Assembly (NCBI RefSeq): GCF_020176695.1
Contig: NZ_JAIWIA010000034.1
Coordinates: forward strand, 1 to 64,000
Source of the DNA: Massilia sp. MS-15
Lineage (GTDB): Bacteria; Pseudomonadota; Gammaproteobacteria; Burkholderiales; Burkholderiaceae_D
Direction: 5' to 3'
Length of the DNA: 64,000 nt
The first letter of the stretch is position 1, and each line of letters opens with the position of its first letter. The position numbers and the translations under genes are program-made. Positions 1 through 64,000 of the stretch are shown piece after piece. Below the pieces are notes generated by a model. The model did no database searches. It was given only the letters and a program-made list of their open reading frames with translations, and was not told the DNA's origin.

Positions 1-1645
1 GCTTCAGCACCAGCGTCTGCCCTTCCCTTCCTGCCACCTGCTCGAAGCTGATCTCCGCATCCACCTGCTGCGAGAAGAAGGCGGTCTCGCTCATCGGGAA
101 GATCTCCAGCCTGCCCTGTCCGGTGGCCTGGGCAAAGTAACGGTCGCCGTCGCGCATGAGTTCCAGCACGAAGCCCGGCGCCAGCTCGTAGCGGCCGGCG
201 CGCGCGTCGAAGGACGCATTGGCGATCTTCACCGCCTGGCGTGCCGGGGCCGCGTCGCCGCTGCGCGGATACGGCACCGTGTTGCCATCCTGGTGGTGGG
301 TCACCGCGGTGACCTTGCCGCCGGCGTCGCGCTGGAACGCATACCAGTCGAGCGCACCGGGCACAAAGAACTCGGTGGCGGAGGCAGCCTTCAGCATCAC
401 CGGCGGGCGGCCGCCACGCTGCATCGTGAGCACCTCGCCGCTGCGCCGGAACACGCGCTGCACGCCTTTCTCGATCCCGTAGGCGCCGCTGACGGCATCG
501 AGCGCCCTGCCGTCCAGCGCCACTTCGCGCAGTTCCCGGTATGGCTTGCCGATGGCGATGCCGGCCGCCTTGCGCGCCACCACGGCCGGATTGGCCGGGC
601 CGCTATCGCTGTTGGTCAGCACCGCCACATAGACCTTCTGGTCCGGGAAGCGCAGCGCATGGGTGCTGAACCCGTTGATGCCGCCCCCATGGCCCATGGC
701 GGTCTCGCCCTGCACCTTGCTGACATCCCAGCCATAGCCGTAGTTGGTCGGCTTGCCGTCGTCCAGGCGATAGGAGGTGAAGGCGCGCTGCCAGCTGGCC
801 GGCTTGAGCAGGCGCCCGGCGCCGATGGCCGCGTCCCAGCGCGCCAGGTCGTCCACGGTGGACACCAGCGAACCCGCCGCGTACGGCTGGCTCATGCTGA
901 GCGGCTTGGCGGCGCCGAAACCGGCCGCGCCGCGGGTATGGCCGGCGGCCACCGGCGCCTTGCCGCGTCCAAACCCTTCGTAATGGGTGTCGTGCATGCC
1001 GAGCGGCGTGAAGATGCGCTGGTCCAGGAAGGCGTGGTAGGGCTGGCCGGAGATCCTTTCGATGATCGCGCCGAGCAGGAAGTAGCCCGAATTGTTGTAG
1101 CGGTACTGGCTGCCCGGCTCGAAGTCGAGCGGATCGTTCTTGAACGAGTCGATCATCTGGGCCACCGTCAGGTCCTGCGCCATGCGATTGACGTAGTCCG
1201 GCTTGCCCGTGTAGCTGGCGATGCCCGAGGTATGCGTCAGCAGGTGCTCGATGGTGATGCGCTTGCCCCTGGTCGGGTAGTCAGGCAGGTGCCTGGTGAT
1301 GTCGTCGCTTACCGACAGCTTGCCTTCTTCCTGCAGCAGCAGGATCGCCGCCGCCGTGAACTGCTTGGTGATCGAGCCGAGGCGCAGCGCCATGTCGGGC
1401 GTCATCGGCACGCCTTGCGCGGTGTCCGCCATGCCGTAGGCGCGGCGCAGCACGGTCTTGCCGTCCTTGACCACGATGACCGTGGCGCCCGGCATCCCGG
1501 CGCTGAAATACGGCGCGAGCGCGGCGTCGATGCGGCTGGCCAGGTCTTGCTGGACCAGTGTGGAGGCTGCCGTATCCTGGGCGAAGGCGGCATGCGGATG
1601 GCACAGCAGCAGCGCGGCGGCGCAGATGGCGGAACGGAGCAGCAT
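1..1645 (-). CDS. Secreted serine hydrolase, beta-lactamase/esterase fold (3' end beyond window)
   Basis: Runs off the left edge; compared with its neighbour only about ten C-terminal residues are missing. The ATG at 1645 is chosen over an in-frame ATG at 1654 because AAAGGGA sits 8 nt before it and almost on top of the other. An N-terminal signal peptide (hydrophobic residues 5-16, then AFA-Q) predicts export. The penicillin-binding-protein/class C beta-lactamase fold is shown by SITK at residues 91-94 (nucleophile Ser and general-base Lys), a YNN box near 185 and GHGGG near 330. A C-terminal beta-rich region follows, as in the serine hydrolase/DUF3471-type proteins. The sequence cannot separate esterase, D-aminopeptidase and beta-lactamase activity; the substrate is unknown. 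It follows a close paralogue in tandem. Confidence 0.85.
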   Translation of the reverse strand, partial: MLLRSAICAAALLLCHPHAAFAQDTAASTLVQQDLASRIDAALAPYFSAGMPGATVIVVKDGKTVLRRAYGMADTAQGVPMTPDMALRLGSITKQFTAAAILLLQEEGKLSVSDDITRHLPDYPTRGKRITIEHLLTHTSGIASYTGKPDYVNRMAQDLTVAQMIDSFKNDPLDFEPGSQYRYNNSGYFLLGAIIERISGQPYHAFLDQRIFTPLGMHDTHYEGFGRGKAPVAAGHTRGAAGFGAAKPLSMSQPYAAGSLVSTVDDLARWDAAIGAGRLLKPASWQRAFTSYRLDDGKPTNYGYGWDVSKVQGETAMGHGGGINGFSTHALRFPDQKVYVAVLTNSDSGPANPAVVARKAAGIAIGKPYRELREVALDGRALDAVSGAYGIEKGVQRVFRRSGEVLTMQRGGRPPVMLKAASATEFFVPGALDWYAFQRDAGGKVTAVTHHQDGNTVPYPRSGDAAPARQAVKIANASFDARAGRYELAPGFVLELMRDGDRYFAQATGQGRLEIFPMSETAFFSQQVDAEISFEQVAGREGQTLVLK

Positions 1646-1738
1646 GGTCGGCATCCCTTTCTGTTGTTGTCCTGGCGTGGTTCACTATATCGCCCCCCGC
1701 GCGTGGCTGGCATCACCACGAAGGGGGGCAAGCGTGGA

Positions 1739-3418
1739 CTACAGGCGGCGCCCGGTGAAGCTGCGGCTGCCCTGCCTGAACGACAGGGCCTGGCCTTCGA
1801 AGCCGATCTCGGCATCGATATCGCGCGCGAAATAACGGGTTTCGCTCAAGGGGAAGATCTCGAGCCGGCGCTGGCCGCTCGGCTGCACGAAGTAGCGGCT
1901 GCCGTCGCGCTTCACTTCCAGCACCATGCCGGGCTGGATCTCGTAGCGGCCGGCGTGCGCATCGAAGGCGGCGTCGGCGATCCTGGCCACGATCCGCGGC
2001 GGCGGCGGCGGCTCGCTGCTGCGGGTGTGGACCAGCGCCCTGCCGTCCTGGTAATAGGTCACGCCGGTCACCTTGCCCGTGTCGGCGCCACCCTCGCGCT
2101 GGAACACGAACCAGTCGGCCGTATCCGGCACGAAGAACGCGTTGGCCGACATGGCCTTCAGCACCAGCGGCCCGCGGCCCGGGCGCTGCACCGAGAGGAA
2201 GTCGCCGTCGCGCCAGAACACGCGGCGGCTGCCATCCAGGGTGTACACGCCTGCCACCGCATCCAGCGCAGCGGCATCGAGCGCCACTTCGCGAAATTCC
2301 GGCAGCGGCTTGCCGATGGCGACCGCCGCCGCCCGGCGCGCCACCACGTCCGGCACCACGGTGCCGCCGTCGCCATTGGTCAGCACCGCCACATACACGC
2401 CCTTGGCGGGCACGCGCAGGCCGTAGGAGCGGAAACCACGGGTCGAGCCGCTGTGGCCGATGACCGCTTCGCCCTGGATCAGGCTCAGCTCCCAGCCATA
2501 GCCGTAGTGGCTGTCCTTGCCGTCGCTGAGGCGGTAGGAGGTGAAGGCGCGCTGCCAGGTGGCCGGCGTGAGCAGCTTCTTGCCGACCGCGGCATCCCAC
2601 TTCGCCAGGTCGTCCACGGTCGAGACCAGCTCTCCCGCGGCATAGGACTGGTTCCTGCCCAGCGGGCGGGCCGCACCGAAACCGTTCTCCGCCGGCGAAT
2701 GGCCTGCGGCGCTCGGCCACCTGGCGCGCTCCTGGCCCTCGTAGGCGGTGTGGTCCATGCCGAGCGGCGTGAAGATGCGCTGTGCGAGGAACTGGTGGTA
2801 AGGCATGCCCGCGACCTTCTCGATGATGGCGCCGAGCAGGTAGTAGCCGGAATTGTTATAGCGCCAGGCGCTGCCCGGCTCGAACTGCAGCGGGTCGTTC
2901 TTGAACGAGTCGATCAGCGCCGTCACCGTGGTGTCCTGCGGCGCACGCTGCGAGAAGCCCGGCTTGCCGGTATAGCTGACGATGCCCGAGGTATGGGTCA
3001 GCAGGTGTTCGATGGTGATCCGCTTGCCCTGGGTCGGATAGTCCGGCAGGTAGCTGGTGATCTCGTCGTCGACGGAGAGCTTGCCCTCGTCCGCCAGCAG
3101 CAGGATGGCGGTGGCGGTGAACTGCTTGGTCATCGAGCCGATGCGCATGGCCATCTCGGGCGCCATGTTCACACCCTTGATCGTGTCGGCCATGCCGTAG
3201 GCGCGGCGCAGGACGGTCTGGCCATCCTTGACGACCAGCACGACGCCGCCCGGCGCCTCGGCGGGAAAGTAGGGAGCGATGGTCGCGTGCAGGCGCGCCG
3301 ACAGGTCCGCGAGGGCGCGCTTGCTCACCGGCTTGTCCTGGTTGGCGTCGGCAGCGAAGGCGGCCTGCGGCGTGCACAGGAGCAGCGCGGCGGCGCAGAT
3401 GGCGGTACGGATGAACAT
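1739..3418 (-). CDS. Secreted serine hydrolase, beta-lactamase/esterase fold (tandem paralogue)
   Basis: 559 aa. The start at 3418 has AAGGA 8 nt upstream; the frame stays open further upstream but only adds residues before the signal peptide. The signal peptide (MFIRTAICAAALLL, cleavage near AFAADA) matches that of the downstream gene almost residue for residue. The catalytic boxes are SMTK at 95-98, YNN at 187-189 and GHSGS near 335. The C-terminal third is a beta-rich domain ending in a short basic tail. The two genes are 93 bp apart and alike along their whole length, so they arose by local duplication. Role is probably hydrolysis of an ester, amide or peptide outside the cytoplasm; no substrate can be named. 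Confidence 0.87.
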   Translation of the reverse strand: MFIRTAICAAALLLCTPQAAFAADANQDKPVSKRALADLSARLHATIAPYFPAEAPGGVVLVVKDGQTVLRRAYGMADTIKGVNMAPEMAMRIGSMTKQFTATAILLLADEGKLSVDDEITSYLPDYPTQGKRITIEHLLTHTSGIVSYTGKPGFSQRAPQDTTVTALIDSFKNDPLQFEPGSAWRYNNSGYYLLGAIIEKVAGMPYHQFLAQRIFTPLGMDHTAYEGQERARWPSAAGHSPAENGFGAARPLGRNQSYAAGELVSTVDDLAKWDAAVGKKLLTPATWQRAFTSYRLSDGKDSHYGYGWELSLIQGEAVIGHSGSTRGFRSYGLRVPAKGVYVAVLTNGDGGTVVPDVVARRAAAVAIGKPLPEFREVALDAAALDAVAGVYTLDGSRRVFWRDGDFLSVQRPGRGPLVLKAMSANAFFVPDTADWFVFQREGGADTGKVTGVTYYQDGRALVHTRSSEPPPPPRIVARIADAAFDAHAGRYEIQPGMVLEVKRDGSRYFVQPSGQRRLEIFPLSETRYFARDIDAEIGFEGQALSFRQGSRSFTGRRL

Positions 3419-3557
3419 GGTCGGCATTCCTTTCTTGTTTTGGATGCCGTGACTGTACGTACGGGGCCGGGTCGGCCGCAATCGGGAGCCGATCAGCGGT
3501 CGTTCGGATGGGTCGAGTGGTGGCTATCCGGGGGCGAACGGGCCGCCTAGGGAGGCG

Positions 3558-3917
3558 TCATGGCAGGCGGGCGGCGAGGAACAGCCAGATCACGGTCATC
3601 ACCAGGATGCCGGTGATGGTCACGCAGGTACCGGTGAAGAACAGGGCCGACAGCACCGTGGCGGACAGCACGCGCTCGAACAGGAAGCCGAGCACGAGGT
3701 CGCAGGCGGCCAGCACCGACCAGCGCCGCATGTAAACCGGCAAATAACGCCTCATGCGCCGGTTGTGCTCGCGCGCGGCGTGGCGCTCGTACACATTGCG
3801 CGCCCTGCTCACGTCGCGGAACAGCCAGTCGAAAAAAAGAAATCGGTACAGGGTTTGGCCGAAGCGGTCGTCCGCCGGCAGGGCTGGGGGTTGATGCGAT
3901 TCTGGAAGAAGTGCCAT
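3558..3917 (-). CDS. Small hypothetical membrane protein
   Basis: 119 aa, not recognised as a named family. Residues 1-60 are soluble and basic, with the arginine-rich stretch REHNRRMRRY. Two hydrophobic segments follow (about 67-85 and 90-113), predicting a two-helix inner-membrane protein with the basic N-terminus in the cytoplasm. It is preferred over the longer overlapping frame because of this coherent topology. The Shine-Dalgarno is weak. It sits alone between the hydrolase pair and the palindromic element, and nothing around it suggests a job. Confidence 0.6.
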   Translation of the reverse strand: MALLPESHQPPALPADDRFGQTLYRFLFFDWLFRDVSRARNVYERHAAREHNRRMRRYLPVYMRRWSVLAACDLVLGFLFERVLSATVLSALFFTGTCVTITGILVMTVIWLFLAARLP

Positions 3918-4052
3918 GGTCCGGCCCGATGAGTCTCATGCTGGAAGAGGCCATACTAAGCCGGAAACCGGCGCGCACCTGTGCGCCAGCGAACCGTGCA
4001 CGGCATGCGTGACGGTGGAAACTTGCAGGAGGGAAGTGCAATTCAGGCAGAT

Positions 4053-4222
4053 GTAGGGTGGTCGGCTCTACCTGAACATGTAAGCAGCCGCGCTCCTGGC
4101 GCCGCCCACGCGTTCAACCGGGTCGTGCATCGCCGTTCCATCTGCGCGCAGGAGCGTTGAACGCGTGGGCGGCGGTGATCATGCGGATGAGCCACGTCCT
4201 CGGGTGGAGCCGCCCACCCTAC
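4053..4222. repeat. 170-bp palindromic intergenic element (REP/MITE-like)
   Basis: Two nested inverted repeats with a shared centre. The outer arms 4053-4072 and 4203-4222 match at 18 of 20 positions (GTAGGGTGG type). The inner arms 4100-4118 and 4156-4174 are a perfect 19-bp inverted repeat (core CCCACGCGTTCAAC). The gaps between inner and outer arms are 27 and 28 bp, so the whole piece folds as one long hairpin. It lies in the 435-bp gap between the small membrane protein and atpC, which otherwise holds only the atp terminator. The structure suggests a dispersed palindromic element; copy number cannot be judged from this window. Confidence 0.7.
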
Positions 4223-4296
4223 GAACCCAACCATCCACGCACCCGTCTGCCAGCTAACGGTGCGCCGCCATCGCCAGGCGAGCGCGCAACGTGCCA

Positions 4297-4325
4297 ATAA
4301 AAAAGGCAGCCCGAAGGCTGCCTCT
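4297..4325 (-). terminator. Rho-independent terminator of the atp operon
   Basis: Stem GGCAGCC/GGCTGCC (4305-4311 with 4316-4322), CGAA loop on the plus strand, and an A-run at 4298-4304 that becomes the U-tract of the minus-strand transcript. It lies 28 bp beyond the atpC stop codon. Confidence 0.88.
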
Positions 4326-4352
4326 TGGTGCCGCAAACGCGGATGCCTTGAA

Positions 4353-4775
4353 TCAGCGTCCTTTCGAACGCAGCTTCTGGATCGCCGCCAGCTGCGCGAT
4401 CGCCGCGGCCATTTCGGCCTGGGCTTTCGCGTAGTCGATCTTCGATTCCCTGTTCAGCATCAGCTCTTCGGCCTGCTTCTTTGCTTCCAGTGCCTTCGCT
4501 TCGTCCAGGTCGCCACCGCGGATCGCGGTGTCGGCCAGCACGGTCACGCCGTTCGGCTGCACTTCGAGGATACCGCCTGCGACGAAGACGAACTCTTCGC
4601 CGCCGGCAGCCGTCTGGATCCGGACGGCACCTGGCCTGATGCGCGTGATCAGCGGGGTGTGCTTCGGGTAGATACCCAGCTCACCCGCTTCACCCGGCAG
4701 CGCGACGAAGGTAGCCAGGCCGGAGAAGATCTGCTCTTCGGCCGAGACCACGTCCACTTGAATGGTGTTTGCCAT
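4353..4775 (-). CDS. atpC: F1Fo ATP synthase epsilon subunit
   Basis: 140 aa, normal length. The epsilon subunit sits on the central stalk of F1, couples rotation to the c-ring and can inhibit ATP hydrolysis through its C-terminal helices. The N-terminal beta-sandwich (about 1-85) holds the family signature [12 protein letters not shown] and the [16 protein letters not shown] region; a C-terminal helical hairpin (about 90-138) ends in LRSKGR. Last gene of the atp operon, 27 bp after atpD, followed by the operon terminator. Position and sequence leave no real alternative. Confidence 0.98.
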
Positions 4776-4802
4776 GTCTGTCCTTCGGGTTAAGAATCCG
4801 GC

Positions 4803-6281
<1,479 letters not shown>

Positions 6282-6311
6282 TTAACTCTTTCCCCAAGGG
6301 CGTTCGCTTGC

Positions 6312-7187
6312 TTAGACAGCAGCCGCACCCGACACGATTTCGGACAGTTCTTTGGTAATCGCAGCCTGGCGGGTCTTGTTATAGACCAGCTTCAGGTCGC
6401 TGATGACACTGCCGGCGTTATCGCTCGCGGCCTTCATCGCGACCATGCGCGCCGATTGCTCGGACGCCAGGTTTTCTGCAACCGCCTGGTACACCAGCGC
6501 TTCCACGTAACGCACCAGCAGTTCGTCGATGACGACCTGTGCTTCCGGTTCGTAGATGTAGTCCCAGCTGATACCGCCCGCATCCTTTTCCAGGTGCTTC
6601 GCCGGCAGCGGCAGCAGCTGCTCGACCATCGGTTCCTGCTTCATCGTGTTGATGAACTTGGTGTAGCACAGGTAGACAGCGTCGAGCTTGCCTTCCTGGT
6701 ACGCGTCCAGCATCACTTTGACCGGACCGATCAGCTTGTCCAGGTGCGGGGTGTCGCCGAGCTGGGTCGCTTGCGACACGACCTTCATGCCCATGCGGTT
6801 CAGGAAACCGAGGCCCTTGTTACCAATAGCAACCGCCTCGACGGTGTTGCCTGCCTGTTCCACTTCGCGCGCCTTCATCGTCACCTGGCGCAGCACGTTG
6901 GTGTTCATGCCGCCGCACAGACCCTTGTCGGTCGTGACGACGATGAAACCCACGGCCTTCGCCTTCACGTCCTTGGCTTGCGCCATGAATGCGTGCGTGT
7001 ATTCCGGGTTTGCGCCGGCCAGATTGGCGGTGATGGTACGAACCTTGTCACTGTAGGGACGGGCGGCGCGCATGCGGTCCTGCGCCTTGCGCATTTTCGA
7101 TGCGGCGACCATTTCCATCGCCTTGGTGATCTTCTTCGTATTCTCTACGCTCTTGATCTTGCCACGAATCTCTTTGCCTACTGCCAT
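6312..7187 (-). CDS. atpG: F1Fo ATP synthase gamma subunit
   Basis: 291 aa, normal length. Gamma is the rotating central shaft of F1. The N-terminal helix starts [21 protein letters not shown], and the C-terminal helix holds the signature around [15 protein letters not shown] and ends with the [13 protein letters not shown] tail; together these form the antiparallel coiled coil. The central alpha/beta domain includes the conserved TDKGLCGG strand. It stands between atpA and atpD, as in all standard atp operons. Confidence 0.99.
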
Positions 7188-7243
7188 GAGTCCTTACTCC
7201 TTCCGCGCACCGGCGCCGCCCTCGGGCAGCGCCGGCTTGACGA

Positions 7244-8785
7244 TTAATATGCGCCGGATTTCTTGAAATCAGCAATGGCGGCGGCCAGCGCAGCTTCGCC
7301 GTCCTTGTCCAGTTGCTTGGTTTCGTCGATCTTCGACAGCAGGGCAGCGTGGCTCGACTTCAGGAAGTTGTGCAGGCCGTGCTCGAACGGCAGCACTTTC
7401 TTGACTTCGATGTCGTCCAGGTAGCCCTTGTTGACGGCGAACAGCGATGCGGCCATCAGCGAGGTCGACAGCGGCGAGAACTGCGGCTGCTTCAGCAGTT
7501 CGGTCACGCGCGCGCCGCGGTCCAGCTGCTTGCGGGTCGACTCGTCCAGGTCCGATGCGAACTGCGCGAACGCAGCCAGTTCACGGTACTGCGCCAGGTC
7601 GGTACGGATACCGCCCGACAGGCCCTTGATGACCTTGGTCTGGGCTGCGCCACCGACGCGCGACACCGAGATACCGGCGTTGATCGCAGGACGGATACCG
7701 GCGTTGAACAGCGAGGTCTCCAGGAAGATCTGGCCGTCGGTAATCGAAATCACATTGGTCGGAACGAAGGCCGAGACGTCGCCTGCCTGGGTTTCGATGA
7801 TCGGCAGTGCGGTCAGCGAACCGGTCTTGCCGGTGACGGCGCCGTTGGTGAACTTCTCGACGTAGTCGGCGTTCACGCGGGCTGCGCGCTCGAGCAGACG
7901 GCTGTGCAGGTAGAACACGTCGCCCGGGTAGGCTTCGCGGCCCGGCGGACGGCGCAGCAGCAGCGAGATCTGGCGGTAGGCGACGGCCTGCTTCGACAGG
8001 TCGTCGTACACGATCAGCGCGTCTTCGCCGCGGTCGCGGAAGTATTCGCCCATCGCGCAGCCCGAGTAGGCCGAGATGTACTGCATTGCAGCCGATTCCG
8101 AAGCGGAAGCGGCGACAACGATGGTGTACTCCATCGCGCCGTGCTGTTCCAGCGAGCGGACGATGTTCTTGATGGTCGATGCCTTCTGGCCGATGGCGAC
8201 GTACACGCAGGTGACGCCCTGGCCCTTCTGGTTGATGATCGCATCGACAGCCACGGCCGACTTGCCGGTCTGGCGGTCGCCGATGATCAGCTCACGCTGG
8301 CCACGGCCGATCGGCACCATCGCGTCGATCGACTTGATGCCGGTCTGCATCGGCTGCGAGACGGATTCACGGGCGATGACGCCCGGAGCGATCTTTTCGA
8401 TCGGCGCGGTCAGTTGCGCATTGACAGGACCCTTGCCGTCGATCGGCTGGCCCAGTGCATTGACCACGCGGCCACGCAGCTCCGGACCGATCGGCACTTC
8501 CAGGATGCGGCCGGTGGTCTTGACGGTGTCGCCTTCCGAGATGTGCTCGTAGGCGCCCAGGATGACGGCGCCGACGGAGTCGCGCTCGAGGTTCATCGCC
8601 AGGCCGAAGGTGTTGCCAGGGAATTCCAGCATCTCGCCCTGCATCACGTCCGACAGACCATGGATGCGGCAGATACCGTCGGCGACGGAGATCACCGTGC
8701 CTTGATTGCGAACTTCAGCCGAACCTTCCAGACCCTGGATGCGGCTCTTGATCAGTTCGCTGATTTCAGAAGAATTAAGTTGCAT
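7244..8785 (-). CDS. atpA: F1Fo ATP synthase alpha subunit
   Basis: 513 aa, the same length as the E. coli protein. The ATG at 8785 (MQLNSSEIS) is used because GGAG lies upstream and this is the family N-terminus; an earlier in-frame TTG at 8800 is less likely. Alpha carries the non-catalytic nucleotide sites and alternates with beta in the F1 hexamer. The Walker A box is GDRQTGKSA near residue 170. The alpha/beta signature [13 protein letters not shown] is present, including the arginine that reaches into the beta site. Spacing to atpH is 80 bp. Confidence 0.99.
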
Positions 8786-8865
8786 GAGTGCTAACTCCAA
8801 ATGTTTTTGATGCGTAGGGCAAGGGCGCTGTGGCCGGCGAGTGCGATTGCTGTCGATTCAACTCG

Positions 8866-9399
8866 TTACGACACCAGCGCAACATGCATCTGTTGCAGCT
8901 TGGCGCGTACCGAGGTATCGAGCACTTCGTCGCCGACGACCACGCGCACACCACCGATCAGCGAAGGATCCACGGTCACCGACGGGTTCAGCTTGCGGCC
9001 AAATTTCTTTTCCAGCGTAGCGACCAGCTGGGCCAGCTGGTCACCCGAGATCTCGAAGGCGCTGACGATGTCCGCATCGGCGGCGCCTTCGTTGGCGTTC
9101 TTCAGTGCCGCGAACTGGGCGGCGATTTCGGGCAGCAGGTTGACGCGGCCGTTTTCGGCCAGCATCGCGATAAAGTTCTTCGCTTCAGCGTTCAGCGGCG
9201 ACTTGACCATAGACGCAATCGTGTCGGCCAGCTGAGCGGCGGTGACCTTCGGGTTGGCGGCGAAAGCCTGTACGTCCGGGTTGGCGCCGATCTGGCCCAG
9301 CTCGGACGTAACGGCCGACCAGGCGGCCATGTCGCCGGACTGGGCGACACGGAACAGCGCTTCGGCGTAAGGGCGGGCGACGGTTGCGAGTTCAGCCAT
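8866..9399 (-). CDS. atpH: F1Fo ATP synthase delta subunit
   Basis: 177 aa, standard. Delta joins the peripheral stalk (two b subunits) to the top of F1. The N-terminal six-helix domain (about 1-105, starting [16 protein letters not shown]) binds alpha. The C-terminal part has the OSCP/delta signature [20 protein letters not shown] near 150-170. It is 2 bp from atpF, so the two are probably translationally coupled. Confidence 0.98.
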
Positions 9400-9401
9400 G
9401 A

Positions 9402-9872
9402 TCAGAGCTCGGTCGACAGTTTCGACAGCAGGTCGGCGTGGACCGCTGGGTTCACTTCACGCTTCAGGATCTGCTCGGCGCCTTGCACTGCCAGTGCGGC
9501 CACCTGGCCACGCAGTTCTTCGCGGGCACGGGTCACCTGCTGCTCGGCGTCAGCCTGGGCGGCAGCGACGATACGGGCAGCTTCTTCGGCAGCGCTTGCC
9601 TTGGCTGCGTCGATGATCTGGGCGGCGCGCTTTTCAGCGTCGGCGATGCGCTTCTGGACTTCGTCACGGGCGCCAGCCATTTCGGCCTGCACACGCTTTT
9701 CGGCAGCGGCCAGGTCGGCCTTGCCACGGTCGGCGGCGGCCAGGCCATTCGCGATCCTCTCGGCGCGCTCGTCGAGCGCTTTCATCAGTGGCGGCCACAC
9801 GAATTTCATCGTGAAGCCCGCCAGGATGAAGAAGACCACGAACTGGACAAACAAAGTTGCGTTCAAGTTCAC
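9402..9872 (-). CDS. atpF: F1Fo ATP synthase subunit b
   Basis: 156 aa, the same as E. coli b. One N-terminal membrane helix (about 5-26, [18 protein letters not shown]) is followed by a long Ala/Glu/Arg-rich helix (about 30-150) that dimerises as the peripheral-stalk coiled coil. It prevents F1 from spinning with the rotor. Encoded between the c-ring gene and delta, as usual. Confidence 0.98.
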
Positions 9873-9944
9873 GGTAAATTCCTTCTCACAAAAACGGATG
9901 CCGAACCAGGGACGGTTCGGCTCTTCAGATCAAGTCGTGCTTGA

Positions 9945-10199
<255 letters not shown>

Positions 10200-10270
10200 T
10201 TAATTTAAAAACTAGATTAAAAACTACAACTTCTTTACAACCACTATCTGTTCGATGCTTGCGGCGCCGA

Positions 10271-11107
10271 TCAGTGGCCTTCATGGGCCTGACCGATATA
10301 CACCAGCGTCAGCATCATGAAGATGAATGCCTGCAGGAACACGATCAGGATGTGGAAGATCGCCCAGATCGAACCCGCGATGATGTGACCGATCACACCA
10401 AATGCGGTGGCCATGGAGCCGAGCAGAGCAATCAAGAGGAACAGCAGCTCACCGGCGTACATGTTGCCGAACAGTCGCATACCCAGCGACACGGTTTTTG
10501 CTGCATATTCGATGATGTTCAGGAGCAGGTTGAACGGCGCCATCCAGATGCCGAACGGTGCTGCGAACAGTTCATGGATGAAACCACCCAGGCCTTTGAT
10601 CTTGACGCTGTAGTACAGCATCAGTGCCAGCACGCCCAGCGAGATGCCCAGGGTGCCGTTCAGGTCGGCGGTCGGCACGACACGGTGGTACGGGAAGATG
10701 TTTTCCACACCCAGCAGGCTGAACAGGCCGGCGAACATGTCGACCGGCAGGAAGTCCAGCGAGTTCATGATGGCGACCCACACAAAGACGGTCAGGGCCA
10801 GCGGCGCGATGAAGGCGCGGTTGCCGTGCACGATCGACTTCGACTGGTCTTCGACCATCTCGACCAGCATCTCGACGGCAGCCTGGAAGCGGCCCGGTAC
10901 GCCCGAAGTCGCTTTACGGGCGGCCATCCACATGATCAGGCAGCCGACCACACCGGCGAAGATCGACCAGAAGATGGTGTCGTAGTTGAAGACACTGAAG
11001 TCGACCACGAAGTCCTGGTGCTTGTTCGACAGGTGACCCAGGTGGTGGGTGATGTATTCTGATGGGGTGGGCGCGTGTGCTGCGCCTTCTACGGTTGGAG
11101 TCGCCAT
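10271..11107 (-). CDS. atpB: F1Fo ATP synthase subunit a
   Basis: 278 aa, typical. Subunit a is the membrane stator that holds the two proton half-channels against the c-ring. Several hydrophobic helices are visible; the critical arginine lies in [16 protein letters not shown] near residue 210, and a histidine-ended tail (GQAHEGH) closes the protein. It is 2 bp downstream of atpI and first among the structural genes. Confidence 0.98.
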
Positions 11108-11109
11108 TG

Positions 11110-11448
11110 TCAGTGCCTAAATAATAAGATGATGTAACTCTTCAGCGCCACGATGAAGCCGCCCACCAGGGCGAACCAGTTCAGATCGTGGTACAGCTTC
11201 GCGACCGCGAACAGGAGCGCGACCGTCAGTGCAATCTTTACAAATTCCCAGATGAAAAATGTTGCAGGACTGGCGCCTTCGGCCCGGTGGGCGTTGGCGA
11301 ACAGCCGTACTGCCATGATGCCGTTGGGCACTACACAACACAAACCGCCCAGTACTGCCGAAAACATCGCAGACCATCCCCCCAGCAGTGCGGCGATGAC
11401 GCCAGCGGCTACTGTTGCAATCAATTGCAGGGAGACGATGCGCAACAT
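11110..11448 (-). CDS. atpI: ATP synthase accessory protein AtpI
   Basis: 112 aa, four predicted membrane helices (about 5-28, 30-50, 64-84, 90-110). AtpI proteins help assemble the c-ring or supply Mg2+ and are not part of the finished enzyme. The motif [17 protein letters not shown] fits the family in betaproteobacteria. It is the promoter-proximal gene of the operon, about 60 nt downstream of the predicted transcription start. Confidence 0.93.
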
Positions 11449-11761
11449 ATTGTTATGGTTTCTCGCCGCGCAATCAGACAGTTACGATGTGGTAATTACA
11501 TGAATCAGCGGGATTATAAGTGGTTATACGGACGTGAGTCAAACGATTCCGCGCTTATAACTGCTGCGTAAAGATGTGCTGAAAGCAACAAACGAATTGC
11601 GCTTTTTCCCATATTTTCAGTCACTTAACTGATGAGTCAGTACTGACTCGCGTGGGATGGACGGCTGCGCCGCCCGCGCGTCCATGCCATGCTGGCCGTT
11701 AGGAAACGTGGCATGCATACGTCACTCGGACGCGCATCCGGCGCACCGCGCAAGACACAAT
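11449..11761. other. Intergenic region between parB and atpI, with a 16-bp palindrome
   Basis: 313 bp without a gene. It holds the atp promoter (11513-11542) and, nearer parB, the perfect palindrome GAGTCAGTACTGACTC at 11634-11649. A weaker inverted pair ATGGACG/CGTCCAT spans about 11656-11684. No U-tract follows either, so no terminator for parB is called. The palindrome, about 95 bp upstream of the -35 box, is a plausible regulator site; the regulator is unknown. Confidence 0.5.
11513..11542 (-). promoter_or_regulatory. Sigma70 promoter of the atp operon
   Basis: Read on the minus strand: -35 TTGACT at 11542-11537, an 18-bp spacer, and a perfect -10 TATAAT at 11518-11513. Expected start near 11505 leaves a leader of roughly 57 nt before the atpI ATG. 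It is the best promoter match seen in the window and fits the need for high constitutive expression. Confidence 0.85.
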
Positions 11762-12634
11762 TCAGGCACGCAGGCGCGCCAGCACACCGTCCAGGATATC
11801 GAGGTCGGCAAAGTCGATGATCAGCTGCCCCTTGCCCTTCGCCCCCATCTTGAACATCACCGGGGTGGCAAGCTTGTCCGACAGTTCTTCCTCGAGGCGC
11901 ACGATGTCGCCCGGCTTTTCCCTGGCCCGGGCCGGCGTTGCCGGGCTCGCCTGCTCCTCGAGGGCGCGCGCGACCAGCTTCTCGGTCTCGCGTACCGACA
12001 GGCGCTTGGCGATCACCTGGGTGGCCAGGGTGATCTGGTGCGCGCTGTCCACCGCCAACAGGGCGCGCGCATGGCCCATGTCGATGTCGCCGGCCATCAG
12101 CATGGTCTGCACCGGCTGGGCCAGGTTTATCAGGCGCAAGAGGTTCGATACCGCGCTGCGCGAACGCCCGACGGCGCTTGCTGCCTGCTCGTGGGTGAAC
12201 TGGAAATCGTTGATCAGGCGCTGGATGCCTTGCGCCTCTTCCAGCGGATTCAGGTCTTCGCGCTGGATGTTCTCGATCAGGGCCATGGCCGCGGCGGACT
12301 GGTCGTCGACTTCGCGCACCAGGACCGGGATCTCGTCCAGGCCGGCCATCTGGGCGGCGCGGAAGCGGCGCTCGCCGGCGATGATTTCATACGGTACCGG
12401 GGCGCCCTCCTGCAGCGGACGTACCAGCACCGGCTGCATGATGCCCTGGTTCTTGATCGAGGCGGCCAGTTCGCTCAGCGAGGTTTCATCCATGCGGGTG
12501 CGCGGCTGGTACTTGCCGGCCTGGACCTGGTCGATCTTGAGGGTCGAGGGCGCCTTCGCCGGCGCCGGCTGGCTATCACCGCCGAGCAGTGCGTCGAGGC
12601 CGCGTCCGAGGCCTTTCAATTTTTTCGTTGCCAT
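11762..12634 (-). CDS. parB: Chromosome partitioning protein ParB
   Basis: 290 aa, normal for chromosomal ParB. It binds parS, spreads as a CTP-dependent sliding clamp and works with ParA to segregate origins. The N-terminal basic tail GLGRGLDALLGG (ParA contact) is followed by the clamp domain with GERRFRAAQ and NIQREDLNPLEEA near 95-125, a helix-turn-helix (SAVGRSRSAVSNLLRLI near 140-160), and a C-terminal dimerisation domain. It lies 31 bp after parA. Two parS sites occur at 16226 and 16273, upstream of mnmG. Confidence 0.97.
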   Translation of the reverse strand: MATKKLKGLGRGLDALLGGDSQPAPAKAPSTLKIDQVQAGKYQPRTRMDETSLSELAASIKNQGIMQPVLVRPLQEGAPVPYEIIAGERRFRAAQMAGLDEIPVLVREVDDQSAAAMALIENIQREDLNPLEEAQGIQRLINDFQFTHEQAASAVGRSRSAVSNLLRLINLAQPVQTMLMAGDIDMGHARALLAVDSAHQITLATQVIAKRLSVRETEKLVARALEEQASPATPARAREKPGDIVRLEEELSDKLATPVMFKMGAKGKGQLIIDFADLDILDGVLARLRA

Positions 12635-12665
12635 TCTAAGTCAGCTTTCCGTGCTAGTTTTGTAA

Positions 12666-13436
12666 TCACATCGTCTTGATGCGCTCGACCATTTCCGCGC
12701 CGAAGGCGATGTACGCCTGCGCGCCCTTCGAGGACGGATCGAATACCACGCCCGGCATGCCATACGAGGGCGCCTCGGCCAGGCGCACGTTGCGCGGGAT
12801 GATGGTCTTGAAGACCTTGTCGCCGAAGTGCTGCTCGAGCTGGCCCGATACCTGCTGCGACAGCGTCATGCGCGGGTCGAACATCACGCGCAGCAGGCCG
12901 ATGATGCGCAAGTCGGTGTTCAGGTTGGCGTGCACCTTCTTGATCGTGTTGACCAGGTCGGACAGGCCTTCGAGCGCGTAGTACTCGCACTGCATCGGGA
13001 TGATCACGCCGTGCGCCGCGCACAGGCCGTTCAGTGTCAGCAGCGACAGTGCCGGCGGGCAGTCGACCAGGATGAAGTCGTAGTCCTTCGCCACCGCGCC
13101 CAGCGCGTCCTTCAGGCGGCGCTCGCGGTTTTCCAGTGCCACCATCTCGACTTCGGCGCCGGCCAGCTCGCGGTTGGCCGGCAGCACGTCGAAACGCCCT
13201 GACTCGGAGCGCACGCGCGCGCCGGCGACGTCGAGCTCGCCCAGCAGCACCTGGTAGATCGAGCCTTCGAGCGCCGCCTTGTTGATGCCCGCCCCCATCG
13301 TGGCATTGCCCTGCGGGTCGAGGTCGACCAGCAGCACGCGCTGCTCGAGCTTGGCCAGCCCCGCCGCCAGGTTGACGGACGTGGTGGTCTTGCCGACGCC
13401 ACCCTTCTGGTTCGCTACGCAAAAAATCTTCGCCAT
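12666..13436 (-). CDS. parA: Chromosome partitioning ATPase ParA
   Basis: 256 aa. A MinD/ParA-type ATPase with the deviant Walker A box KGGVGKTTT near residue 11, the A' strand (VDLDPQGNAT) and the Walker B region LVDCPPALSLL near 120. ATP-bound ParA binds nucleoid DNA nonspecifically and pulls ParB-parS complexes apart. No N-terminal DNA-binding extension is present, so it is a chromosomal (Soj-type) ParA and not a plasmid type Ia. It follows rsmG after a 117-bp gap with palindromes. Confidence 0.97.
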   Translation of the reverse strand: MAKIFCVANQKGGVGKTTTSVNLAAGLAKLEQRVLLVDLDPQGNATMGAGINKAALEGSIYQVLLGELDVAGARVRSESGRFDVLPANRELAGAEVEMVALENRERRLKDALGAVAKDYDFILVDCPPALSLLTLNGLCAAHGVIIPMQCEYYALEGLSDLVNTIKKVHANLNTDLRIIGLLRVMFDPRMTLSQQVSGQLEQHFGDKVFKTIIPRNVRLAEAPSYGMPGVVFDPSSKGAQAYIAFGAEMVERIKTM

Positions 13437-13483
13437 CTGTTCTTTATCCGCGGTTCTATTAAAGGAGATCGCAACAAGGCAAC

Positions 13484-13550
13484 ATACCGTTCATATCATA
13501 CAAACCATTTTAACAATTTATATTGTATGAACGGTATAAACTGTTTATAC
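13484..13550. promoter_or_regulatory. Nested palindromes upstream of parAB
   Basis: The AT-rich rsmG-parA spacer contains the 12-bp inverted repeat ATACCGTTCATA (13484-13495) with TATGAACGGTAT (13526-13537), and an overlapping perfect 17-bp palindrome GTATAAACTGTTTATAC (13534-13550). They sit 48-114 bp before the parA start, where a promoter or operator would act. No convincing -35/-10 pair was found. Operator function is inference. Confidence 0.5.
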
Positions 13551-13553
13551 GGT

Positions 13554-14210
13554 TTATTCTGTTTGGTTCGATCTCTCGACGAACACCAGGTGGCGTTCCG
13601 CCCCGAGCCTCGGCACCTGCAGCGCCTGCAGGCCTGTCACTTTCCATGCTGCCGGTACCCGCTCCTGCTCTTCTGCCGGCGCCGTGCCTTTTAGCGCGAT
13701 GAATCTGCCGCCTTCCTGCAGCAGGTGCCCTGACCACTCCAGGAAATCCGACAAATCGGCAAATGCGCGCGAGGTAATCACGTCGAATTTGTCGCTCACC
13801 TCAAGGTCTTGCACTTTCATCGTGTGCACGGTGACATTGACCAGCTCCAGCTCCGCCTTCACCTGTTTCAGGAAGGCGGTTTTCTTGTGGACCGTGTCGA
13901 TCATCGCCACTTTCATGTCGGGGCGGCAGATCGCCAGCACGACGCCGGGCAAGCCGCCGCCTGCCCCGACGTCCAGCACATTGCGTGCGCCCGCAAAGGC
14001 CGGCACCGCTGCCAGCGAATCGAGCAGGTGATGGGTCACCATTTGCATCGGGTCGCGCAGCGACGTCAGGTTATAGACGCTGTTCCACTTGTTCATCAGC
14101 GCCAGGTAATCGAGCAGTTGTTCCTGCTGCGCTGCCGATACGTCGAGCTGCATGTCCTTGATACCATCAGCGAGTACCTGCGCCAGGGCGGCGCGGTCGA
14201 AGTATTTCAT
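13554..14210 (-). CDS. rsmG: 16S rRNA (guanine-527 N7)-methyltransferase RsmG
   Basis: 218 aa, usual length. An SAM-dependent Rossmann methyltransferase of the GidB family that makes m7G527 in 16S rRNA. The SAM-binding glycine loop is [16 protein letters not shown] near residue 80; the region [16 protein letters not shown] matches the family active-site face. The start overlaps the mnmG stop (ATGA), so translation is coupled. The mnmG-rsmG-parA-parB order is the classic origin-proximal cluster. Confidence 0.97.
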
Positions 14211-16138
14211 TCGGCCCCCTCCACTGCCGCGTTGCTGAAGCCCCTGGCGCCGCGCTTTTTCAGGTGTACCAGCAGCAGCGAGATCGCCGCCGGGGTGACA
14301 CCAGAAATGCGCGAAGCCTGGCCCAGGGTTTCCGGACGCTGCTTGTCCAGCTTCTGGCGCACCTCGAACGACAGCGCCTGGATCTCCAGGTAGTTCAGGT
14401 TTTCCGGCAGCTTGAGGTTCTCGTAATGGTCGTGACGCTCGACTTCGCGTGCCTGGCGGTCGATGTAGCCGGCATACTTCAGCTGGATCTCGATCTGCTC
14501 TTTTACCGCCGGGTCTTCCACCCCGGGGCCGGCCAGGGGCTGGCCTTCGACCCCGGCCATGCTCATCAGCGTGTCGTACTGCACGCCGGGCCGGCGCAGC
14601 AGGTCGGCCAGGTTGTATTCGCGCTCGATCGCCTGCCCCACCACGCGCTCGGATTCAGCGGCGGCCAGGATGCGCGGATTAACCCAGGTCGAGCGCAGGC
14701 GCTCAAGCTCCCGCGCGACGGATTCACGCTTGGTTTCGAAGGCGGCCCATTGGGCATCGCCGACGATACCCAGCTTGCGGCCGATCTCGGTCAGGCGCAT
14801 GTCGGCATTGTCTTCGCGCAGCGACAGGCGATACTCGGCACGGCTGGTAAACATGCGGTAGGGCTCGGCCACACCTTGCGTGGTCAGGTCGTCGACCAGC
14901 ACGCCGAGGTAGGCTTCCGATCGGCCCGGTGTCCAGGCTTCCTTGCCCTGCGTTTGCAGTGCCGCGTTCAGGCCAGCCAGCAAGCCTTGCGCGGCCGCTT
15001 CTTCATAGCCGGTGGTGCCGTTGATCTGGCCGGCAAAGAACAGGCCCTTGATCTCCCGCGTCTCCAGCGAAGCCTTCAGGCCGCGCGGATCGTAGTAGTC
15101 GTATTCGATCGCATAGCCCGGGCGCAGGATGAAAGCACTTTCCATGCCGCGCATCGAGCGCACCAGTTCCAGCTGCACGTCGAACGGCAGGCTGGTCGAG
15201 ATCCCGTTCGGGTAGAACTCGTTGGTGCTCAAGCCTTCCGGTTCCAGGAAGATCTGGTGCGACTCTTTCGAAGCGAAACGATGGATCTTGTCTTCGATCG
15301 AAGGGCAGTAGCGCGGCCCCACGCCTTCGATCACGCCGGTGTACATCGGGCTGCGATCGAGCCCGTTGCGGATGATCTCGTGGGTCCTCTCGTTGGTGTG
15401 CGTGACCCAGCACGGCACCTGGCGCGGGTGCATGGCGGCGTTGCCCATCACCGAGAATACCGGCACCGGATCGAGGTCGCCCGGCTGCTCGGACAGGACA
15501 GAAAAATCGATGCTGCGGCCGTCGATGCGCGGCGGCGTGCCGGTCTTCAGGCGGCCCTGCGGCAGCTTGAGTTCCTTCAGGCGGCTCGACAGCGACACTG
15601 CGGGCGGATCACCGGCGCGGCCGCCCGAGTAGTTCTGCAGGCCGACGTGGATCTTCCCGTCCAGGAATGTGCCGGCAGTGAGCACCACGGCACGGGCACG
15701 GAACTTCAGCCCGACCTGGGTAACGGCGCCGACCACACGCTCGCCTTCCAGCATCAGGTCTTCCACGGCCTGCTGGAACAGCCACAGGTTCGGCTGGTTT
15801 TCCAGGCGCGAACGAATCGCTTGTTTGTACAGGATGCGATCGGCCTGCGCGCGGGTGGCGCGCACGGCCGGGCCCTTGGAGGAATTCAGGATACGGAACT
15901 GGATACCCGACTCGTCGGTGGCGATCGCCATGGCGCCGCCAAGCGCGTCGACTTCCTTGACAAGGTGGCCCTTGCCGATGCCGCCAATCGAAGGATTGCA
16001 CGACATGGCGCCAAGGGTTTCGATGTTGTGGGTCAGCAGCAGGGTCTTTTGACCGGTGCGAGCAGACGCGAGCGCGGCCTCGGTACCGGCATGGCCGCCG
16101 CCGACGACGATGACGTCGAATTCAGTAGGAAATAGCAT
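14207..16138 (-). CDS. mnmG: tRNA uridine-34 5-carboxymethylaminomethyl modification enzyme MnmG
   Basis: 643 aa, slightly longer than the 629-aa E. coli GidA. An FAD protein that with MnmE installs the cmnm5 group at U34 of tRNAs. The N-terminal FAD box is [19 protein letters not shown]; the family signature [20 protein letters not shown] follows near residue 50, with a second signature [17 protein letters not shown] near 375. The C-terminal helical domain for MnmE/tRNA binding is complete. Two parS sites and a terminator lie directly upstream. Confidence 0.98.
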
Positions 16139-16225
16139 GATGGAGAGTGAGGCGAGGAGACTAATGCGCGATTATAGATTCTTTTTTCTTGTGGAAGTTT
16201 TTGGCGGCCTGAAAACGACAGATTT

Positions 16226-16241
16226 TGTTTCACGTGGAACA
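16226..16241 (+). other. parS site 1
   Basis: TGTTTCACGTGGAACA differs by one base from the canonical 16-bp parS palindrome TGTTTCACGTGAAACA. It lies 88 bp upstream of mnmG and overlaps the A-run of the terminator beside it. ParB binding follows from the close consensus match and the parAB genes 3-4 kb away. Confidence 0.93.
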
Positions 16242-16269
16242 AAACAAAAAAGCCGGGCGTGCCCGGCTT
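16241..16269 (-). terminator. Rho-independent terminator between the two parS sites
   Basis: Stem AGCCGGGC/GCCCGGCT (16251-16258 with 16261-16268), followed on the minus strand by a U-rich tract (A-run 16241-16250). It ends the transcript of the TSUP transporter gene before mnmG and fits exactly between the parS sites. Confidence 0.85.
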
Positions 16270-16272
16270 GTC

Positions 16273-16288
16273 TGTTTCACGTGGAACA
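16273..16288 (+). other. parS site 2
   Basis: Same 16-mer (TGTTTCACGTGGAACA) and same orientation as site 1, 47 bp away centre to centre. It ends one base before the stop codon of the TSUP gene. Two identical sites in 63 bp rule out chance. Confidence 0.93.
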
Positions 16289-16289
16289 A

Positions 16290-17060
16290 TCACCAGCCAA
16301 TCTTGCTAAAGGCATCGTAGGCAGTTTTCAGGATCAAGCCGGATACGACCATCAGAAACAGCTTGCGCACGAAACCGCTGCCGTGCTTCAACGCCAGGCG
16401 GGTGCCGATCAGCGAACCGGCAACCTGGCAGCAGGCCATCATCAAACCCAGTTGCCACAACAGGTGCCCGCTGTAACCGAACCAGAGCAAGGCCGAAAAG
16501 TTGCAGGCAACATTGACAATCTTCGCCGCCGCCGACGCGCTCAGGAAATCGAAGCCGAAAAAGCGCACGAACAGGAAGATCAGGAAGCTGCCGGTGCCGG
16601 GCCCAAAAAAGCCGTCATAGAAACCGATCGCGGCGCCAATGCCGATGGCCCAGTAGCGCTCGGCGAGTCCGCTATGCACCGGCGCGTGGATAGCGCCGAG
16701 GTCTTTTTTCCTGAAGGTGTACACGGCGACGGCAACCAGGATGACCGGCAGCAGCGTACGTACGAAATCGGCCGGGACCCGCGTCACGGTCCAGGCTCCG
16801 GCAAAGGAGAGGGCGAAGGCGGCCAGCGCCGCCGGTGCCGCGGTACTCCACGCCACCCTCACCCGGCGCGCGTAGTTCACGGCAGCAGCGCTGGTGCCGA
16901 AGATACTCGCAAACTTGTTGGTCCCCAGCAGGGTGGCCGGAACTTCTTTTGGAAGCACGGAAAAAATCGCCGGGATCTGGATCAGGCCACCGCCGCCGAC
17001 GACGGCATCGACCAGGCCGGCGGTAAAGGCAGCAACGCCGAGCCAAGCAAAATCAATCAT
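16290..17060 (-). CDS. TSUP (TauE/SafE) family membrane transporter
   Basis: 256 aa with about eight hydrophobic segments, the normal size of the family. These proteins move sulfonates, sulfite, sulfur-containing organic anions or similar anions across the inner membrane. The two halves show the internal TSUP repeat: GLVDAVVGGGGLIQIPA near residue 15 and GFYDGFFGPGTGSFLIFLFV near 150. No sulfur-metabolism gene adjoins it, so the substrate is open. The gene ends beside parS site 2 and its terminator. Confidence 0.9.
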   Translation of the reverse strand: MIDFAWLGVAAFTAGLVDAVVGGGGLIQIPAIFSVLPKEVPATLLGTNKFASIFGTSAAAVNYARRVRVAWSTAAPAALAAFALSFAGAWTVTRVPADFVRTLLPVILVAVAVYTFRKKDLGAIHAPVHSGLAERYWAIGIGAAIGFYDGFFGPGTGSFLIFLFVRFFGFDFLSASAAAKIVNVACNFSALLWFGYSGHLLWQLGLMMACCQVAGSLIGTRLALKHGSGFVRKLFLMVVSGLILKTAYDAFSKIGW

Positions 17061-17175
17061 GGAACAGAAGGAAGGAATGCGGAGGCCGCATTGTACGGCA
17101 GCCGCTTCCTTCAGGCATCAACGCTGCAAACCGGCCAGCAGGCATATTGTTGCGCCGCAGCACAGTGCTGCAAGC

Positions 17176-17997
17176 TCATGCTGGACGCAAGAAGTCCAGC
17201 AGCAGGGCATTGAGGGGCTCGGTCGCCGACAACTGCATCCAGTGCCCTGCTCCGCTGAGCCGCTCGTAACGGAAACCAGCGCGGCAGTGATGGACCGAAT
17301 CGAGCATCTGCTTCTCGCCCAGCGCCGGGTCGCGGTCGCTCCACACGCCCATCACCGGTACCTCGACCGGGCGCCAGTGATGCGGCCGGCCCAGCTTGAT
17401 GTTGGCACGGTAGTAGTTCAGCGCCGCCGTCAGGCGCCCCTCCGGCTCGAGCGCCTCGCGCCACAGCGCAAGCTGATCCGGACGGCGCGTCATCTGGCGC
17501 AGGAAGAACCAGTCGTTGGCACGGATCGCATGCTCGGCCACCACCGGCATCAAGAAACCCAGGATGTACCAGAACCGCATCTGCTGGGTGAGGCCGGCAT
17601 TGGCGATCGCCGCCGGGTGTCCGGTGGACAGCGCGACGAACCGTTCGAAGCGCTGCGGCGCATCCATGCACAGCTGCCAGCCGACCAGGCCACCCCAGTC
17701 GTGGCCAACCAGCGCGGCCTTCTCCAGACCGAGTTTGTCCATCAGGCCCAGGATGTCGGCACACAGGAACTCGATGGCATAAGCGGCGATCGCGGGCGGG
17801 GCATCGGTCTTGCCGTAGCCGCGCATGTCCGGGGCAATGACCCGGAACCCCTGCGCGGCCAGCGCCGGAATCTGGTGGCGCCAGATGGCGTGGGTGTCGG
17901 GAAAGCCATGCATCAGGATCACCGCTGGACCGCTGCCCGCGCAGACGACATGCTGGCGCAAACCGTGTACGTCGATGTAATGGGATTCCAGTTTCAT
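17176..17997 (-). CDS. Alpha/beta hydrolase, epoxide-hydrolase-like
   Basis: 273 aa from the ATG at 17997, which has GGAG 5 nt upstream; the frame continues further upstream without a better start. The oxyanion motif HGFPDTHAIW near residue 30, the nucleophile elbow GHDWGG near 100 (Asp nucleophile) and the catalytic His in SGAGHW near 250 are those of soluble epoxide hydrolases and haloacetate/haloalkane dehalogenases. The cap domain (about 130-200) is rich in Trp and Phe. Epoxide hydrolase is the likeliest function; the dehalogenase alternative cannot be excluded. Confidence 0.85.
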   Translation of the reverse strand: MKLESHYIDVHGLRQHVVCAGSGPAVILMHGFPDTHAIWRHQIPALAAQGFRVIAPDMRGYGKTDAPPAIAAYAIEFLCADILGLMDKLGLEKAALVGHDWGGLVGWQLCMDAPQRFERFVALSTGHPAAIANAGLTQQMRFWYILGFLMPVVAEHAIRANDWFFLRQMTRRPDQLALWREALEPEGRLTAALNYYRANIKLGRPHHWRPVEVPVMGVWSDRDPALGEKQMLDSVHHCRAGFRYERLSGAGHWMQLSATEPLNALLLDFLRPA

Positions 17998-18321
17998 GTC
18001 CGCTCCGTATGCGATACCGTGCGCCGCCCGACCTGTCGCGGCGCCAGCGGCCACGCTCGAGCAAGGCATCGAGTTTCCCTACCATACCACGGTCGAGCCG
18101 GGGAACACAGCGCATCGGGCCCAGCTCTGTTTTCGCACTGCCGAAGCTTGCCGCCAGAACCAGGGAGCCCTGCTCTACTGAGCAGTAGAATACCCGGCCC
18201 TGATCCACAAGAACGTCAGTCCTTGCCAGTTCGAAGCTCCTTGTTCACACGCCGCACACATCCCGTCATTGGCTGCCTCGACAAATTGCGCTCGCCTTCG
18301 TGACCGGGTACCTATGCGGAC
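17998..18321. other. Intergenic region without a clear gene
   Basis: 324 bp between the epoxide-hydrolase-like gene and the DUF3592 fragment. I see no convincing coding frame, promoter or terminator. A small hairpin CTGCTC-TACT-GAGCAG lies at 18170-18185. The lost N-terminal coding part of the following fragment may once have been here. Confidence 0.4.
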
Positions 18322-18663
18322 GTGCTCGCGACCACCCTGGACAAGCACGTCAAGTCAGGCGCCTGGTGTGTCCAGTTGCGTTACCGGTATATCGCCAGTC
18401 ACAAGGTGTTTACTTCCAGCAGATTTTCGCTGGATGCCGGTGCTGCCTGCTTCCGTGACAGGCAGCATGCCGATGCCATGTCGGCGCGATTCACGCTGGG
18501 GACAACAATCTGGATCCGCTACGATCCGCTCAGTCCGGAAAAGGCATTGATCCTTCCGACGGCATTGGGCGTACCCGATATCCTGATGGCCTTGTTCGCG
18601 TTGCTTGTCCTGCTCGCGGGCGCCTTTGTCCTGACAGGCAAGACGGCAAGGCGGCCTGGCTGA
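18322..18663 (+). CDS. DUF3592-like protein, probably 5'-truncated
   Basis: 113 aa from a GTG that has no Shine-Dalgarno; an in-frame TGA at 18301 blocks any earlier start. The pattern YRYIASHKVFTSSRF, then GTTIWIRYDPLSPEKALILP near residues 60-80, matches the DUF3592 core, and a C-terminal membrane helix (about 85-107) follows. DUF3592 proteins normally also have an N-terminal membrane helix, missing here. It is the only plus-strand gene left of the origin. It may be a decayed remnant; function of the family is unknown. Confidence 0.45.
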   Translation: MLATTLDKHVKSGAWCVQLRYRYIASHKVFTSSRFSLDAGAACFRDRQHADAMSARFTLGTTIWIRYDPLSPEKALILPTALGVPDILMALFALLVLLAGAFVLTGKTARRPG

Positions 18664-18694
18664 AGCTTCACGCCGGGCGCTCATCGGGCGAAAA

Positions 18695-20323
18695 TCAGAC
18701 TCCCTGCTGCGCAAGGATGTCTTGCGCCGCCTTCTCCGCGATCATGATGGTCGGCGCGTTCGTGTTTCCGGAAGTAATAAAAGGCATGATCGCGGCATCG
18801 ACCACGCGCAGCTTTGCAATGCCGCGCACCCGCAGGCGGCTGTCGACGACCGCCATTGGATCGCTTTCCCGGCCCATGCGGCAAGTCCCGACCGGATGGA
18901 AAATCGTGGTGCCGACCAGGCCTGCCGCATGCGCGAGTTCGTCCTGGTCCTGGTATTGCGTGCCCGGCATGAACTCTTCGGGACGGTACTTCGCCAGTGC
19001 CGGCGCCGCGACGATGCGGCGCGTGAGCGCCAGCGCGGCGGCGGCCGTCTTGCGGTCGGCTTCGGTACTCAGGTAGTTCGGCGTGATCCTGGGCGGCGCT
19101 CCGCTGTCGCCGGAGGCGATGCGCACTTCCCCGCGGGAGGTCGGTTGCAGATTGCACACGCTGGCCGTAAAGGCTGGAAAGCGGTGCAGCGGCTGGCCGA
19201 AGCTGTCCAACGACAGGGGCTGGACGTGGTATTGCAGGTTCGGCGCCGCCAGGTCGGGCGCAGACTTGGCGAACATGCCCAGTTGCGAGGGCGCCATCGA
19301 CATCGGACCGCTCTGGAACAGCGCATACTCGAGCCCGATCAGGGCCTTGCCGAACCAGTTGGTGGCGCGCGTGTTCAGTGTGGCCGCACCCTGGATCTTG
19401 AAAACCGTGCGCAGCTGCAGGTGGTCCTGCAGGTTGGCGCCGACGCCAGGCAGGTCCATCACCGGCGTGATGCCATGGCCCCGAAGCAGCTCCGGCGCGC
19501 CAATGCCGGACAGCTGCAGGATCTGGGGCGAACCCACGGCCCCCGCCGCCAGCAGGGTTTCACGCCGCGCGGTCGCCGTAAAGGCTTGGGCGCCGCCGGT
19601 AAAGCGGATGCCGGTGCAGACCTTGCCCCGCGCCGTCTCCTCGACCAGCAGGCGCTCGACGTGGCAGCCGGTCATGATGGTCAGGTTGGGCCGTGCCGCT
19701 GCCGGTTTCAGGAAGGCTTTCGCCGTGTTCAGGCGGATGCCGCGCCGCTGGTTGACTTCGAAATAAGCGGAGCCTTCACCAAGGCCGGCGTTCAAATCAT
19801 CGATCTTCGGGATGCCCGTCTGGAACGCCGCGTCGCGGAAAGCATCCAGGATTTTCCAGGACAGGCGCTGCTTTTCCACGCGCCACTCGCCGCCTGCACC
19901 GTGCAGTGCGCTCGCCCCGAGGTAGTGGTCTTCGCTGCGCCTGAACAGGGGCAGTACCGCATCCCAGCGCCAGGAATCGTCGCCTGTCAGCTCTGCCCAG
20001 CGGTCGTAATCGCCAGGCTGGCCACGCATGTAGATCATGCCGTTGATCGACGAACTGCCACCCAGTACCTTGCCGCGTGGGTAGATCAGGGCCCGTCCAT
20101 GCAGGCCGGGATCGGCTTCCGTACGGTATAGCCAATCGGTGCGCGGATTTCCGATGCAATGCAGGTAGCCGACCGGGATGTGGATCCACAGGTAATCGTC
20201 ACGGCCGCCCGCCTCCACCAGCAGCACCTCCACGTTCGGATCACGCGTCAACCGGTTCGCCAGCACGCAGCCGGAAGTGCCGCCGCCGACGATCAGGTAG
20301 TCGTACTCGCCGGCCGATTCCAA
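18695..20323 (-). CDS. GMC family FAD oxidoreductase (choline/alcohol dehydrogenase type)
   Basis: 542 aa. FAD binding is shown by YDYLIVGGGTSGCVLANRL at the N-terminus, then the GMC signature GKVLGGSSSINGMIYMRG near 85-105 and a second signature GAVGSPQILQLSGIG near 260. The C-terminal catalytic region has FHPVGTCRMG and the conserved HN/ N pair region SGNTNAPTIMIAEK. Such enzymes oxidise choline, long-chain or aromatic alcohols to aldehydes. The only possible start near the FAD motif is TTG at 20323, without a good ribosome site. The gene starts where the origin region begins; substrate unknown. Confidence 0.9.
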   Translation of the reverse strand: MESAGEYDYLIVGGGTSGCVLANRLTRDPNVEVLLVEAGGRDDYLWIHIPVGYLHCIGNPRTDWLYRTEADPGLHGRALIYPRGKVLGGSSSINGMIYMRGQPGDYDRWAELTGDDSWRWDAVLPLFRRSEDHYLGASALHGAGGEWRVEKQRLSWKILDAFRDAAFQTGIPKIDDLNAGLGEGSAYFEVNQRRGIRLNTAKAFLKPAAARPNLTIMTGCHVERLLVEETARGKVCTGIRFTGGAQAFTATARRETLLAAGAVGSPQILQLSGIGAPELLRGHGITPVMDLPGVGANLQDHLQLRTVFKIQGAATLNTRATNWFGKALIGLEYALFQSGPMSMAPSQLGMFAKSAPDLAAPNLQYHVQPLSLDSFGQPLHRFPAFTASVCNLQPTSRGEVRIASGDSGAPPRITPNYLSTEADRKTAAAALALTRRIVAAPALAKYRPEEFMPGTQYQDQDELAHAAGLVGTTIFHPVGTCRMGRESDPMAVVDSRLRVRGIAKLRVVDAAIMPFITSGNTNAPTIMIAEKAAQDILAQQGV

Positions 20324-20473
20324 GGCTAGTGTTCTCGCGTCACAGCAAGCTCCCCACGGGCTGGCCCACCCGGCATGACGTGTCGAAACAGCGCGTCGAG
20401 ATCCATCCGGCCTCCGTGTCCCATTCGTTGAAACAGAGCTTACCAGAACGTGGACGGAAGTCCAGAGGCCATC

Positions 20474-20499
20474 TGTGGATAAGCCTCTTGATATCCACA
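20474..20499. other. DnaA-box pair A1
   Basis: TGTGGATAA (20474-20482, perfect, minus orientation), 8-bp spacer, ATATCCACA (20491-20499, one mismatch, plus orientation). First pair of origin module A. Confidence 0.85.
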
Positions 20500-20615
20500 G
20501 GTGTGTTTTGTGCAGAACCGTGGTGTTTTGGCGCCTTCAACATCTTGTCCAGTTTACGGGCTGCCTTCATGCGCCAGTGATGCACTGCCTTATGCATCAG
20601 CTAAGTGAATGATTT

Positions 20616-20641
20616 ATTGGAACTTCATCACCTTGTCCACA
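20616..20641. other. DnaA-box pair A2 (left half degenerate)
   Basis: TTGTCCACA at 20633-20641 differs by one base from the consensus. The expected partner at 20616-20624 is ATTGGAACT, largely decayed. The position, 142 bp after pair A1, matches the other modules. Confidence 0.65.
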
Positions 20642-20662
20642 AGCTGGGGCAGTCGTTAACCA

Positions 20663-20674
20663 CTACTACTATTC
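20663..20674 (+). other. DnaA-trios of module A
   Basis: CTA CTA CTA TTC, read on the plus strand, to the right of box 20633-20641 after a 21-bp spacer. The complement gives the 3'-GAT-5' triplets bound by DnaA on single-stranded DNA. The AT-rich run 20705-20725 just downstream is the best melting candidate in the region. Confidence 0.65.
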
Positions 20675-20874
20675 TTGTATACAGACTTTGCTTGTAAACC
20701 TCGGAAAAAATTTTCAATTATTTTTGCGCCTGCCGTCAATGGACTTATCCAGGCAACAAAGTCCCACAGAACATTCTCGCTAGCTGCGGTCCTGGCCACA
20801 GCGCTTCCTGCAAGCGGGTTTCTGCATTGCTGCGCGTGCCGGCCTGCAAAACAGCTCGCTTCACATCCTTCCAC

Positions 20875-20900
20875 TGTGGAAAACTGCTGGGATATCCACA
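20875..20900. other. DnaA-box pair B1
   Basis: TGTGGAAAA (20875-20883) and ATATCCACA (20892-20900), one mismatch each, 8-bp spacer, same inverted arrangement as A1. Confidence 0.8.
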
Positions 20901-21015
20901 GGATCGAATGTGTAGAACAGCCTGACCAAGCTGCCAGCAGGATTCTGTTCACGTTTCGTCCAGTTCGAACACAAGCCTTGTCCAGTTGCTTGACGCGACC
21001 GTAAACCATTGAGCA

Positions 21016-21041
21016 TGTGGAGAAAAGTCTTGTTATCCACA
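21016..21041. other. DnaA-box pair B2
   Basis: TGTGGAGAA (21016-21024, one mismatch) and TTATCCACA (21033-21041, perfect), 8-bp spacer. The perfect box faces the trios of module B. Confidence 0.87.
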
Positions 21042-21054
21042 GCATGGCGCGCGT

Positions 21055-21069
21055 TTACTATTACTACCA
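21055..21069 (+). other. DnaA-trios of module B
   Basis: TTA CTA TTA CTA CCA begins 13 bp after the perfect box 21033-21041; the 13-bp spacer is GC-rich (GCATGGCGCGCGT). The order box, GC-rich spacer, trios is the textbook layout of the basal unwinding system. Confidence 0.78.
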
Positions 21070-21084
21070 GTTTGTATACAAACT
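21069..21084. promoter_or_regulatory. 16-bp GTATAC palindrome, module B copy
   Basis: AGTTTGTATACAAACT, a perfect palindrome touching the trios. The same 16-mer recurs at 21467-21482, and a diverged copy (TTCTTGTATACAGACT) lies at 20672-20687. Conservation in three diverged modules suggests a protein site; the protein is unknown. Confidence 0.65.
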
Positions 21085-21271
21085 TGTTTACTACAACAAC
21101 AAAACCGGTAACGCGTCTCCAGCCGCAAGCTGCCCGGCCTGCAAGCCTGCCGGCCCTGGACATGCTCGCGTTGACAACAAGGCCGATAAGGCAGTCAGTG
21201 CGGCTGTCATGGACATTTCGCTGTCACATCGCCTGCAGAATCGCTTGTCATCCCGTTTTTGCCGAAACAAC

Positions 21272-21297
21272 TGTGGACAAGTCGATGGGTATCCACA
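21272..21297. other. DnaA-box pair C1
   Basis: TGTGGACAA (21272-21280) and GTATCCACA (21289-21297), one mismatch each, 8-bp spacer. Confidence 0.8.
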
Positions 21298-21412
21298 GGA
21301 TCAGATGTGCAGAACACAGCAATGTTCACCCTTTCAAAAATCTGTCCAAGTTTCGTCCAAATTCCACACAGGCTTTGTTCAGCCAGTAAACGCCCCTGCA
21401 AGTCCTTGATGC

Positions 21413-21438
21413 TGTGGAGTAAACGCGAGTTATCAACA
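21413..21438. other. DnaA-box pair C2
   Basis: TGTGGAGTA (21413-21421, two mismatches) and TTATCAACA (21430-21438, one mismatch), 8-bp spacer, 141 bp after pair C1. Confidence 0.75.
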
Positions 21439-21451
21439 GAAAAAGCCGCGT

Positions 21452-21467
21452 TTACTATCTACTACCA
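21452..21467 (+). other. DnaA-trios of module C
   Basis: TTA CTA, one extra T, then CTA CTA CCA, starting 13 bp after box 21430-21438, the same spacing as in module B. Confidence 0.7.
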
Positions 21468-21482
21468 GTTTGTATACAAACT
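21467..21482. promoter_or_regulatory. 16-bp GTATAC palindrome, module C copy
   Basis: AGTTTGTATACAAACT, identical to the module B copy although the surrounding sequence has diverged. It overlaps the last base of the trios. Confidence 0.65.
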
Positions 21483-21777
21483 TTAGTTAACTAATACGCT
21501 GAAGCACAGCGCCGCGGAAAAGGCGGAAAAAACCAGGAAAAAGCGAAAAACCGGGGTTTTGCTGGCTTCACCCGCTTAAGACAAGCAAAATGAACACCCA
21601 TGCATGGGAGTTTCCAGCCTCATGAGCTCGATCAAACCCGTGTATACATGCCGAACAAGCCGGCTGGGAGCGGGTCGCTGGCTTGTCGCGCGAAGCGCAA
21701 GAAGCAGTCCAGGCAGCCGCGTGGTCCGATTCCACACGCAGCCTTGATGAGATAAACACAAGAAAAACAGGGAAAAC

Positions 21778-22542
21778 ATGCGACTGGGGATCATCAGCGC
21801 CTTGTACGAAGAACAGCTGGGGCTCGTGGAAGCCATGAGAGGGCCCGCCAAGCTCATCCATGGCAAACGTGAGTACTGGGCCGGAAAGCTGTGGGAAATC
21901 GACGCTGTGTGCGTTTTATCGCGAATTGGGAAGGTTGCGGCAGCCATGACGGCCACCACGCTTGTGGAAAAGTTCGGAGTTACCCACATCCTGTTTACCG
22001 GCGTGGCTGGTGCGGGTGATAAAACGGTCCAGGTCGGCGATATCGTGGTGGCCGAGGCCCTGGTCCAGCACGACATGGATGCCAGTCCACTGTTTCCACG
22101 TTTCGAGGTGCCGCTCACCGGGCTAACGCACTTCCTGCCCGACCAGCAGCTGTCGCTGCGCCTGTCGCGTGCCGCCCATGATTTCCTGGAACAAGACCTG
22201 GAGACAGCGATCAGCGAGGGAGAGCGCAGGGAATTTCGCCTGGCGCAGCCACGCGTGCACCGCGGCGTGGTGGCAAGCGGCGACCAGTTCATGGCCGACC
22301 CGCTGCGCCTGAATATGCTCAACGCGGCCCTTCCCGGCCTGGTGGCCGTCGAAATGGAAGGTGCCGCGGTGGCCCAGGTGTGCTACGAGCTGGATGTCCC
22401 CTGCGCCGTGATCCGTACCGTGTCGGACAATGCGAATGAAGACGCGGCCACCGATTTCATGCGCTTCGTGAAATCGGTGGCCGCGCAATATGCTTTTCAC
22501 ACCACCCGGCGCCTGTGCCGCGATCTGGCGCAGGCAGGCTAG
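21778..22542 (+). CDS. mtnN: 5'-methylthioadenosine/S-adenosylhomocysteine nucleosidase
   Basis: 254 aa, PNP/UDP phosphorylase fold. Cleaves the glycosidic bond of MTA and SAH to adenine and the thioribosyl product, recycling SAM by-products and limiting SAH inhibition of methylases. The N-terminus MRLGIISALYEEQ carries the catalytic-water glutamate; VAVEMEGAAVAQVCYE near residue 185 holds the ribose-binding Met-Glu; SDNANEDAATDF near 215 holds the catalytic Asp. About 20 residues longer than E. coli Pfs. First gene right of the proposed origin; GGGA precedes the ATG by 5 nt. Convergent with ald, 6 bp apart. Confidence 0.92.
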   Translation: MRLGIISALYEEQLGLVEAMRGPAKLIHGKREYWAGKLWEIDAVCVLSRIGKVAAAMTATTLVEKFGVTHILFTGVAGAGDKTVQVGDIVVAEALVQHDMDASPLFPRFEVPLTGLTHFLPDQQLSLRLSRAAHDFLEQDLETAISEGERREFRLAQPRVHRGVVASGDQFMADPLRLNMLNAALPGLVAVEMEGAAVAQVCYELDVPCAVIRTVSDNANEDAATDFMRFVKSVAAQYAFHTTRRLCRDLAQAG

Positions 22543-22548
22543 TCCAGG

Positions 22549-23664
22549 CTAGCCGAGCAGGGATTCGGCCGGCACGTAGTCGTAGTGCAGGTCCCTGGCC
22601 ACTGCCTCGTGGGTGAGCTTGCCCAGGCAGACGTTCAGGCCGTTGCGCAGGTGGGGGTCGTCGGCCAGCGCGCGCCGCCAGCCCTTGGTCGCCAGCGCCA
22701 CCGCATGCCCGATGGTGGCGTTGTTCAACGCGAAAGTGGAGGTGCGGGCGACCGCCCCCGGCATGTTGGCCACGCAGTAGTGAATGACGCCATCGACCAC
22801 GAAGGTCGGATCGGCGTGGGTGGTGGCGTGCGAGGTCTCGAAGCATCCACCCTGATCGATCGCCACGTCGACCACCACCGCGCCCTTCTTCATGCGCGCG
22901 ATCATGTCGCGGGTGACCAGCTTCGGCGCCGCGGCGCCCGGCACCAGCACGCCGCCAATCACCAGGTCGCTCGAGACCACCGCTTCCTCGATCGCCTGGG
23001 CGTTCGAGTACTGGGTGGCGATGCGGTTGCCGAACACGAGGTCGAGCTGGCGCAGGCGATCGATGTTCTTGTCGAGCACCGTGACGCGCGCCCCGGCGCC
23101 CACCGCCATCTGCAGCGCATTGCTGCCCACCACGCCGGCGCCGATGATCACCACGTGGCCCGCGGCCACGCCCGGCACCCCGCCCAGCAGCAGGCCCATG
23201 CCGCCCTTGGATTTTTCCAGGTGGGCGGCGCCTGCCTGGATCGCCATGCGTCCCGCCACTTCGCTCATTGGCGCCAGCAGCGGCAGCCCGCCGCCCGGGC
23301 CGGTGATGGTCTCGTAGGCGATGCAGACCGCGCCGGATTTCACCAGCGCGGCCGTCTGTTCCGGATCCGGCGCCAGGTGCAGGTAGGTGTACAGCAGCTG
23401 CCCTTCGCGCAGCATGGCGCATTCGGCCGGCTGCGGTTCCTTGACCTTCACGATCATGTCGGCGCGCGCAAAGACTTCCTGCGCCGTGGCCACGATGGCG
23501 GCGCCGGCTGCTACGTACTGCCCGTCCGACAGCCCGATCTGTTCTCCCGCCCCCTGCTGCACGATGACCTCCACTCCGCGCGCGGTGAGCTCGCGCACCG
23601 AGGCTGGGGTGAGTCCGACACGGTATTCGTGATTCTTGATCTCTTTTGGTACGCCAACCAGCAT
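22549..23664 (-). CDS. ald: Alanine dehydrogenase
   Basis: 371 aa, the usual length. NAD-dependent reversible deamination of L-alanine to pyruvate and ammonia. The N-terminus MLVGVPKEIKNHEYRVGLTP is the family signature; the substrate lysine/histidine region (YLHLAPD) lies near residue 93, and the NAD Rossmann loop is GAGVVGSNALQMAVGAGA near 175. GGAGG lies 5 nt before the ATG. It is immediately downstream of putA on the same strand, separated by a terminator, so it is probably a separate transcript; both serve amino-acid catabolism. Confidence 0.96.
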   Translation of the reverse strand: MLVGVPKEIKNHEYRVGLTPASVRELTARGVEVIVQQGAGEQIGLSDGQYVAAGAAIVATAQEVFARADMIVKVKEPQPAECAMLREGQLLYTYLHLAPDPEQTAALVKSGAVCIAYETITGPGGGLPLLAPMSEVAGRMAIQAGAAHLEKSKGGMGLLLGGVPGVAAGHVVIIGAGVVGSNALQMAVGAGARVTVLDKNIDRLRQLDLVFGNRIATQYSNAQAIEEAVVSSDLVIGGVLVPGAAAPKLVTRDMIARMKKGAVVVDVAIDQGGCFETSHATTHADPTFVVDGVIHYCVANMPGAVARTSTFALNNATIGHAVALATKGWRRALADDPHLRNGLNVCLGKLTHEAVARDLHYDYVPAESLLG

Positions 23665-23736
23665 GTCTGCCTCCGAGTCTTTTTAAAATGTCTCCAACGA
23701 CGGTCCTACGGTACTCCTCTTGCGTCTTTCATGCCC

Positions 23737-23765
23737 GAAAAAAAGGGGAGCTCGCGGCTCCCCTG
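23737..23765 (-). terminator. Rho-independent terminator of putA
   Basis: Stem AGGGGAGC/GCTCCCCT (23744-23751 with 23757-23764), 5-nt loop, and an A-run 23737-23744 that gives the U-tract on the minus strand. It starts 5 bp past the putA stop codon. Confidence 0.9.
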
Positions 23766-23769
23766 ATGA

Positions 23770-26700
23770 TTACACCCCCAGCGTCATGAGGCTTGCGTTG
23801 CCGCCCGCCGCCGTCGTGTTGACGCAGAGGGCCCGTTCCGCCACCAGCCGCCACAGCGCGACCGGCTCTCCTGCCGTGGTATCGACGATGCCGACGATGG
23901 CGCCGGTGCGCGCCGCCAGCCGGGCACGCAGCGCTGCATCCACGCCCGCTTCCAGCAGCGCGATCTGGAACTCGCTGGCATCGATCTCGTCGCTGCCGAT
24001 GAAGCGCACACGCTCCTTCACCAGCGCCGGCAGGTTCGCCGGGATCAGCTCCGGCGCCGCCAGCACCAGCGCGCGGTTGCCGGCCGCGAGGGCCGCCGCC
24101 AGCTGGTTCAGCAGGCCGGCGGCGCTGTGCGGCGCGCACAGCACGGTGCCGCGCGGCGTGAAGGCCAGCGTGTTGCGCTCGCCGGTCGGACCGGGCAGCA
24201 CCATCTCGACGCCGTTCAGGGCCGTGCGACCATAGCCTTGCGCCAGGCTGGCCAGCGCATCCTGGCCCTGCGTGCGCAGCCAGCCGAGCAGGGCGTCGAG
24301 GCCGGCGTCGAACACGCGGCTGTGCTCCATCAGCGGCACCGCGTTGCGCTGCAGGCGTTTCAGGTAGAGCGGACCGCCCGCCTTCGGGCCGGTGCCGGAC
24401 TTGCCTTCGCCGCCGAAGGGCTGCACGCCCACGACCGCGCCGACGATGTTGCGATTCACGTAGATGTTGCCCACGTGGGCGCGCGCCACGATGAAGTCGA
24501 TGGTCTCGTCGATCCGCGAATGCACGCCCAGGGTCAGGCCGTAGCCGGTGGCGTTGATGCTGTCGACCACCTTGGCCAGGTCGGCGCGGCGGTAGCGCAC
24601 GATGTGCAGCACCGGACCGAACACCTCGTGCTTGAGTTCCGCCAGCGAGCCGATTTCCAGCACGGTCGGCGGCACGAAGGTGCCGGCGCTGGCGACGCTG
24701 TCGGGCAGCGCGAGCGCGAAGTGGCTGCGCGCGGTGGCGCGGGTGCGCTCGATGTGGGCCAGCAGGTTGCGCTGGGCTTCCGCGTCGATCACCGGGCCGA
24801 TGTCGGTGGCTAGTCGGTCCGGCGCGCCCACGCGCAGTTCCTGCATCGCGCCCTTGAGCATGGTGATGGTCTTGTCGGCGATGTCTTCCTGCAGGAACAG
24901 CACGCGCAGCGCCGAGCAGCGCTGGCCGGCGGAATCGAAGGCCGAGGACAGCACGTCCTGCACCACCTGCTCCGGCAGCGCCGAGGAATCGACGATGAGG
25001 GCGTTCTGGCCGCCGGTTTCCGCCACCAGCGGGATGTCGACGCCTTCTTTTTCGGCACGCGCGGCCAAGGTGCGGTTGATCAGCTGCGCCACTTCGGTGG
25101 AGCCGGTGAAGATCACGCCCTTGACGCGCGCATCCGCGGTCAGCGCGGCACCCACCACTTCGCCACGGCCCGGCAGCAGCTGCAGCGCGGCGCGCGGGCA
25201 GCCGGCCTCCAGGAAGAGCTCGACCGCGCGGTGCGCGATCAGGGGCGTCTGCTCGGCCGGCTTGGCCAGCACCACGTTGCCGGCCACCAGGGCGGCGGCC
25301 ACCTGGCCGGTGAAGATCGCCAGCGGGAAGTTCCACGGGCTGATGCAGGTGATCGGGCCAAGCCCGCTCGGGGTGCCGCTTTCCGCACGCGCCTGCACCG
25401 CGTAATAGCGCAGGAAGTCCACCGCTTCGCGCAGTTCGGCGATCGCGTTCGGCAGCGACTTGCCGGCTTCGCGCACGGCCAGGGCCATCAGCTCGGTGCC
25501 GTGCTGCTCGAACAGGTCGGCCGTGCGTTCCAGGATGGCGGCGCGCGCCTCGACCGGCGTGGCCTGCCATTCGCCGGCGAAGGCGCTGGCGGCCGCCAGT
25601 GCGGTCTCGACATCGGCGCGCGTGGCTTCCTGCACCGTGCCGACGATGTCGCTCGACACGGCCGGGTTGACGATCTTCGCCGTGCCGCTCGATTCGACCG
25701 GACCGGCGACCAGCGGCGTGGCGCCGTGCTGGCGCTGCCGGGCCAGGCCGTCTGCGAGCGTGGCCAGCAAGTGTTCGTTGACCAGGTCCAGGCCGGCCGA
25801 GTTCCTGCGCTCGTCGCCGTACAGCTGCAGCGGCAGCGCGATCGCCGGATGCGGCTCGGCGCCGGCGGCGCGCGCCGCGTCGAACGGATCGGCCAGCAGG
25901 GTGTCGATGGCCACGTTCTCGTCCACGATCTGGTTCACGAACGAAGAATTGGCGCCGTTTTCCAGCAGGCGGCGCACGAGGTAGGCCAGCAGGGTTTCGT
26001 GCGAGCCGACCGGCGCATAGATGCGGCAGGCCTTGCCCAGCTTGTCCGCGCCGACGACCTGGTCGTACAGGGTTTCGCCCATGCCGTGCAGGCACTGGAA
26101 CTCGTAGTTGGTGATGCCGTCGGCCTTGGCCCAGGTGTAGATCACCGACAGCGAATGCGCGTTGTGGGTGGCGAACTGCGGGTAGATGATGTCGGAGGCA
26201 GCGAGGAGCTTGCGTGCGCAGGTGAGATAGGACACGTCGGTGTACACCTTGCGGGTGTAGACCGGATAGCCCGGCATGCCATCGACCTGGGCGCGCTTGA
26301 TCTCGGCGTCCCAGTAGGCGCCCTTCACCAGGCGCACCATGAACTTGCGGCCGCTCCTCTTGGCCAGGTCGACCACGAAGTCGATCACGAAGGGGCAGCG
26401 TTTCTGGTAGGCCTGCACCACCAGGCCGATGCCCTCGAAGCCGGCCAGCTCGGGGTCGAAAGCCAGCGACTCCAGCATGTCGAGCGAGATCTCGAGGCGG
26501 TCGGCTTCCTCGGCGTCGATGTTGATGCCGATGTTGTATCCCTTGGCCAGCAGGACCAGGCTGCGTACGCGCGGCAGTAGCTCGCCCATCACGCGCGCAT
26601 ACTGCGCGCGGCTGTAGCGCGGGTGCAGGGCCGACAGCTTGATCGAGATGCCCGGGCCGTCCTTGATCCCGCGGCCGTTCGAGGCCTTGCCGATCGCATG

Positions 26701-27441
26701 GATCGCCGCTTCGTAGGAAGCGTAGTAGTTCTTCGCATCCTGCTCGGTCAGCGCCGCTTCTCCCAGCATGTCGTAGGAATAGCGGTAGCCGCGGGTTTCG
26801 TTGTCGCGGCTGTTGCGCAGCGCTTCCTCGATGGTCTGGCCGGTGACGAACTGGTTGCCGAGCATGCGCATGGCCATGTCCACGCCCTTGCGGATCAGCG
26901 GTTCGCCGCCCTTGGCGATCAGGCGGGTGAGCGCCGAGCCCAGGTTCTTTTCGCTATTGGTCGACACCAGCTTGCCGGTGATGAGCAGGCCCCAGGTGGC
27001 GGCATTGACGAACAGCGAAGGCGATTCGCCCAGGTGCTTCTTCCAGTCGCCGCGGCTGATCTTGTCGGCGATCAGCCGGTCGGCGGTGGCGCTGTCGGGG
27101 ATGCGCAGCAGCGCTTCGGCCAGGCACATCAGGGCCACGCCTTCGTCCGAGGACAGCGAGAATTCGTGCATCAGCGCATCCACGCCCGAGGAGCGGGTGC
27201 GCTTTTCGCGCACGCTCGAGACCAGGCGGTGGGCCAGCATGTAGGCGTCGCCGTTGGCGCTGGCGCCTTGCGCGAGCAGCCACTGCACGGCTTCGCGCTC
27301 GTCGCGGCGGTAGGCCTGGGTGATGGCGTCGCGCAGCGGGGTCTGGTCGTGCTTGACTTCGCGCTGGAGCGCGTCGAAGGGGAGGAAGGAGGCCGTGGCG
27401 GCAGCCGTCGAACTGGAAGCCGGGGAAGCGGCAATCTGCAT
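23770..27441 (-). CDS. putA: Bifunctional proline dehydrogenase / L-glutamate-5-semialdehyde dehydrogenase PutA
   Basis: 1223 aa. Oxidises proline to glutamate in two channelled steps (FAD-dependent PRODH, then NAD-dependent P5C dehydrogenase). The PRODH barrel (about 130-480) includes RLVKGAYWDAEIKRAQ and EFQCLHGMGE. The ALDH domain (about 560-1000) has the general-base Glu in ETGGQNA and the catalytic Cys in SAGQRCSALRV. An extra C-terminal ALDH-like fold (about 1050-1220) makes this the long, type B architecture. The N-terminus lacks the ribbon-helix-helix repressor domain of E. coli PutA, so control must come from elsewhere; a divergent Lrp-type gene lies upstream. Confidence 0.96.
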   Translation of the reverse strand: MQIAASPASSSTAAATASFLPFDALQREVKHDQTPLRDAITQAYRRDEREAVQWLLAQGASANGDAYMLAHRLVSSVREKRTRSSGVDALMHEFSLSSDEGVALMCLAEALLRIPDSATADRLIADKISRGDWKKHLGESPSLFVNAATWGLLITGKLVSTNSEKNLGSALTRLIAKGGEPLIRKGVDMAMRMLGNQFVTGQTIEEALRNSRDNETRGYRYSYDMLGEAALTEQDAKNYYASYEAAIHAIGKASNGRGIKDGPGISIKLSALHPRYSRAQYARVMGELLPRVRSLVLLAKGYNIGINIDAEEADRLEISLDMLESLAFDPELAGFEGIGLVVQAYQKRCPFVIDFVVDLAKRSGRKFMVRLVKGAYWDAEIKRAQVDGMPGYPVYTRKVYTDVSYLTCARKLLAASDIIYPQFATHNAHSLSVIYTWAKADGITNYEFQCLHGMGETLYDQVVGADKLGKACRIYAPVGSHETLLAYLVRRLLENGANSSFVNQIVDENVAIDTLLADPFDAARAAGAEPHPAIALPLQLYGDERRNSAGLDLVNEHLLATLADGLARQRQHGATPLVAGPVESSGTAKIVNPAVSSDIVGTVQEATRADVETALAAASAFAGEWQATPVEARAAILERTADLFEQHGTELMALAVREAGKSLPNAIAELREAVDFLRYYAVQARAESGTPSGLGPITCISPWNFPLAIFTGQVAAALVAGNVVLAKPAEQTPLIAHRAVELFLEAGCPRAALQLLPGRGEVVGAALTADARVKGVIFTGSTEVAQLINRTLAARAEKEGVDIPLVAETGGQNALIVDSSALPEQVVQDVLSSAFDSAGQRCSALRVLFLQEDIADKTITMLKGAMQELRVGAPDRLATDIGPVIDAEAQRNLLAHIERTRATARSHFALALPDSVASAGTFVPPTVLEIGSLAELKHEVFGPVLHIVRYRRADLAKVVDSINATGYGLTLGVHSRIDETIDFIVARAHVGNIYVNRNIVGAVVGVQPFGGEGKSGTGPKAGGPLYLKRLQRNAVPLMEHSRVFDAGLDALLGWLRTQGQDALASLAQGYGRTALNGVEMVLPGPTGERNTLAFTPRGTVLCAPHSAAGLLNQLAAALAAGNRALVLAAPELIPANLPALVKERVRFIGSDEIDASEFQIALLEAGVDAALRARLAARTGAIVGIVDTTAGEPVALWRLVAERALCVNTTAAGGNASLMTLGV

Positions 27442-27550
27442 AATGACTCTTCTAGAAGGGAAATCGGAAACCGTGCGTCACGCAGCAAAAACGCCGTGCC
27501 GCTGGGTAGGCGGACGGCGCGCTGCGTTCACAATAGAATGATTCGATTGT

Positions 27551-27590
27551 AGAAGGAAATCTTCTGGATTAATTCTGTTTTTAAGACAGA
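27551..27590. promoter_or_regulatory. Paired inverted repeats between putA and the lrp-type gene
   Basis: AGAAG-N5-CTTCT at 27551-27565 and TCTGT-N7-ACAGA at 27574-27590, in an AT-rich part of the 215-bp divergent spacer. Spacing of about one and a half to two helical turns between centres suits an Lrp octamer. Operator function for the adjacent regulator is inference. Confidence 0.45.
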
Positions 27591-27656
27591 CTAGCAAAAG
27601 ATAGTTTTTGGTGCGACAATCTGACCGAATAATATTTACATGGCAGGAGACAGACC

Positions 27657-28112
27657 ATGCTCGACAAGATCAGCAAGAAGATTCTGGCCGAACTCCAGAA
27701 CGACGGGCGCATCAGCAACGTCGAGCTGGCGGCACGGGTCAACCTGTCTCCGGCAGCCTGCCTGGAACGCGTGCGCAAGCTGCACGAATCCGGCTACATC
27801 ACGGGCTATACGGCCCAGCTCAATCCGCAATTGCTGGATGTGTCGCTATTGGTGTTCATCGAAGTGGTCCTTGATCGTACCACTCCCGAGGTCTTCGATG
27901 CATTCAAACAGAGCGTGCAAATGATTCCCGAAGTGCTCGAATGCCATATGGTGGCGGGCGGCTTCGACTACCTGGTCAAGGCGCGCGTCAAGGACATGGC
28001 CGCCTACCGCGAATTCCTTGGCAAGACGCTGCTGCAAAAAGGCGTGCGCGAAACGCACACCTATGCGGTGATGGAAGAAGTCAAGAACACGACCAAGCTG
28101 CCGATCCGCTGA
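27657..28112 (+). CDS. Lrp/AsnC family regulator, probable activator of putA
   Basis: 151 aa, standard length. The N-terminal helix-turn-helix (ISNVELAARVNLSPAACLERVRKL, about 20-43) and C-terminal RAM ligand-binding domain (about 65-145, with GGFDYLVKARVKDM) are complete. AGGAGA stands 7 nt before the ATG. Divergence from putA, together with the absence of a repressor domain in PutA, suggests a proline-responsive regulator like PutR/BkdR-type Lrp proteins. Ligand and targets are inferred from position only. Confidence 0.87.
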   Translation: MLDKISKKILAELQNDGRISNVELAARVNLSPAACLERVRKLHESGYITGYTAQLNPQLLDVSLLVFIEVVLDRTTPEVFDAFKQSVQMIPEVLECHMVAGGFDYLVKARVKDMAAYREFLGKTLLQKGVRETHTYAVMEEVKNTTKLPIR

Positions 28113-28125
28113 CCGGCAGCGCGTT

Positions 28126-29082
28126 TCAGACCACCTTGCGCGCGCCCGTCTTGGGCGAGGCGCTTTCCGCCATGCTTTCCAGGTTCTTGCGCAGCCAGCG
28201 GTGCGCCGGGCTGCGCCCGTCGCGCTCGTGCCACAGCATGTCGAGGTGGACGGCGGGCAGCTGGAAAGGCAGTTCGCGCCAGACCAGGGCGTCGGTCATG
28301 CCGGTCGAGACCATCAGGTGTTTCGGCAGCACGGTGATCAGGTCCGAATTCGCCACCACCCGTCCTGCAGTGAAAAACTGGTTCACCGTCAGCAGGATGC
28401 GGCGCTCGCGTCCGAGCTGCGCCAGCGCCTCGTCGACCAGGCCGTGGGCGCGGCCGGAGAAACTCACCAATAAATGGTTCGCCTTGCAGTAGGTGTCGAG
28501 GTCGAGCTTAACTTTGGCCAGCGGATGGTCCTTGCGCATCACGCACACATAGACGCCCGAGTAGAGGCGCTCGTGGCGGATCGGCGACCCGGTCTCGTAG
28601 GACAGCTGGGCGGCCACGCCCGGGAAGAAGCCGACCGCGAGGTCGATGTCGCCGCGCAGCAGCATCGGGCGCGGCTCGCGCGTGGTCAGCGGCACCATGC
28701 GGATGTTCACGCCCGGCGCTTCGCTTTCGATCGAACGCATCAGCGACGGCAGCCACAGGGCGGCGGTCGCGTCCGCCATCGCCATGCGGAAGGTCGCCTG
28801 GGCCTTGGAAACATCAAAAGTTTCCGGCATCACGGCCGCTTCCAGCGCGGCCAGGGCCTGGCGCACCGCCGGCCACAGCGCCTCGGCGCGCGGCGTCGGT
28901 TTCACCCCGTAGGCGGTGCGGATCAGGAGTTCGTCCCCGAGGCTTTCGCGCAGGCGCTTGATGGCGTTCGAGACCGCCGGCTGGGTCATCGCGAGATGTC
29001 CGGCGGCGCGGGTGAGGTTTTGCTCGGTCATCACTGCGTCGAACACGCGCAGCAGGTTCAGGTCAAGCGTCAGGAAGCTCAT
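28126..29082 (-). CDS. LysR family transcriptional regulator
   Basis: 318 aa. The winged helix-turn-helix at the N-terminus (LTRAAGHLAMTQPAVSNAIKRLRESLGDELL, described here by its position 23-53) is typical of the NodD-like branch starting with LDLNLLRVFDAVM. The effector domain covers about 90-300. No enzyme gene is divergent at normal distance; the nearest plus-strand reading frames are a 17-codon ORF and a 68-aa membrane protein, so the target is unknown. No Shine-Dalgarno is seen before its ATG. Confidence 0.88.
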   Translation of the reverse strand: MSFLTLDLNLLRVFDAVMTEQNLTRAAGHLAMTQPAVSNAIKRLRESLGDELLIRTAYGVKPTPRAEALWPAVRQALAALEAAVMPETFDVSKAQATFRMAMADATAALWLPSLMRSIESEAPGVNIRMVPLTTREPRPMLLRGDIDLAVGFFPGVAAQLSYETGSPIRHERLYSGVYVCVMRKDHPLAKVKLDLDTYCKANHLLVSFSGRAHGLVDEALAQLGRERRILLTVNQFFTAGRVVANSDLITVLPKHLMVSTGMTDALVWRELPFQLPAVHLDMLWHERDGRSPAHRWLRKNLESMAESASPKTGARKVV

Positions 29083-29094
29083 GAGGAGGTATTG

Positions 29095-29148
29095 ATGGCA
29101 ATACAGGAAGTGCTGCCAGTGTACCGCAAGTATTCACAGAATGCATAA
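29095..29148 (+). CDS. Possible 17-residue small ORF with an ideal ribosome site
   Basis: ATG at 29095 preceded by AGGAGG with 5 nt between, encoding MAIQEVLPVYRKYSQNA and a TAA. It starts 12 bp from the divergent lysR start and precedes the 68-aa gene by 76 bp. It could be a leader peptide of that gene. Without homologues it remains a candidate only. Confidence 0.25.
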   Translation: MAIQEVLPVYRKYSQNA

Positions 29149-29224
29149 GCGTCATCAGTGAACAAAATTAGATTTATATGTTGCATCGCACTATATTGTG
29201 CACAACTGAACATTTATCCACATC

Positions 29225-29431
29225 ATGTCTACCGCAATGACGCTTCTCCAGACCGCCGGTGCCGCTGCCGCAGCCGTTCCCGTCGGTCAGGTCCTCCGTA
29301 CCGCCACCGGCCTCGCGCTGCTGGGCGGCGTTGCCATGTTTTTCCGTCCGCTGCTCGTCGGTATTGGCCGCGCCGCGGTACTGACCGTGCGCCCACGCCT
29401 GCCGAAGACGCACCTGGTCAAGCGTTCCTGA
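29225..29431 (+). CDS. Small membrane protein
   Basis: 68 aa, not recognised. Alanine-rich N-terminus, one clear membrane helix (about 29-53, GLALLGGVAMFFRPLLVGIG) and a basic tail (RPRLPKTHLVKRS). A good Rho-independent terminator 20 bp after the stop supports it being a real transcribed gene. The ribosome site is weak, and a perfect DnaA box (29214-29222) overlaps the place where it should be. No functional context. Confidence 0.6.
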   Translation: MSTAMTLLQTAGAAAAAVPVGQVLRTATGLALLGGVAMFFRPLLVGIGRAAVLTVRPRLPKTHLVKRS

Positions 29432-29450
29432 TTTCGTCTTTCTCCGTTTG

Positions 29451-29483
29451 ACGCGGCCTCCGATCCGGACGCCGCGTTTTTTT
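29451..29483 (+). terminator. Rho-independent terminator
   Basis: Stem ACGCGGC/GCCGCGT (29451-29457 with 29471-29477), 13-nt loop, then seven T residues (29477-29483). Ends the transcript of the 68-aa membrane protein. Confidence 0.85.
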
Positions 29484-29593
29484 ACGTCCGTCTCCCGTCC
29501 CTCCCCTTACCGTCCCCGCCTGCGCCGGCGCATTCCGGCCATTTTCGCCGTCGTACCCCTGCCGCCGACCGTTCGTGGTCTGCCCGGCGGTGA

Positions 29594-29899
29594 CTCTTCG
29601 TCACCCGGGTTTTCTCGGCACATTTATTTAACAAAATTCACGAAGAATTACACGGCGCCCTTCTTGGTGAGATTCCTGAGCAAGCCAAAAAGCGTGGAAT
29701 GCATGAAATTAAGATCATCTTGCAAGGAGAAAATAGATGATGGGCGTATAGCCGTCTGCTTTCGATATCTTCGTCCCCCAACGCGTTTAAAATGACAATT
29801 GATGGAAATAGAAGTCATGAAGGACAAATATTGTATATAGATAGGCGCGGTTCAATACAATTCACGTTTCATCCATCGGTATTGATGAGTATTGGTTAA
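29594..29899 (+). pseudogene. AT-rich decayed islet: two gene remnants in one frame
   Basis: In a gap of over 500 bp, GC content drops sharply from about 29620 to 29900. One open frame (29594-29740) has no start codon but reads like a protein C-terminus (HLFNKIHEELHGALLGEIP, then QAKKRGMHEIKIILQGEN). Its TGA overlaps ATGATG with AAGGAG upstream, the usual layout of a following gene, but that frame hits TAG after four codons. The original frame then continues protein-like to 29899 (GQILYIDRRGSIQFTFHPS). This looks like the end of a transferred gene plus a frame-shifted partner, such as a toxin-immunity pair. The identity is speculation. Confidence 0.35.
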
Positions 29900-29962
29900 T
29901 GTTGAGGCGAGAAGGCCTGTGGCCGTGCCATCGGGGGCATACGGGGGTCGTGCGCAGTCAAG

Positions 29963-30514
29963 CTATTTGCGCTCGCAGTTGAACTGCTCGGCCGACGCTT
30001 CGATGATGGAAAGGACGGCTTCGGTATCGGTCGGTGTCGATAGTTCTTCGGCCTCGGGGTCGACCTTGTTGTGGACGTTGGGCAGGTCGCGGCGGAGTTC
30101 TTCCAGCATGCGGATGATCTTGCTGTTTTTCTCCTCGGCCAGCAGGTTGACCTGCAGGTCGAGGTGGGAATGGTGGCTGGCGAGGGTAGACATGCGATTC
30201 TGGCGAATCAGCACGGTGGTGGAGATCACGAAGGCATTCAGGCCGATCATGCCCTGCAGCCAGAAGAAAGGCGGCTCGTCCCATTGGTCGAAGCCCAGTG
30301 CTGGCGCTGCCAGGTTCCAGACGATCCAGAGCACGACAAACACCAGGTTGCCCACGACATAGGCGGGGCTGCCAAGGAAGAGACTGAGCTTCTCGATGAG
30401 TCGTTGGGCCGGCGTCAGGTCTTCGTTGTGCCGCGCATAGAAGTCGGCCACCGTACCAAGGTGTTCCTGGAAAGCAGACGGGACGGCGTCCCTGCGGTCG
30501 TCAGGCGTATCCAT
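29963..30514 (-). CDS. DUF1003 family membrane protein
   Basis: 183 aa. The DUF1003 core covers about 20-150: two membrane helices (about 56-78 and 88-108) around the WDEPPFFWLQGMIGLNAF segment, then RQNRMSTLASHHSHLDLQVN, a signature of the family, and a coiled-coil-like stretch LLAEEKNSKIIRMLEELRRDL. Role of the family is unknown. It stands alone between the decayed islet and the yfhL terminator. Confidence 0.85.
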   Translation of the reverse strand: MDTPDDRRDAVPSAFQEHLGTVADFYARHNEDLTPAQRLIEKLSLFLGSPAYVVGNLVFVVLWIVWNLAAPALGFDQWDEPPFFWLQGMIGLNAFVISTTVLIRQNRMSTLASHHSHLDLQVNLLAEEKNSKIIRMLEELRRDLPNVHNKVDPEAEELSTPTDTEAVLSIIEASAEQFNCERK

Positions 30515-30590
30515 GAAATCAGGATAGCACTGTCGATACAGGCGTTATGCGCGTGCGCGCACACAGGCGGGGCGCGCAGCCGGTCCGGGA

Positions 30591-30620
30591 AAAGAAAAAG
30601 CCGACTCGAAAGTCGGCTTT
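30591..30620 (-). terminator. Rho-independent terminator of yfhL
   Basis: Stem AGCCGACT/AGTCGGCT (30599-30606 with 30611-30618), 4-nt loop, A-rich run 30591-30599 giving the minus-strand U-tract. Starts 5 bp after the yfhL stop. Confidence 0.9.
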
Positions 30621-30624
30621 GGGG

Positions 30625-30912
<288 letters not shown>

Positions 30913-30929
30913 TTACTACACCAGGACGC

Positions 30930-31448
<519 letters not shown>

Positions 31449-31562
31449 TCACCCTGTCAGAACGCGCATTATGCCTGAAAATCCGGCAGCCGCCCGGGCG
31501 AGGGGCGGCTTTTGCCTCATTCTTGTGCAGTCGTTCACACCAGGCTGAGGCTGGTGCGCGCT

Positions 31563-32192
31563 TCAGCGCCGTTTCAGCAGGTAGTAATAGACCATGCCCG
31601 CCTTGTCGGCGCGGATGGCTTCCCAGTCGGCAAGCCATTCCGGCAGCGCTTCGCCCTCGAGCGGCAGGGGTTCGCCCGTTTCGGCATAGACCAGGCCGTC
31701 CTCGTTCAGGATGGCCGGGCACAGCGGCAAGACCTGGCTGAGCAGGCCCAGCTGGTAAGGCGGATCGAGGAAGATCACGTCGACACCTTGGCCACGCGCC
31801 GCCATGTCCTTGACCAGGGCCAGCGCATCGGCGCGCAGCACCTTGACCTTGCTTGCCTTGAGCTTGTCGCGGTTGGCTTCCAGCTGGCGCGCCGCGGCGC
31901 CGTGGCTGTCCACCATGGTGACGGAGGCGGCGCCGCGGCTGGCCGCTTCGAAGCCGAGCGCGCCGGAGCCGGCGAACAGGTCAAGGAAGCTGGCATGGGA
32001 AAAATCGCCGCCGAGCTGGTGACGGATCCAGTTGAATACGGTTTCACGCACGCGGTCCGGCGTGGGGCGCAGGCCTTCGGCGTCGAGGACTGGCAGCAGG
32101 GCGCGCTTCCAGGCGCCACCGATGATGCGCACCTGGCGCGGCGCCAGGCGCGGGGCGCCATGGGAACGGGGTTGGGAGGACTTCTTGTGCAT
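31563..32192 (-). CDS. rsmD: 16S rRNA (guanine-966 N2)-methyltransferase RsmD
   Basis: 209 aa from the ATG at 32192; a GTG at 32201 is an alternative. SAM-dependent methylation of G966 in the 30S subunit. Family landmarks: RIIGGAWKRALLPV and RPTPDRVRETVFNWI at the N-terminus, the SAM loop FLDLFAGSGALGFEA near 70, and catalytic DPPYQLGL near 140. The rsmD-coaD order is conserved widely in proteobacteria. Confidence 0.95.
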   Translation of the reverse strand: MHKKSSQPRSHGAPRLAPRQVRIIGGAWKRALLPVLDAEGLRPTPDRVRETVFNWIRHQLGGDFSHASFLDLFAGSGALGFEAASRGAASVTMVDSHGAAARQLEANRDKLKASKVKVLRADALALVKDMAARGQGVDVIFLDPPYQLGLLSQVLPLCPAILNEDGLVYAETGEPLPLEGEALPEWLADWEAIRADKAGMVYYYLLKRR

Positions 32193-32233
32193 GGGCGGCA
32201 CTATAGCATGCTGCCGGAGGGTCCTTTTCCGCG

Positions 32234-33127
32234 CTATTTACCTGCCGCCAGCGCCTGGAAATCCTTGATCCAGCCCTGCATGCGATCGTGCGCATGTTTC
32301 TTTTGCGCCGGGGTGGCGATGCGGATCGCGGTCAGGATGAACCTGGTCGTGTGGTCGATGCCGGCGTCGTAGAAGGCCTTGCGCTCGGGCGAGTCGATGC
32401 GGCCAAAGAGCTCGCGCTGCATGGCCACGATCTGGGCCGATGCCTGTTCGCGGTTCGGCTTTTCCTTCTCAAACTTGCGCAGCAGGGCGAGGATGCGGCG
32501 CTGGCGCCAGACCCGCTCTTCCAGCCAGGCTTCGTTGTCGAGCGGGCGCGCATCCAGGGTCTTGCGCAGGATGTCTTCCTGCTCCCTGTTGAAATTGCCG
32601 AACCACAGTTCGAGCTGGCTCATGGCCTTCTTGAAACGGGCGCGCTGGCGTTTTTCGGTGCTGCCCTCGATGAACTTGCGGCGATAATCCTGGTTCTTCG
32701 AGACGAACTTGCGCTCGATATCGGCGATCTGATCCGGTTTGATGGAGAGTGCGAGGGTGGTCATCTCCGGCACGGCATGGCCGGCCAGGCGTTCGCCACG
32801 CAGGCGGATTTCTTTATATACAGTGACCAGGTCGGCCTGGGTCGGATTACCGGCCAGCTGGCGCTGCATATTGCCGAGCAGCGCCGCATAGTCGCGCAGC
32901 TGGGTCTGGCGGTGCCACTGGAACAGTTTGTCGATGTCGCGCTTGGCGATATCGGCCTGCTCGCCTTCCAGGTCGGCGTACGAATCGAGCCACCAGTACA
33001 GCAGGGTATCGCCCTGGTTGTAGGTAAAACGCACCGAGCTGCAGCCCGCCACGAAGACGGCCAGTACCAGCAGGCAGAGCGCAAGCGTGCGCCGGAAGAA
33101 GGTGTCTGGCGTGTTAAAATTTTTCAT
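32234..33127 (-). CDS. DUF6279 family lipoprotein
   Basis: 297 aa from the ATG at 33127. A lipoprotein signal peptide with lipobox VAGC at about residue 30 anchors it in a membrane; the mature part is helical, rich in charged residues and Trp, with a [19 protein letters not shown] start typical of DUF6279. No function is known. It diverges from glmU with only 25 bp between start codons, so each promoter must lie inside the other gene's 5' coding part or the two must share control. Confidence 0.85.
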
Positions 33128-33152
33128 ATTTTCAACTTTTTTAGGACGGCTT

Positions 33153-34529
33153 ATGAACGTTGTGATCCTCGCCGCTGGCATGGGCAAGCGCATGCAGTCT
33201 GCGCTGCCAAAAGTCTTGCATCCATTGGCTGGGAAACCGCTGTTGCGGCACGTAATCGATACCGCCCGGAGCCTATCGCCGAGTAAATTATGCGTGATTT
33301 ACGGGCATGGCGGCGCAGCGGTGCCGGAGATGCTCGCGCAACTGGCACGCGATACCGGCACGGCGATCGATACCGCCCTGCAGCAGCCGCAACTGGGCAC
33401 CGGTCACGCCGTGATGCAGGCCTTGCCGCAGCTGGACGACAGCGCGCCGACCCTGGTGCTGTACGGCGACGTGCCGCTGACCACCGCCGACTCGCTCGCC
33501 CGCCTGGTCGAGGCCGCCGGAACGGACAAGCTCGCCATCCTGACGGTGGAACAGGCCAATCCCTTCGGCCTGGGCCGCATCGTGCGTGAAAACGGCCAGA
33601 TCGTGCGCATCGTCGAGGAAAAGGATGCGAACGAAGCCGAACGCGCGATCCGCGAGATCAACAGCGGCATCATGTGCATTCCCACCGCCCACCTCAAGAA
33701 GTGGCTGGCGGCCCTGTCGAACAACAATGCCCAGGGAGAATACTACCTGACCGACATCGTGGCCCAGGCCGTGCTTGATGACGTGCCCGTGGTATCGGCC
33801 CAGCCTTCGGCCGAGTGGGAAGTGGCTGGCGTCAACAGCAAGGTGCAACTGGCCGAGCTCGAGCGCCGCCATCAGCTGAACATCGCCAATGCGCTGCTGG
33901 AAAAGGGCGTGACCTTGATGGATCCGGCCCGCATCGACGTGCGCGGCGAACTCATCTGCGGCCGCGATGTCGTGATCGACGTTGGCTGCGTGTTCGAAGG
34001 CCGGGTGGAACTGGCGGACGGCGTGACGGTCGGCCCGCACTGCGTGCTGGTGAACGCGAAGATCGGCGCCGGCGCCCAGGTCAAGCCCTTCTGCCATATC
34101 GAGGATGCCGTGGTCGGCGACCAGTCGCAGATCGGCCCCTACGCGCGCCTGCGCCCGGGTACCGAGCTGGGCGAAGACGTCCATGTGGGTAACTTTGTCG
34201 AGATCAAGAACAGCCAGGTCGCCGCGCACAGCAAGGCCAACCACCTGGCCTACGTGGGCGATGCCACCGTCGGATCGCGCGTCAACATCGGCGCCGGCAC
34301 GATTACCTGCAATTACGACGGCGCCAACAAGTTCCGTACCGTGATCGAGGACGATGCCTTCATCGGCAGCGACAGCCAGCTGGTGGCGCCGGTCACCGTC
34401 GGCAAGGGCGCGACCCTGGGAGCGGGCACGACACTGACCAAGGATGCGCCGGCGGGCAAACTGACCATCTCGCGTCCGAAGCAGATGACGATCGAAGGAT
34501 GGGCGCGTCCGGTGAAGGCGAAGAAGTAA
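33153..34529 (+). CDS. glmU: Bifunctional UDP-GlcNAc pyrophosphorylase / glucosamine-1-P acetyltransferase
   Basis: 458 aa from the ATG at 33153 (AGGA upstream); the frame is open further upstream without a better start. Makes UDP-GlcNAc from glucosamine-1-phosphate, acetyl-CoA and UTP, for peptidoglycan and LPS. The N-terminal pyrophosphorylase domain has [20 protein letters not shown]; the left-handed beta-helix (about 255-435) carries the hexapeptide repeats and the acetyltransferase site [12 protein letters not shown]. glmS, the enzyme two steps earlier, lies 0.7 kb downstream. Confidence 0.98.
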
Positions 34530-34557
34530 TCCACCGGCTATCGACAGGCTAATAACA

Positions 34558-34599
34558 GGAAAACCACAGGATATTCATCCGCTTTTCCCGTGGTTTTCC
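34558..34599. other. Inverted repeat after glmU
   Basis: Perfect 10-bp arms GGAAAACCAC (34558-34567) and GTGGTTTTCC (34590-34599) with a 22-nt loop, between the convergent glmU and lrp-type genes. No clear U-tract follows on either strand, so a terminator role is possible but not shown. Confidence 0.45.
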
Positions 34600-34630
34600 G
34601 GGCTTCTTCCACAGCCTTGTCCACAGGCTG

Positions 34631-35101
34631 CTACACCGCGATCCGGGTATCGAACTTGGCGCGGTGGGTGGAAAAATAGGCTTTGACGTTACGCACATTG
34701 GCGTGCGCCGTGAACAGGCGGTGGGCCAGCGTGTGGTAGGCCGGCATGTCGGCCACCTGCACGATCAGCACGAAATCCGGCCCGGGCGAGACGCGGTAGC
34801 ACTGCATCACCGCCGCTTCCTGCTGCGCCAGGGCTTCGAACTCATGCATGCGCTCGGCCGCCTGCACGTCGAGCGTGATCTCGACGATGGCGGTGAGGCG
34901 CGCGCCCACCTTGGCGGGATCGACGATCGCCACCTGGCGTTCGATCACCCCGCTGTCGCTCAGCTGCTTGACACGGCGCGAGCAGGTCGGTGGCGAGACG
35001 TGGACCAGTTCGGCCAGTTCGGTGTTGGTGTGCGAGGCATCCGTCTGCAATGTATTCAGGATGCGACGGTCGAGCTCATCCAGATTGATTGGTTCTGACA
35101 T
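34631..35101 (-). CDS. Lrp/AsnC family transcriptional regulator
   Basis: 156 aa. N-terminal helix-turn-helix (NTELAELVHVSPPTCSRRVKQL, residues 26-47) and a complete RAM domain with the PGPDFVLIVQVADMPAY segment near 105. It diverges from glmS over a 156-bp AT-rich spacer that contains a perfect inverted repeat. It is only moderately similar to the Lrp protein beside putA. Autoregulation is likely; control of glmS is possible but unusual for the family. Confidence 0.87.
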   Translation of the reverse strand: MSEPINLDELDRRILNTLQTDASHTNTELAELVHVSPPTCSRRVKQLSDSGVIERQVAIVDPAKVGARLTAIVEITLDVQAAERMHEFEALAQQEAAVMQCYRVSPGPDFVLIVQVADMPAYHTLAHRLFTAHANVRNVKAYFSTHRAKFDTRIAV

Positions 35102-35120
35102 CGTTGAAATAAAATGAATA

Positions 35121-35147
35121 AAATATCCTTAATTTGAAAGGATATTT
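35121..35147. promoter_or_regulatory. Perfect inverted repeat in the lrp-glmS divergent spacer
   Basis: AAATATCCTT (35121-35130) and AAGGATATTT (35138-35147), 7-bp spacer, 20 bp upstream of the regulator's start. An AT-rich dyad beside an Lrp-type gene is a likely autoregulatory site. Inference from position and symmetry. Confidence 0.55.
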
Positions 35148-35257
35148 CGTGGTTTCCTATTGATGAAATAATCTAACAAAAATAGCGGGAAACTGAAAGC
35201 TTATTTCATACGAGTTGCTCTACGATAGCCTTCATTGTCAATTTTGAAGAGGCCATC

Positions 35258-37087
35258 ATGTGCGGTATCGTCGGAGCAGTCGCCAAGCGCAACATCACCC
35301 CAGTCCTGATCGAGGGCCTGAAACGCCTCGAGTACCGCGGTTATGATTCCTGTGGCGTCGCCGTCCACCTGGACGGACGCCTGACCCGTTCGCGCAGCAC
35401 CTCGCGCGTGGCCGACCTCGAGTCGCAGGTGCGCGAAGCGCGCCTGGATGGTTTCACCGGCATCGCCCACACCCGCTGGGCTACCCACGGCGCACCGGCC
35501 TCGCACAATGCCCACCCGCACTTCTCGCCGACCGAAGACAATGCCCGCATCGCACTTGTCCACAACGGCATCATCGAGAACCACGACGAGCTGCGCCGCG
35601 AGTTGAGCGAACTCGGCTACAACTTCACGAGCCAGACCGACACCGAGGTGATCGCCCACCTGGTCGACCACATGTACAACGGCGACCTGTTCGACACCGT
35701 CCAGCAGGCCGTCAAGCGCCTGCACGGCGCCTATGCGATCGCCGTGTTCTCGCGCGAAGAACCGCACCGCGTCGTGGCCGCCCGCCAGGGTTCGCCGCTG
35801 ATCGTCGGCGTGGGCGAAAACGAGAACTTCGTCGCCTCCGACGCGATGGCCCTGGCCGGCACCACCAACCAGATCATCTACCTGGAAGAAGGCGACGTGG
35901 TCGACCTGCAGCTGGCGCGCTACTGGATCGTCGATGCCGAAGGCCGCCAGGTCGAACGCGAAGTCAAGACCGTGCACGCCCATACCGGCGCGGCCGAGCT
36001 GGGCCCGTACCGTCACTACATGCAGAAGGAAATCTTCGAACAGCCGCGCGTCATCGGCGACACCCTGGAAGGCGTGACCGGCATCATGCCGGAACTGTTC
36101 GGCGACAACGCCAACCGCGTGTTCAAGGAAATCGATCGCGTGCTGATCCTGGCCTGCGGCACCAGCTACTACGCCGGCCTGACCGCGAAATACTGGATCG
36201 AATCCGTCGCCAAGCTGCCCGTCAACGTCGAAATCGCCAGCGAATACCGCTACCGCGACAGCGTGCCGCATCCGCAGACCCTGGTCGTGACCATTTCGCA
36301 AAGCGGAGAAACCGCCGACACCCTGGCCGCGCTGAAGCACGCGCGCAGCCTCGGCATGCCGCATACGCTGACGATCTGTAACGTCGCCACCAGCGCCATG
36401 GTGCGCGAATGCAAGCTGGCCTACATCACCCGCGCCGGCGTCGAAGTCGGCGTCGCCTCGACCAAGGCATTCACCACCCAGCTCGCCGCCCTGTTCCTGC
36501 TGACCCTGACCCTGGCGCAGGTGAACGGCCGCCTGACGGACGAGCAGGAAGCCGGGCACCTCAAGATGATGCGCCACCTGCCGGTGGCCCTGGGTTCGGT
36601 GCTGGCGCTGGAACCGCAGATCATGGCCTGGGCCGAGGAGTTCGCACGCAAGGAAAACGCCCTGTTCCTGGGCCGCGGCATGCACTACCCGATCGCCCTC
36701 GAAGGCGCGCTGAAGCTGAAGGAAATCTCGTACATCCACGCCGAAGCCTATCCGGCGGGCGAGCTCAAGCACGGCCCGCTGGCGCTGGTGACCGAGGAGA
36801 TGCCGGTCGTGACCATCGCGCCGAACGATGCGCTGCTGGAAAAGCTGAAGTCGAACATGCAGGAAGTGCGCGCGCGCGGCGGCCAGCTGTACGTCTTCGC
36901 CGACGTCGACTCGCGCATCACCTCGGGCGACGGTCTGCACGTGATTCGCCTGCCGGAGCACTATGGCGCACTGTCGCCGATCCTGCACGTGGCCGCGCTG
37001 CAGCTGCTGGCCTATCACACCGCGCTGGCGCGTGGCACCGATGTGGACAAGCCGCGTAACCTGGCCAAATCGGTGACGGTGGAGTAA
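35258..37087 (+). CDS. glmS: Glutamine-fructose-6-phosphate aminotransferase (isomerising)
   Basis: 609 aa, standard. Makes glucosamine-6-phosphate from fructose-6-phosphate and glutamine, the first step to UDP-GlcNAc. The N-terminal amidotransferase begins MCGIVGAV with the catalytic Cys right after Met; [10 protein letters not shown] and HNGIIENH follow. Two SIS sugar-binding domains (about 285-430 and 455-600) contain GTSYYAGL and SQSGETADT; the C-terminus [13 protein letters not shown] is the family tail. No glmS ribozyme is expected or seen here. Divergent from an Lrp-type regulator. Confidence 0.98.
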
Positions 37088-37123
37088 GTGCGGGACTAGT
37101 CTTCAGGCCTCATCAGGCCGAAG

Positions 37124-37675
37124 TCAGGCTTTATACCGTAACGCAGCCCACATGCGCCACCTTCGTGGCCATGTGGGCTGTTCATACTGAACTACCTCGA
37201 TTTCCGGCGCATTCGACGTGTAACCGGCAAACAGAACTTGCAAGCGATAGCGCGCGGGCCGCAGTGGCAGCCTGACGTAATCGCGCACATTGAAACTGAA
37301 AAAATTGCGCATGGCCTGGGGCGAAGCAGGATCGACCGGATCGGCGCGCACTTGCGGAACAAGCGGTTCGCCCCCCTGCCGGAACATGTCTGCGCGGGAT
37401 TCTTCCCCGGACTCCAGATCGGTGAACACCAGCACCTTGGGCCCTGGATGGCGGTAGGTGTCGCTGACGTTGACAAGATAAAAGCCGCGGACAGGGATGT
37501 CGAAGCGGGCATGAGGTTCCGTCCCGTCCGGCAGGACCAGCCGCGCCGGTGGCCGCACGATGACCCCACGCCATGAAACGCCCGGTTCCGGTGGCGACCC
37601 GTGCGACGCTTCGCCCGTCTCCTGCGTCGCCCGCCCAGGCAAGCCATCCTTGCTCGTGGTTCCCGCTTGCTTCAT
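37124..37675 (-). CDS. Hypothetical protein downstream of tssK
   Basis: 183 aa, not recognised. No signal peptide or membrane helix. A proline-rich N-terminal 40 residues leads into a beta-rich domain: VRPPARLVLPDG, DIPVRGFYLVNVSDTYRHPGP, VLVFTDLESGEESRADMF, then FFSFNVRDYVRLPLRPARYRLQVLF, all pointing to a jelly-roll or C2-like sandwich. It starts 63 bp after tssK on the same strand and probably shares its transcript, so a T6SS-linked role (accessory, effector chaperone or immunity) is conceivable. That link rests on position only. Confidence 0.6.
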   Translation of the reverse strand: MKQAGTTSKDGLPGRATQETGEASHGSPPEPGVSWRGVIVRPPARLVLPDGTEPHARFDIPVRGFYLVNVSDTYRHPGPKVLVFTDLESGEESRADMFRQGGEPLVPQVRADPVDPASPQAMRNFFSFNVRDYVRLPLRPARYRLQVLFAGYTSNAPEIEVVQYEQPTWPRRWRMWAALRYKA

Positions 37676-37738
37676 GACCGTTTTCCCAGAAAAGATCTGG
37701 CGTCAGGACAGGGCGGCGCTCCAGTCAGGACCGGCCCC

Positions 37739-39076
37739 TCACGCCGCCACCGCCAGCAGCTCCAGCCGCAATTCCGACATGCCCGCCGGAACATAAATCG
37801 AGATCGACTGCGCCTTGAGCATGCGCTCGTACATCGGCCCCTTCGCTTCCAGCACGAAGTAGCAGGTTTCGGGCCGCACCGGCACCGCGGGCGGCAGCTG
37901 CGGCGCATACTGCAGGCGCACCCCGGGCAGCGCCGACAGCACGAATTTCTCGACGTCGTCCGGCGCCCCCACCTTGAAGCGCAGCGGCACCAGCTCCACC
38001 AGTTCCAGCGCCGGCAGCGCGGCCGAGACCGCAATATAGAAGGTGGTGCGCTCGTCGATCTTGCCGGAGTCGAGCGCGCCGATATGGTAGGAAGGCCGCA
38101 CTTCGTTGAGCGCGATGGCGAAGTACTTGGACGAGATCACGGTGTCGAGCAGTTCACGGATGATGGCGTGCAGCTTGCCGAACGCCGGTCCCGGGTCGCC
38201 ATGCTGGTAGGGCGGCAGGTCGCCCAGGCTCCAGCTTTTCGAATACGTCATCAGCCCGCCCGCCAGGGTGAGCAGCTGCTGGTACAGGCGTTCCGGATGC
38301 AGGGACGGATGGTGGAAATAGTGGATCAAGCCGGCATAGGCCGAACTGGCCGTGTGCAGCAGCCAGAACGAAGCCATGTCGCCGGAGCGGAATTCCACCA
38401 CGTTGCGGCTCGGCTCGCGCTGGTGGCCATACAGCGCCGCCGTCTTGGCCTGCAGCGCGTCGAGCAGGCGCCGCAGCTGCTGGAACAGCACCGGCACCGC
38501 CCCCACCGACAGCATCGGCGGCAGGAAGCCATCGTCCAGCTCGAAGCCGGTCGAGGCGCGCCGCAGCCGCAGCAGCGGAAAGTTGACATAGGCGTCGCGC
38601 GGCTCGGCCTCCGACACCAGGCGCACCGCCTTGTTCAGGTAGGCCAGCTGCACCGGTGCAGCTTCCGTATACAGGTCGGGCGTGTCCTGGTTGGCCTGCA
38701 CGAAGCGCGCCATGCTGCTGGCCTGGCCGGGCGGCGCGAAATTGCTGTGGTAGGGCTTCATGCCGGGCAGGGCGATGTGATAGGTGATGCTTTGCTGCGA
38801 AGGCGGCAGCAGGCTCAGGTCCACCGGTTCCGGCAGCGCGTCGACTTCCGGCGCCTCGACCAGTTCCCCGTCCTGGAAGCGCACCGCCAGCGCCAGCAGC
38901 CGCAGCATGCCGCTGGCCAGCGCCTCGCGGTCGACCTGCAGGGTCTCGACACCCCAGGCATACGGGTGCACCGCGCGGACGCTTTTATGCAGGCGCTGCT
39001 CGTGGTAATGGTCCTGCCGCTGGAAATGCTGGGGGCGCAGTAACAGGCCTTCGCCCCAGAGAATCTTGCTGCTCAT
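37739..39076 (-). CDS. tssK: Type VI secretion baseplate subunit TssK
   Basis: 445 aa, normal. TssK trimers link the T6SS baseplate (TssEFG-VgrG) to the membrane complex (TssJLM). The N-terminus KILWGEGLLLRPQHFQRQD is the family signature; further family sequence continues through LHPYAWGVE-type and RLLYQQLLTLAG-type segments to a C-terminal domain with YYFVLEA-like strands (CYFVLEAKGPMYERM). Divergent from tssE with 138 bp between starts, so promoters for both arms of the cluster should lie there. Confidence 0.94.
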   Translation of the reverse strand: MSSKILWGEGLLLRPQHFQRQDHYHEQRLHKSVRAVHPYAWGVETLQVDREALASGMLRLLALAVRFQDGELVEAPEVDALPEPVDLSLLPPSQQSITYHIALPGMKPYHSNFAPPGQASSMARFVQANQDTPDLYTEAAPVQLAYLNKAVRLVSEAEPRDAYVNFPLLRLRRASTGFELDDGFLPPMLSVGAVPVLFQQLRRLLDALQAKTAALYGHQREPSRNVVEFRSGDMASFWLLHTASSAYAGLIHYFHHPSLHPERLYQQLLTLAGGLMTYSKSWSLGDLPPYQHGDPGPAFGKLHAIIRELLDTVISSKYFAIALNEVRPSYHIGALDSGKIDERTTFYIAVSAALPALELVELVPLRFKVGAPDDVEKFVLSALPGVRLQYAPQLPPAVPVRPETCYFVLEAKGPMYERMLKAQSISIYVPAGMSELRLELLAVAA

Positions 39077-39214
39077 GTCTTCCTCACGTTCGGTCGAAAT
39101 GGGAACAACGCTTCAGGACCATAACAATTGGAAAGGGTTGCGCATGTGAACTTGCTCAAACCTTGGCGCTGCCCGGCGTGGCAACATCGGCTTTTGTATT
39201 CGGGAAAGACGCCG

Positions 39215-39739
39215 ATGAAGGGATACACGCCAGGCTTGTTCGACCGCCTGCTGGGCGCGCCGCAGCGCGGCGCCACCGGCGCCCCGGGCACGTCGCTGGC
39301 GCGCCAGCTGCCGCAGCGCCTGACGATCGAAGAACTGAAGGAAGCGGTGGCGCGCGACCTGGAAGCCCTGCTCAACACGCGCGCCAGCCTGGCGGAAGAA
39401 ACGCTGAAGGATTTTCCCCTGTGTTCCCGCTCGCTGGTGGCGTATGGCTTGCGCGATTTCGCCGACCGCTGCCTGTCCAGCCCGCTCGAGCGCGCCGCGA
39501 TCTGCGCCAGCATCGAGAAGACCATCGCCAGCCACGAGCCGCGCCTGCGCAAGGCCAGCGCCAGTTTCGTCCAGGGCCGCGGCGCGGTGAACCGCCTGAA
39601 CTTCTCGATCACGGCCCTGCTGGTGGCCAGCATGTCGGAAGAGCCGGTCAGCTTCGATGCCGTGCTGACGCCCTCGAACCTGCAGTACAGCGTCAGCCGT
39701 GCCGGCAAGGGGCCGCGTCCGGTGCCGGCGGGAGGGTGA
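39215..39739 (+). CDS. tssE: Type VI secretion baseplate subunit TssE (gp25-like)
   Basis: 174 aa from the ATG at 39215; the frame extends 29 codons upstream, but the family N-terminus (GLFDRLLGAP) starts here. TssE resembles phage T4 gp25 and starts sheath assembly on the baseplate. Family features: ILRDLEALLNTR-like (VARDLEALLNTRASL), LVAYGLRDFADRCL, the IEKTIASHEPRL segment and the gp25 strand-turn RLNFSITALL. Stop codon 2 bp before tssF. Confidence 0.93.
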   Translation: MKGYTPGLFDRLLGAPQRGATGAPGTSLARQLPQRLTIEELKEAVARDLEALLNTRASLAEETLKDFPLCSRSLVAYGLRDFADRCLSSPLERAAICASIEKTIASHEPRLRKASASFVQGRGAVNRLNFSITALLVASMSEEPVSFDAVLTPSNLQYSVSRAGKGPRPVPAGG

Positions 39740-39741
39740 GC

Positions 39742-41583
39742 ATGGAACAGATGCTGCCGTACTACGAAAGCGAGCTGGCCTACCTGCGGCGCAGCCTGCG
39801 CGAATTCGCCGAACGCTATCCGCGCATCGCCGGCCGCCTGCTGCTGGCCGGCGAGACCTGCGAAGACCCGCACACCGAGCGCATGATCGAGGCCTTCGCG
39901 CTGCTCAATGCGCGCATCGCCAAGCGCCTCGACGACGACTATCCGGAATTCACCGAGGCCCTGTTCGAAGTGCTGTATCCGCATTACCTGCGGCCCTTCC
40001 CTTCGTGCTCGATCGCGCGCATCGGTGCCGATGGCGAGTCCGGCCAGGACGGCGCCGGCGCGGTCGCCCGCGGCACCCTGCTGAATACGCGCCCGGTCCG
40101 CGGCGCGGCCTGCAGCTTTCGCACCGTGTATCCGGTGGCGGCGGCGCCGCTGGCGCTGGCCGGCGCCGGTTTTTGCGCCGTGATCGACGCGCCCGAAGCC
40201 GTACGCCTGCCGGGCAACGCCAGCGCCAGCATCAGCCTGGAATTCGCCTGGAGTGCAAGCCAGGAGCGCGCAAGCCGCGCCGGCCCGGGCAGGCTGCGCC
40301 TGTTCCTCGACGGCGAACCCTCGTTCTGCGCGGCGCTGCGCGATACCCTGTTCATGCGCAGCGTCGCCGCCTATGTCGAGGCCGACCAGGGCGGGATCTG
40401 GCGCGCACTGCCGGCGATTCCCGTGCACCCGGCCGGCTTTGGCGAAGACGAAGCCCTGATCGACTTCCCGGCGCGCTCGCATGCCGCCTACCGCCTGCTG
40501 ACCGAATACTTCTGCTATCCCGAGAAGTTCAACTTCATCGACATCGACCTCGATGCGCTGGCCGCGCACGCGCCGGCCGGCGCGCACAAACTGACCCTGC
40601 ACCTGGCCTTGTCCGGCCCGCGCGCCGACTCGAACCTGGCGCGCATGCTCGGCGCCCTGTCCGCGAACAACCTGCTGGCGGGCTGCACGCCGGTGATCAA
40701 CCTGTTCCGCCAGCGCGGCGAACCGGTGCGCGTCACGCATACCAGCGCCAGCTATCCGGTGCTGGCCGATGCGCGCCGCGCCTACGCCTACGAGGTGTAT
40801 GCGATCGAGTCGCTGCACCTGGTGCGCCAGACGCCGCAGGGCGAGACGCTGGTGCGCTTTCGTCCCTTCTACGCCCTGAAGCACGCCCAGACCCCGGAGG
40901 ACGCCGGCCACTACTACACGATCCGGCGCGACGAAACCCTGCGCGACACCAGTCCGGGGTACGAGACCCAGGTCGCGATCGTCGACATCGACTTCGATCC
41001 GGGCCAGGTGGAAACCGATACCCTCAACATCGAACTCACCTGCACCAACCGCGATCTGCCCGCCCTGCTCTCCTACGGCCAGGCGGGCGGCGACCTGTTC
41101 CTGGAAGGCGGTTCGAATTCGCGCACCGTGTCTTTCCTGCGCAAGCCGAGCGCCTCCTGCCGCTTCGCGCGCGGGCGCGGCGCCCACTGGCGCCTGGTCT
41201 CGCACCTGGCGCTGAACCACCTGTCGCTGGCCGAAGGCGGGGTCGATGCCTTCCGCGAGATGCTGACCCTGTACGACCTGCCGCGCTCGCCGTCCACGCA
41301 GCGCCAGATCGGCGGCATCAGGACGATCGCGCAGCGTCCCACCACCGCCTGGCTGGCCGGGAACCCGTTTACCTGCATGGTGCGCGGCGTCGAAGTACGC
41401 CTCGGCATCGACGAGGAAGCCTTCGTCGGCAGCGGCATCCACGCCTTTGCCCAGGTGATCGAACGCTTCCTGGCCCTGTACGTGCATGCCAACAGCTTCA
41501 CCCAGCTGGTGATCGTGTCGGCCCATACCGGAGAAGCGCTATTGACCTGCCAGCCCCGCAGCGGCGAATTGAGCCTGCTGTAA
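39742..41583 (+). CDS. tssF: Type VI secretion baseplate subunit TssF
   Basis: 613 aa from the ATG at 39742, with GGGAGGG 5 nt upstream; the frame is open much further upstream but overlaps tssE there. TssF (with TssG) forms the baseplate wedge around the VgrG hub. Family start MLPYYESELAYLRRSLREFAERYP is described by its position (4-27), followed by RMIEAFALLNARIAKRLDDDYPEFTEALFEVLYPHYLRP-type sequence, and the closing part with QRPTTAWLAGNPFTCMVRG. It overlaps tssG by about 40 bp. Confidence 0.95.
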   Translation: MEQMLPYYESELAYLRRSLREFAERYPRIAGRLLLAGETCEDPHTERMIEAFALLNARIAKRLDDDYPEFTEALFEVLYPHYLRPFPSCSIARIGADGESGQDGAGAVARGTLLNTRPVRGAACSFRTVYPVAAAPLALAGAGFCAVIDAPEAVRLPGNASASISLEFAWSASQERASRAGPGRLRLFLDGEPSFCAALRDTLFMRSVAAYVEADQGGIWRALPAIPVHPAGFGEDEALIDFPARSHAAYRLLTEYFCYPEKFNFIDIDLDALAAHAPAGAHKLTLHLALSGPRADSNLARMLGALSANNLLAGCTPVINLFRQRGEPVRVTHTSASYPVLADARRAYAYEVYAIESLHLVRQTPQGETLVRFRPFYALKHAQTPEDAGHYYTIRRDETLRDTSPGYETQVAIVDIDFDPGQVETDTLNIELTCTNRDLPALLSYGQAGGDLFLEGGSNSRTVSFLRKPSASCRFARGRGAHWRLVSHLALNHLSLAEGGVDAFREMLTLYDLPRSPSTQRQIGGIRTIAQRPTTAWLAGNPFTCMVRGVEVRLGIDEEAFVGSGIHAFAQVIERFLALYVHANSFTQLVIVSAHTGEALLTCQPRSGELSLL

Positions 41584-42644
41584 TCGAACGCCTGTTCCGC
41601 GAGCCCTACCGCTTCGAGTATTTCCAGGCGGTGCGCATGCTGGAACTGTGGCTGCGCCGGCGTGGCCAGCCGGCGCGCGGCCTGCTGCCGCGCTACCTGC
41701 GCTTCCAGAACTCGCTGTCGCTGTCCTTCCCGGCCAGCGAGCTCGAAACCATCGGGGCCGAACCGCGCGCGCTGGCCACGCAGCCGGCCCTGGCCACGGC
41801 CCTGGCCGCGGCGCTGGCGGACGGCAGCCTGAAGCAGCTACGGCTGACGCCGACCTTCATGGGCCTGCTGGGCTGCCACGGCGTGCTGCCGCTGCACTAC
41901 ACCGAGCGCATCGCCGAACAGCTGGCCCTCGACAAGGGAGAAGCCGAAGCCGAGGGCGCGCGCGCCTTCCTCGACTGCTTCTCGAGCCGCTCGCTGGTGC
42001 TGTTTTACGAGGCCTGGCGCAAGTACCGGCTGGCGCTGCAGTATCAGCGCGACGGCCACGATCCTTTCCTGCCCCTGCTCCTGAGCCTGGCCGGCCTGGG
42101 CAATGGCGCGCTGCGGCGGCGCCTGGTGGGCAGCGCGCAGGGCGCGGTGCTGGACGAGTCGATCGCCTACTTTGCCGCCTCGGTGCGGCACCGGCCGGTG
42201 TCGAGCGTGCAACTGGCGCGCGTGCTGTCGGAATACTTCGGCCAGCCGGTGCGCGCCGAGCAGTTCGTCGGCCGCTGGTACGACGTGCCGCCCGGCCAGC
42301 AGAGCGTGCTGGGCAGCGTCCATCCGGTGCTGGGCGCCGGCGCGCTGGCGGGCGTGCGCATCTGGCAGCGCGACCTGCGCCTGCGCCTGGTGGTGGGACC
42401 GCTGGACCGCGCCAGCTTCGACCGCTTCTTGCCCGGCGGCCTGGCGGCGCGCGCGCTGCGCAGCATGCTGGTGATGTTCACCGGCCAGACCCTCGAATAC
42501 GAAGTGAACCTGGTGCTGCGGGCGGCCGACGTGCGCAATGCCTGCCTGGAAGGCGGCGCGGCGCGGCTGGGCTGGGATGCCTACCTGGCCGAGGGCGAAC
42601 AGGAACACGACCGGCACGACGTGCGCTACGAGCTCCGGCTATAG
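41541..42644 (+). CDS. tssG: Type VI secretion baseplate subunit TssG (no standard start codon)
   Basis: About 367 aa. Completes the TssFG wedge. Family landmarks: IERLFREPYRFEYFQAVRMLE near the N-terminus (stated as residues 15-35), ASELETIGAEP, the GLLGCHGVLPLHYTE motif near 110, and RHRPVSS. The conserved N-terminus lies upstream of the first in-frame GTG (41631), and no ATG, GTG or TTG occurs in frame between that point and far into tssF. The best candidate is ATT at 41541, placed 5 nt after GGAGAA; CTG at 41547 is an alternative. The original ATG may have mutated, or translation is coupled to tssF by an unusual route. Confidence 0.88.
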   Translation: MDLPAPQRRIEPAVIERLFREPYRFEYFQAVRMLELWLRRRGQPARGLLPRYLRFQNSLSLSFPASELETIGAEPRALATQPALATALAAALADGSLKQLRLTPTFMGLLGCHGVLPLHYTERIAEQLALDKGEAEAEGARAFLDCFSSRSLVLFYEAWRKYRLALQYQRDGHDPFLPLLLSLAGLGNGALRRRLVGSAQGAVLDESIAYFAASVRHRPVSSVQLARVLSEYFGQPVRAEQFVGRWYDVPPGQQSVLGSVHPVLGAGALAGVRIWQRDLRLRLVVGPLDRASFDRFLPGGLAARALRSMLVMFTGQTLEYEVNLVLRAADVRNACLEGGAARLGWDAYLAEGEQEHDRHDVRYELRL

Positions 42645-42653
42645 GGCCGCGGG

Positions 42654-43061
42654 CTAGTGCTCGCCCAGCGCGCGTTCCAGGTCCACCCGCAGCATGTAGG
42701 CGGTCGGCGTCAGCCCGCGGTCGCCGGGGGTGTAGAAGATGCCGGGCAGGACGCCGTCTTCTTCCAGCTGGGGCAGCAGGTCGCCCATCAGCTCATCGAG
42801 CGCGAAGGCTTGCGGCTCGTAGCCATCCCACTCGTATTCGGCGCACAGGTCGGCGAACTCGCTGGCCGGCCACATGGCGAACACCAGGGTACCGTCGTCG
42901 GTCCTGGCCAGCGCCCAGCCGTCGCGGTACAGGCCCCAGACTTCGCCGCTGCGCGCCACCTGCTGCACGAAGCGCGTGTAGCGCTGCTGGGCGGACAGGG
43001 TGACCACGTCCGCCAGCTGCTGCGCGCCCAGCTTGATTGCCGAAAGTGTCCGCTCGCTCAA
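42654..43061 (-). CDS. DUF2750 domain protein
   Basis: 135 aa from a TTG at 43061; the start is uncertain because no ATG fits and the frame is open upstream. The DUF2750 pattern is clear: [29 protein letters not shown], split here as residues 23-51, then [21 protein letters not shown] and [18 protein letters not shown]. Function of the family is unknown. Convergent with tssG, 9 bp apart, and divergent from the ynfA-type gene; probably not part of the T6SS. Confidence 0.8.
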
Positions 43062-43202
43062 GGTATCCGCCGCCAGAATGATTGTGCCGCCAAGGATACG
43101 CCGGAACGCGGATCGGTGGCGCAGGCGCGCATGCCCTCCATTCCCACCCTGTCGCGCCGGGCTGGGGATAAGATGGCGCTTTTCCACAGCCCGCGCGATC
43201 CG

Positions 43203-43550
43203 ATGTTTCCCGACCTGTTTTCCTTCGGCCGCATGGCCGGCCTGTTCTTCGTGACCGCCATCGCCGAGCTGCTCGGCTGCTACCTGCCGCTGCTGTGGCT
43301 GACCGGGAAGGGCAGCGCCTGGCTGCTGCTGCCGGCCGCGCTCAGCCTGGCCGTCTTCGTCTGGCTCCTGACCCTGCACCCGGCAGCCAGCGGCCGCGTG
43401 TATGCCGCCTACGGCGCGGTGTACATCGCCACGGCGCTGGCCTGGCTGTGGGTGGTCGACGGCATCAGGCCGGGCTGGACCGACTATGCCGGCGTGGCGC
43501 TGGCGCTGGCCGGTGCCGCCTGCATCGCTTTTGGGCAGCGCCAGGCTTGA
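43203..43550 (+). CDS. ynfA: YnfA/UPF0060 family membrane protein
   Basis: 115 aa, four membrane helices, small-multidrug-resistance-like. The stretch [21 protein letters not shown] followed by [14 protein letters not shown] is almost the same as in E. coli YnfA. ATG at 43203 gives a near-family length; ATG at 43173, with GGGGA 4 nt upstream, would add ten residues and may be the real start. Reported YnfA homologues act as SMR-type exporters; the substrate here is unknown. Confidence 0.88.
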
Positions 43551-43706
43551 GCTGGCCGGGCAGTCGGAGCAAGGAGCCAGCCTGGCCAGCCTGGCCAGCA
43601 ACGCCTGCATGACGCCCGGCCGCGCCGGCCTGCTCATGCGCGTCACAGGCCAGTCATGTTGGCTTCGTACCATGCACGGACCTTCTTAACCATCCAGAGG
43701 ATCCCC

Positions 43707-45956
43707 GTGAACAAGCCGACCGACTTCGCCCGCATCCCTGTCGACCACGACGACATCGATACGAACGTCTCGTCGAACGAACATTTCAGTACCGTGCTGG
43801 AAGCCCGCCTGAGCCGCCGCAGCCTGCTGCGCGGTGGCGCCGCCGGCGCCGCTTCCGCCCTGCTCGGCGCCATCGGCCTGAGCGGCTGCGGCGGCTCGGA
43901 CGGCGCCAGCGCGCCGGCCGGACCCGTCGCGAACATACCGCCGGCCGACAGGCTGCTTGGCTTCAGCGCCGTCTCCAAGAGCCTGGCGGATACGGTGCTG
44001 GTCCCGGCCGGCTAGACCGCATCGGTCCTGTATGCGCTGGGCGACCCGCTCACCGCCACCACCCCCGCCTACAGGAACGACGGTACCGATACCGACATGG
44101 AAAACCGCGCCGGCGACCACCACGACGGCATGGAATTCTTCCCGCTCTCGAGCACCGGCAGCGCGTCCACCACGGCCAACGACCGCGGCCTGCTGGCGAT
44201 GAACCACGAAGCCACCACCGACGAGAAGCTGTCCTCGTTCTTCGTGCACGCCAACGGCGGCACCATGAGCCTGCCCCGTCCGGCCGCCGAGGTGGACAAG
44301 GAAATGGCGCTGCATGGCCTGTCCGTGGTCGAGGTGCGCCGGAACGGCGGCAAGTGGGAATACCTGAAGGACTCCGGCTTCAACCGCCGTGTCCACCAGC
44401 AGACCGATGTCGAGCTCTCGGGTCCGGTGCGCGGCAATGCGCTGGTGATCACCAGATATTCGACCGGCGGCACCAGGATCCGCGGCACCCTGAACAACTG
44501 CGGCACCGGCAAGACCCCGTGGAACACCTACCTGTCGGGCGAAGAGAACTGGGCGGGCTACTTCACCCGCGCCGCCACGGACGACGCCGCGCGCGGCGAC
44601 AAGAGCGTGGTTTCGCTCAAGCGCTATGGCCGCGACCAGGGCGCCAGCTCGCGCCACGGCTGGGAAACTGGCGGCCGGGACGACAAATACCAGCGCTGGA
44701 ACATCAGCAAGACCGGGGCGTCAAACGATGGCAGCGACGACTACCGCAACGAAATGAACGGCATGGGCTACATCGTCGAGATGGACGCCTACGACAAGAC
44801 CAGGCCGATCAAGAAGCGCACCGCGCTGGGCCGCTATGCCCACGAAAGCGCCGCCTTCGGCAAGGTGGTCGTGGGCCAGCCGCTGGCCGTGTACATGGGC
44901 GACGACTCGCGCAACGAGTACATTTTCAAGTACGTGTCGAATGCCGTCTGGTCGGCCGCCGACGCCGCCCCGGCGGACCGCATCGCCACCGGCGACAAGT
45001 ACCTCGACAGCGGCAGGCTGTACGTCGCGAAATTCGCCGCCGACGGCACTGGCCAGTGGATCGAGCTGTCGATCGCCAACCCCTTGATTGCTGCCTACGC
45101 CGGCTACAAGTTCGCCGACCAGGCCGACGTGCTGGTGAATGCCCGCCTGGCCGGCGACGCCGTCGGCGCGACCAGGATGGACCGTCCGGAATGGTGCTCG
45201 GTGCATCCGACCACCGGCGAGGTCTACTTCTCGCTGACCAACAACAGCAACCGCCGCGCCGAGCCGAGCGGATCGAGCCAGGCCGCACCGGACGCCGCCA
45301 ACCCGCGCGCGTATACCGACATGAAGGGGACCAGCACGCAGCAGGGCAACGTGAACGGCCACATCATCCGCGTCAGGGAAGGCACGGCAGGTGCGGCCGC
45401 GACGGGCTTCACCTGGGACGTCTACCTGTTCGGCGCCGAAGCCGGCGCCGCCGCCGCCAGCGTGAACCTGTCCGGCCTCACCGCCGACCAGGACTTCTCG
45501 AGCCCGGACGGCCTGGCCTTCAGCACCGCCACCGGCATCTGCTGGATCCAGACCGACGACGGCGCGTATACCGACGTCACCAACTGCATGATGCTGGCCG
45601 GCGTGCCGGGCCAGGTGGGCGACGGCAGGAAGCTCACCCTGAACTACCCGCGCGCCAACGGCGGCACCCTGAGCGTGGACACCTATGTCGGCAAGGCCGC
45701 CACGCCCGACACGCTCAAGCGCTTCCTGGTCGGCCCGGTGGGCAGCGAGATCACCGGCATCGCCGAGACTCCGGACGGCAAGGCGTTGTTCGTGAACATC
45801 CAGCACCCGGGCGAGAATACCGCATCAAGCAACGTCGGCGACCCGGCCAGGTACACCAGCCAGTGGCCAAGCAATGCCGGCTACGGCGCCGGCAAGCGTC
45901 CGCGCTCGGCGACCATCGTCATCACCAAGAACGATGGCGGCAGGATCGGTACCTGA
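43707..45956 (+). pseudogene. PhoX-type secreted phosphatase, interrupted by an amber codon
   Basis: A 749-codon gene from GTG 43707 (AGAGG 7 nt upstream) with one in-frame TAG at 44013 (codon 103). Frame and protein similarity continue without a break: VLVPAG-stop-TASVLYALGDPL, where PhoX relatives have tyrosine (PAGY...VLYAWGDP), so TAC or TAT changed to TAG. The N-terminus has a twin-arginine signal (SRRSLLRG, 36-43) and a lipobox-like LSGC at 58-61. PhoX proteins are Tat-exported Ca/Fe alkaline phosphatases, used under phosphate limitation. Either a recent nonsense mutation, a sequencing error, or suppression; the rest of the gene shows no decay. Confidence 0.82.
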
Positions 45957-45966
45957 TCGTTGACGT

Positions 45967-45992
45967 CGGTCCTGGCGCTCGCGCCAGGACCG
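45967..45992. terminator. Strong hairpin between convergent phoX and argP genes
   Basis: Perfect 12-bp arms CGGTCCTGGCGC (45967-45978) and GCGCCAGGACCG (45981-45992), 2 bp apart. No U-tract on either strand, so it is at best a non-canonical bidirectional terminator. Confidence 0.45.
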
Positions 45993-46002
45993 CGCCCATG
46001 TC

Positions 46003-46896
46003 CTAGGTCATGGGCAGCAGCACTTCGCGCGCGGCCCGGATCAGGGCCGCACCCATGCGTTCGAGGCGCGGCGGCTGGATGCGCCAGGCGTGCCAGTACA
46101 GGGGCACGTCCACGTGCAGGCCGGGCGCCAGGTCCACCATGCTGCCGTCGCGCAGCATGGCTTCGCACTGCTCCAGCGGCAGCAGGCCATAGCCCATGCC
46201 CTGGCGGATCGCTCGCGCGAACGGGTCGCTGGCCGGCACATAGTGAAAAGGATACGACCCCTCCGGCAGCCCGAAGTGTTTCAGCAGGAAGGCCGACTGC
46301 AGCGAGTCCTTGCGGTCGAACACGATCACCGGCGCCCGCCGCGCGCTCTCGCGCTGGAACCCGTCGGCGAACCACTGCCTGGCGAAGCCGCACGAGGCCA
46401 CCATCCGGTAGCGCATCTGGCCGAGCGGGCTCGCCGTGCAGCCGTGCATCGGCGCCGCCTCGCCCGACACGCAGGCCACCACGCGCCCCTGTTCCAGCAA
46501 GGCGAAGGTATGGCCCTGGTTGTCGAGCACGAATTCGACCAGCAGTTCTTCGCTCGCCAGGGCCGGTGCCAGCACCGGCAGCAGCCAGGTGGCCAGCGTG
46601 TCGTTGTTGACCGCCAGCGTCACGCGTACCGGGCCTTCGTCCATGCCCATCTCGGCCAGGAACTCGGACTCCAGCAGCGTGCTGCGGCGCAGGAACTGCA
46701 GCAAACGCGTGCCCGGGCCGGTCGGACGGCAGGGACGGCTGCGCACCAGCAGCGGCGTGCCGAAGTCCTGCTCCAGCGCCGAGATGCGCTGCGAGACGGC
46801 CGAGGGACTGATCGACAGCTGGGCGGCGGCCGCTTCCAGGCTGCCGGTGTCGACGGCGGCAATGAATGCAGCGCTGCGGCGGGGATCGATCTGCAT
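46003..46896 (-). CDS. argP: LysR family regulator ArgP (IciA-type)
   Basis: 297 aa. N-terminal winged helix (GSLEAAAAQLSISPSAVSQRISALE, at residues 18-42) and effector domain from about 90. The start MQIDPRRSAAFIAAVDTGS and overall pattern match ArgP, which senses lysine/arginine and activates the basic-amino-acid exporter gene. The next gene, divergent over 95 bp, is exactly such an exporter. ArgP was also described as IciA, an oriC-binding inhibitor in E. coli; no claim of that is made here. Confidence 0.88.
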   Translation of the reverse strand: MQIDPRRSAAFIAAVDTGSLEAAAAQLSISPSAVSQRISALEQDFGTPLLVRSRPCRPTGPGTRLLQFLRRSTLLESEFLAEMGMDEGPVRVTLAVNNDTLATWLLPVLAPALASEELLVEFVLDNQGHTFALLEQGRVVACVSGEAAPMHGCTASPLGQMRYRMVASCGFARQWFADGFQRESARRAPVIVFDRKDSLQSAFLLKHFGLPEGSYPFHYVPASDPFARAIRQGMGYGLLPLEQCEAMLRDGSMVDLAPGLHVDVPLYWHAWRIQPPRLERMGAALIRAAREVLLPMT

Positions 46897-46991
46897 TGGA
46901 TCAGTTTTGCTTAAGCAAGTTTAGAAAACATGAATATATTTGAATTATCGCTGTGCGTCCGCGAGCATGGGGTCTTTCTTGGAGAAGCATC

Positions 46992-47609
46992 ATGTTTTCG
47001 CAACAGGTTTTCCTGCAGGGGCTGGGCCTGGGCGCCAGCCTCATCATGGCCATCGGCGCGCAGAATGCGCACGTGATCCGCACCGGCGTGCGCGGCCAGT
47101 ACGTGCTGGCCACGGTTGCCACCTGCATCGTCGTCGACGTGGCGCTGATCGCGCTCGGCATCACGGGGCTGGGCGTGCTGGTGGAAGCCTCGCCCACCCT
47201 GATGGCGGTGGCGCGCTACGGCGGCGCCGCCTTCCTCGTGTGGTATGGCTGGCGCTGCTTCAGAAGCAGCCTGCGAGGCGGCGCGTCGCTGGCACTGCCG
47301 GCCGAGGCGAACACCCTGACGCTGGGCCGGGCGCTGGCCACGGTCCTGGCGCTGTCGCTGCTCAATCCGCACGTCTACCTCGACACCGTGGTGCTGCTCG
47401 GCGCGGTGGGCAGCAGCCTTGGCGGCGACGCCCGTCCCTCGTTCGCGCTGGGGGCGATGACCGCATCGGTGCTGTGGTTCTCCCTGCTCGGTCTCGGCGC
47501 GCGGCGTTTTGCCTCCGTGCTCGGCCGTCCGTCGGTGTGGCGCGCGATCGAAGCCTTGACCGGCTCGCTGATGCTGGTGCTGGCCTGCCTGCTCGTGCGC
47601 GCAGCGTAA
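46992..47609 (+). CDS. LysE/ArgO family amino-acid exporter
   Basis: 205 aa, five to six membrane helices, normal for LysE/ArgO. Exports L-lysine and/or L-arginine. Signature GLGLGASLIMAIGAQNAHVIRTG at residues 10-32 and the LLNPHVYLDTVVLLGAVG region near 118. ATG at 46992 has GGAG 7 nt upstream. Divergent from argP; the pair forms a self-contained export/regulation unit. Lysine versus arginine specificity cannot be told. Confidence 0.92.
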   Translation: MFSQQVFLQGLGLGASLIMAIGAQNAHVIRTGVRGQYVLATVATCIVVDVALIALGITGLGVLVEASPTLMAVARYGGAAFLVWYGWRCFRSSLRGGASLALPAEANTLTLGRALATVLALSLLNPHVYLDTVVLLGAVGSSLGGDARPSFALGAMTASVLWFSLLGLGARRFASVLGRPSVWRAIEALTGSLMLVLACLLVRAA

Positions 47610-47662
47610 GCGCCCCGCTGTGGCTATACTCATGACTGGACTTGACCAAGGAAGCCGCCATC

Positions 47663-48724
47663 ATGCGCCACGACCTGTTGTCGACACTGGACATCCGCTA
47701 TCCCATCATCCAGGCCCCGATGGCGGGCGTCTCGACCCCGGCGCTGGCCATCGCCGTCTCGGAAGTCGGCGCACTGGGCTCGGTCGCCGTCGGCACCTCG
47801 ACCGTGCAGCAGGCGCGCGCGGCGATCGGGGCTGTGCGCGAGAAGACCAGCCGGCCGTTCAACGTCAACGTGTTCACCCATCGGCCCGCGCAGGCCGACC
47901 CGGCGCGCGAGGCCGCCTGGCTGGACTGGCTGCGGCCGCACTTCGAACGATTCGGCGCCTGCCCGCCCGCCGCGCTGGGCGAGATCTACCGCAGCTTCCT
48001 GGACGACGAGCCGATGTTCGAGCTGCTGCTGGAACTGCGCCCGGCCGTGGTCAGTTTTCACTTCGGCCTGCCGCCGCAGGACAGGATCGACGCGCTGAAG
48101 GCGGCCGGCATCGTGCTGTTTACCACCGCGACCTCGCTCGACGAAGCGCTGAGGATCGAGGCGGCCGGCATCGACGCCATCGTCGCCCAGGGCATCGAGG
48201 CCGGCGGACACCGCGGCATGTTCGACCCCGCCGCGCCCGATCCCGCGCTTCCCGCCTTCGCGCTGCTGGAACAGTTGCGCGGCAAGGTGTCGCTGCCGCT
48301 GATCGCCGCCGGCGGCATCATGCATGGTGCACACATCCGTAGCGCGCTCCACCACGGCGCCAGCGCGGTCCAGATGGGCAGCGCCTTCATCGCCTGCCCG
48401 GAGTCGATGGCCACGGCGCACCACCGCGCGCTGATCGCCCGCGGCGCGGCGCTGCGCACCGAGCTCACCGCCGCCATCTCGGGCCGGCCGGCACGCGGCA
48501 TCGTCAACAGGATGTTCACCGAGGTCGGCGCGGCCGGCCATCCGCCGCTGCCGGACTACCCGATCGCCTACGACGCCGCCAAGGCCCTGCATGCGGCGGC
48601 CTGCGCGGAGGGCAGCCAGGATTACTCGGTCAACTGGGGCGGCACCAATGTGGGCCAGGCACGCGCCATGCCGGCGGGTGAACTGGTGGCCATGCTGGCG
48701 GACGAGATGAACGCAGCGGCCTAG
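47663..48724 (+). CDS. Nitronate monooxygenase family protein
   Basis: 353 aa from ATG 47663 (AAGGA 10 nt upstream). FMN-dependent TIM-barrel enzyme of the 2-nitropropane dioxygenase family. Conserved parts: YPIIQAPMAGVSTPALA near 12-28, the EAGGHRG motif with the catalytic-site His near 182, PLIAAGGI near 220 and AVQMGSAFIAC near 245. Such enzymes detoxify propionate-3-nitronate and similar nitronates. The gene is preceded closely by the exporter, but no shared role is evident. Confidence 0.9.
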   Translation: MRHDLLSTLDIRYPIIQAPMAGVSTPALAIAVSEVGALGSVAVGTSTVQQARAAIGAVREKTSRPFNVNVFTHRPAQADPAREAAWLDWLRPHFERFGACPPAALGEIYRSFLDDEPMFELLLELRPAVVSFHFGLPPQDRIDALKAAGIVLFTTATSLDEALRIEAAGIDAIVAQGIEAGGHRGMFDPAAPDPALPAFALLEQLRGKVSLPLIAAGGIMHGAHIRSALHHGASAVQMGSAFIACPESMATAHHRALIARGAALRTELTAAISGRPARGIVNRMFTEVGAAGHPPLPDYPIAYDAAKALHAAACAEGSQDYSVNWGGTNVGQARAMPAGELVAMLADEMNAAA

Positions 48725-48825
48725 AGGGCGCGCGCCAATGGGCGGCAGCGCTCTTCAGCCGCATTGTTCCGTACCGGGCCGCCCAGGAAACGGGCGCCCC
48801 GATCAACACTTACCGGAGATTCAAC

Positions 48826-49833
48826 ATGAAAGCAGTGGTGTATACCCAGCACGGCCTGCCCATCGCCGACCCCCGTTCGCTGCAGGAGACCGAATTGCCG
48901 ATGCCGCTGGCCGGCCCTCACGACCTGCTGGTCGAAGTGCGCGCCGTCTCGGTCAATCCGGTGGACACCAAGATCCGCCTCGGTGTGCCAGTCACCGAAC
49001 CGCGCGTGCTCGGCTGGGATGCGAGCGGCATCGTGCGCGCGGTCGGCAGCAATGTCAGCCTGTTCAAGGAAGGCGACGAAGTGTTCTATGCCGGTTCGCT
49101 GCTGCGCCCCGGTGCGAACAGCGAATTCCACGCAGTCGACGAGCGCATCGTCGGCCATAAACCCGCCACGCTCGACTTCGCCCAGTCGGCCGCCCTGCCC
49201 CTGACCGCGATCACGGCCTGGGAACTGCTGTTCGACCGGCTCCGGATCGCCGAAGGCGGCGGCAGCGGCAAGTCGCTGCTGGTGATCGGCGCGGCCGGCG
49301 GCGTCGGCTCGATCCTGCTCCAGCTGGCACGCAAGCTCACCGCCCTGACCGTGATCGGCACCGCCTCGCGCGAGGCAACGCGCAACTGGGTGCGCGAACT
49401 GGGCGCCCACCACGTCATCGACCACACGCAGCCGCTGCGCGCGCAGCTCGAAGCGCTTGGTTTTCCGGCGGTGGACATCGTCATCAGCCTGACCCATACC
49501 GAACAGCACTATGACGCCATTGTCGACGTGCTGGCGCCGCAGGGCCAGTTCGCCCTGATCGACGACCCGGCCACGCTCGATGCCGTGCCGCTCAAGCGCA
49601 AGTCGATCTCGCTGCATTGGGAACTGATGTTCACGCGCTCGATGTTCGAGACGCCCGACATGATCAAGCAGCACAAGCTGCTGAACCTGGTCGCGCAGAT
49701 GGTCGACGAAGGCAGCCTGCGCACCACCCTGGGCGAGCACTTCGGCAGCATCTCGGCCGAGAACCTGCGCCGCGCGCATGCGCTGATCGAGAGCGGCCGC
49801 GCGGTCGGCAAGATCGTGCTCGAACATGCTTGA
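48826..49833 (+). CDS. Zinc-type alcohol dehydrogenase-like / quinone oxidoreductase
   Basis: 335 aa, medium-chain dehydrogenase/reductase. GGAG lies 7 nt before the ATG. The GroES-like N-terminal domain contains SVNPVDTKIRLGVP and LGWDASGIVRAVGSNVSLFKEGDEVFYAG (about 46-90); the Rossmann loop is IGAAGGVGSILLQLAR near 157. No catalytic-zinc Cys/His set is visible, so it belongs to the zinc-independent quinone oxidoreductase-like branch. NADPH-dependent reduction of quinones or enones is likely; substrate unknown. Confidence 0.88.
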   Translation: MKAVVYTQHGLPIADPRSLQETELPMPLAGPHDLLVEVRAVSVNPVDTKIRLGVPVTEPRVLGWDASGIVRAVGSNVSLFKEGDEVFYAGSLLRPGANSEFHAVDERIVGHKPATLDFAQSAALPLTAITAWELLFDRLRIAEGGGSGKSLLVIGAAGGVGSILLQLARKLTALTVIGTASREATRNWVRELGAHHVIDHTQPLRAQLEALGFPAVDIVISLTHTEQHYDAIVDVLAPQGQFALIDDPATLDAVPLKRKSISLHWELMFTRSMFETPDMIKQHKLLNLVAQMVDEGSLRTTLGEHFGSISAENLRRAHALIESGRAVGKIVLEHA

Positions 49834-49905
49834 TTTTTACCGGCAGCCCCGCGCGAGCGGCCTGGCCAGCGTGGTGCTGGCCAGTTTCGGCTGCCGTTCG
49901 TCCTG

Positions 49906-50382
49906 CTAGGGGCAGGGAAGCATCTTTTCCATGAACACCGACGCCAGCGCGACGCCACTACGGTGCGGATAGGTGTCGCGCCGCAGCGCCACATAGCCGG
50001 CGCGCTCGTAGAACGGCAAGGCGTTGAGCGAGGCCGACAGGAACAGGCGGCGCAGGCCGTGTTGCGCCGCCATGGCATCGAGCGCCGCCAGCAGCCGGCG
50101 CCCAATGCCGCGTCCCCCGTGCGCGGGGTCGACGAAGGCGGCGTCCAGCTCGCCCGTGCCCAGGTCCAGGATCGCATAGCCGAGCATCTTGCCATCCTCT
50201 TCCACCAGCAGGCCGCCGCCTGCCGCCAGCAGGGCCGCCATCCGGTCGGGAGGGCCGGCGGCGCACCAGGCGTCGAGGATGTCCGGGGCATAGTGCGAGG
50301 CGCAGCCGATGCGGATGGCACGGGTACGCAGGGCCCACAGGGCGGGGATGTCGGCAGCGAAGGCCTGGCGCTGGATCGGCAT
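49906..50382 (-). CDS. GNAT family N-acetyltransferase
   Basis: 158 aa. The acetyl-CoA pyrophosphate loop is GGRGIGRRLLAALDAMA near residue 97, preceded by the beta-strand LDAAFVDPAHGG and followed by LSASLNALPFYERAGYVAL, the usual GNAT motif B. N-terminal helix region IPALWALRTRAIRIGCASHY resembles the YncA/PhnO-like branch. Acceptor unknown. A single gene between plus-strand neighbours. Confidence 0.87.
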   Translation of the reverse strand: MPIQRQAFAADIPALWALRTRAIRIGCASHYAPDILDAWCAAGPPDRMAALLAAGGGLLVEEDGKMLGYAILDLGTGELDAAFVDPAHGGRGIGRRLLAALDAMAAQHGLRRLFLSASLNALPFYERAGYVALRRDTYPHRSGVALASVFMEKMLPCP

Positions 50383-50486
50383 GGGAGTCGGGCAGGAGAA
50401 AAGCCCCAGCTTATCCGCCTGCCGTGCGCGCGTCCATGCCGCGCCGGCGGGATAATCGTGCGCAGGCCGATTCCTTGGAGACAGGC

Positions 50487-51053
50487 ATGCAGCGACGACG
50501 CTTTCTGGCCACCAGTGCCGCCCTGGCGGCCAGCCCCCTGGCGCTGGGCGACGAGGCGCTGTGGCAGGGCCTGCGCGCTGGCGGCTACGTGCTGCTGGTC
50601 CGCCACGCGGCCACCGATCCCGGCATTGGCGATCCGTCCGGTTTCCGGCTTGGCGTGTGCGGTACCCAGCGCAACCTGTCGGAAGCGGGCCGGCGCCAGG
50701 CCCGCGCGCTCGGCGCGGCCTTGCGCAGCCGCGGCGTTCCCACCGGACCTGTGTTGTCGAGCCGCTGGTGCCGCTGCCTCGACACCGCCCGTCTCGCTTT
50801 CGGCCGGGTGGAACCGGCCCCGATGCTCGATTCCATGTTCCGCGACAGCCACGCCGCTGTGCGTGCCAAGCAGGGCGAGGTACTGGCCCGGGTCGGCCGG
50901 CATCGCGAGCGCTCCAACCTGGTGCTGGTGACGCACGACGTCAACATCCGCGCCCTGGCCGGAGAATACGTGGCCCCCGGCGGGATCGTGGTGGCGCGGC
51001 CCGGCCCCGGCCGGCTCGACGTGGTGGGCCAGCTGCCGGTTTCCGGCGATTGA
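50487..51053 (+). CDS. Histidine phosphatase family protein, Tat-exported
   Basis: 188 aa from ATG 50487 (GGAG 8 nt upstream). The N-terminus MQRRRFLATSAALAASPLAL is a twin-arginine type signal. The phosphohistidine motif LVRHAATDPG lies near residue 40, a second conserved arginine in LSSRWCRCLDTA near 98, and the catalytic His in LVTHDVNIRAL near 150. Members are secreted phosphatases of small or phytate-like phosphoesters. Substrate unknown; stands just ahead of two small export-related genes. Confidence 0.88.
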   Translation: MQRRRFLATSAALAASPLALGDEALWQGLRAGGYVLLVRHAATDPGIGDPSGFRLGVCGTQRNLSEAGRRQARALGAALRSRGVPTGPVLSSRWCRCLDTARLAFGRVEPAPMLDSMFRDSHAAVRAKQGEVLARVGRHRERSNLVLVTHDVNIRALAGEYVAPGGIVVARPGPGRLDVVGQLPVSGD

Positions 51054-51108
51054 CGCGGCAGGGCGCAGGCGTAGAATCGGGCTGCCCTTTCCTTGCATGG
51101 AGGCTCCC

Positions 51109-51459
51109 ATGAAACGCGTGCTTGTTCCTGCTGCACTGTCTGCTGCCCTGCTGGCCACTTCCGCTCTTGCCCACCATGGCTGGAGCGAATACGACGCCGA
51201 CAAACCGCTCACCCTGTCCGGCACCATCGCCGAATCGGGCTACCTGCAGCCGCACGGCTTCGTGCGCCTGAAGACGGCCGACAAGACCTGGCTGGTGGTG
51301 CTGGCGCCGCCCGGACGCATGGAAAACCGCGGCCTGCCGAAGGCCCGGCTGGCGGCCGGGGGCAATGCCACGGTGGTCGGCTATCCGCACCGCAGCAAGC
51401 CGGACGAGCTGCGCGCCGAACGCATTACCATCCAGGACCAGACCACGGAGCTGCGCTGA
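51109..51459 (+). CDS. DUF6152 family periplasmic protein
   Basis: 116 aa. Signal peptide (MKRVLVPAALSAALLATSALA, stated as residues 1-21) followed by mature HHGWSEYDADKPLTLSGTI, the hallmark of DUF6152. A small beta-barrel is likely. GGAGG stands 5 nt before the ATG at 51109. The stop codon overlaps the start of the next gene (TGATG), so the two are co-translated. In related genomes this pair occurs often; function unknown. Confidence 0.85.
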   Translation: MKRVLVPAALSAALLATSALAHHGWSEYDADKPLTLSGTIAESGYLQPHGFVRLKTADKTWLVVLAPPGRMENRGLPKARLAAGGNATVVGYPHRSKPDELRAERITIQDQTTELR

Positions 51460-51938
51460 TGCCGCTGCAGGACGCGGCCAGCGTTGCCGCGTCCCTGCCC
51501 CTGGCCCGCGCCTTGCGCGAGCACGCCTGGCTGTATCCGGCCGTCGAGACGCTGCATATCCTCGGCTTCGTGGTGCTGGTGGGCGCGGTCGCGATGTTCG
51601 ACCTGCGCGTGCTCGGCTTCGGACGCCAGCTGCCGGTCAGGGCGCTGGCGCGCCACCTGCTGCCCTGGTCGGCCGGCAGCATGCTCCTGGTGCTGCCCAC
51701 CGGCCTGCTGCTGTTCCTGGCCGATCCGCCGGCGCTGCTTGCTAACCGCATCTTCCTGCTCAAGCTGGGACTGATCCTGGCGGCCGGCCTGAATGCGCTG
51801 GCCTTCCATGCCGGCCCGTATCGCCGGGCCGATGCCTGGCCGCGGCGGGCGCCGGTACGCGCCCTGCTGCACGCCCTGCTCTCGCTCGGCCTGTGGATCG
51901 CCGTGATCGCTTGCGGACGGCTGCTGGCATACTTCTAG
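51459..51938 (+). CDS. DUF6644 family membrane protein
   Basis: 159 aa starting in the TGATG overlap with the DUF6152 gene. Four hydrophobic segments (about 32-54, 68-88, 97-116, 132-152). Two conserved-looking histidines lie at the membrane ends (LHILGF and ARHLLPW), suggesting possible haem or metal binding, which is inference. Partner of the DUF6152 protein by translational coupling. No known function. Confidence 0.82.
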   Translation: MPLQDAASVAASLPLARALREHAWLYPAVETLHILGFVVLVGAVAMFDLRVLGFGRQLPVRALARHLLPWSAGSMLLVLPTGLLLFLADPPALLANRIFLLKLGLILAAGLNALAFHAGPYRRADAWPRRAPVRALLHALLSLGLWIAVIACGRLLAYF

Positions 51939-51962
51939 CGCTTGCACTATGCTTGGCGGACC

Positions 51963-52646
51963 ATGTGCGTCAACTACCACTCTCCCACCCGCGAACAGTT
52001 CGGCACCCTCGGCGCCTTCAGCGAGCTGCCGGCCGACTGGCGCTGGCCCGACGAAGTCTGGAAGGACTACAGCGCGCCGATCATCCGCCGCGGCAGCGAC
52101 GGCAGCCCGTCGGCCTGCCTGGCCAGCTACGGCATGGTGCCGCGGCGCCACATCCCGCCCGGCGTGAAGCCCTTCGACACCATGAATGCCCGCGCCGAAT
52201 CGCTGGGCGAGCGCCGCTCCTTCGCGCCGGCCTGGCGCCGCCTGCAGCTGTGCGCGGTGCCGATGGCCTGGTTCTACGAGCCCTGCTACGAAAGCGGACG
52301 CGCCGTGCGCCACGCGATCGGCATGCATGACGACAGCCCGTTCATGGTGGCCGGGTTGTGGCGCGAGTGGACGGAAACCGATGGCGGCGTCGCCTCCTCG
52401 TTCACCCAGATCACGATCAACGCGGACCAGCACCCGCTGATGGCGCGCATGCACAAGCCGGGGGACGAGAAGCGCTCGCTGGTCGTGATCGGGCCGGAAG
52501 AGCTGGACGACTGGCTGGCCTGCCGCGACGTGGAGACGGCGCGTAGCTTCCTGCGCCATTATCCGGCGCAGCGGATGAAGACCTGGGCTGCGCCGCAAAC
52601 GGTGCACAAGGCGGCCGAGTCCTCGCCGAACCTGTCGCTGTTCTAG
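51963..52646 (+). CDS. SRAP (SOS response-associated peptidase) family protein, YedK-like
   Basis: 227 aa from ATG 51963. SRAP proteins form a thiazolidine crosslink to abasic sites in single-stranded DNA through the Cys exposed after Met removal; here MCVNYH gives Cys2. The Asn of FDTMNARAES, the Glu of AWFYEPCYE and the His of ARMHKPGDEKR match the other active-site residues, in the HKPGDEKR variant common in betaproteobacteria. No SOS box was looked for systematically. A hairpin follows the stop codon directly. Confidence 0.92.
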   Translation: MCVNYHSPTREQFGTLGAFSELPADWRWPDEVWKDYSAPIIRRGSDGSPSACLASYGMVPRRHIPPGVKPFDTMNARAESLGERRSFAPAWRRLQLCAVPMAWFYEPCYESGRAVRHAIGMHDDSPFMVAGLWREWTETDGGVASSFTQITINADQHPLMARMHKPGDEKRSLVVIGPEELDDWLACRDVETARSFLRHYPAQRMKTWAAPQTVHKAAESSPNLSLF

Positions 52647-52667
52647 CCAGGCATGCCATGCCTGGCC
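52647..52667 (+). terminator. Hairpin right after the SRAP stop codon
   Basis: Arms GCCAGGCAT (52647-52655) and ATGCCTGGC (52659-52667), 3-nt loop. No T-run follows, so termination is only possible. It lies 25 bp before the next start codon and could also affect its translation. Confidence 0.4.
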
Positions 52668-52691
52668 GGTGATCGTGCTACAGTTTCCCTC

Positions 52692-53471
52692 ATGCTGAAA
52701 CCCATTGCCACCCTCGCCCTCGCTGCCGCTGCCGTTCCTGCCATCGCCACCGCCCAGGCGACGGTGCCGGTCTACGGCTTCGTGGTCAAGAACAGCTATC
52801 CGCACGACCCGAAGGCCTTCACCCAGGGCCTGTTCTTCCGCGATGGCCATCTGTACGAGACGACCGGCCGCAACGGCAGCTCGTGGCTGCGCAAGCTGGA
52901 CCTGGCGAGCGGCAAGGTGCTGCAGCAGAAGGACATGCCGGCCGAGGTCTTCGGCGAAGGATCGACCCCGGTCGGCGGCGACATCCTCGCCCTCACCTGG
53001 ACCTCGCAGACCGGCTACGTGTACGACCTGAAAACCTTCAGGCTCAAGCGCAGCTTCAGGTATGTCGGCGAAGGCTGGGGCCTGGCCAGCGATGCGAAGC
53101 AGGTCTACATGAGCGATGGCAGTTCCTTCATCCGCATCCTGGAACCGAAGACGCTGAAGGAAGTACGGCGTATCCAGGTGACCCATGCGGGCCGTCCGAT
53201 CGCGCAGCTGAACGAACTCGAGATGGTCGAGGGCGAACTGTTCTCGAACGTATGGGGGTCGGACCTGATCATCCGGATCGACCCGGCATCGGGCAAGGTC
53301 AAGGGCGTGATCAACCTCGAGGGCCTGCTGCCGGCCGCCCAGCGCGGCACCCTCGATCCGGACGCGGTCCTGAACGGCATCGCCTGGGACAGCAAGGGCA
53401 AGCGCCTATTCGTCACCGGCAAGCTCTGGCCCAGGTTGTACGAGATCGAACTGGTGCCGCAGCAGCGTTGA
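52692..53471 (+). CDS. Glutaminyl-peptide cyclotransferase family protein (secreted)
   Basis: 259 aa from ATG 52692. Signal peptide to about residue 22 (AIATAQA). Five-bladed beta-propeller of the plant/bacterial QC type (PF05096): AFTQGLFFRDGHLYETTGRNGSSWLRKLDL near 39-68, LTWTSQTGYVYD, the EGWGLA motif and NELEMVEGELFSNVWGSDLI. Such enzymes turn N-terminal Gln into pyroglutamate on exported proteins. The full-length propeller and all motifs are present. Ribosome site weak. Confidence 0.88.
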   Translation: MLKPIATLALAAAAVPAIATAQATVPVYGFVVKNSYPHDPKAFTQGLFFRDGHLYETTGRNGSSWLRKLDLASGKVLQQKDMPAEVFGEGSTPVGGDILALTWTSQTGYVYDLKTFRLKRSFRYVGEGWGLASDAKQVYMSDGSSFIRILEPKTLKEVRRIQVTHAGRPIAQLNELEMVEGELFSNVWGSDLIIRIDPASGKVKGVINLEGLLPAAQRGTLDPDAVLNGIAWDSKGKRLFVTGKLWPRLYEIELVPQQR

Positions 53472-53480
53472 GCGGCCCGC

Positions 53481-54509
53481 TCAGTTGTCCTGGCTGGTCA
53501 CGTCGATCACCACCTTGCCGAAGTGCGAGCCCGATTCCATGTAGCGGTAGGCCTGCTGGGCCTGTGCGAACGGGAACACGCGGTCGATCACCGGCTTCAG
53601 GCCGCTGACGTCGGCAAAGCGCATCAGCGCTTCCAGCATGGCGCGGCTGCCCACGAAAATGCCGACCATGCGCTTGGCGCTGGACAGCAGCGAGGCCGGA
53701 TTGACCTCGCCGCCGAAGCCGCTGACGCCGCCGATGATCGCCACCGTGCCGCCCATCGCCGCCGCCGCCACCGAGCGGTTGACCGTGCCCTTTCCGCCGA
53801 CTTCGAGCACCACGTCCGCGCCGCGGCCCTGGGTCAGGGCCAGCACGTCCTCGTGCCATTCGGGGGTGGCCTGGTAGTTGATGGTGTGGTGGGCACCGAG
53901 GTCGCGGGCGCGCCGCAGCTTGTCTTCGCTCGAGGAGGTGATGATGGTGCGCAGGCCGGCGGCCCTGGCCAGCTGCAGGCCGAGCACCGAGACGCCGCCG
54001 GTCCCGAGCAGCAGCACGGTGTCGCCCGGCTTGGTCCCATTGCTGGAGACGAACAGCGCATTCCATGCGGTGACCCCGGCGCAAGGCAGCGTGGCGGCTT
54101 CGATGAAGCTCAGCGAGGCGGGAATCCTGGCCAGCGCATCCTCGTGCAGCACCACTTCCTCGGCCAGCATGCCGTCGATGTCGCCACCCAGCGCATGGCG
54201 GATTTTTTCCGGTGAAGTGCGCCCGTCCTGCCAGTAGGGGAAAAAGGAAGCGGCCACGCGGTCGCCGACCTGCACGCGCGTGACGCCCGGCCCGGTTTCC
54301 AGCACGTCGCCGGCGCCGTCCGAGCAGGGGATGATCGGATCGTCCACGTTGACGAGGTAGTTGCCGCTGGCGACCATCAGGTCGCGGTAGTTCAGCGACA
54401 CCGCATGCACGCGGATGCGCACCTCGCCGTGGCCGAGCTGGCGGTCGGGGTAGTCGATGCACCGCAGGGCGTCGATGTTTGCGCCGGGAAGAATCTGGTA
54501 GGCCTTCAT
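53481..54509 (-). CDS. Zinc-independent NAD(P)-dependent alcohol dehydrogenase/quinone reductase
   Basis: 342 aa, medium-chain dehydrogenase. GroES-like domain with SLNYRDLMVASGNY and PIIPCSDGAGDVLETGPGVTRVQVGDRVAASF (about 38-88); Rossmann loop LGTGGVSVLGLQLARAAG near 170. The usual catalytic Cys/His zinc set is absent. Closest in style to the AdhP-like oxidoreductases of Gram-negatives with Asn-Tyr-Arg-Asp at the active face. Convergent with the QC gene, 9 bp apart; 22 bp upstream lies the DUF2269/SDR pair on the same strand, which may form one operon with it. Confidence 0.88.
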   Translation of the reverse strand: MKAYQILPGANIDALRCIDYPDRQLGHGEVRIRVHAVSLNYRDLMVASGNYLVNVDDPIIPCSDGAGDVLETGPGVTRVQVGDRVAASFFPYWQDGRTSPEKIRHALGGDIDGMLAEEVVLHEDALARIPASLSFIEAATLPCAGVTAWNALFVSSNGTKPGDTVLLLGTGGVSVLGLQLARAAGLRTIITSSSEDKLRRARDLGAHHTINYQATPEWHEDVLALTQGRGADVVLEVGGKGTVNRSVAAAAMGGTVAIIGGVSGFGGEVNPASLLSSAKRMVGIFVGSRAMLEALMRFADVSGLKPVIDRVFPFAQAQQAYRYMESGSHFGKVVIDVTSQDN

Positions 54510-54531
54510 GGGGTTCTCCTGGAGTGAGAGG

Positions 54532-54996
54532 TCACACCGGCTTGGCGACCATCAGCCAGAAGATCGCCACGAAGGCGACAAAGGCCGGTATGCCGAGCGT
54601 GACCCAGATACGGAAGTAACGCCAGTACTGCGGCGTGAGTCCGGTACCCGTGTGCGCCGCGTGCCGGGCGATGTCGCGCATGCGGATCTGCAGCCACACC
54701 ACCGGCAGCCAGCAGGCGCCGGCCAGCACGTACAGGGCAATCGACCACATGATCCATTTGCTGTGCAGCGGGTAGCCCGCCAGGTGGATCATGTAGAAGC
54801 CGGTGAGCGGCTGGGCGATGGCGGTCGTCGCCGTGAACAGCCAGTCGGCCACCACCACGTTCCTGGCGACCACGGCGATCGCACGCACGTCGCGGCTGAG
54901 GTTGGCGAACAGCATGTACCAGGCCGAGCCGATGCCGGTGCCGAACAGGAAGGTGGAGGACAGGATGTGCAGCCACTTGACGACGACGTAGTCCAT
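54532..54996 (-). CDS. DUF2269 family membrane protein
   Basis: 154 aa, four membrane helices. Family start KWLHILSSTFLFGTGIGSAWYM at residues 8-29, with a conserved His, and HLAGYPLHSKWIMWSIALYVLAG in the middle. The ATG overlaps the stop of the SDR-DoxX gene by one base (ATGA), so the two are co-translated. Families of this kind often contain haem-ligating histidines, but no activity is proven. Function unknown. Confidence 0.88.
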   Translation of the reverse strand: MDYVVVKWLHILSSTFLFGTGIGSAWYMLFANLSRDVRAIAVVARNVVVADWLFTATTAIAQPLTGFYMIHLAGYPLHSKWIMWSIALYVLAGACWLPVVWLQIRMRDIARHAAHTGTGLTPQYWRYFRIWVTLGIPAFVAFVAIFWLMVAKPV

Positions 54997-56285
54997 CAGT
55001 GTTCCTCCAGTTCGTACAGCAGCCAGATGGCGGCCAGCATGGGCAGGTTCTTGGTGAGCGGTCCGTACGGGTGGAGCAGGAATTCCGGCAGCCTGATTGC
55101 GATGACGACGGTATAGAAGCCGATCAGCCCCAGCTGCGCCAGCCATAGCCTGCGGCGCCGGCCGAGGAACAGGGTTCCGAGGCCGAGCAGCAGGTCGCAG
55201 CTGGCGGCGCCGTACAGCATCAGCGGCTGCAGCGCGGGCGGAATGCCGGTGCGCCCCAGCAGCGCGTAGCTGTCCTGGACCGGATACAGGCCGAAGGACA
55301 CGATCGCAGTGAGGATCCACACCGCCGCGATCGACAGGCGCAGGACGGGCAGCAGCCAGCCCAGCCTGGCGCGGCTGCGCTCGGCGCCGGGGCTGGCGAT
55401 GAACTCGCCTACCTCCCGCGGCGCATGGCCGATCAGCCGTGTCGTCATGGCCGGGTCGGCCGCATTGCCGCGCTCCAGCATGCGCAGCGCGTCCTCGTCG
55501 AGCAGGCCGCCCGGCAGCAGGGGCGCGCAGCGCGCCAGCCCGCGCGCCACGCTGCCCGGCAGCGCCAGGACGCGCTGGCGCCCCATGCCCATCGCCGTGC
55601 GCAGGGCCTGCAGGTAGTCGGTGAAGGGCATCGCGCGCGGGCCGACCAGCGGCACCCTCAGCGCGGTGCCGGCGCCGGAAGGCAGCGGCAGCCGGTGCCG
55701 CAGCAGGCCGAGGATGGCCGCCACCAGGTCGTCGATGTGGATCGGCTGCACCAGCTGCGGCGCGCTGCCCAGGCGCAGTCCCAGCGGCATGCTGGCCAGG
55801 GTCCGGAACGCCTTGCTGCTCGCGCCTTCCGGCCCGTACACCAGCGAGGGCTGCACGATGTAGGCGCGCAGCGGCAGCATGGCCAGGTAGTCGTCGGCCG
55901 CCTTCTTCGACAGGTGGTAGCGGGTATCGGCGCCCTCGTCCGCGCCCAGCGCCGACAGCTGGATCACCATCTGCACCTCGTGCGATTCGGCGCAGGCGGC
56001 GAACAGCGCGCGCGGGGCCTCGGTGTGCAGGCGGGCGAAGGTCTGCGCGCCCGATTCACGGAAGATGCCGACCGTGTTGATCACCACGTCGATGTCCCTG
56101 ATGCGCGCCAGCCAGGCGGATTTGCCGGTATCTTGGGCGAAGTCGGCATGGATGAATGCGAGGCGGGGATCGCTGCTGGTCCGGGTCCGGCGCACCGCGC
56201 ACGCCACATGGTGGCCTTCGGCCAGCAGGGCTTGCAGCAGGTGGCTGCCGATGAAGCCGCTGGCGCCCGTCAGCAGGATGCGCAT
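54996..56285 (-). CDS. NAD-dependent epimerase/SDR fused to a DoxX-like membrane domain
   Basis: 429 aa in two parts. Residues 1-300 form an extended SDR: nucleotide loop TGASGFIGSHLLQAL at the N-terminus, and a YHLSKKAADDYL segment with the Tyr/Lys pair near 125. Residues 305-429 hold four membrane helices of the DoxX-like type (SFGLYPVQDSYALLGRTGIP, then YGAASCDLLLGLGTLFLG). The fusion, coupled to a DUF2269 protein, suggests a membrane-bound oxidoreductase acting on a quinone or lipid-linked substrate; that is inference. Confidence 0.88.
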   Translation of the reverse strand: MRILLTGASGFIGSHLLQALLAEGHHVACAVRRTRTSSDPRLAFIHADFAQDTGKSAWLARIRDIDVVINTVGIFRESGAQTFARLHTEAPRALFAACAESHEVQMVIQLSALGADEGADTRYHLSKKAADDYLAMLPLRAYIVQPSLVYGPEGASSKAFRTLASMPLGLRLGSAPQLVQPIHIDDLVAAILGLLRHRLPLPSGAGTALRVPLVGPRAMPFTDYLQALRTAMGMGRQRVLALPGSVARGLARCAPLLPGGLLDEDALRMLERGNAADPAMTTRLIGHAPREVGEFIASPGAERSRARLGWLLPVLRLSIAAVWILTAIVSFGLYPVQDSYALLGRTGIPPALQPLMLYGAASCDLLLGLGTLFLGRRRRLWLAQLGLIGFYTVVIAIRLPEFLLHPYGPLTKNLPMLAAIWLLYELEEH

Positions 56286-56328
56286 CCATGCTTCCTTTCA
56301 CGTACGCTGCCCATCAAGAGGTTTCTCC

Positions 56329-56796
56329 ATGGAGAACTGGAACACTGCACTACAGCGCGGCCTCGTCTCCGGCGCCGCCTCCAGCATCCTGTCCACGGTC
56401 GCGCTGGCGGCGCTGGGCAAGAAGGAGGTCGGCAGCGCCTATGCGCCCACCAATGCGGTCAGCCACTGGATCCATGGCGACAAGGCGGCGCGCCACAGCG
56501 GTCCGTCGCTGCGCTACACCGTCCCGGGCTACCTGATCCACCACGCCAGCGCCACCTTCTGGTCGGTGCTGTTCGAGCGCTTCGCGGGCCGCTACCTGGA
56601 CCGCACGACCCCGGCCGGCTACCTGAGCGCGGCGGCGGCCACCTCGGCCTTCGCCTGCTTCGCCGACTACAAGCTCACGCCCAGGCGCCTGCAGCCGGGC
56701 TATGAAAAGCACCTGTCGAAACCATCGCTGGCGATCGTGTATGCCGGCTTCGCACTGGGACTGGCGGCAGGGGCCGCGCTGAGCCGCCGCCGCTAG
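56329..56796 (+). CDS. Hypothetical membrane protein
   Basis: 155 aa from ATG 56329 with AGAGG 7 nt upstream. Hydrophobic segments at about 12-28, 72-90, 103-118 and 132-150. Contains a conserved-looking GYLIHHASATFWSVLFERF stretch with paired histidines. Not assigned to a named family. Divergent from the SDR-DoxX gene with 43 bp between starts, which suggests shared control. Confidence 0.7.
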   Translation: MENWNTALQRGLVSGAASSILSTVALAALGKKEVGSAYAPTNAVSHWIHGDKAARHSGPSLRYTVPGYLIHHASATFWSVLFERFAGRYLDRTTPAGYLSAAAATSAFACFADYKLTPRRLQPGYEKHLSKPSLAIVYAGFALGLAAGAALSRRR

Positions 56797-56810
56797 TCTA
56801 GTGCAGGCGG

Positions 56811-56841
56811 AAAAAACGTGACGCCATGCGTGCATGGCGTC
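56811..56841 (-). terminator. Rho-independent terminator of the DUF808 gene
   Basis: Stem GACGCCATGC/GCATGGCGTC (56820-56829 with 56832-56841); on the minus strand it is followed by ACG and then a run of U residues (A-run 56811-56816). Confidence 0.8.
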
Positions 56842-56883
56842 GGGGACGAATGGAAGAAGGATGGCACCGGCCCGGGCGGCCGC

Positions 56884-57819
56884 TCAGTGCGCTTTCTTGC
56901 CGCGCAGGCGCTGCACCAGCGTCACCACCGCCAGCACCAGGCCGCCCACCACCACGCCGGCCAGCGCATCGACCACGGTCGGGGTGATCGCCGCCAGCAC
57001 CCCGCCGATGCCGGGCACGCCGGCGGTCATGTGCGCCGCTTCCTCGGCAAAGTGGTGCAGCGGTTCCCAGGCATGGGCGATGATGCCGCCGCCGACCATG
57101 AACATGGCCGCGGTGCCCACCACCGACAGGAATTTCATCAGGCGCGGCGCGGTGGCCAGCAGCAGCCTGCCGGTGCCGCGCGCCAGGCCGCCGGCCTTGC
57201 GGCTCAGGGACAGGCCGGCGTCGTCCATCTTGACGATGCCGGCGACCAGGCCATACACGCCGATGGTCATCAAGAGCGCGATCGCCACCAGCACCATTAC
57301 CTGCTGGCTGAAGGGAGCGTTTTCCACGGTGCCGAGCGCGATCACGATGATTTCCGCCGACAGGATGAAGTCAGTGCGCACCGCGCCCTTGATCTTGTCC
57401 TTTTCCAGCGCGCACATATCGGTGTCGGTCGCCGCCAGGTGGGCGACGTGCTCGGCCTTGTGCTGGGCATCTTCTTCCTTGCTGTGCAGGAATTTATGCG
57501 CGAGCTTCTCGAATCCCTCGTAGCACAGGAAGGCGCCGCCGATCACCAGCAGCGGCGTGATCAGCCAAGGCACGAAGGCCGAGATGGCCAGCGCGGCCGG
57601 CACCAGGATCGCCTTGTTCTTGAACGAACCCTTGGCCACCGCCCACACTACCGGCAGTTCGCGGTCGGCATTGACCCCGGTCACCTGCTGGGCGTTGAGC
57701 GCCAGGTCGTCGCCCAGTACCCCGGCGGTTTTCTTGACCGCCACCTTGCTCATGACCGAAACGTCGTCGAGGACGCTGGCGATATCGTCCAGTAATGCCA
57801 GCAAACTACCTGCAGCCAT
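56884..57819 (-). CDS. DUF808 family inner-membrane protein (YedI-like)
   Basis: 311 aa, standard for the family. N-terminus MAAGSLLALLDDIASVLDDVSVMSKVAVKKTAGVLGDDLALN is the DUF808 mark (given here by position, residues 1-42). Several membrane helices follow from about 70. Conserved GAFLCYEGFEKLAHKF and KGAVRTDFILSAEIIVIALGTV segments are present. Function unknown; some annotate it as a putative transporter or membrane stress protein. Single gene with its own terminator. Confidence 0.92.
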   Translation of the reverse strand: MAAGSLLALLDDIASVLDDVSVMSKVAVKKTAGVLGDDLALNAQQVTGVNADRELPVVWAVAKGSFKNKAILVPAALAISAFVPWLITPLLVIGGAFLCYEGFEKLAHKFLHSKEEDAQHKAEHVAHLAATDTDMCALEKDKIKGAVRTDFILSAEIIVIALGTVENAPFSQQVMVLVAIALLMTIGVYGLVAGIVKMDDAGLSLSRKAGGLARGTGRLLLATAPRLMKFLSVVGTAAMFMVGGGIIAHAWEPLHHFAEEAAHMTAGVPGIGGVLAAITPTVVDALAGVVVGGLVLAVVTLVQRLRGKKAH

Positions 57820-58018
57820 TGTTCATGCTCCAATCATGTCAAGATGTCCACATCTTACCTGAGGCTGGAAAGCCAGTCACACGGTTCAGCGCGACTTTTT
57901 GCATTCCAGTCGCGCAAAACTGCATCTCGTCGCTTTTGCCAGGCATCCCATCCTGCACATACGTATAGTGCGAGGCTGTTGGCTGCGGTACTGCAGCCTC
58001 GCCACCGAAGGAGATGCC

Positions 58019-58240
58019 ATGAATACCGAATCGACCCTGCAAGCCATTCCGGTTGCGGCACCTGCGCGCCGCGCCCGCCCGCCGAAACGCAAGACCCGTA
58101 TCACGATCTACCTCGACGACGAAGTGCTGAGCGAATTCCGCAACCTGTCGGAGCGCTGCGGTACCGGCTACCAGACCCTGATCAACGCCGCCCTGCGCCA
58201 CCGCCTGGCGGTGCCCGGCGCCGAAACCAGCCTGGCCTGA
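58019..58240 (+). CDS. Orphan ribbon-helix-helix protein, BrnA-like
   Basis: 73 aa from ATG 58019 with AAGGAG 7 nt upstream. A basic linker (APARRARPPKRKTR) is followed by a beta-strand ITIYLDDEVLSEF and a helix GTGYQTLINAALRHRL, the pattern of BrnA antitoxins, where the last helix holds the YQT-IN-LR residues. BrnA normally follows its toxin BrnT, but no toxin-like ORF lies within 1 kb. It may be a solitary regulator. Preceded by an AT-rich stretch likely to hold its promoter. Confidence 0.75.
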   Translation: MNTESTLQAIPVAAPARRARPPKRKTRITIYLDDEVLSEFRNLSERCGTGYQTLINAALRHRLAVPGAETSLA

Positions 58241-58349
58241 CGCCGCCAACGGCGCGCCTGTGGCACGCCTGCCTGCACCTCCGGGTAGCGAGATTACATA
58301 GAGCAATAATTATGCTAATCTTCCTCCTCTTTTAACCCCGGAGGGACTT

Positions 58350-58634
58350 ATGAAAAAAGGCGAACTGATCGCGGAATTCGCGAAGCGCACCGAGATGTCG
58401 GGCGCGGCTGCCAACACCGCCGTCAACACGATCATCGAGATCATCACCGAGCGCCTGAAAAAGGGCGACACGGTCGGCATCACCGGCTTCGGCACCTTCT
58501 CGGTCACCAAACGCGCAGCGCGCAAGGGCCGCAACCCGGCAACCGGCGATGTGATCAAGATCGCTGCCTCGAAGAGCCCACGCTTCGCTGCCGGCGCCAC
58601 CCTGAAGGCCGCCGTCAATCCGAAGAAGAAGTAA
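58350..58634 (+). CDS. HU family DNA-binding protein
   Basis: 94 aa, HU/IHF fold. N-terminal helical hairpin MKKGELIAEFAKRTEMSGAA and the strand GITGFGTFSVTKRAARKGRNPATGD with the DNA-intercalating Pro at RNPATG. A C-terminal lysine tail (NPKKK) is typical. GGAGG is 7 nt before the ATG. This is a second-type HU rather than IHF, as it lacks IHF-specific residues. Nucleoid protein; DNA bending. Confidence 0.95.
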   Translation: MKKGELIAEFAKRTEMSGAAANTAVNTIIEIITERLKKGDTVGITGFGTFSVTKRAARKGRNPATGDVIKIAASKSPRFAAGATLKAAVNPKKK

Positions 58635-58759
58635 GCGCTTCCCCAGGCCCCGCGCCGCGCTCCGGTCTGCCGGACGCGCGCGCTGGCCCGTTCTACGCTA
58701 TCTTCTCCAGCCGCACTCTCACGCTCCCCTCCTCTTCCTTTCCCCTTTCTCGCCGCAGC

Positions 58760-59407
58760 ATGAGCTTCACCACCTGGATTGCTTTCGTCATCGCCGGTTC
58801 GCTGATCGCCATTTCGCCCGGCTCCGGCGCTGTGCTGTCGATGTCGCACGGCCTGGCCTATGGCCTCAGGAAGGCCAGCGCCACCGTGCTGGGGCTGCAG
58901 TTCGGCCTGATCCTGGTGCTGGTGATCGCGGGGGCCGGCGTCGGTTCGCTGCTGCTGGCTTCCGCGCTGGCCTTCACCATCGTCAAGACCATCGGCGCGC
59001 TGTACCTGATCTACCTCGGCATCGCCCAATGGCGTGCAAAGATCGAAGCGGCGCCCGGCGCCGGCGCGCTGGCGGCCGGCCTGCCCGCGCACCCGGGCTT
59101 CGGCAAGCGCGTGATGACCGGCTTCCTCACCAATGCCACCAACCCGAAGGGCATCATCTTCATGGTCGCGGTGCTGCCGCAGTTCATCGCCAAGGAAGCG
59201 CCGCTGCTGCCGCAGCTGGCGATCCTGGGCGTGACCATGGTGACCATCGACTCGCTGGTCATGCACGGCTATGCCGCCCTGGCCTCCTCGATGCAGCGCT
59301 TCTTCCGCGACGTGCGCGCCGTGAAGATCCAGAACCGCGTGTTCGGCGCCGTGCTGGTGCTGATGGGTTCCCTGCTGTTCCTGGTCGAGCCGGGCCGCCG
59401 CGCCTGA
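58760..59407 (+). CDS. LysE/RhtB family amino-acid exporter
   Basis: 215 aa, six predicted membrane helices. RhtB signature: IAISPGSGAVLSMSHGLAYG at residues 18-37 (PGP-type motif as PGS), and LTNATNPKGIIFMVAVLPQF near 128-147. Exports homoserine, threonine or related amino acids in better-known members. Not adjacent to any regulator. Different in sequence from the ArgO-like exporter at 47 kb. Confidence 0.9.
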   Translation: MSFTTWIAFVIAGSLIAISPGSGAVLSMSHGLAYGLRKASATVLGLQFGLILVLVIAGAGVGSLLLASALAFTIVKTIGALYLIYLGIAQWRAKIEAAPGAGALAAGLPAHPGFGKRVMTGFLTNATNPKGIIFMVAVLPQFIAKEAPLLPQLAILGVTMVTIDSLVMHGYAALASSMQRFFRDVRAVKIQNRVFGAVLVLMGSLLFLVEPGRRA

Positions 59408-59573
59408 CGCGGGCCTGCGCGGTTATCGCGCAGTCACCGGCGCAGTCACCCGTGTAGCGCGCCGTGTAACTGTCACTCGGCAGTTGAAACTTTCTGTAAT
59501 TTGCGTGGTCCGGCAGCCCGGCCTGCGTTGTAATCAGCGTGCCGTCCCTCGTCCCTCTCTTGCGGAGCCTTCC

Positions 59574-61802
59574 ATGAACAAGCGATTCGCCCACACCGCC
59601 GTGATGCTCGCGCTCGCGGCCCTCTCCACTGCCGCGCTGGCGCAGGATGCGTTCGACAGCGAGCCGCCCGGCCGGGTGGGGCGTGTCGCGCTCGCCCAGG
59701 GCAAGGTCAGCATCAGCGGCGGCGGCGACAGCGCCACCGACGCCCTGGTGAACTGGCCGGTCACCAGCCGCAACCTGATCACCACCGCGCCCGGCGGACG
59801 CACCGAAGTGCGGGTTGGCTCGACCGCGATCCGCGTCGACGGCGACAGCTCGCTGGAAGTGACGGAACTCGACGACGACAGCCTGCGCCTGCGCCTGCAC
59901 TACGGCAGCGCCAGCATCCGCATCCTGAGTGACGAGGTGCTGCCCGAATTCGAGCTGAGCACGCCGCAGGGCCGGGTGCGCATGCTCAGGCCCGGCCGCC
60001 TGCGGGTGGATGCCGAGCGCGTGGCCGACACCAGCGTGGTCAGCGTGTTCGACGGCGAAGCCCGGGTCGAGGGCGGCGGCGCCAGCCTGACGATCCGCGC
60101 CGGCCGCAGCGCGGAACTGCGCGACGACGACGTCCGTACCCTGCAGGCACAGCGCGACGGCTTCGACGACTGGGCGCTGGAGCGCGACCGCGCGCTCGAC
60201 GGCGCCCGTTCGGCGCGCTACGTCGGCACCGAGATGACCGGCTACGAGGAACTCGACCGCTACGGCAGCTGGCAGGACGATCTCGAATACGGTCCGCTGT
60301 GGATCCCGTCGGTGGCCACGAGCTGGGTGCCCTACCGCGACGGCCGCTGGAGCTGGATTTCGCCCTGGGGCTGGACCTGGGTCGACAACGCGCCCTGGGG
60401 CTATGCACCCTTCCACTACGGGCGCTGGGTGCAGGTCAGGAACCGCTGGGCCTGGGCGCCGGGCCGGGTCGAGCGCCGTCCGATGTGGGCGCCGGCGCTG
60501 GTCGGCTGGGTCGGCGGTAGCGGCTGGAGCGTCAACTTCCACCAGCACGGCACGCGGCCGGCCACCGGCTGGTATCCGCTCGGCCCGCGCGACCATTACG
60601 TCCCGCACTACCGCCTGTCGGACGAGCGCCTGCGCCGCCTGAATAGCTGGAGCTGGCGCGAGGGGCGCGGGCGCCGTGACCGCGACGGCGACGGGCGGCC
60701 GGATTACCGCAACCGGGGATTGACCGTGGTGCCGCAGGCGCATTTCGGCCAGCGCGGTTCGGTGGTGGTGCCGAACGCGCCGCGTGCGACGCCGTCGCAG
60801 GCGCTGCCGGCCACGCCGGGCACCGCTCCGGGCGCGCCGCAGGGCTGGCGCGAACGCGCCAATCCGCGGCCGATCGCCGACCGCGACCGCGACGGCATCC
60901 CCGACCGCGTCGACCGTGACCGCGATGGCGACGGCATCCCGAACCGGGTCGACAGCCGCGACGACGCGCGCGCCAATGCCCCCGTCCGCACCCGGGACGA
61001 TCGCGATGGCGATGGCATCCGCAACCGCTTCGACCGTGATCGCGACGGCGACGGCATCCCGAACCGGGTCGACAGCCGCGACGACGCGCGCGCCAATGCC
61101 CCCGTCCGCACCCGGGGCGACCGCGATGCCGATGGCATCCGCAACCGTTTCGACCGTGATCGCGAAGGCGACGGCATCCCGAACCGGGTCGACAGCCGCG
61201 ACGACGCGCGCGCCAATGCCCCCGTCCGCACCCGGGGCGACCGCGATGCCGATGGCATCCGCAACCGTTTCGACCGTGATCGCGATGGCGACGGCATCCC
61301 GAACGTGGCGGAGCGCCACGACGGTGCGCGCAATAACCAGTGGCGCGAACGCGGGCGTGACGAACGCGCGGCGCGTGGCGAGCGTCCGTCGGTAGTGGCA
61401 GCGCCGGTCCAGCCTCCTGTGGTGACGCCACCAGCTGCGCTGCCCACGCCTGTCGTGACGCCGCCGGCCCAGCCGCGGCCAGAGCCGGGCCAGCCGGGCG
61501 TCGGCTTCCAGGGCGAGCGCGGCATGCGTGGTGACCGGGGTGACCGGGGTGAGCGGGCAGACCGGGCAGACCGGACTGAGCGTTTCGAGGGCCGGCGCGA
61601 GCGTCCACAGCCGATGGCACCGATGCCGCAGCCCGCCATGCAGGTGCCGGCCGCGCCGCAGGCGATCGCGCCGCCGGCACCGCGCGCCATGCCGATGCCG
61701 GCACCCGCCACGGCACCGTCGGCGCCGCCGCCGGGCCGGGGCCGCTTCGAGCAACGGACCGAAACGCCGGACGGCGACCGGCGGCCTGACAAGATGCGTT
61801 GA
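59574..61802 (+). CDS. FecR-domain / DUF6600 secreted protein with calcium-type Asp repeats
   Basis: 742 aa from ATG 59574 (GGAG 6 nt upstream). Signal peptide to about 23 (AALAQDA). A FecR-like beta domain (about 40-190) with ALVNWPVTSRNLITTAPGGR and SVFDGEARVEGGGASL. Then a Trp/Tyr-rich DUF6600 domain (about 220-340) built of GRWSW..WGWTW..PWGYAPFHYGRW units. Then tandem 40-residue repeats (about 447-578) with DRDGDGIPNR motifs like calcium-binding thrombospondin type 3 loops, and a proline- and glycine-rich tail with GERGMRGDRGDRGERADRADR. No anti-sigma helix or TM segment is seen, so it is not a FecR sensor. Perhaps a surface or periplasmic structural protein. Confidence 0.85.
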   Translation: MNKRFAHTAVMLALAALSTAALAQDAFDSEPPGRVGRVALAQGKVSISGGGDSATDALVNWPVTSRNLITTAPGGRTEVRVGSTAIRVDGDSSLEVTELDDDSLRLRLHYGSASIRILSDEVLPEFELSTPQGRVRMLRPGRLRVDAERVADTSVVSVFDGEARVEGGGASLTIRAGRSAELRDDDVRTLQAQRDGFDDWALERDRALDGARSARYVGTEMTGYEELDRYGSWQDDLEYGPLWIPSVATSWVPYRDGRWSWISPWGWTWVDNAPWGYAPFHYGRWVQVRNRWAWAPGRVERRPMWAPALVGWVGGSGWSVNFHQHGTRPATGWYPLGPRDHYVPHYRLSDERLRRLNSWSWREGRGRRDRDGDGRPDYRNRGLTVVPQAHFGQRGSVVVPNAPRATPSQALPATPGTAPGAPQGWRERANPRPIADRDRDGIPDRVDRDRDGDGIPNRVDSRDDARANAPVRTRDDRDGDGIRNRFDRDRDGDGIPNRVDSRDDARANAPVRTRGDRDADGIRNRFDRDREGDGIPNRVDSRDDARANAPVRTRGDRDADGIRNRFDRDRDGDGIPNVAERHDGARNNQWRERGRDERAARGERPSVVAAPVQPPVVTPPAALPTPVVTPPAQPRPEPGQPGVGFQGERGMRGDRGDRGERADRADRTERFEGRRERPQPMAPMPQPAMQVPAAPQAIAPPAPRAMPMPAPATAPSAPPPGRGRFEQRTETPDGDRRPDKMR
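60912..61306 (+). repeat. In-frame 120-bp tandem repeats (3.3 copies)
   Basis: Copies start at 60912, 61032, 61152 and 61272 (partial), with exactly 120-bp period and only a few substitutions, each encoding 40 residues with two DxDGI motifs. Copies 2 and 3 are nearly identical, pointing to recent unit duplication. Confidence 0.92.
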
Positions 61803-61822
61803 CGAAAAACAGCTTGGATGCA

Positions 61823-61854
61823 AGGGGCCGGATGCCGTATCCGGCCCTTTTTTC
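61823..61854 (+). terminator. Rho-independent terminator of the DUF6600 gene
   Basis: Stem GGGCCGGAT/ATCCGGCCC (61825-61833 with 61839-61847), 5-nt loop, six T residues after it. Starts 21 bp beyond the stop codon. Confidence 0.9.
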
Positions 61855-62015
61855 TGGTGCGTCCTGCCCTTGCCCCGTCCAATCCGCGCTTTGCGTCGTC
61901 TGTCGCCCCAATCGACCGTTCGTCACATTCCGTTCGCGCCATGGCCGGCAAACCGCTACAGTGGCATCACTCGCTCGCAGGCAGCAGCGCTGCTCCGAGC
62001 GGCCCGAATGTCCCG

Positions 62016-62075
62016 CTATTTCTTTAGCTGATAGAAATAGTTCAGGCCGGCCGACAGCGCCGGCCTCTTTTTTTC
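62016..62075 (+). ncRNA. Candidate small RNA 3' end: two consecutive hairpins and a U-tract
   Basis: Within the 330-bp gap 61803-62132 and after the DUF6600 terminator, CTATTTCT/AGAAATAG (62016-62023 with 62033-62040) is followed by AGGCCGG/CCGGCCT (62044-62050 with 62060-62066) and then seven T. Nothing protein-coding with a good ribosome site ends here, so the terminator would serve a non-coding transcript or an attenuated leader of ybeD. The 5' end is unknown. Confidence 0.4.
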
Positions 62076-62132
62076 CGCCCATGCGCCTCCATCTGGGAGC
62101 GGCTACAATGCCGCTTTGCACAGGACGAAACC

Positions 62133-62399
62133 ATGGACCCGAAAGACTCCCTCATCGAATACCCGAGCGACTTCCCGATCAAGGTGATGGGCGCTACCCA
62201 CGCCGACTTCGAGGCGACGATCGTCGAGGTCGTCATGCAGCTGGACCCGACCTTCCATGCCGGCAAGGTACAAAGCCGTCCCTCGGCCAAGGGCAATTAC
62301 ACCGGCCTGACGGTGACGGTGCGCGCCACCAGCCGCGAGATGCTGGACGACGTCTACCGCGCCCTGTCCTCGCACCACATGGTCAAGATGGTCCTGTAG
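62133..62399 (+). CDS. ybeD: YbeD/DUF493 family protein
   Basis: 88 aa, the same size as E. coli YbeD. Family features: IEYPSDFPIKVMG at 8-20, GNYTGLTVTVRATSREMLDDVYRAL at 55-79 and the ending HHMVKMVL. A ferredoxin-like fold; allosteric role suspected, function unproven. Directly precedes lipB-lipA, the conserved order in proteobacteria, hinting at a link with lipoate metabolism. Confidence 0.95.
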   Translation: MDPKDSLIEYPSDFPIKVMGATHADFEATIVEVVMQLDPTFHAGKVQSRPSAKGNYTGLTVTVRATSREMLDDVYRALSSHHMVKMVL

Positions 62400-62477
62400 G
62401 TCCCTGGAAGCCGGCCGGCACGACAGATCGCGCTGGCTTATAATGACAGGGCTGTCCATATTCCCGCCCTATACCCA

Positions 62478-63167
62478 ATGTCCGCATCCCGTCCCGTCCC
62501 GCCGCTGGTCCGCGCGCTTGGCCGCGTCGACTATGAGCCCACATTCGCCGCGATGCGCGCCTTCACCGACGCGCGCACGCCCGAGACGCGCGACGAACTG
62601 TGGATCGTCGAGCATCCTCCCGTGTACACCCTGGGCCTGGGCGCCGACCGCGCCCATGTGCTGGCCCCGCATGGTATCCCCGTGGTCCAGACCGACCGCG
62701 GCGGCGAGGTGACCTTCCACGGTCCCGGCCAGGCGGTGGTCTACCTGCTGATGGACCTGCGCCGCAACAAGCCGGGCGGCAAGCTGTACGCGCGCCAGTT
62801 TGTGGCGAAAATCGAACAGGCGGTGATCGAGGTGCTGGCGGCGTATAATCTGGCGGGCGAACGCGTGGCCGGAGCCCCCGGCATCTACATGGCGGACGGC
62901 CCAATGAAGGGTGCGAAGATCGCTGCCCTCGGCCTCAAGGTGCGCGGCAACGGCTGCACCTACCATGGCGTGTCGCTGAACGTGGCGATGGACCTGTCCC
63001 CGTTCACCTGGATCAACCCGTGCGGTTACGCCGGCCTGGCCACGGTCGACATGCGCGCGGTGGGAGTGGACGCCCCGCTGGAGGATGTCCAGCAGGCGCT
63101 GGCGCAGGAACTCGTGCGCCAACTGGCGACGGCCGAAGCGGCCGTGCCGGAACCGAACAACCTCTGA
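62478..63167 (+). CDS. lipB: Octanoyltransferase LipB
   Basis: 229 aa. Moves the octanoyl group from acyl carrier protein to the lipoyl domains of 2-oxoacid dehydrogenases and Gcv[23 protein letters not shown] near residue 73 is the family signature; the catalytic Lys is in [12 protein letters not shown] (near 148) and the catalytic Cys in GNGCTYHG (near 163). lipA follows 26 bp later, so the two are almost surely co-transcribed. Confidence 0.97.
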
Positions 63168-63193
63168 ATGGAAGCCCGCCAGGGCCCGAGCCA

Positions 63194-64000
63194 ATGACTA
63201 CCGAAACGACTACCGGCACTGCCGCCGCCTACGACGCCACCGAAAAGCAGAAGGGCGCCAGCAAGACCTCGCGCATCCCGATCAAGATCGTCCCGATCGC
63301 CGATACCGAGCGCCTCAAGAAGCCGGACTGGATCCGCGTGAAGGCCGCCACGGCCTCCTCGCGCTTCTACGAGATCAAGGACATCCTGCGCGCCAACAAT
63401 CTCGTGACCGTGTGCGAGGAGGCGAGCTGCCCGAACATCGGCGAATGCTTCGGCAAGGGCACCGCGACCTTCATGATCATGGGCGACAAGTGCACCCGCC
63501 GCTGCCCGTTCTGCGACGTCGGCCACGGCCGCCCGGACCCGCTCGACGTCAACGAGCCGGGCAAGCTGGCCAAGACCATCGCCGACCTGCGCCTGTCGTA
63601 TGTCGTGATCACCTCGGTGGACCGCGACGACCTGCGTGACGGCGGCGCCGGCCACTTCGTCGAGTGCATCCAGAAGACCCGCGCGCTGTCGCCCAACACC
63701 AAGATCGAGGTGCTGGTGCCGGACTTCCGCGGCCGCCTGGAAAAGGCGCTGGACATCTTCGCCGACGGCCTGCCCGACGTGATGAACCACAACCTGGAAA
63801 CCGTGCCGCGCCTGTACAAGGAAGCACGCCCGGGCGCCGACTACCAGCACTCGCTGGTGCTGCTGCGCGACTTCAAGAAGAAGTACCCGAACGCGGTCAC
63901 CAAGTCGGGCCTGATGGTGGGCCTGGGCGAGACCGACGAAGAGATCCTGGAAGTGATGCGCGACATGCGGGCGCACGATATCGACATGCTGACCATCGGC
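63194..64000 (+). CDS. lipA: Lipoyl synthase LipA (3' end beyond window)
   Basis: 269 codons seen, running off the right edge; the family has about 320-335 aa. Radical-SAM enzyme that inserts two sulfurs into octanoyl groups. The auxiliary cluster motif is [12 protein letters not shown] (CX4CX5C), and the radical-SAM motif CTRRCPFC (CX3CX2C) lies near residue 101. GHGRPDPLD and [19 protein letters not shown] follow as in other LipA proteins. No ribosome site better than GAGCCA is seen before the ATG at 63194. Confidence 0.97.

Follow-up and report, generated by a model that had tools for sequence, protein, structure and literature searches.

Three tandem oriC-type units at the probable chromosomal replication origin of a Massilia-like bacterium

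Introduction

Bacterial origins of replication are usually described with one opening site. In Escherichia coli, as set out in PMC5742627, the minimal oriC spans 245 bp; its outer DnaA boxes R4 and R1 are opposed and the DUE lies beyond the proximal one. For Bacillus subtilis, PMC6669920 and PMC8287927 describe a basal unwinding system (BUS) and, upstream of it, a DnaA box that acts through a helically phased loop. The latter paper asks for at least three NAN trios, the first no more than 16 bp from a DnaA box. The screening in PMC8287927 retained the candidates with the highest trio score, and additional units may therefore have gone unreported. For the bipartite origins of B. subtilis and Helicobacter pylori, PMC6669920 states that unwinding in vitro needs just one of the two DnaA-box regions. 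In our search of the open-access literature, we found no account of oriC in Massilia or its family, nor of natural tandem complete oriC units.

Here we describe an intergenic array within a 64,000-nucleotide stretch of DNA (hereafter the window), of which positions 20474-21500 are very probably the chromosomal oriC of a Massilia-like member of the Oxalobacteraceae. We consider it highly probable that the array is the chromosomal origin and is composed of three tandem, complete oriC units of ~220 bp (A, B and C), with B as the likely main opening site. The units resemble E. coli oriC in their opposed outer boxes, the IHF site 24 bp from the proximal box and the AT-rich DUE beyond. Counted on the printed sequence of E. 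coli K-12 oriC in the same orientation, the outer boxes are 180 bp apart, whereas they are 158 bp apart here, and TTGA stands 24 bp before the proximal box. Given that the E. coli IHF site fails the one-mismatch scan used in this study, the IHF-like slot was judged by its place as much as by its letters. Other differences from E. coli are the trio-like repeats behind the box, which occupy the place of the E. coli-type 13-mer DUE repeats (GATCTnTTnTTTT), the inverted partner 8 bp from the distal box, the number of units per origin (two or three here, one there) and the gene neighbour, here an MTA/SAH nucleosidase.

The likeness to the B. subtilis BUS consists of a box, a short spacer, trios and a distal box whose distance is phased. 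As far as these sources tell, an origin there has a single BUS, whereas three units are present here, of which only B has the trio arrangement of a BUS, together with an IHF-like site. In a Rugamonas locus (L081) a gene separates unit A from B and C, much as a gene separates the DnaA-box regions in the bipartite origins of B. subtilis and Helicobacter pylori; unlike in those origins, each part here has its own trio-like repeats and AT-rich stretch. Finally, the units carry trio-like repeats and an unstable stretch and sit at the origin, which places them outside the definition of datA and DARS.

Results

The array occupies the intergenic region between a GMC-type oxidoreductase gene on the minus strand (18695..20323; choline dehydrogenase-like, below curated cut-offs) and the gene of a 5'-methylthioadenosine/S-adenosylhomocysteine (MTA/SAH) nucleosidase on the plus strand (21778..22542). 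Its three units lie on the plus strand and follow one plan: a distal forward DnaA box, an IHF-like site, an inverted box, a short spacer, trio-like repeats and an AT-rich stretch. Unit A (20474..20725) begins with the distal pair at 20474-20499, followed by the IHF-like slot at 20602-20614 (one mismatch), the proximal box TTGTCCACA at 20633-20641, the trios CTA CTA CTA from 20663, which begin 21 bp past the box, and an unstable 51-bp stretch from 20675. Unit B (20875..21104) has its distal pair at 20875-20900, its slot at 21002-21014 (two mismatches) and its proximal pair at 21016-21041. The latter contains a perfect proximal box, TTATCCACA (21033-21041), and 13 bp past it follow four trios in register, TTA CTA TTA CTA (21055-21066), with the unstable 51-bp stretch starting at 21054. 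In unit C (21272..21500) the distal pair is at 21272-21297, the slot at 21399-21411 (one mismatch) and the proximal pair at 21413-21438, with the box TTATCAACA at 21430-21438; its trios (21452-21464) are interrupted, two standing at 13 bp and two more following one additional base, and its unstable 51-bp stretch starts at 21450. The layout of E. coli, with opposed outer boxes and IHF by the DUE-proximal box, is thus found here, the slot of unit B deviating at two positions.

The original prediction had described three ~400-bp modules with two inverted box pairs each, five of the six pairs having both boxes and an 8-bp gap and the sixth a decayed half, and this description was borne out. The unit starts are 401 and 397 bp apart, and a window scan allowing up to two mismatches per half found TGTGGATAA-N8-TTATCCACA at 20474, 20875, 21016, 21272 and 21413. 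The sixth pair (A2) keeps its right half, TTGTCCACA at 20633, and has five mismatches in its left half. The second pair follows the first at 142 bp (measured to the decayed left half), 141 bp and 141 bp, as predicted. The predicted spacers of 13 bp in B and C and 21 bp in A were likewise recovered; the trios are not equal behind them, fitting best in B and being broken in C. Tandem Repeats Finder reported no 400-bp periodicity in the window, presumably because the units are too diverged, and Rfam and tRNA scans of the window gave no matches.

Eight box pairs occur in the 64-kb window, compared with a mean of 0.03 and a maximum of 1 in 30 Markov-1 simulations. Throughout the 4.5 Mb genome, TGTGGA-N0..30-TCCACA was found at five places, four of them pairs of the array and the fifth a plain palindrome 0.3 kb upstream; the DnaA-box cluster at the array is unique in the genome. 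Weaker inverted box pairs with the same 8-bp gap stand far from the array at 29197-29222 and 43163-43188. Stability computation placed an AT-rich, easily melted element next to the boxes: within 20200-21800, the three 51-bp stretches of lowest stability each follow one of the proximal boxes (20675, 21054 and 21450), and similar or greater instability occurs elsewhere in the window near 10.2, 13.5, 29.8 and 35.1 kb. Behind the trios of units B and C stands the palindrome TTGTATACAA (21072-21081 and 21470-21479), which is possibly merely part of the unstable stretch; TTTGTATACAAA is present in 6 of the 80 named loci, the other loci being TTTATATATA-like. TTGTCCA blocks are conserved in the unit consensus, and a role for them as low-affinity ATP-DnaA sites between the outer boxes is only putative.

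In order to compare the units with those of relatives, two profiles were built from the window and 15 named loci and run on the window and 80 named relatives, which had been collected via their nucleosidase gene. The distance between the starts of the distal and proximal boxes is 157-160 bp in all 210 units of these 81 loci, where the pair nearest to 158 bp was taken for each unit; all pair distances within 20-260 bp are 105 (4 cases), 122-124 (32), 157-160 (210) and 230 bp (2). The gaps between units vary from 127 to 3412 bp (129 gaps). An IHF consensus with at most one mismatch occupies the fixed place in 157 of the 210 units, compared with 36 or fewer in each of 23 control windows scanned on both strands. 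By unit type, the slot was found at this threshold in 50/51 A, 21/51 B and 38/51 C units; of 159 assignments, 155 place it 24 bp from the proximal box. The same picture emerged from ten genomes belonging to five other genera: a forward box at 156-158 bp and a slot with at most one mismatch in each of the 19 units found, with the second match of one genome falling outside the region examined. Therefore, we read each unit as a complete origin core of the E. coli type with a trio-like opening sequence. From the constants of 158 bp and 24 bp, the geometry of a DnaA-IHF loop can be predicted precisely for an origin outside E. coli.

The conserved core consists of the distal forward box, the IHF-like slot, the proximal box, the trios and the AT-rich stretch. 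The two inverted pairs per module that had been predicted are present in the window and do not form part of this core, the left half of the second pair being missing in many relatives. Since partner boxes are frequently lost while the spacing and the IHF slot persist, the 8-bp inverted pairs were dropped as a core feature. Searched with the exact core letters in 399 genomes of the order, the 8-bp gap appeared only in this family among the matches listed.

The genomic position of the array was approached through its neighbours and through relatives. On the minus strand, a ParB-family gene (11762-12634), rsmG (13554-14210) and mnmG (14207-16138) are typical neighbours of an origin. Two parS-like plus-strand sites, TGTTTCACGTGGAACA, at 16226-16241 and 16273-16288, each one mismatch from the parS consensus, compare with a chance expectation of 0.01. 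These genes and sites lie 4-9 kb from the array. A model of the box-trio-AT part of the unit (R1) has three matches in the 4.5 Mb genome, at window positions 20633, 21033 and 21430. The dnaA gene is located on another contig; since the R1 matches are confined to the array, none is on that contig.

As the assembly consists of 108 contigs, position relative to dif and strand polarity were judged in relatives, and since GC skew from 20-kb samples carries much noise at the high GC content of these genomes, dif and KOPS-like polarity were used. Each of 21 genomes has one dif-like site. Among the 19 of these with a known array position, the distance between array and dif is 0.46-0.50 of the chromosome in 16 (15 of 18 without G048), where nine of the 19 chromosome sizes are rounded values and two of these nine are assemblies of 2-3 contigs; it is off in G257 (0.31), G280 (0.26) and G148 (0.32). 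KOPS-like polarity, sampled in 20-kb pieces at 20 places (40 places in G257), puts the origin on the array or no more than about 0.05 Mb from it in three of the four relatives: the best origin is at 25-275 kb in G291 (array at 287 kb), at 3.00-3.23 Mb in G311 (array at 2.97) and at 325 kb in G123 (array at 356 kb). In the fourth, G257, polarity is reversed on either side of the array (contig C1, 3.4-5.45 Mb), and both polarity and GC skew indicate an origin some 1 Mb away from the array, at 5.4-5.55 Mb. This may reflect real inversions or misassembly; two inversions ending near the array could explain it. GC skew, which had been suggested as a check, peaks on the array in G123, lies ~0.3 Mb off in G311 and ~0.5 Mb off in G291, and points elsewhere in G257; within the window it was uninformative, and we regard it as weak evidence for origin position. 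The predicted identity of the array as oriC is upheld by the dif distances, KOPS-like polarity, parS-like sites, unstable stretches and R1 matches.

A simplified form of the published trio criterion, applied without its second-box rule, which can permit longer spacers, is passed in the window only by unit B, with four trios at 13 bp; A, whose trios start at 21 bp, and C, with two trios before the break, fail it. The predicted box-spacer-trio order of a basal unwinding system consequently describes unit B and does not extend to A and C, which may function like a BUS even though they are not classed as one. In the 51 three-unit loci, 1 A, 27 B and 7 C units pass the simplified criterion; relaxing it to 22 bp raises the numbers to 30 A, 32 B and 17 C units. 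Its restriction to B in the window makes B the candidate main opening site.

Multiple units are a common property of the relatives. In the 81 loci, the profile scan found three units in 54, two in 26 and one in a single locus (L074), whose contig starts 0.2 kb upstream. Counts anchored on the proximal box were 51, 27 and 3, respectively; this anchor overlooks a weak unit in L047, L048 and L050, in each of which R1 finds three, and it reads the plus strand only, hence the single units apparent in L057 and L058. R1 matches were present in 350 of 392 genomes of the family, which we infer from the named loci to be the Oxalobacteraceae. Two or three matches occurred in 308 genomes and more than three in none listed (counted by eye from the listing), and exactly one occurred in 42, among them all 18 listed genomes of genus g5. 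Conservation of three modules, which the original prediction had proposed to check, holds in the same genus, where 51 of the 56 listed genomes have three matches and five have two, and does not hold elsewhere in the family, where two units, tandem, convergent or divergent, are commonest. These matches were counted genome-wide, with clustering confirmed in the loci that were fetched. At the level of the order, 22 of 160 genomes had a match, 18 of them outside the family: one match in 16, three in G507 and two in G545, partly on different contigs. Because the sequences behind R1 come from the family and include the window, and given the stricter filters of the family scan, all such counts are lower bounds and have little bearing on other families.

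The orientation is tandem in most loci read. Two divergent units are found in Massilia solisilvae and M. terrae (L057, 5429-5901; L058, 5453-5932), and four loci of genus g22 (L289, L290, L291 and L298) have convergent units that form inverted repeats; over 225 bp the two units are 84-99% identical, pointing to gene conversion or recent duplication. A bipartite layout, in which ~2-3.5 kb separate unit A from the following unit, is seen in some loci of Rugamonas and several of Duganella, and the loci concerned include L081, L084 and L089; in L081 (1701-5850) a 1041-aa GGDEF/EAL gene lies between the units.

A tree of 106 units required 7 label changes for A, 9 for B and 7 for C, compared with 24.8 for shuffled labels. 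Type A is coherent in Massilia, Janthinobacterium, Rugamonas and Duganella alike. Within subclades, B and C cluster according to position, but across genera neither is a single clade. Local re-duplications are seen in L088 (A/B) and in L076 and L080, where A and B fall with the A type, and no label forms one clade. We had considered recent duplication with homogenisation as the source of the A-B-C labels and rejected it on the old position grouping in this tree, clearest for A. The tree indicates that the A versus B/C split is old, with copies not simply homogenised, and that at least this split took place before the lineages of Massilia, Janthinobacterium and Duganella parted. The three-unit origin appears to consist of long-diverged copies of a whole replication origin.

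A further DnaA-box pair, beyond those of the original prediction, lies on the plus strand within the nucleosidase coding sequence (21963..21988). With codons numbered from 1, Leu62 is CTT, Val68 is GTT and His70 is CAC in 80 of the 81 loci each, whereas elsewhere in the same genes these codons account for 4.4%, 16% and 62% of their amino acids; these counts come from 81 related, non-independent sequences. In 16 nucleosidases of other genera, one of which was read in the wrong frame, CTG is the leading Leu codon (53%) and GTC the leading Val codon (33%) at the same sites, and half of the His codons are CAT, so that the protein does not dictate CTT, GTT and CAC. Codons 18, 42-44, 47 and 51 (0-based; window 21778-22000) are also near-invariant synonymously in the 81 loci, and the constraint may thus exceed the box pair. 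The nucleosidase gene is not a universal neighbour, with a match in 37 of 79 family genomes.

Discussion

How would such units work? By analogy with E. coli and B. subtilis (see also PMC10721633 and PMC10225481), each unit would have DnaA on its distal forward box and, 158 bp away, on its inverted proximal box, and a bend by IHF beside the latter would bring the two DnaA complexes together. Four genes of the HU/IHF family are present in the genome. A DnaA filament could then extend from the proximal box over the spacer onto the trio strand, whereupon the AT-rich stretch would melt. Unit B, whose proximal box is perfect and is followed at 13 bp by four trios in register, would be the likely main opening site; A and C would most likely raise the local DnaA concentration and supply further opening sites, making initiation robust. 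What the sequences show directly is how the units are built and spaced, that they are conserved and occur at one place only in the genome, and where that place lies; the binding of DnaA and IHF, the opening, this ranking of the units and the role of the extra ones are all predictions.

Several other readings of the array deserve consideration. It is hardly credible that the main origin lies elsewhere and the array is merely a conserved DnaA-bound region: the polarity of G257 and the dif distances of G257, G280 and G148 would fit such a scenario, but the 16 concordant dif distances, three polarity tests, the parS-like sites and the lack of any further R1 match in the genome itself, hence on the dnaA contig, speak against it. 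We also give little chance to the possibility that only unit B is an origin and that A and C are functionless, decaying relics of old duplications. The passing of the trio criterion by B only in the window, the lost left half-box of unit A and the rarity with which A and C pass in relatives are what one would expect of relics. Relics would drift, however, and 51 of the 56 listed genomes of the genus keep three matches, every A and C unit counted holds the 157-160 bp spacing, GTTAA is found at its position in 50/51 A units and GTTTAC in 51/51 C units, and no stretches of the region are less stable than those behind the three boxes.

A different question is what the extra units do. They could be DnaA-titrating or recycling sites, similar to datA or DARS, beside a single true opening site, which we regard as a possible explanation, if an unlikely one. 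Indeed, datA and DARS2 likewise consist of DnaA boxes and an IHF site, according to PMC5742627, and the distal pairs and the pair in the nucleosidase gene add predicted binding sites that have no trios. Against titration stands the fact that the proximal box of every unit is followed by trio-like repeats and an unstable stretch, neither of which datA or DARS elements are known to need. Alternatively, two or more units could open together, one helicase each, so that at least two serve bidirectional initiation. Most family genomes with matches have two or three and none listed has more, and this number is kept despite changes in orientation from tandem to convergent (L289-L291 and L298) or divergent (L057 and L058), as this proposal would have it. 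Nevertheless, one unit suffices in E. coli, all 18 listed g5 genomes have a single match and the units of the window all point in the same direction, which makes joint opening quite unlikely. A broader version is that the array is an origin cluster in which two or three units open per initiation event, each for one helicase or direction, with unit number but not orientation under selection and the codons of the neighbouring gene held by the box pair. We think this doubtful; if true, 'one origin, one opening site' would have given way in this family to a multi-unit device.

Under the preferred reading of three complete units with B as the likely main opening site, what stands out is that most genomes examined in one family have two or three full units in varied arrangements. 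The extra origin copies in relatives allow their purpose to be asked about directly. Single-unit genomes (g5), inversions and near-exact inverted repeats are ready comparisons that make such questions testable: what picks the opening site, whether each of two helicases needs an opening site of its own and what share of an origin serves as reserve.

Box pairs with other gaps occur in other families, some of them ~247 bp apart, and multi-unit origins may thus extend beyond this one. In four genomes of family f27 (G637, G747, G666 and G578) we observed two box pairs with a 26-bp gap, ~247 bp apart, which perhaps represent an independent multi-unit origin.
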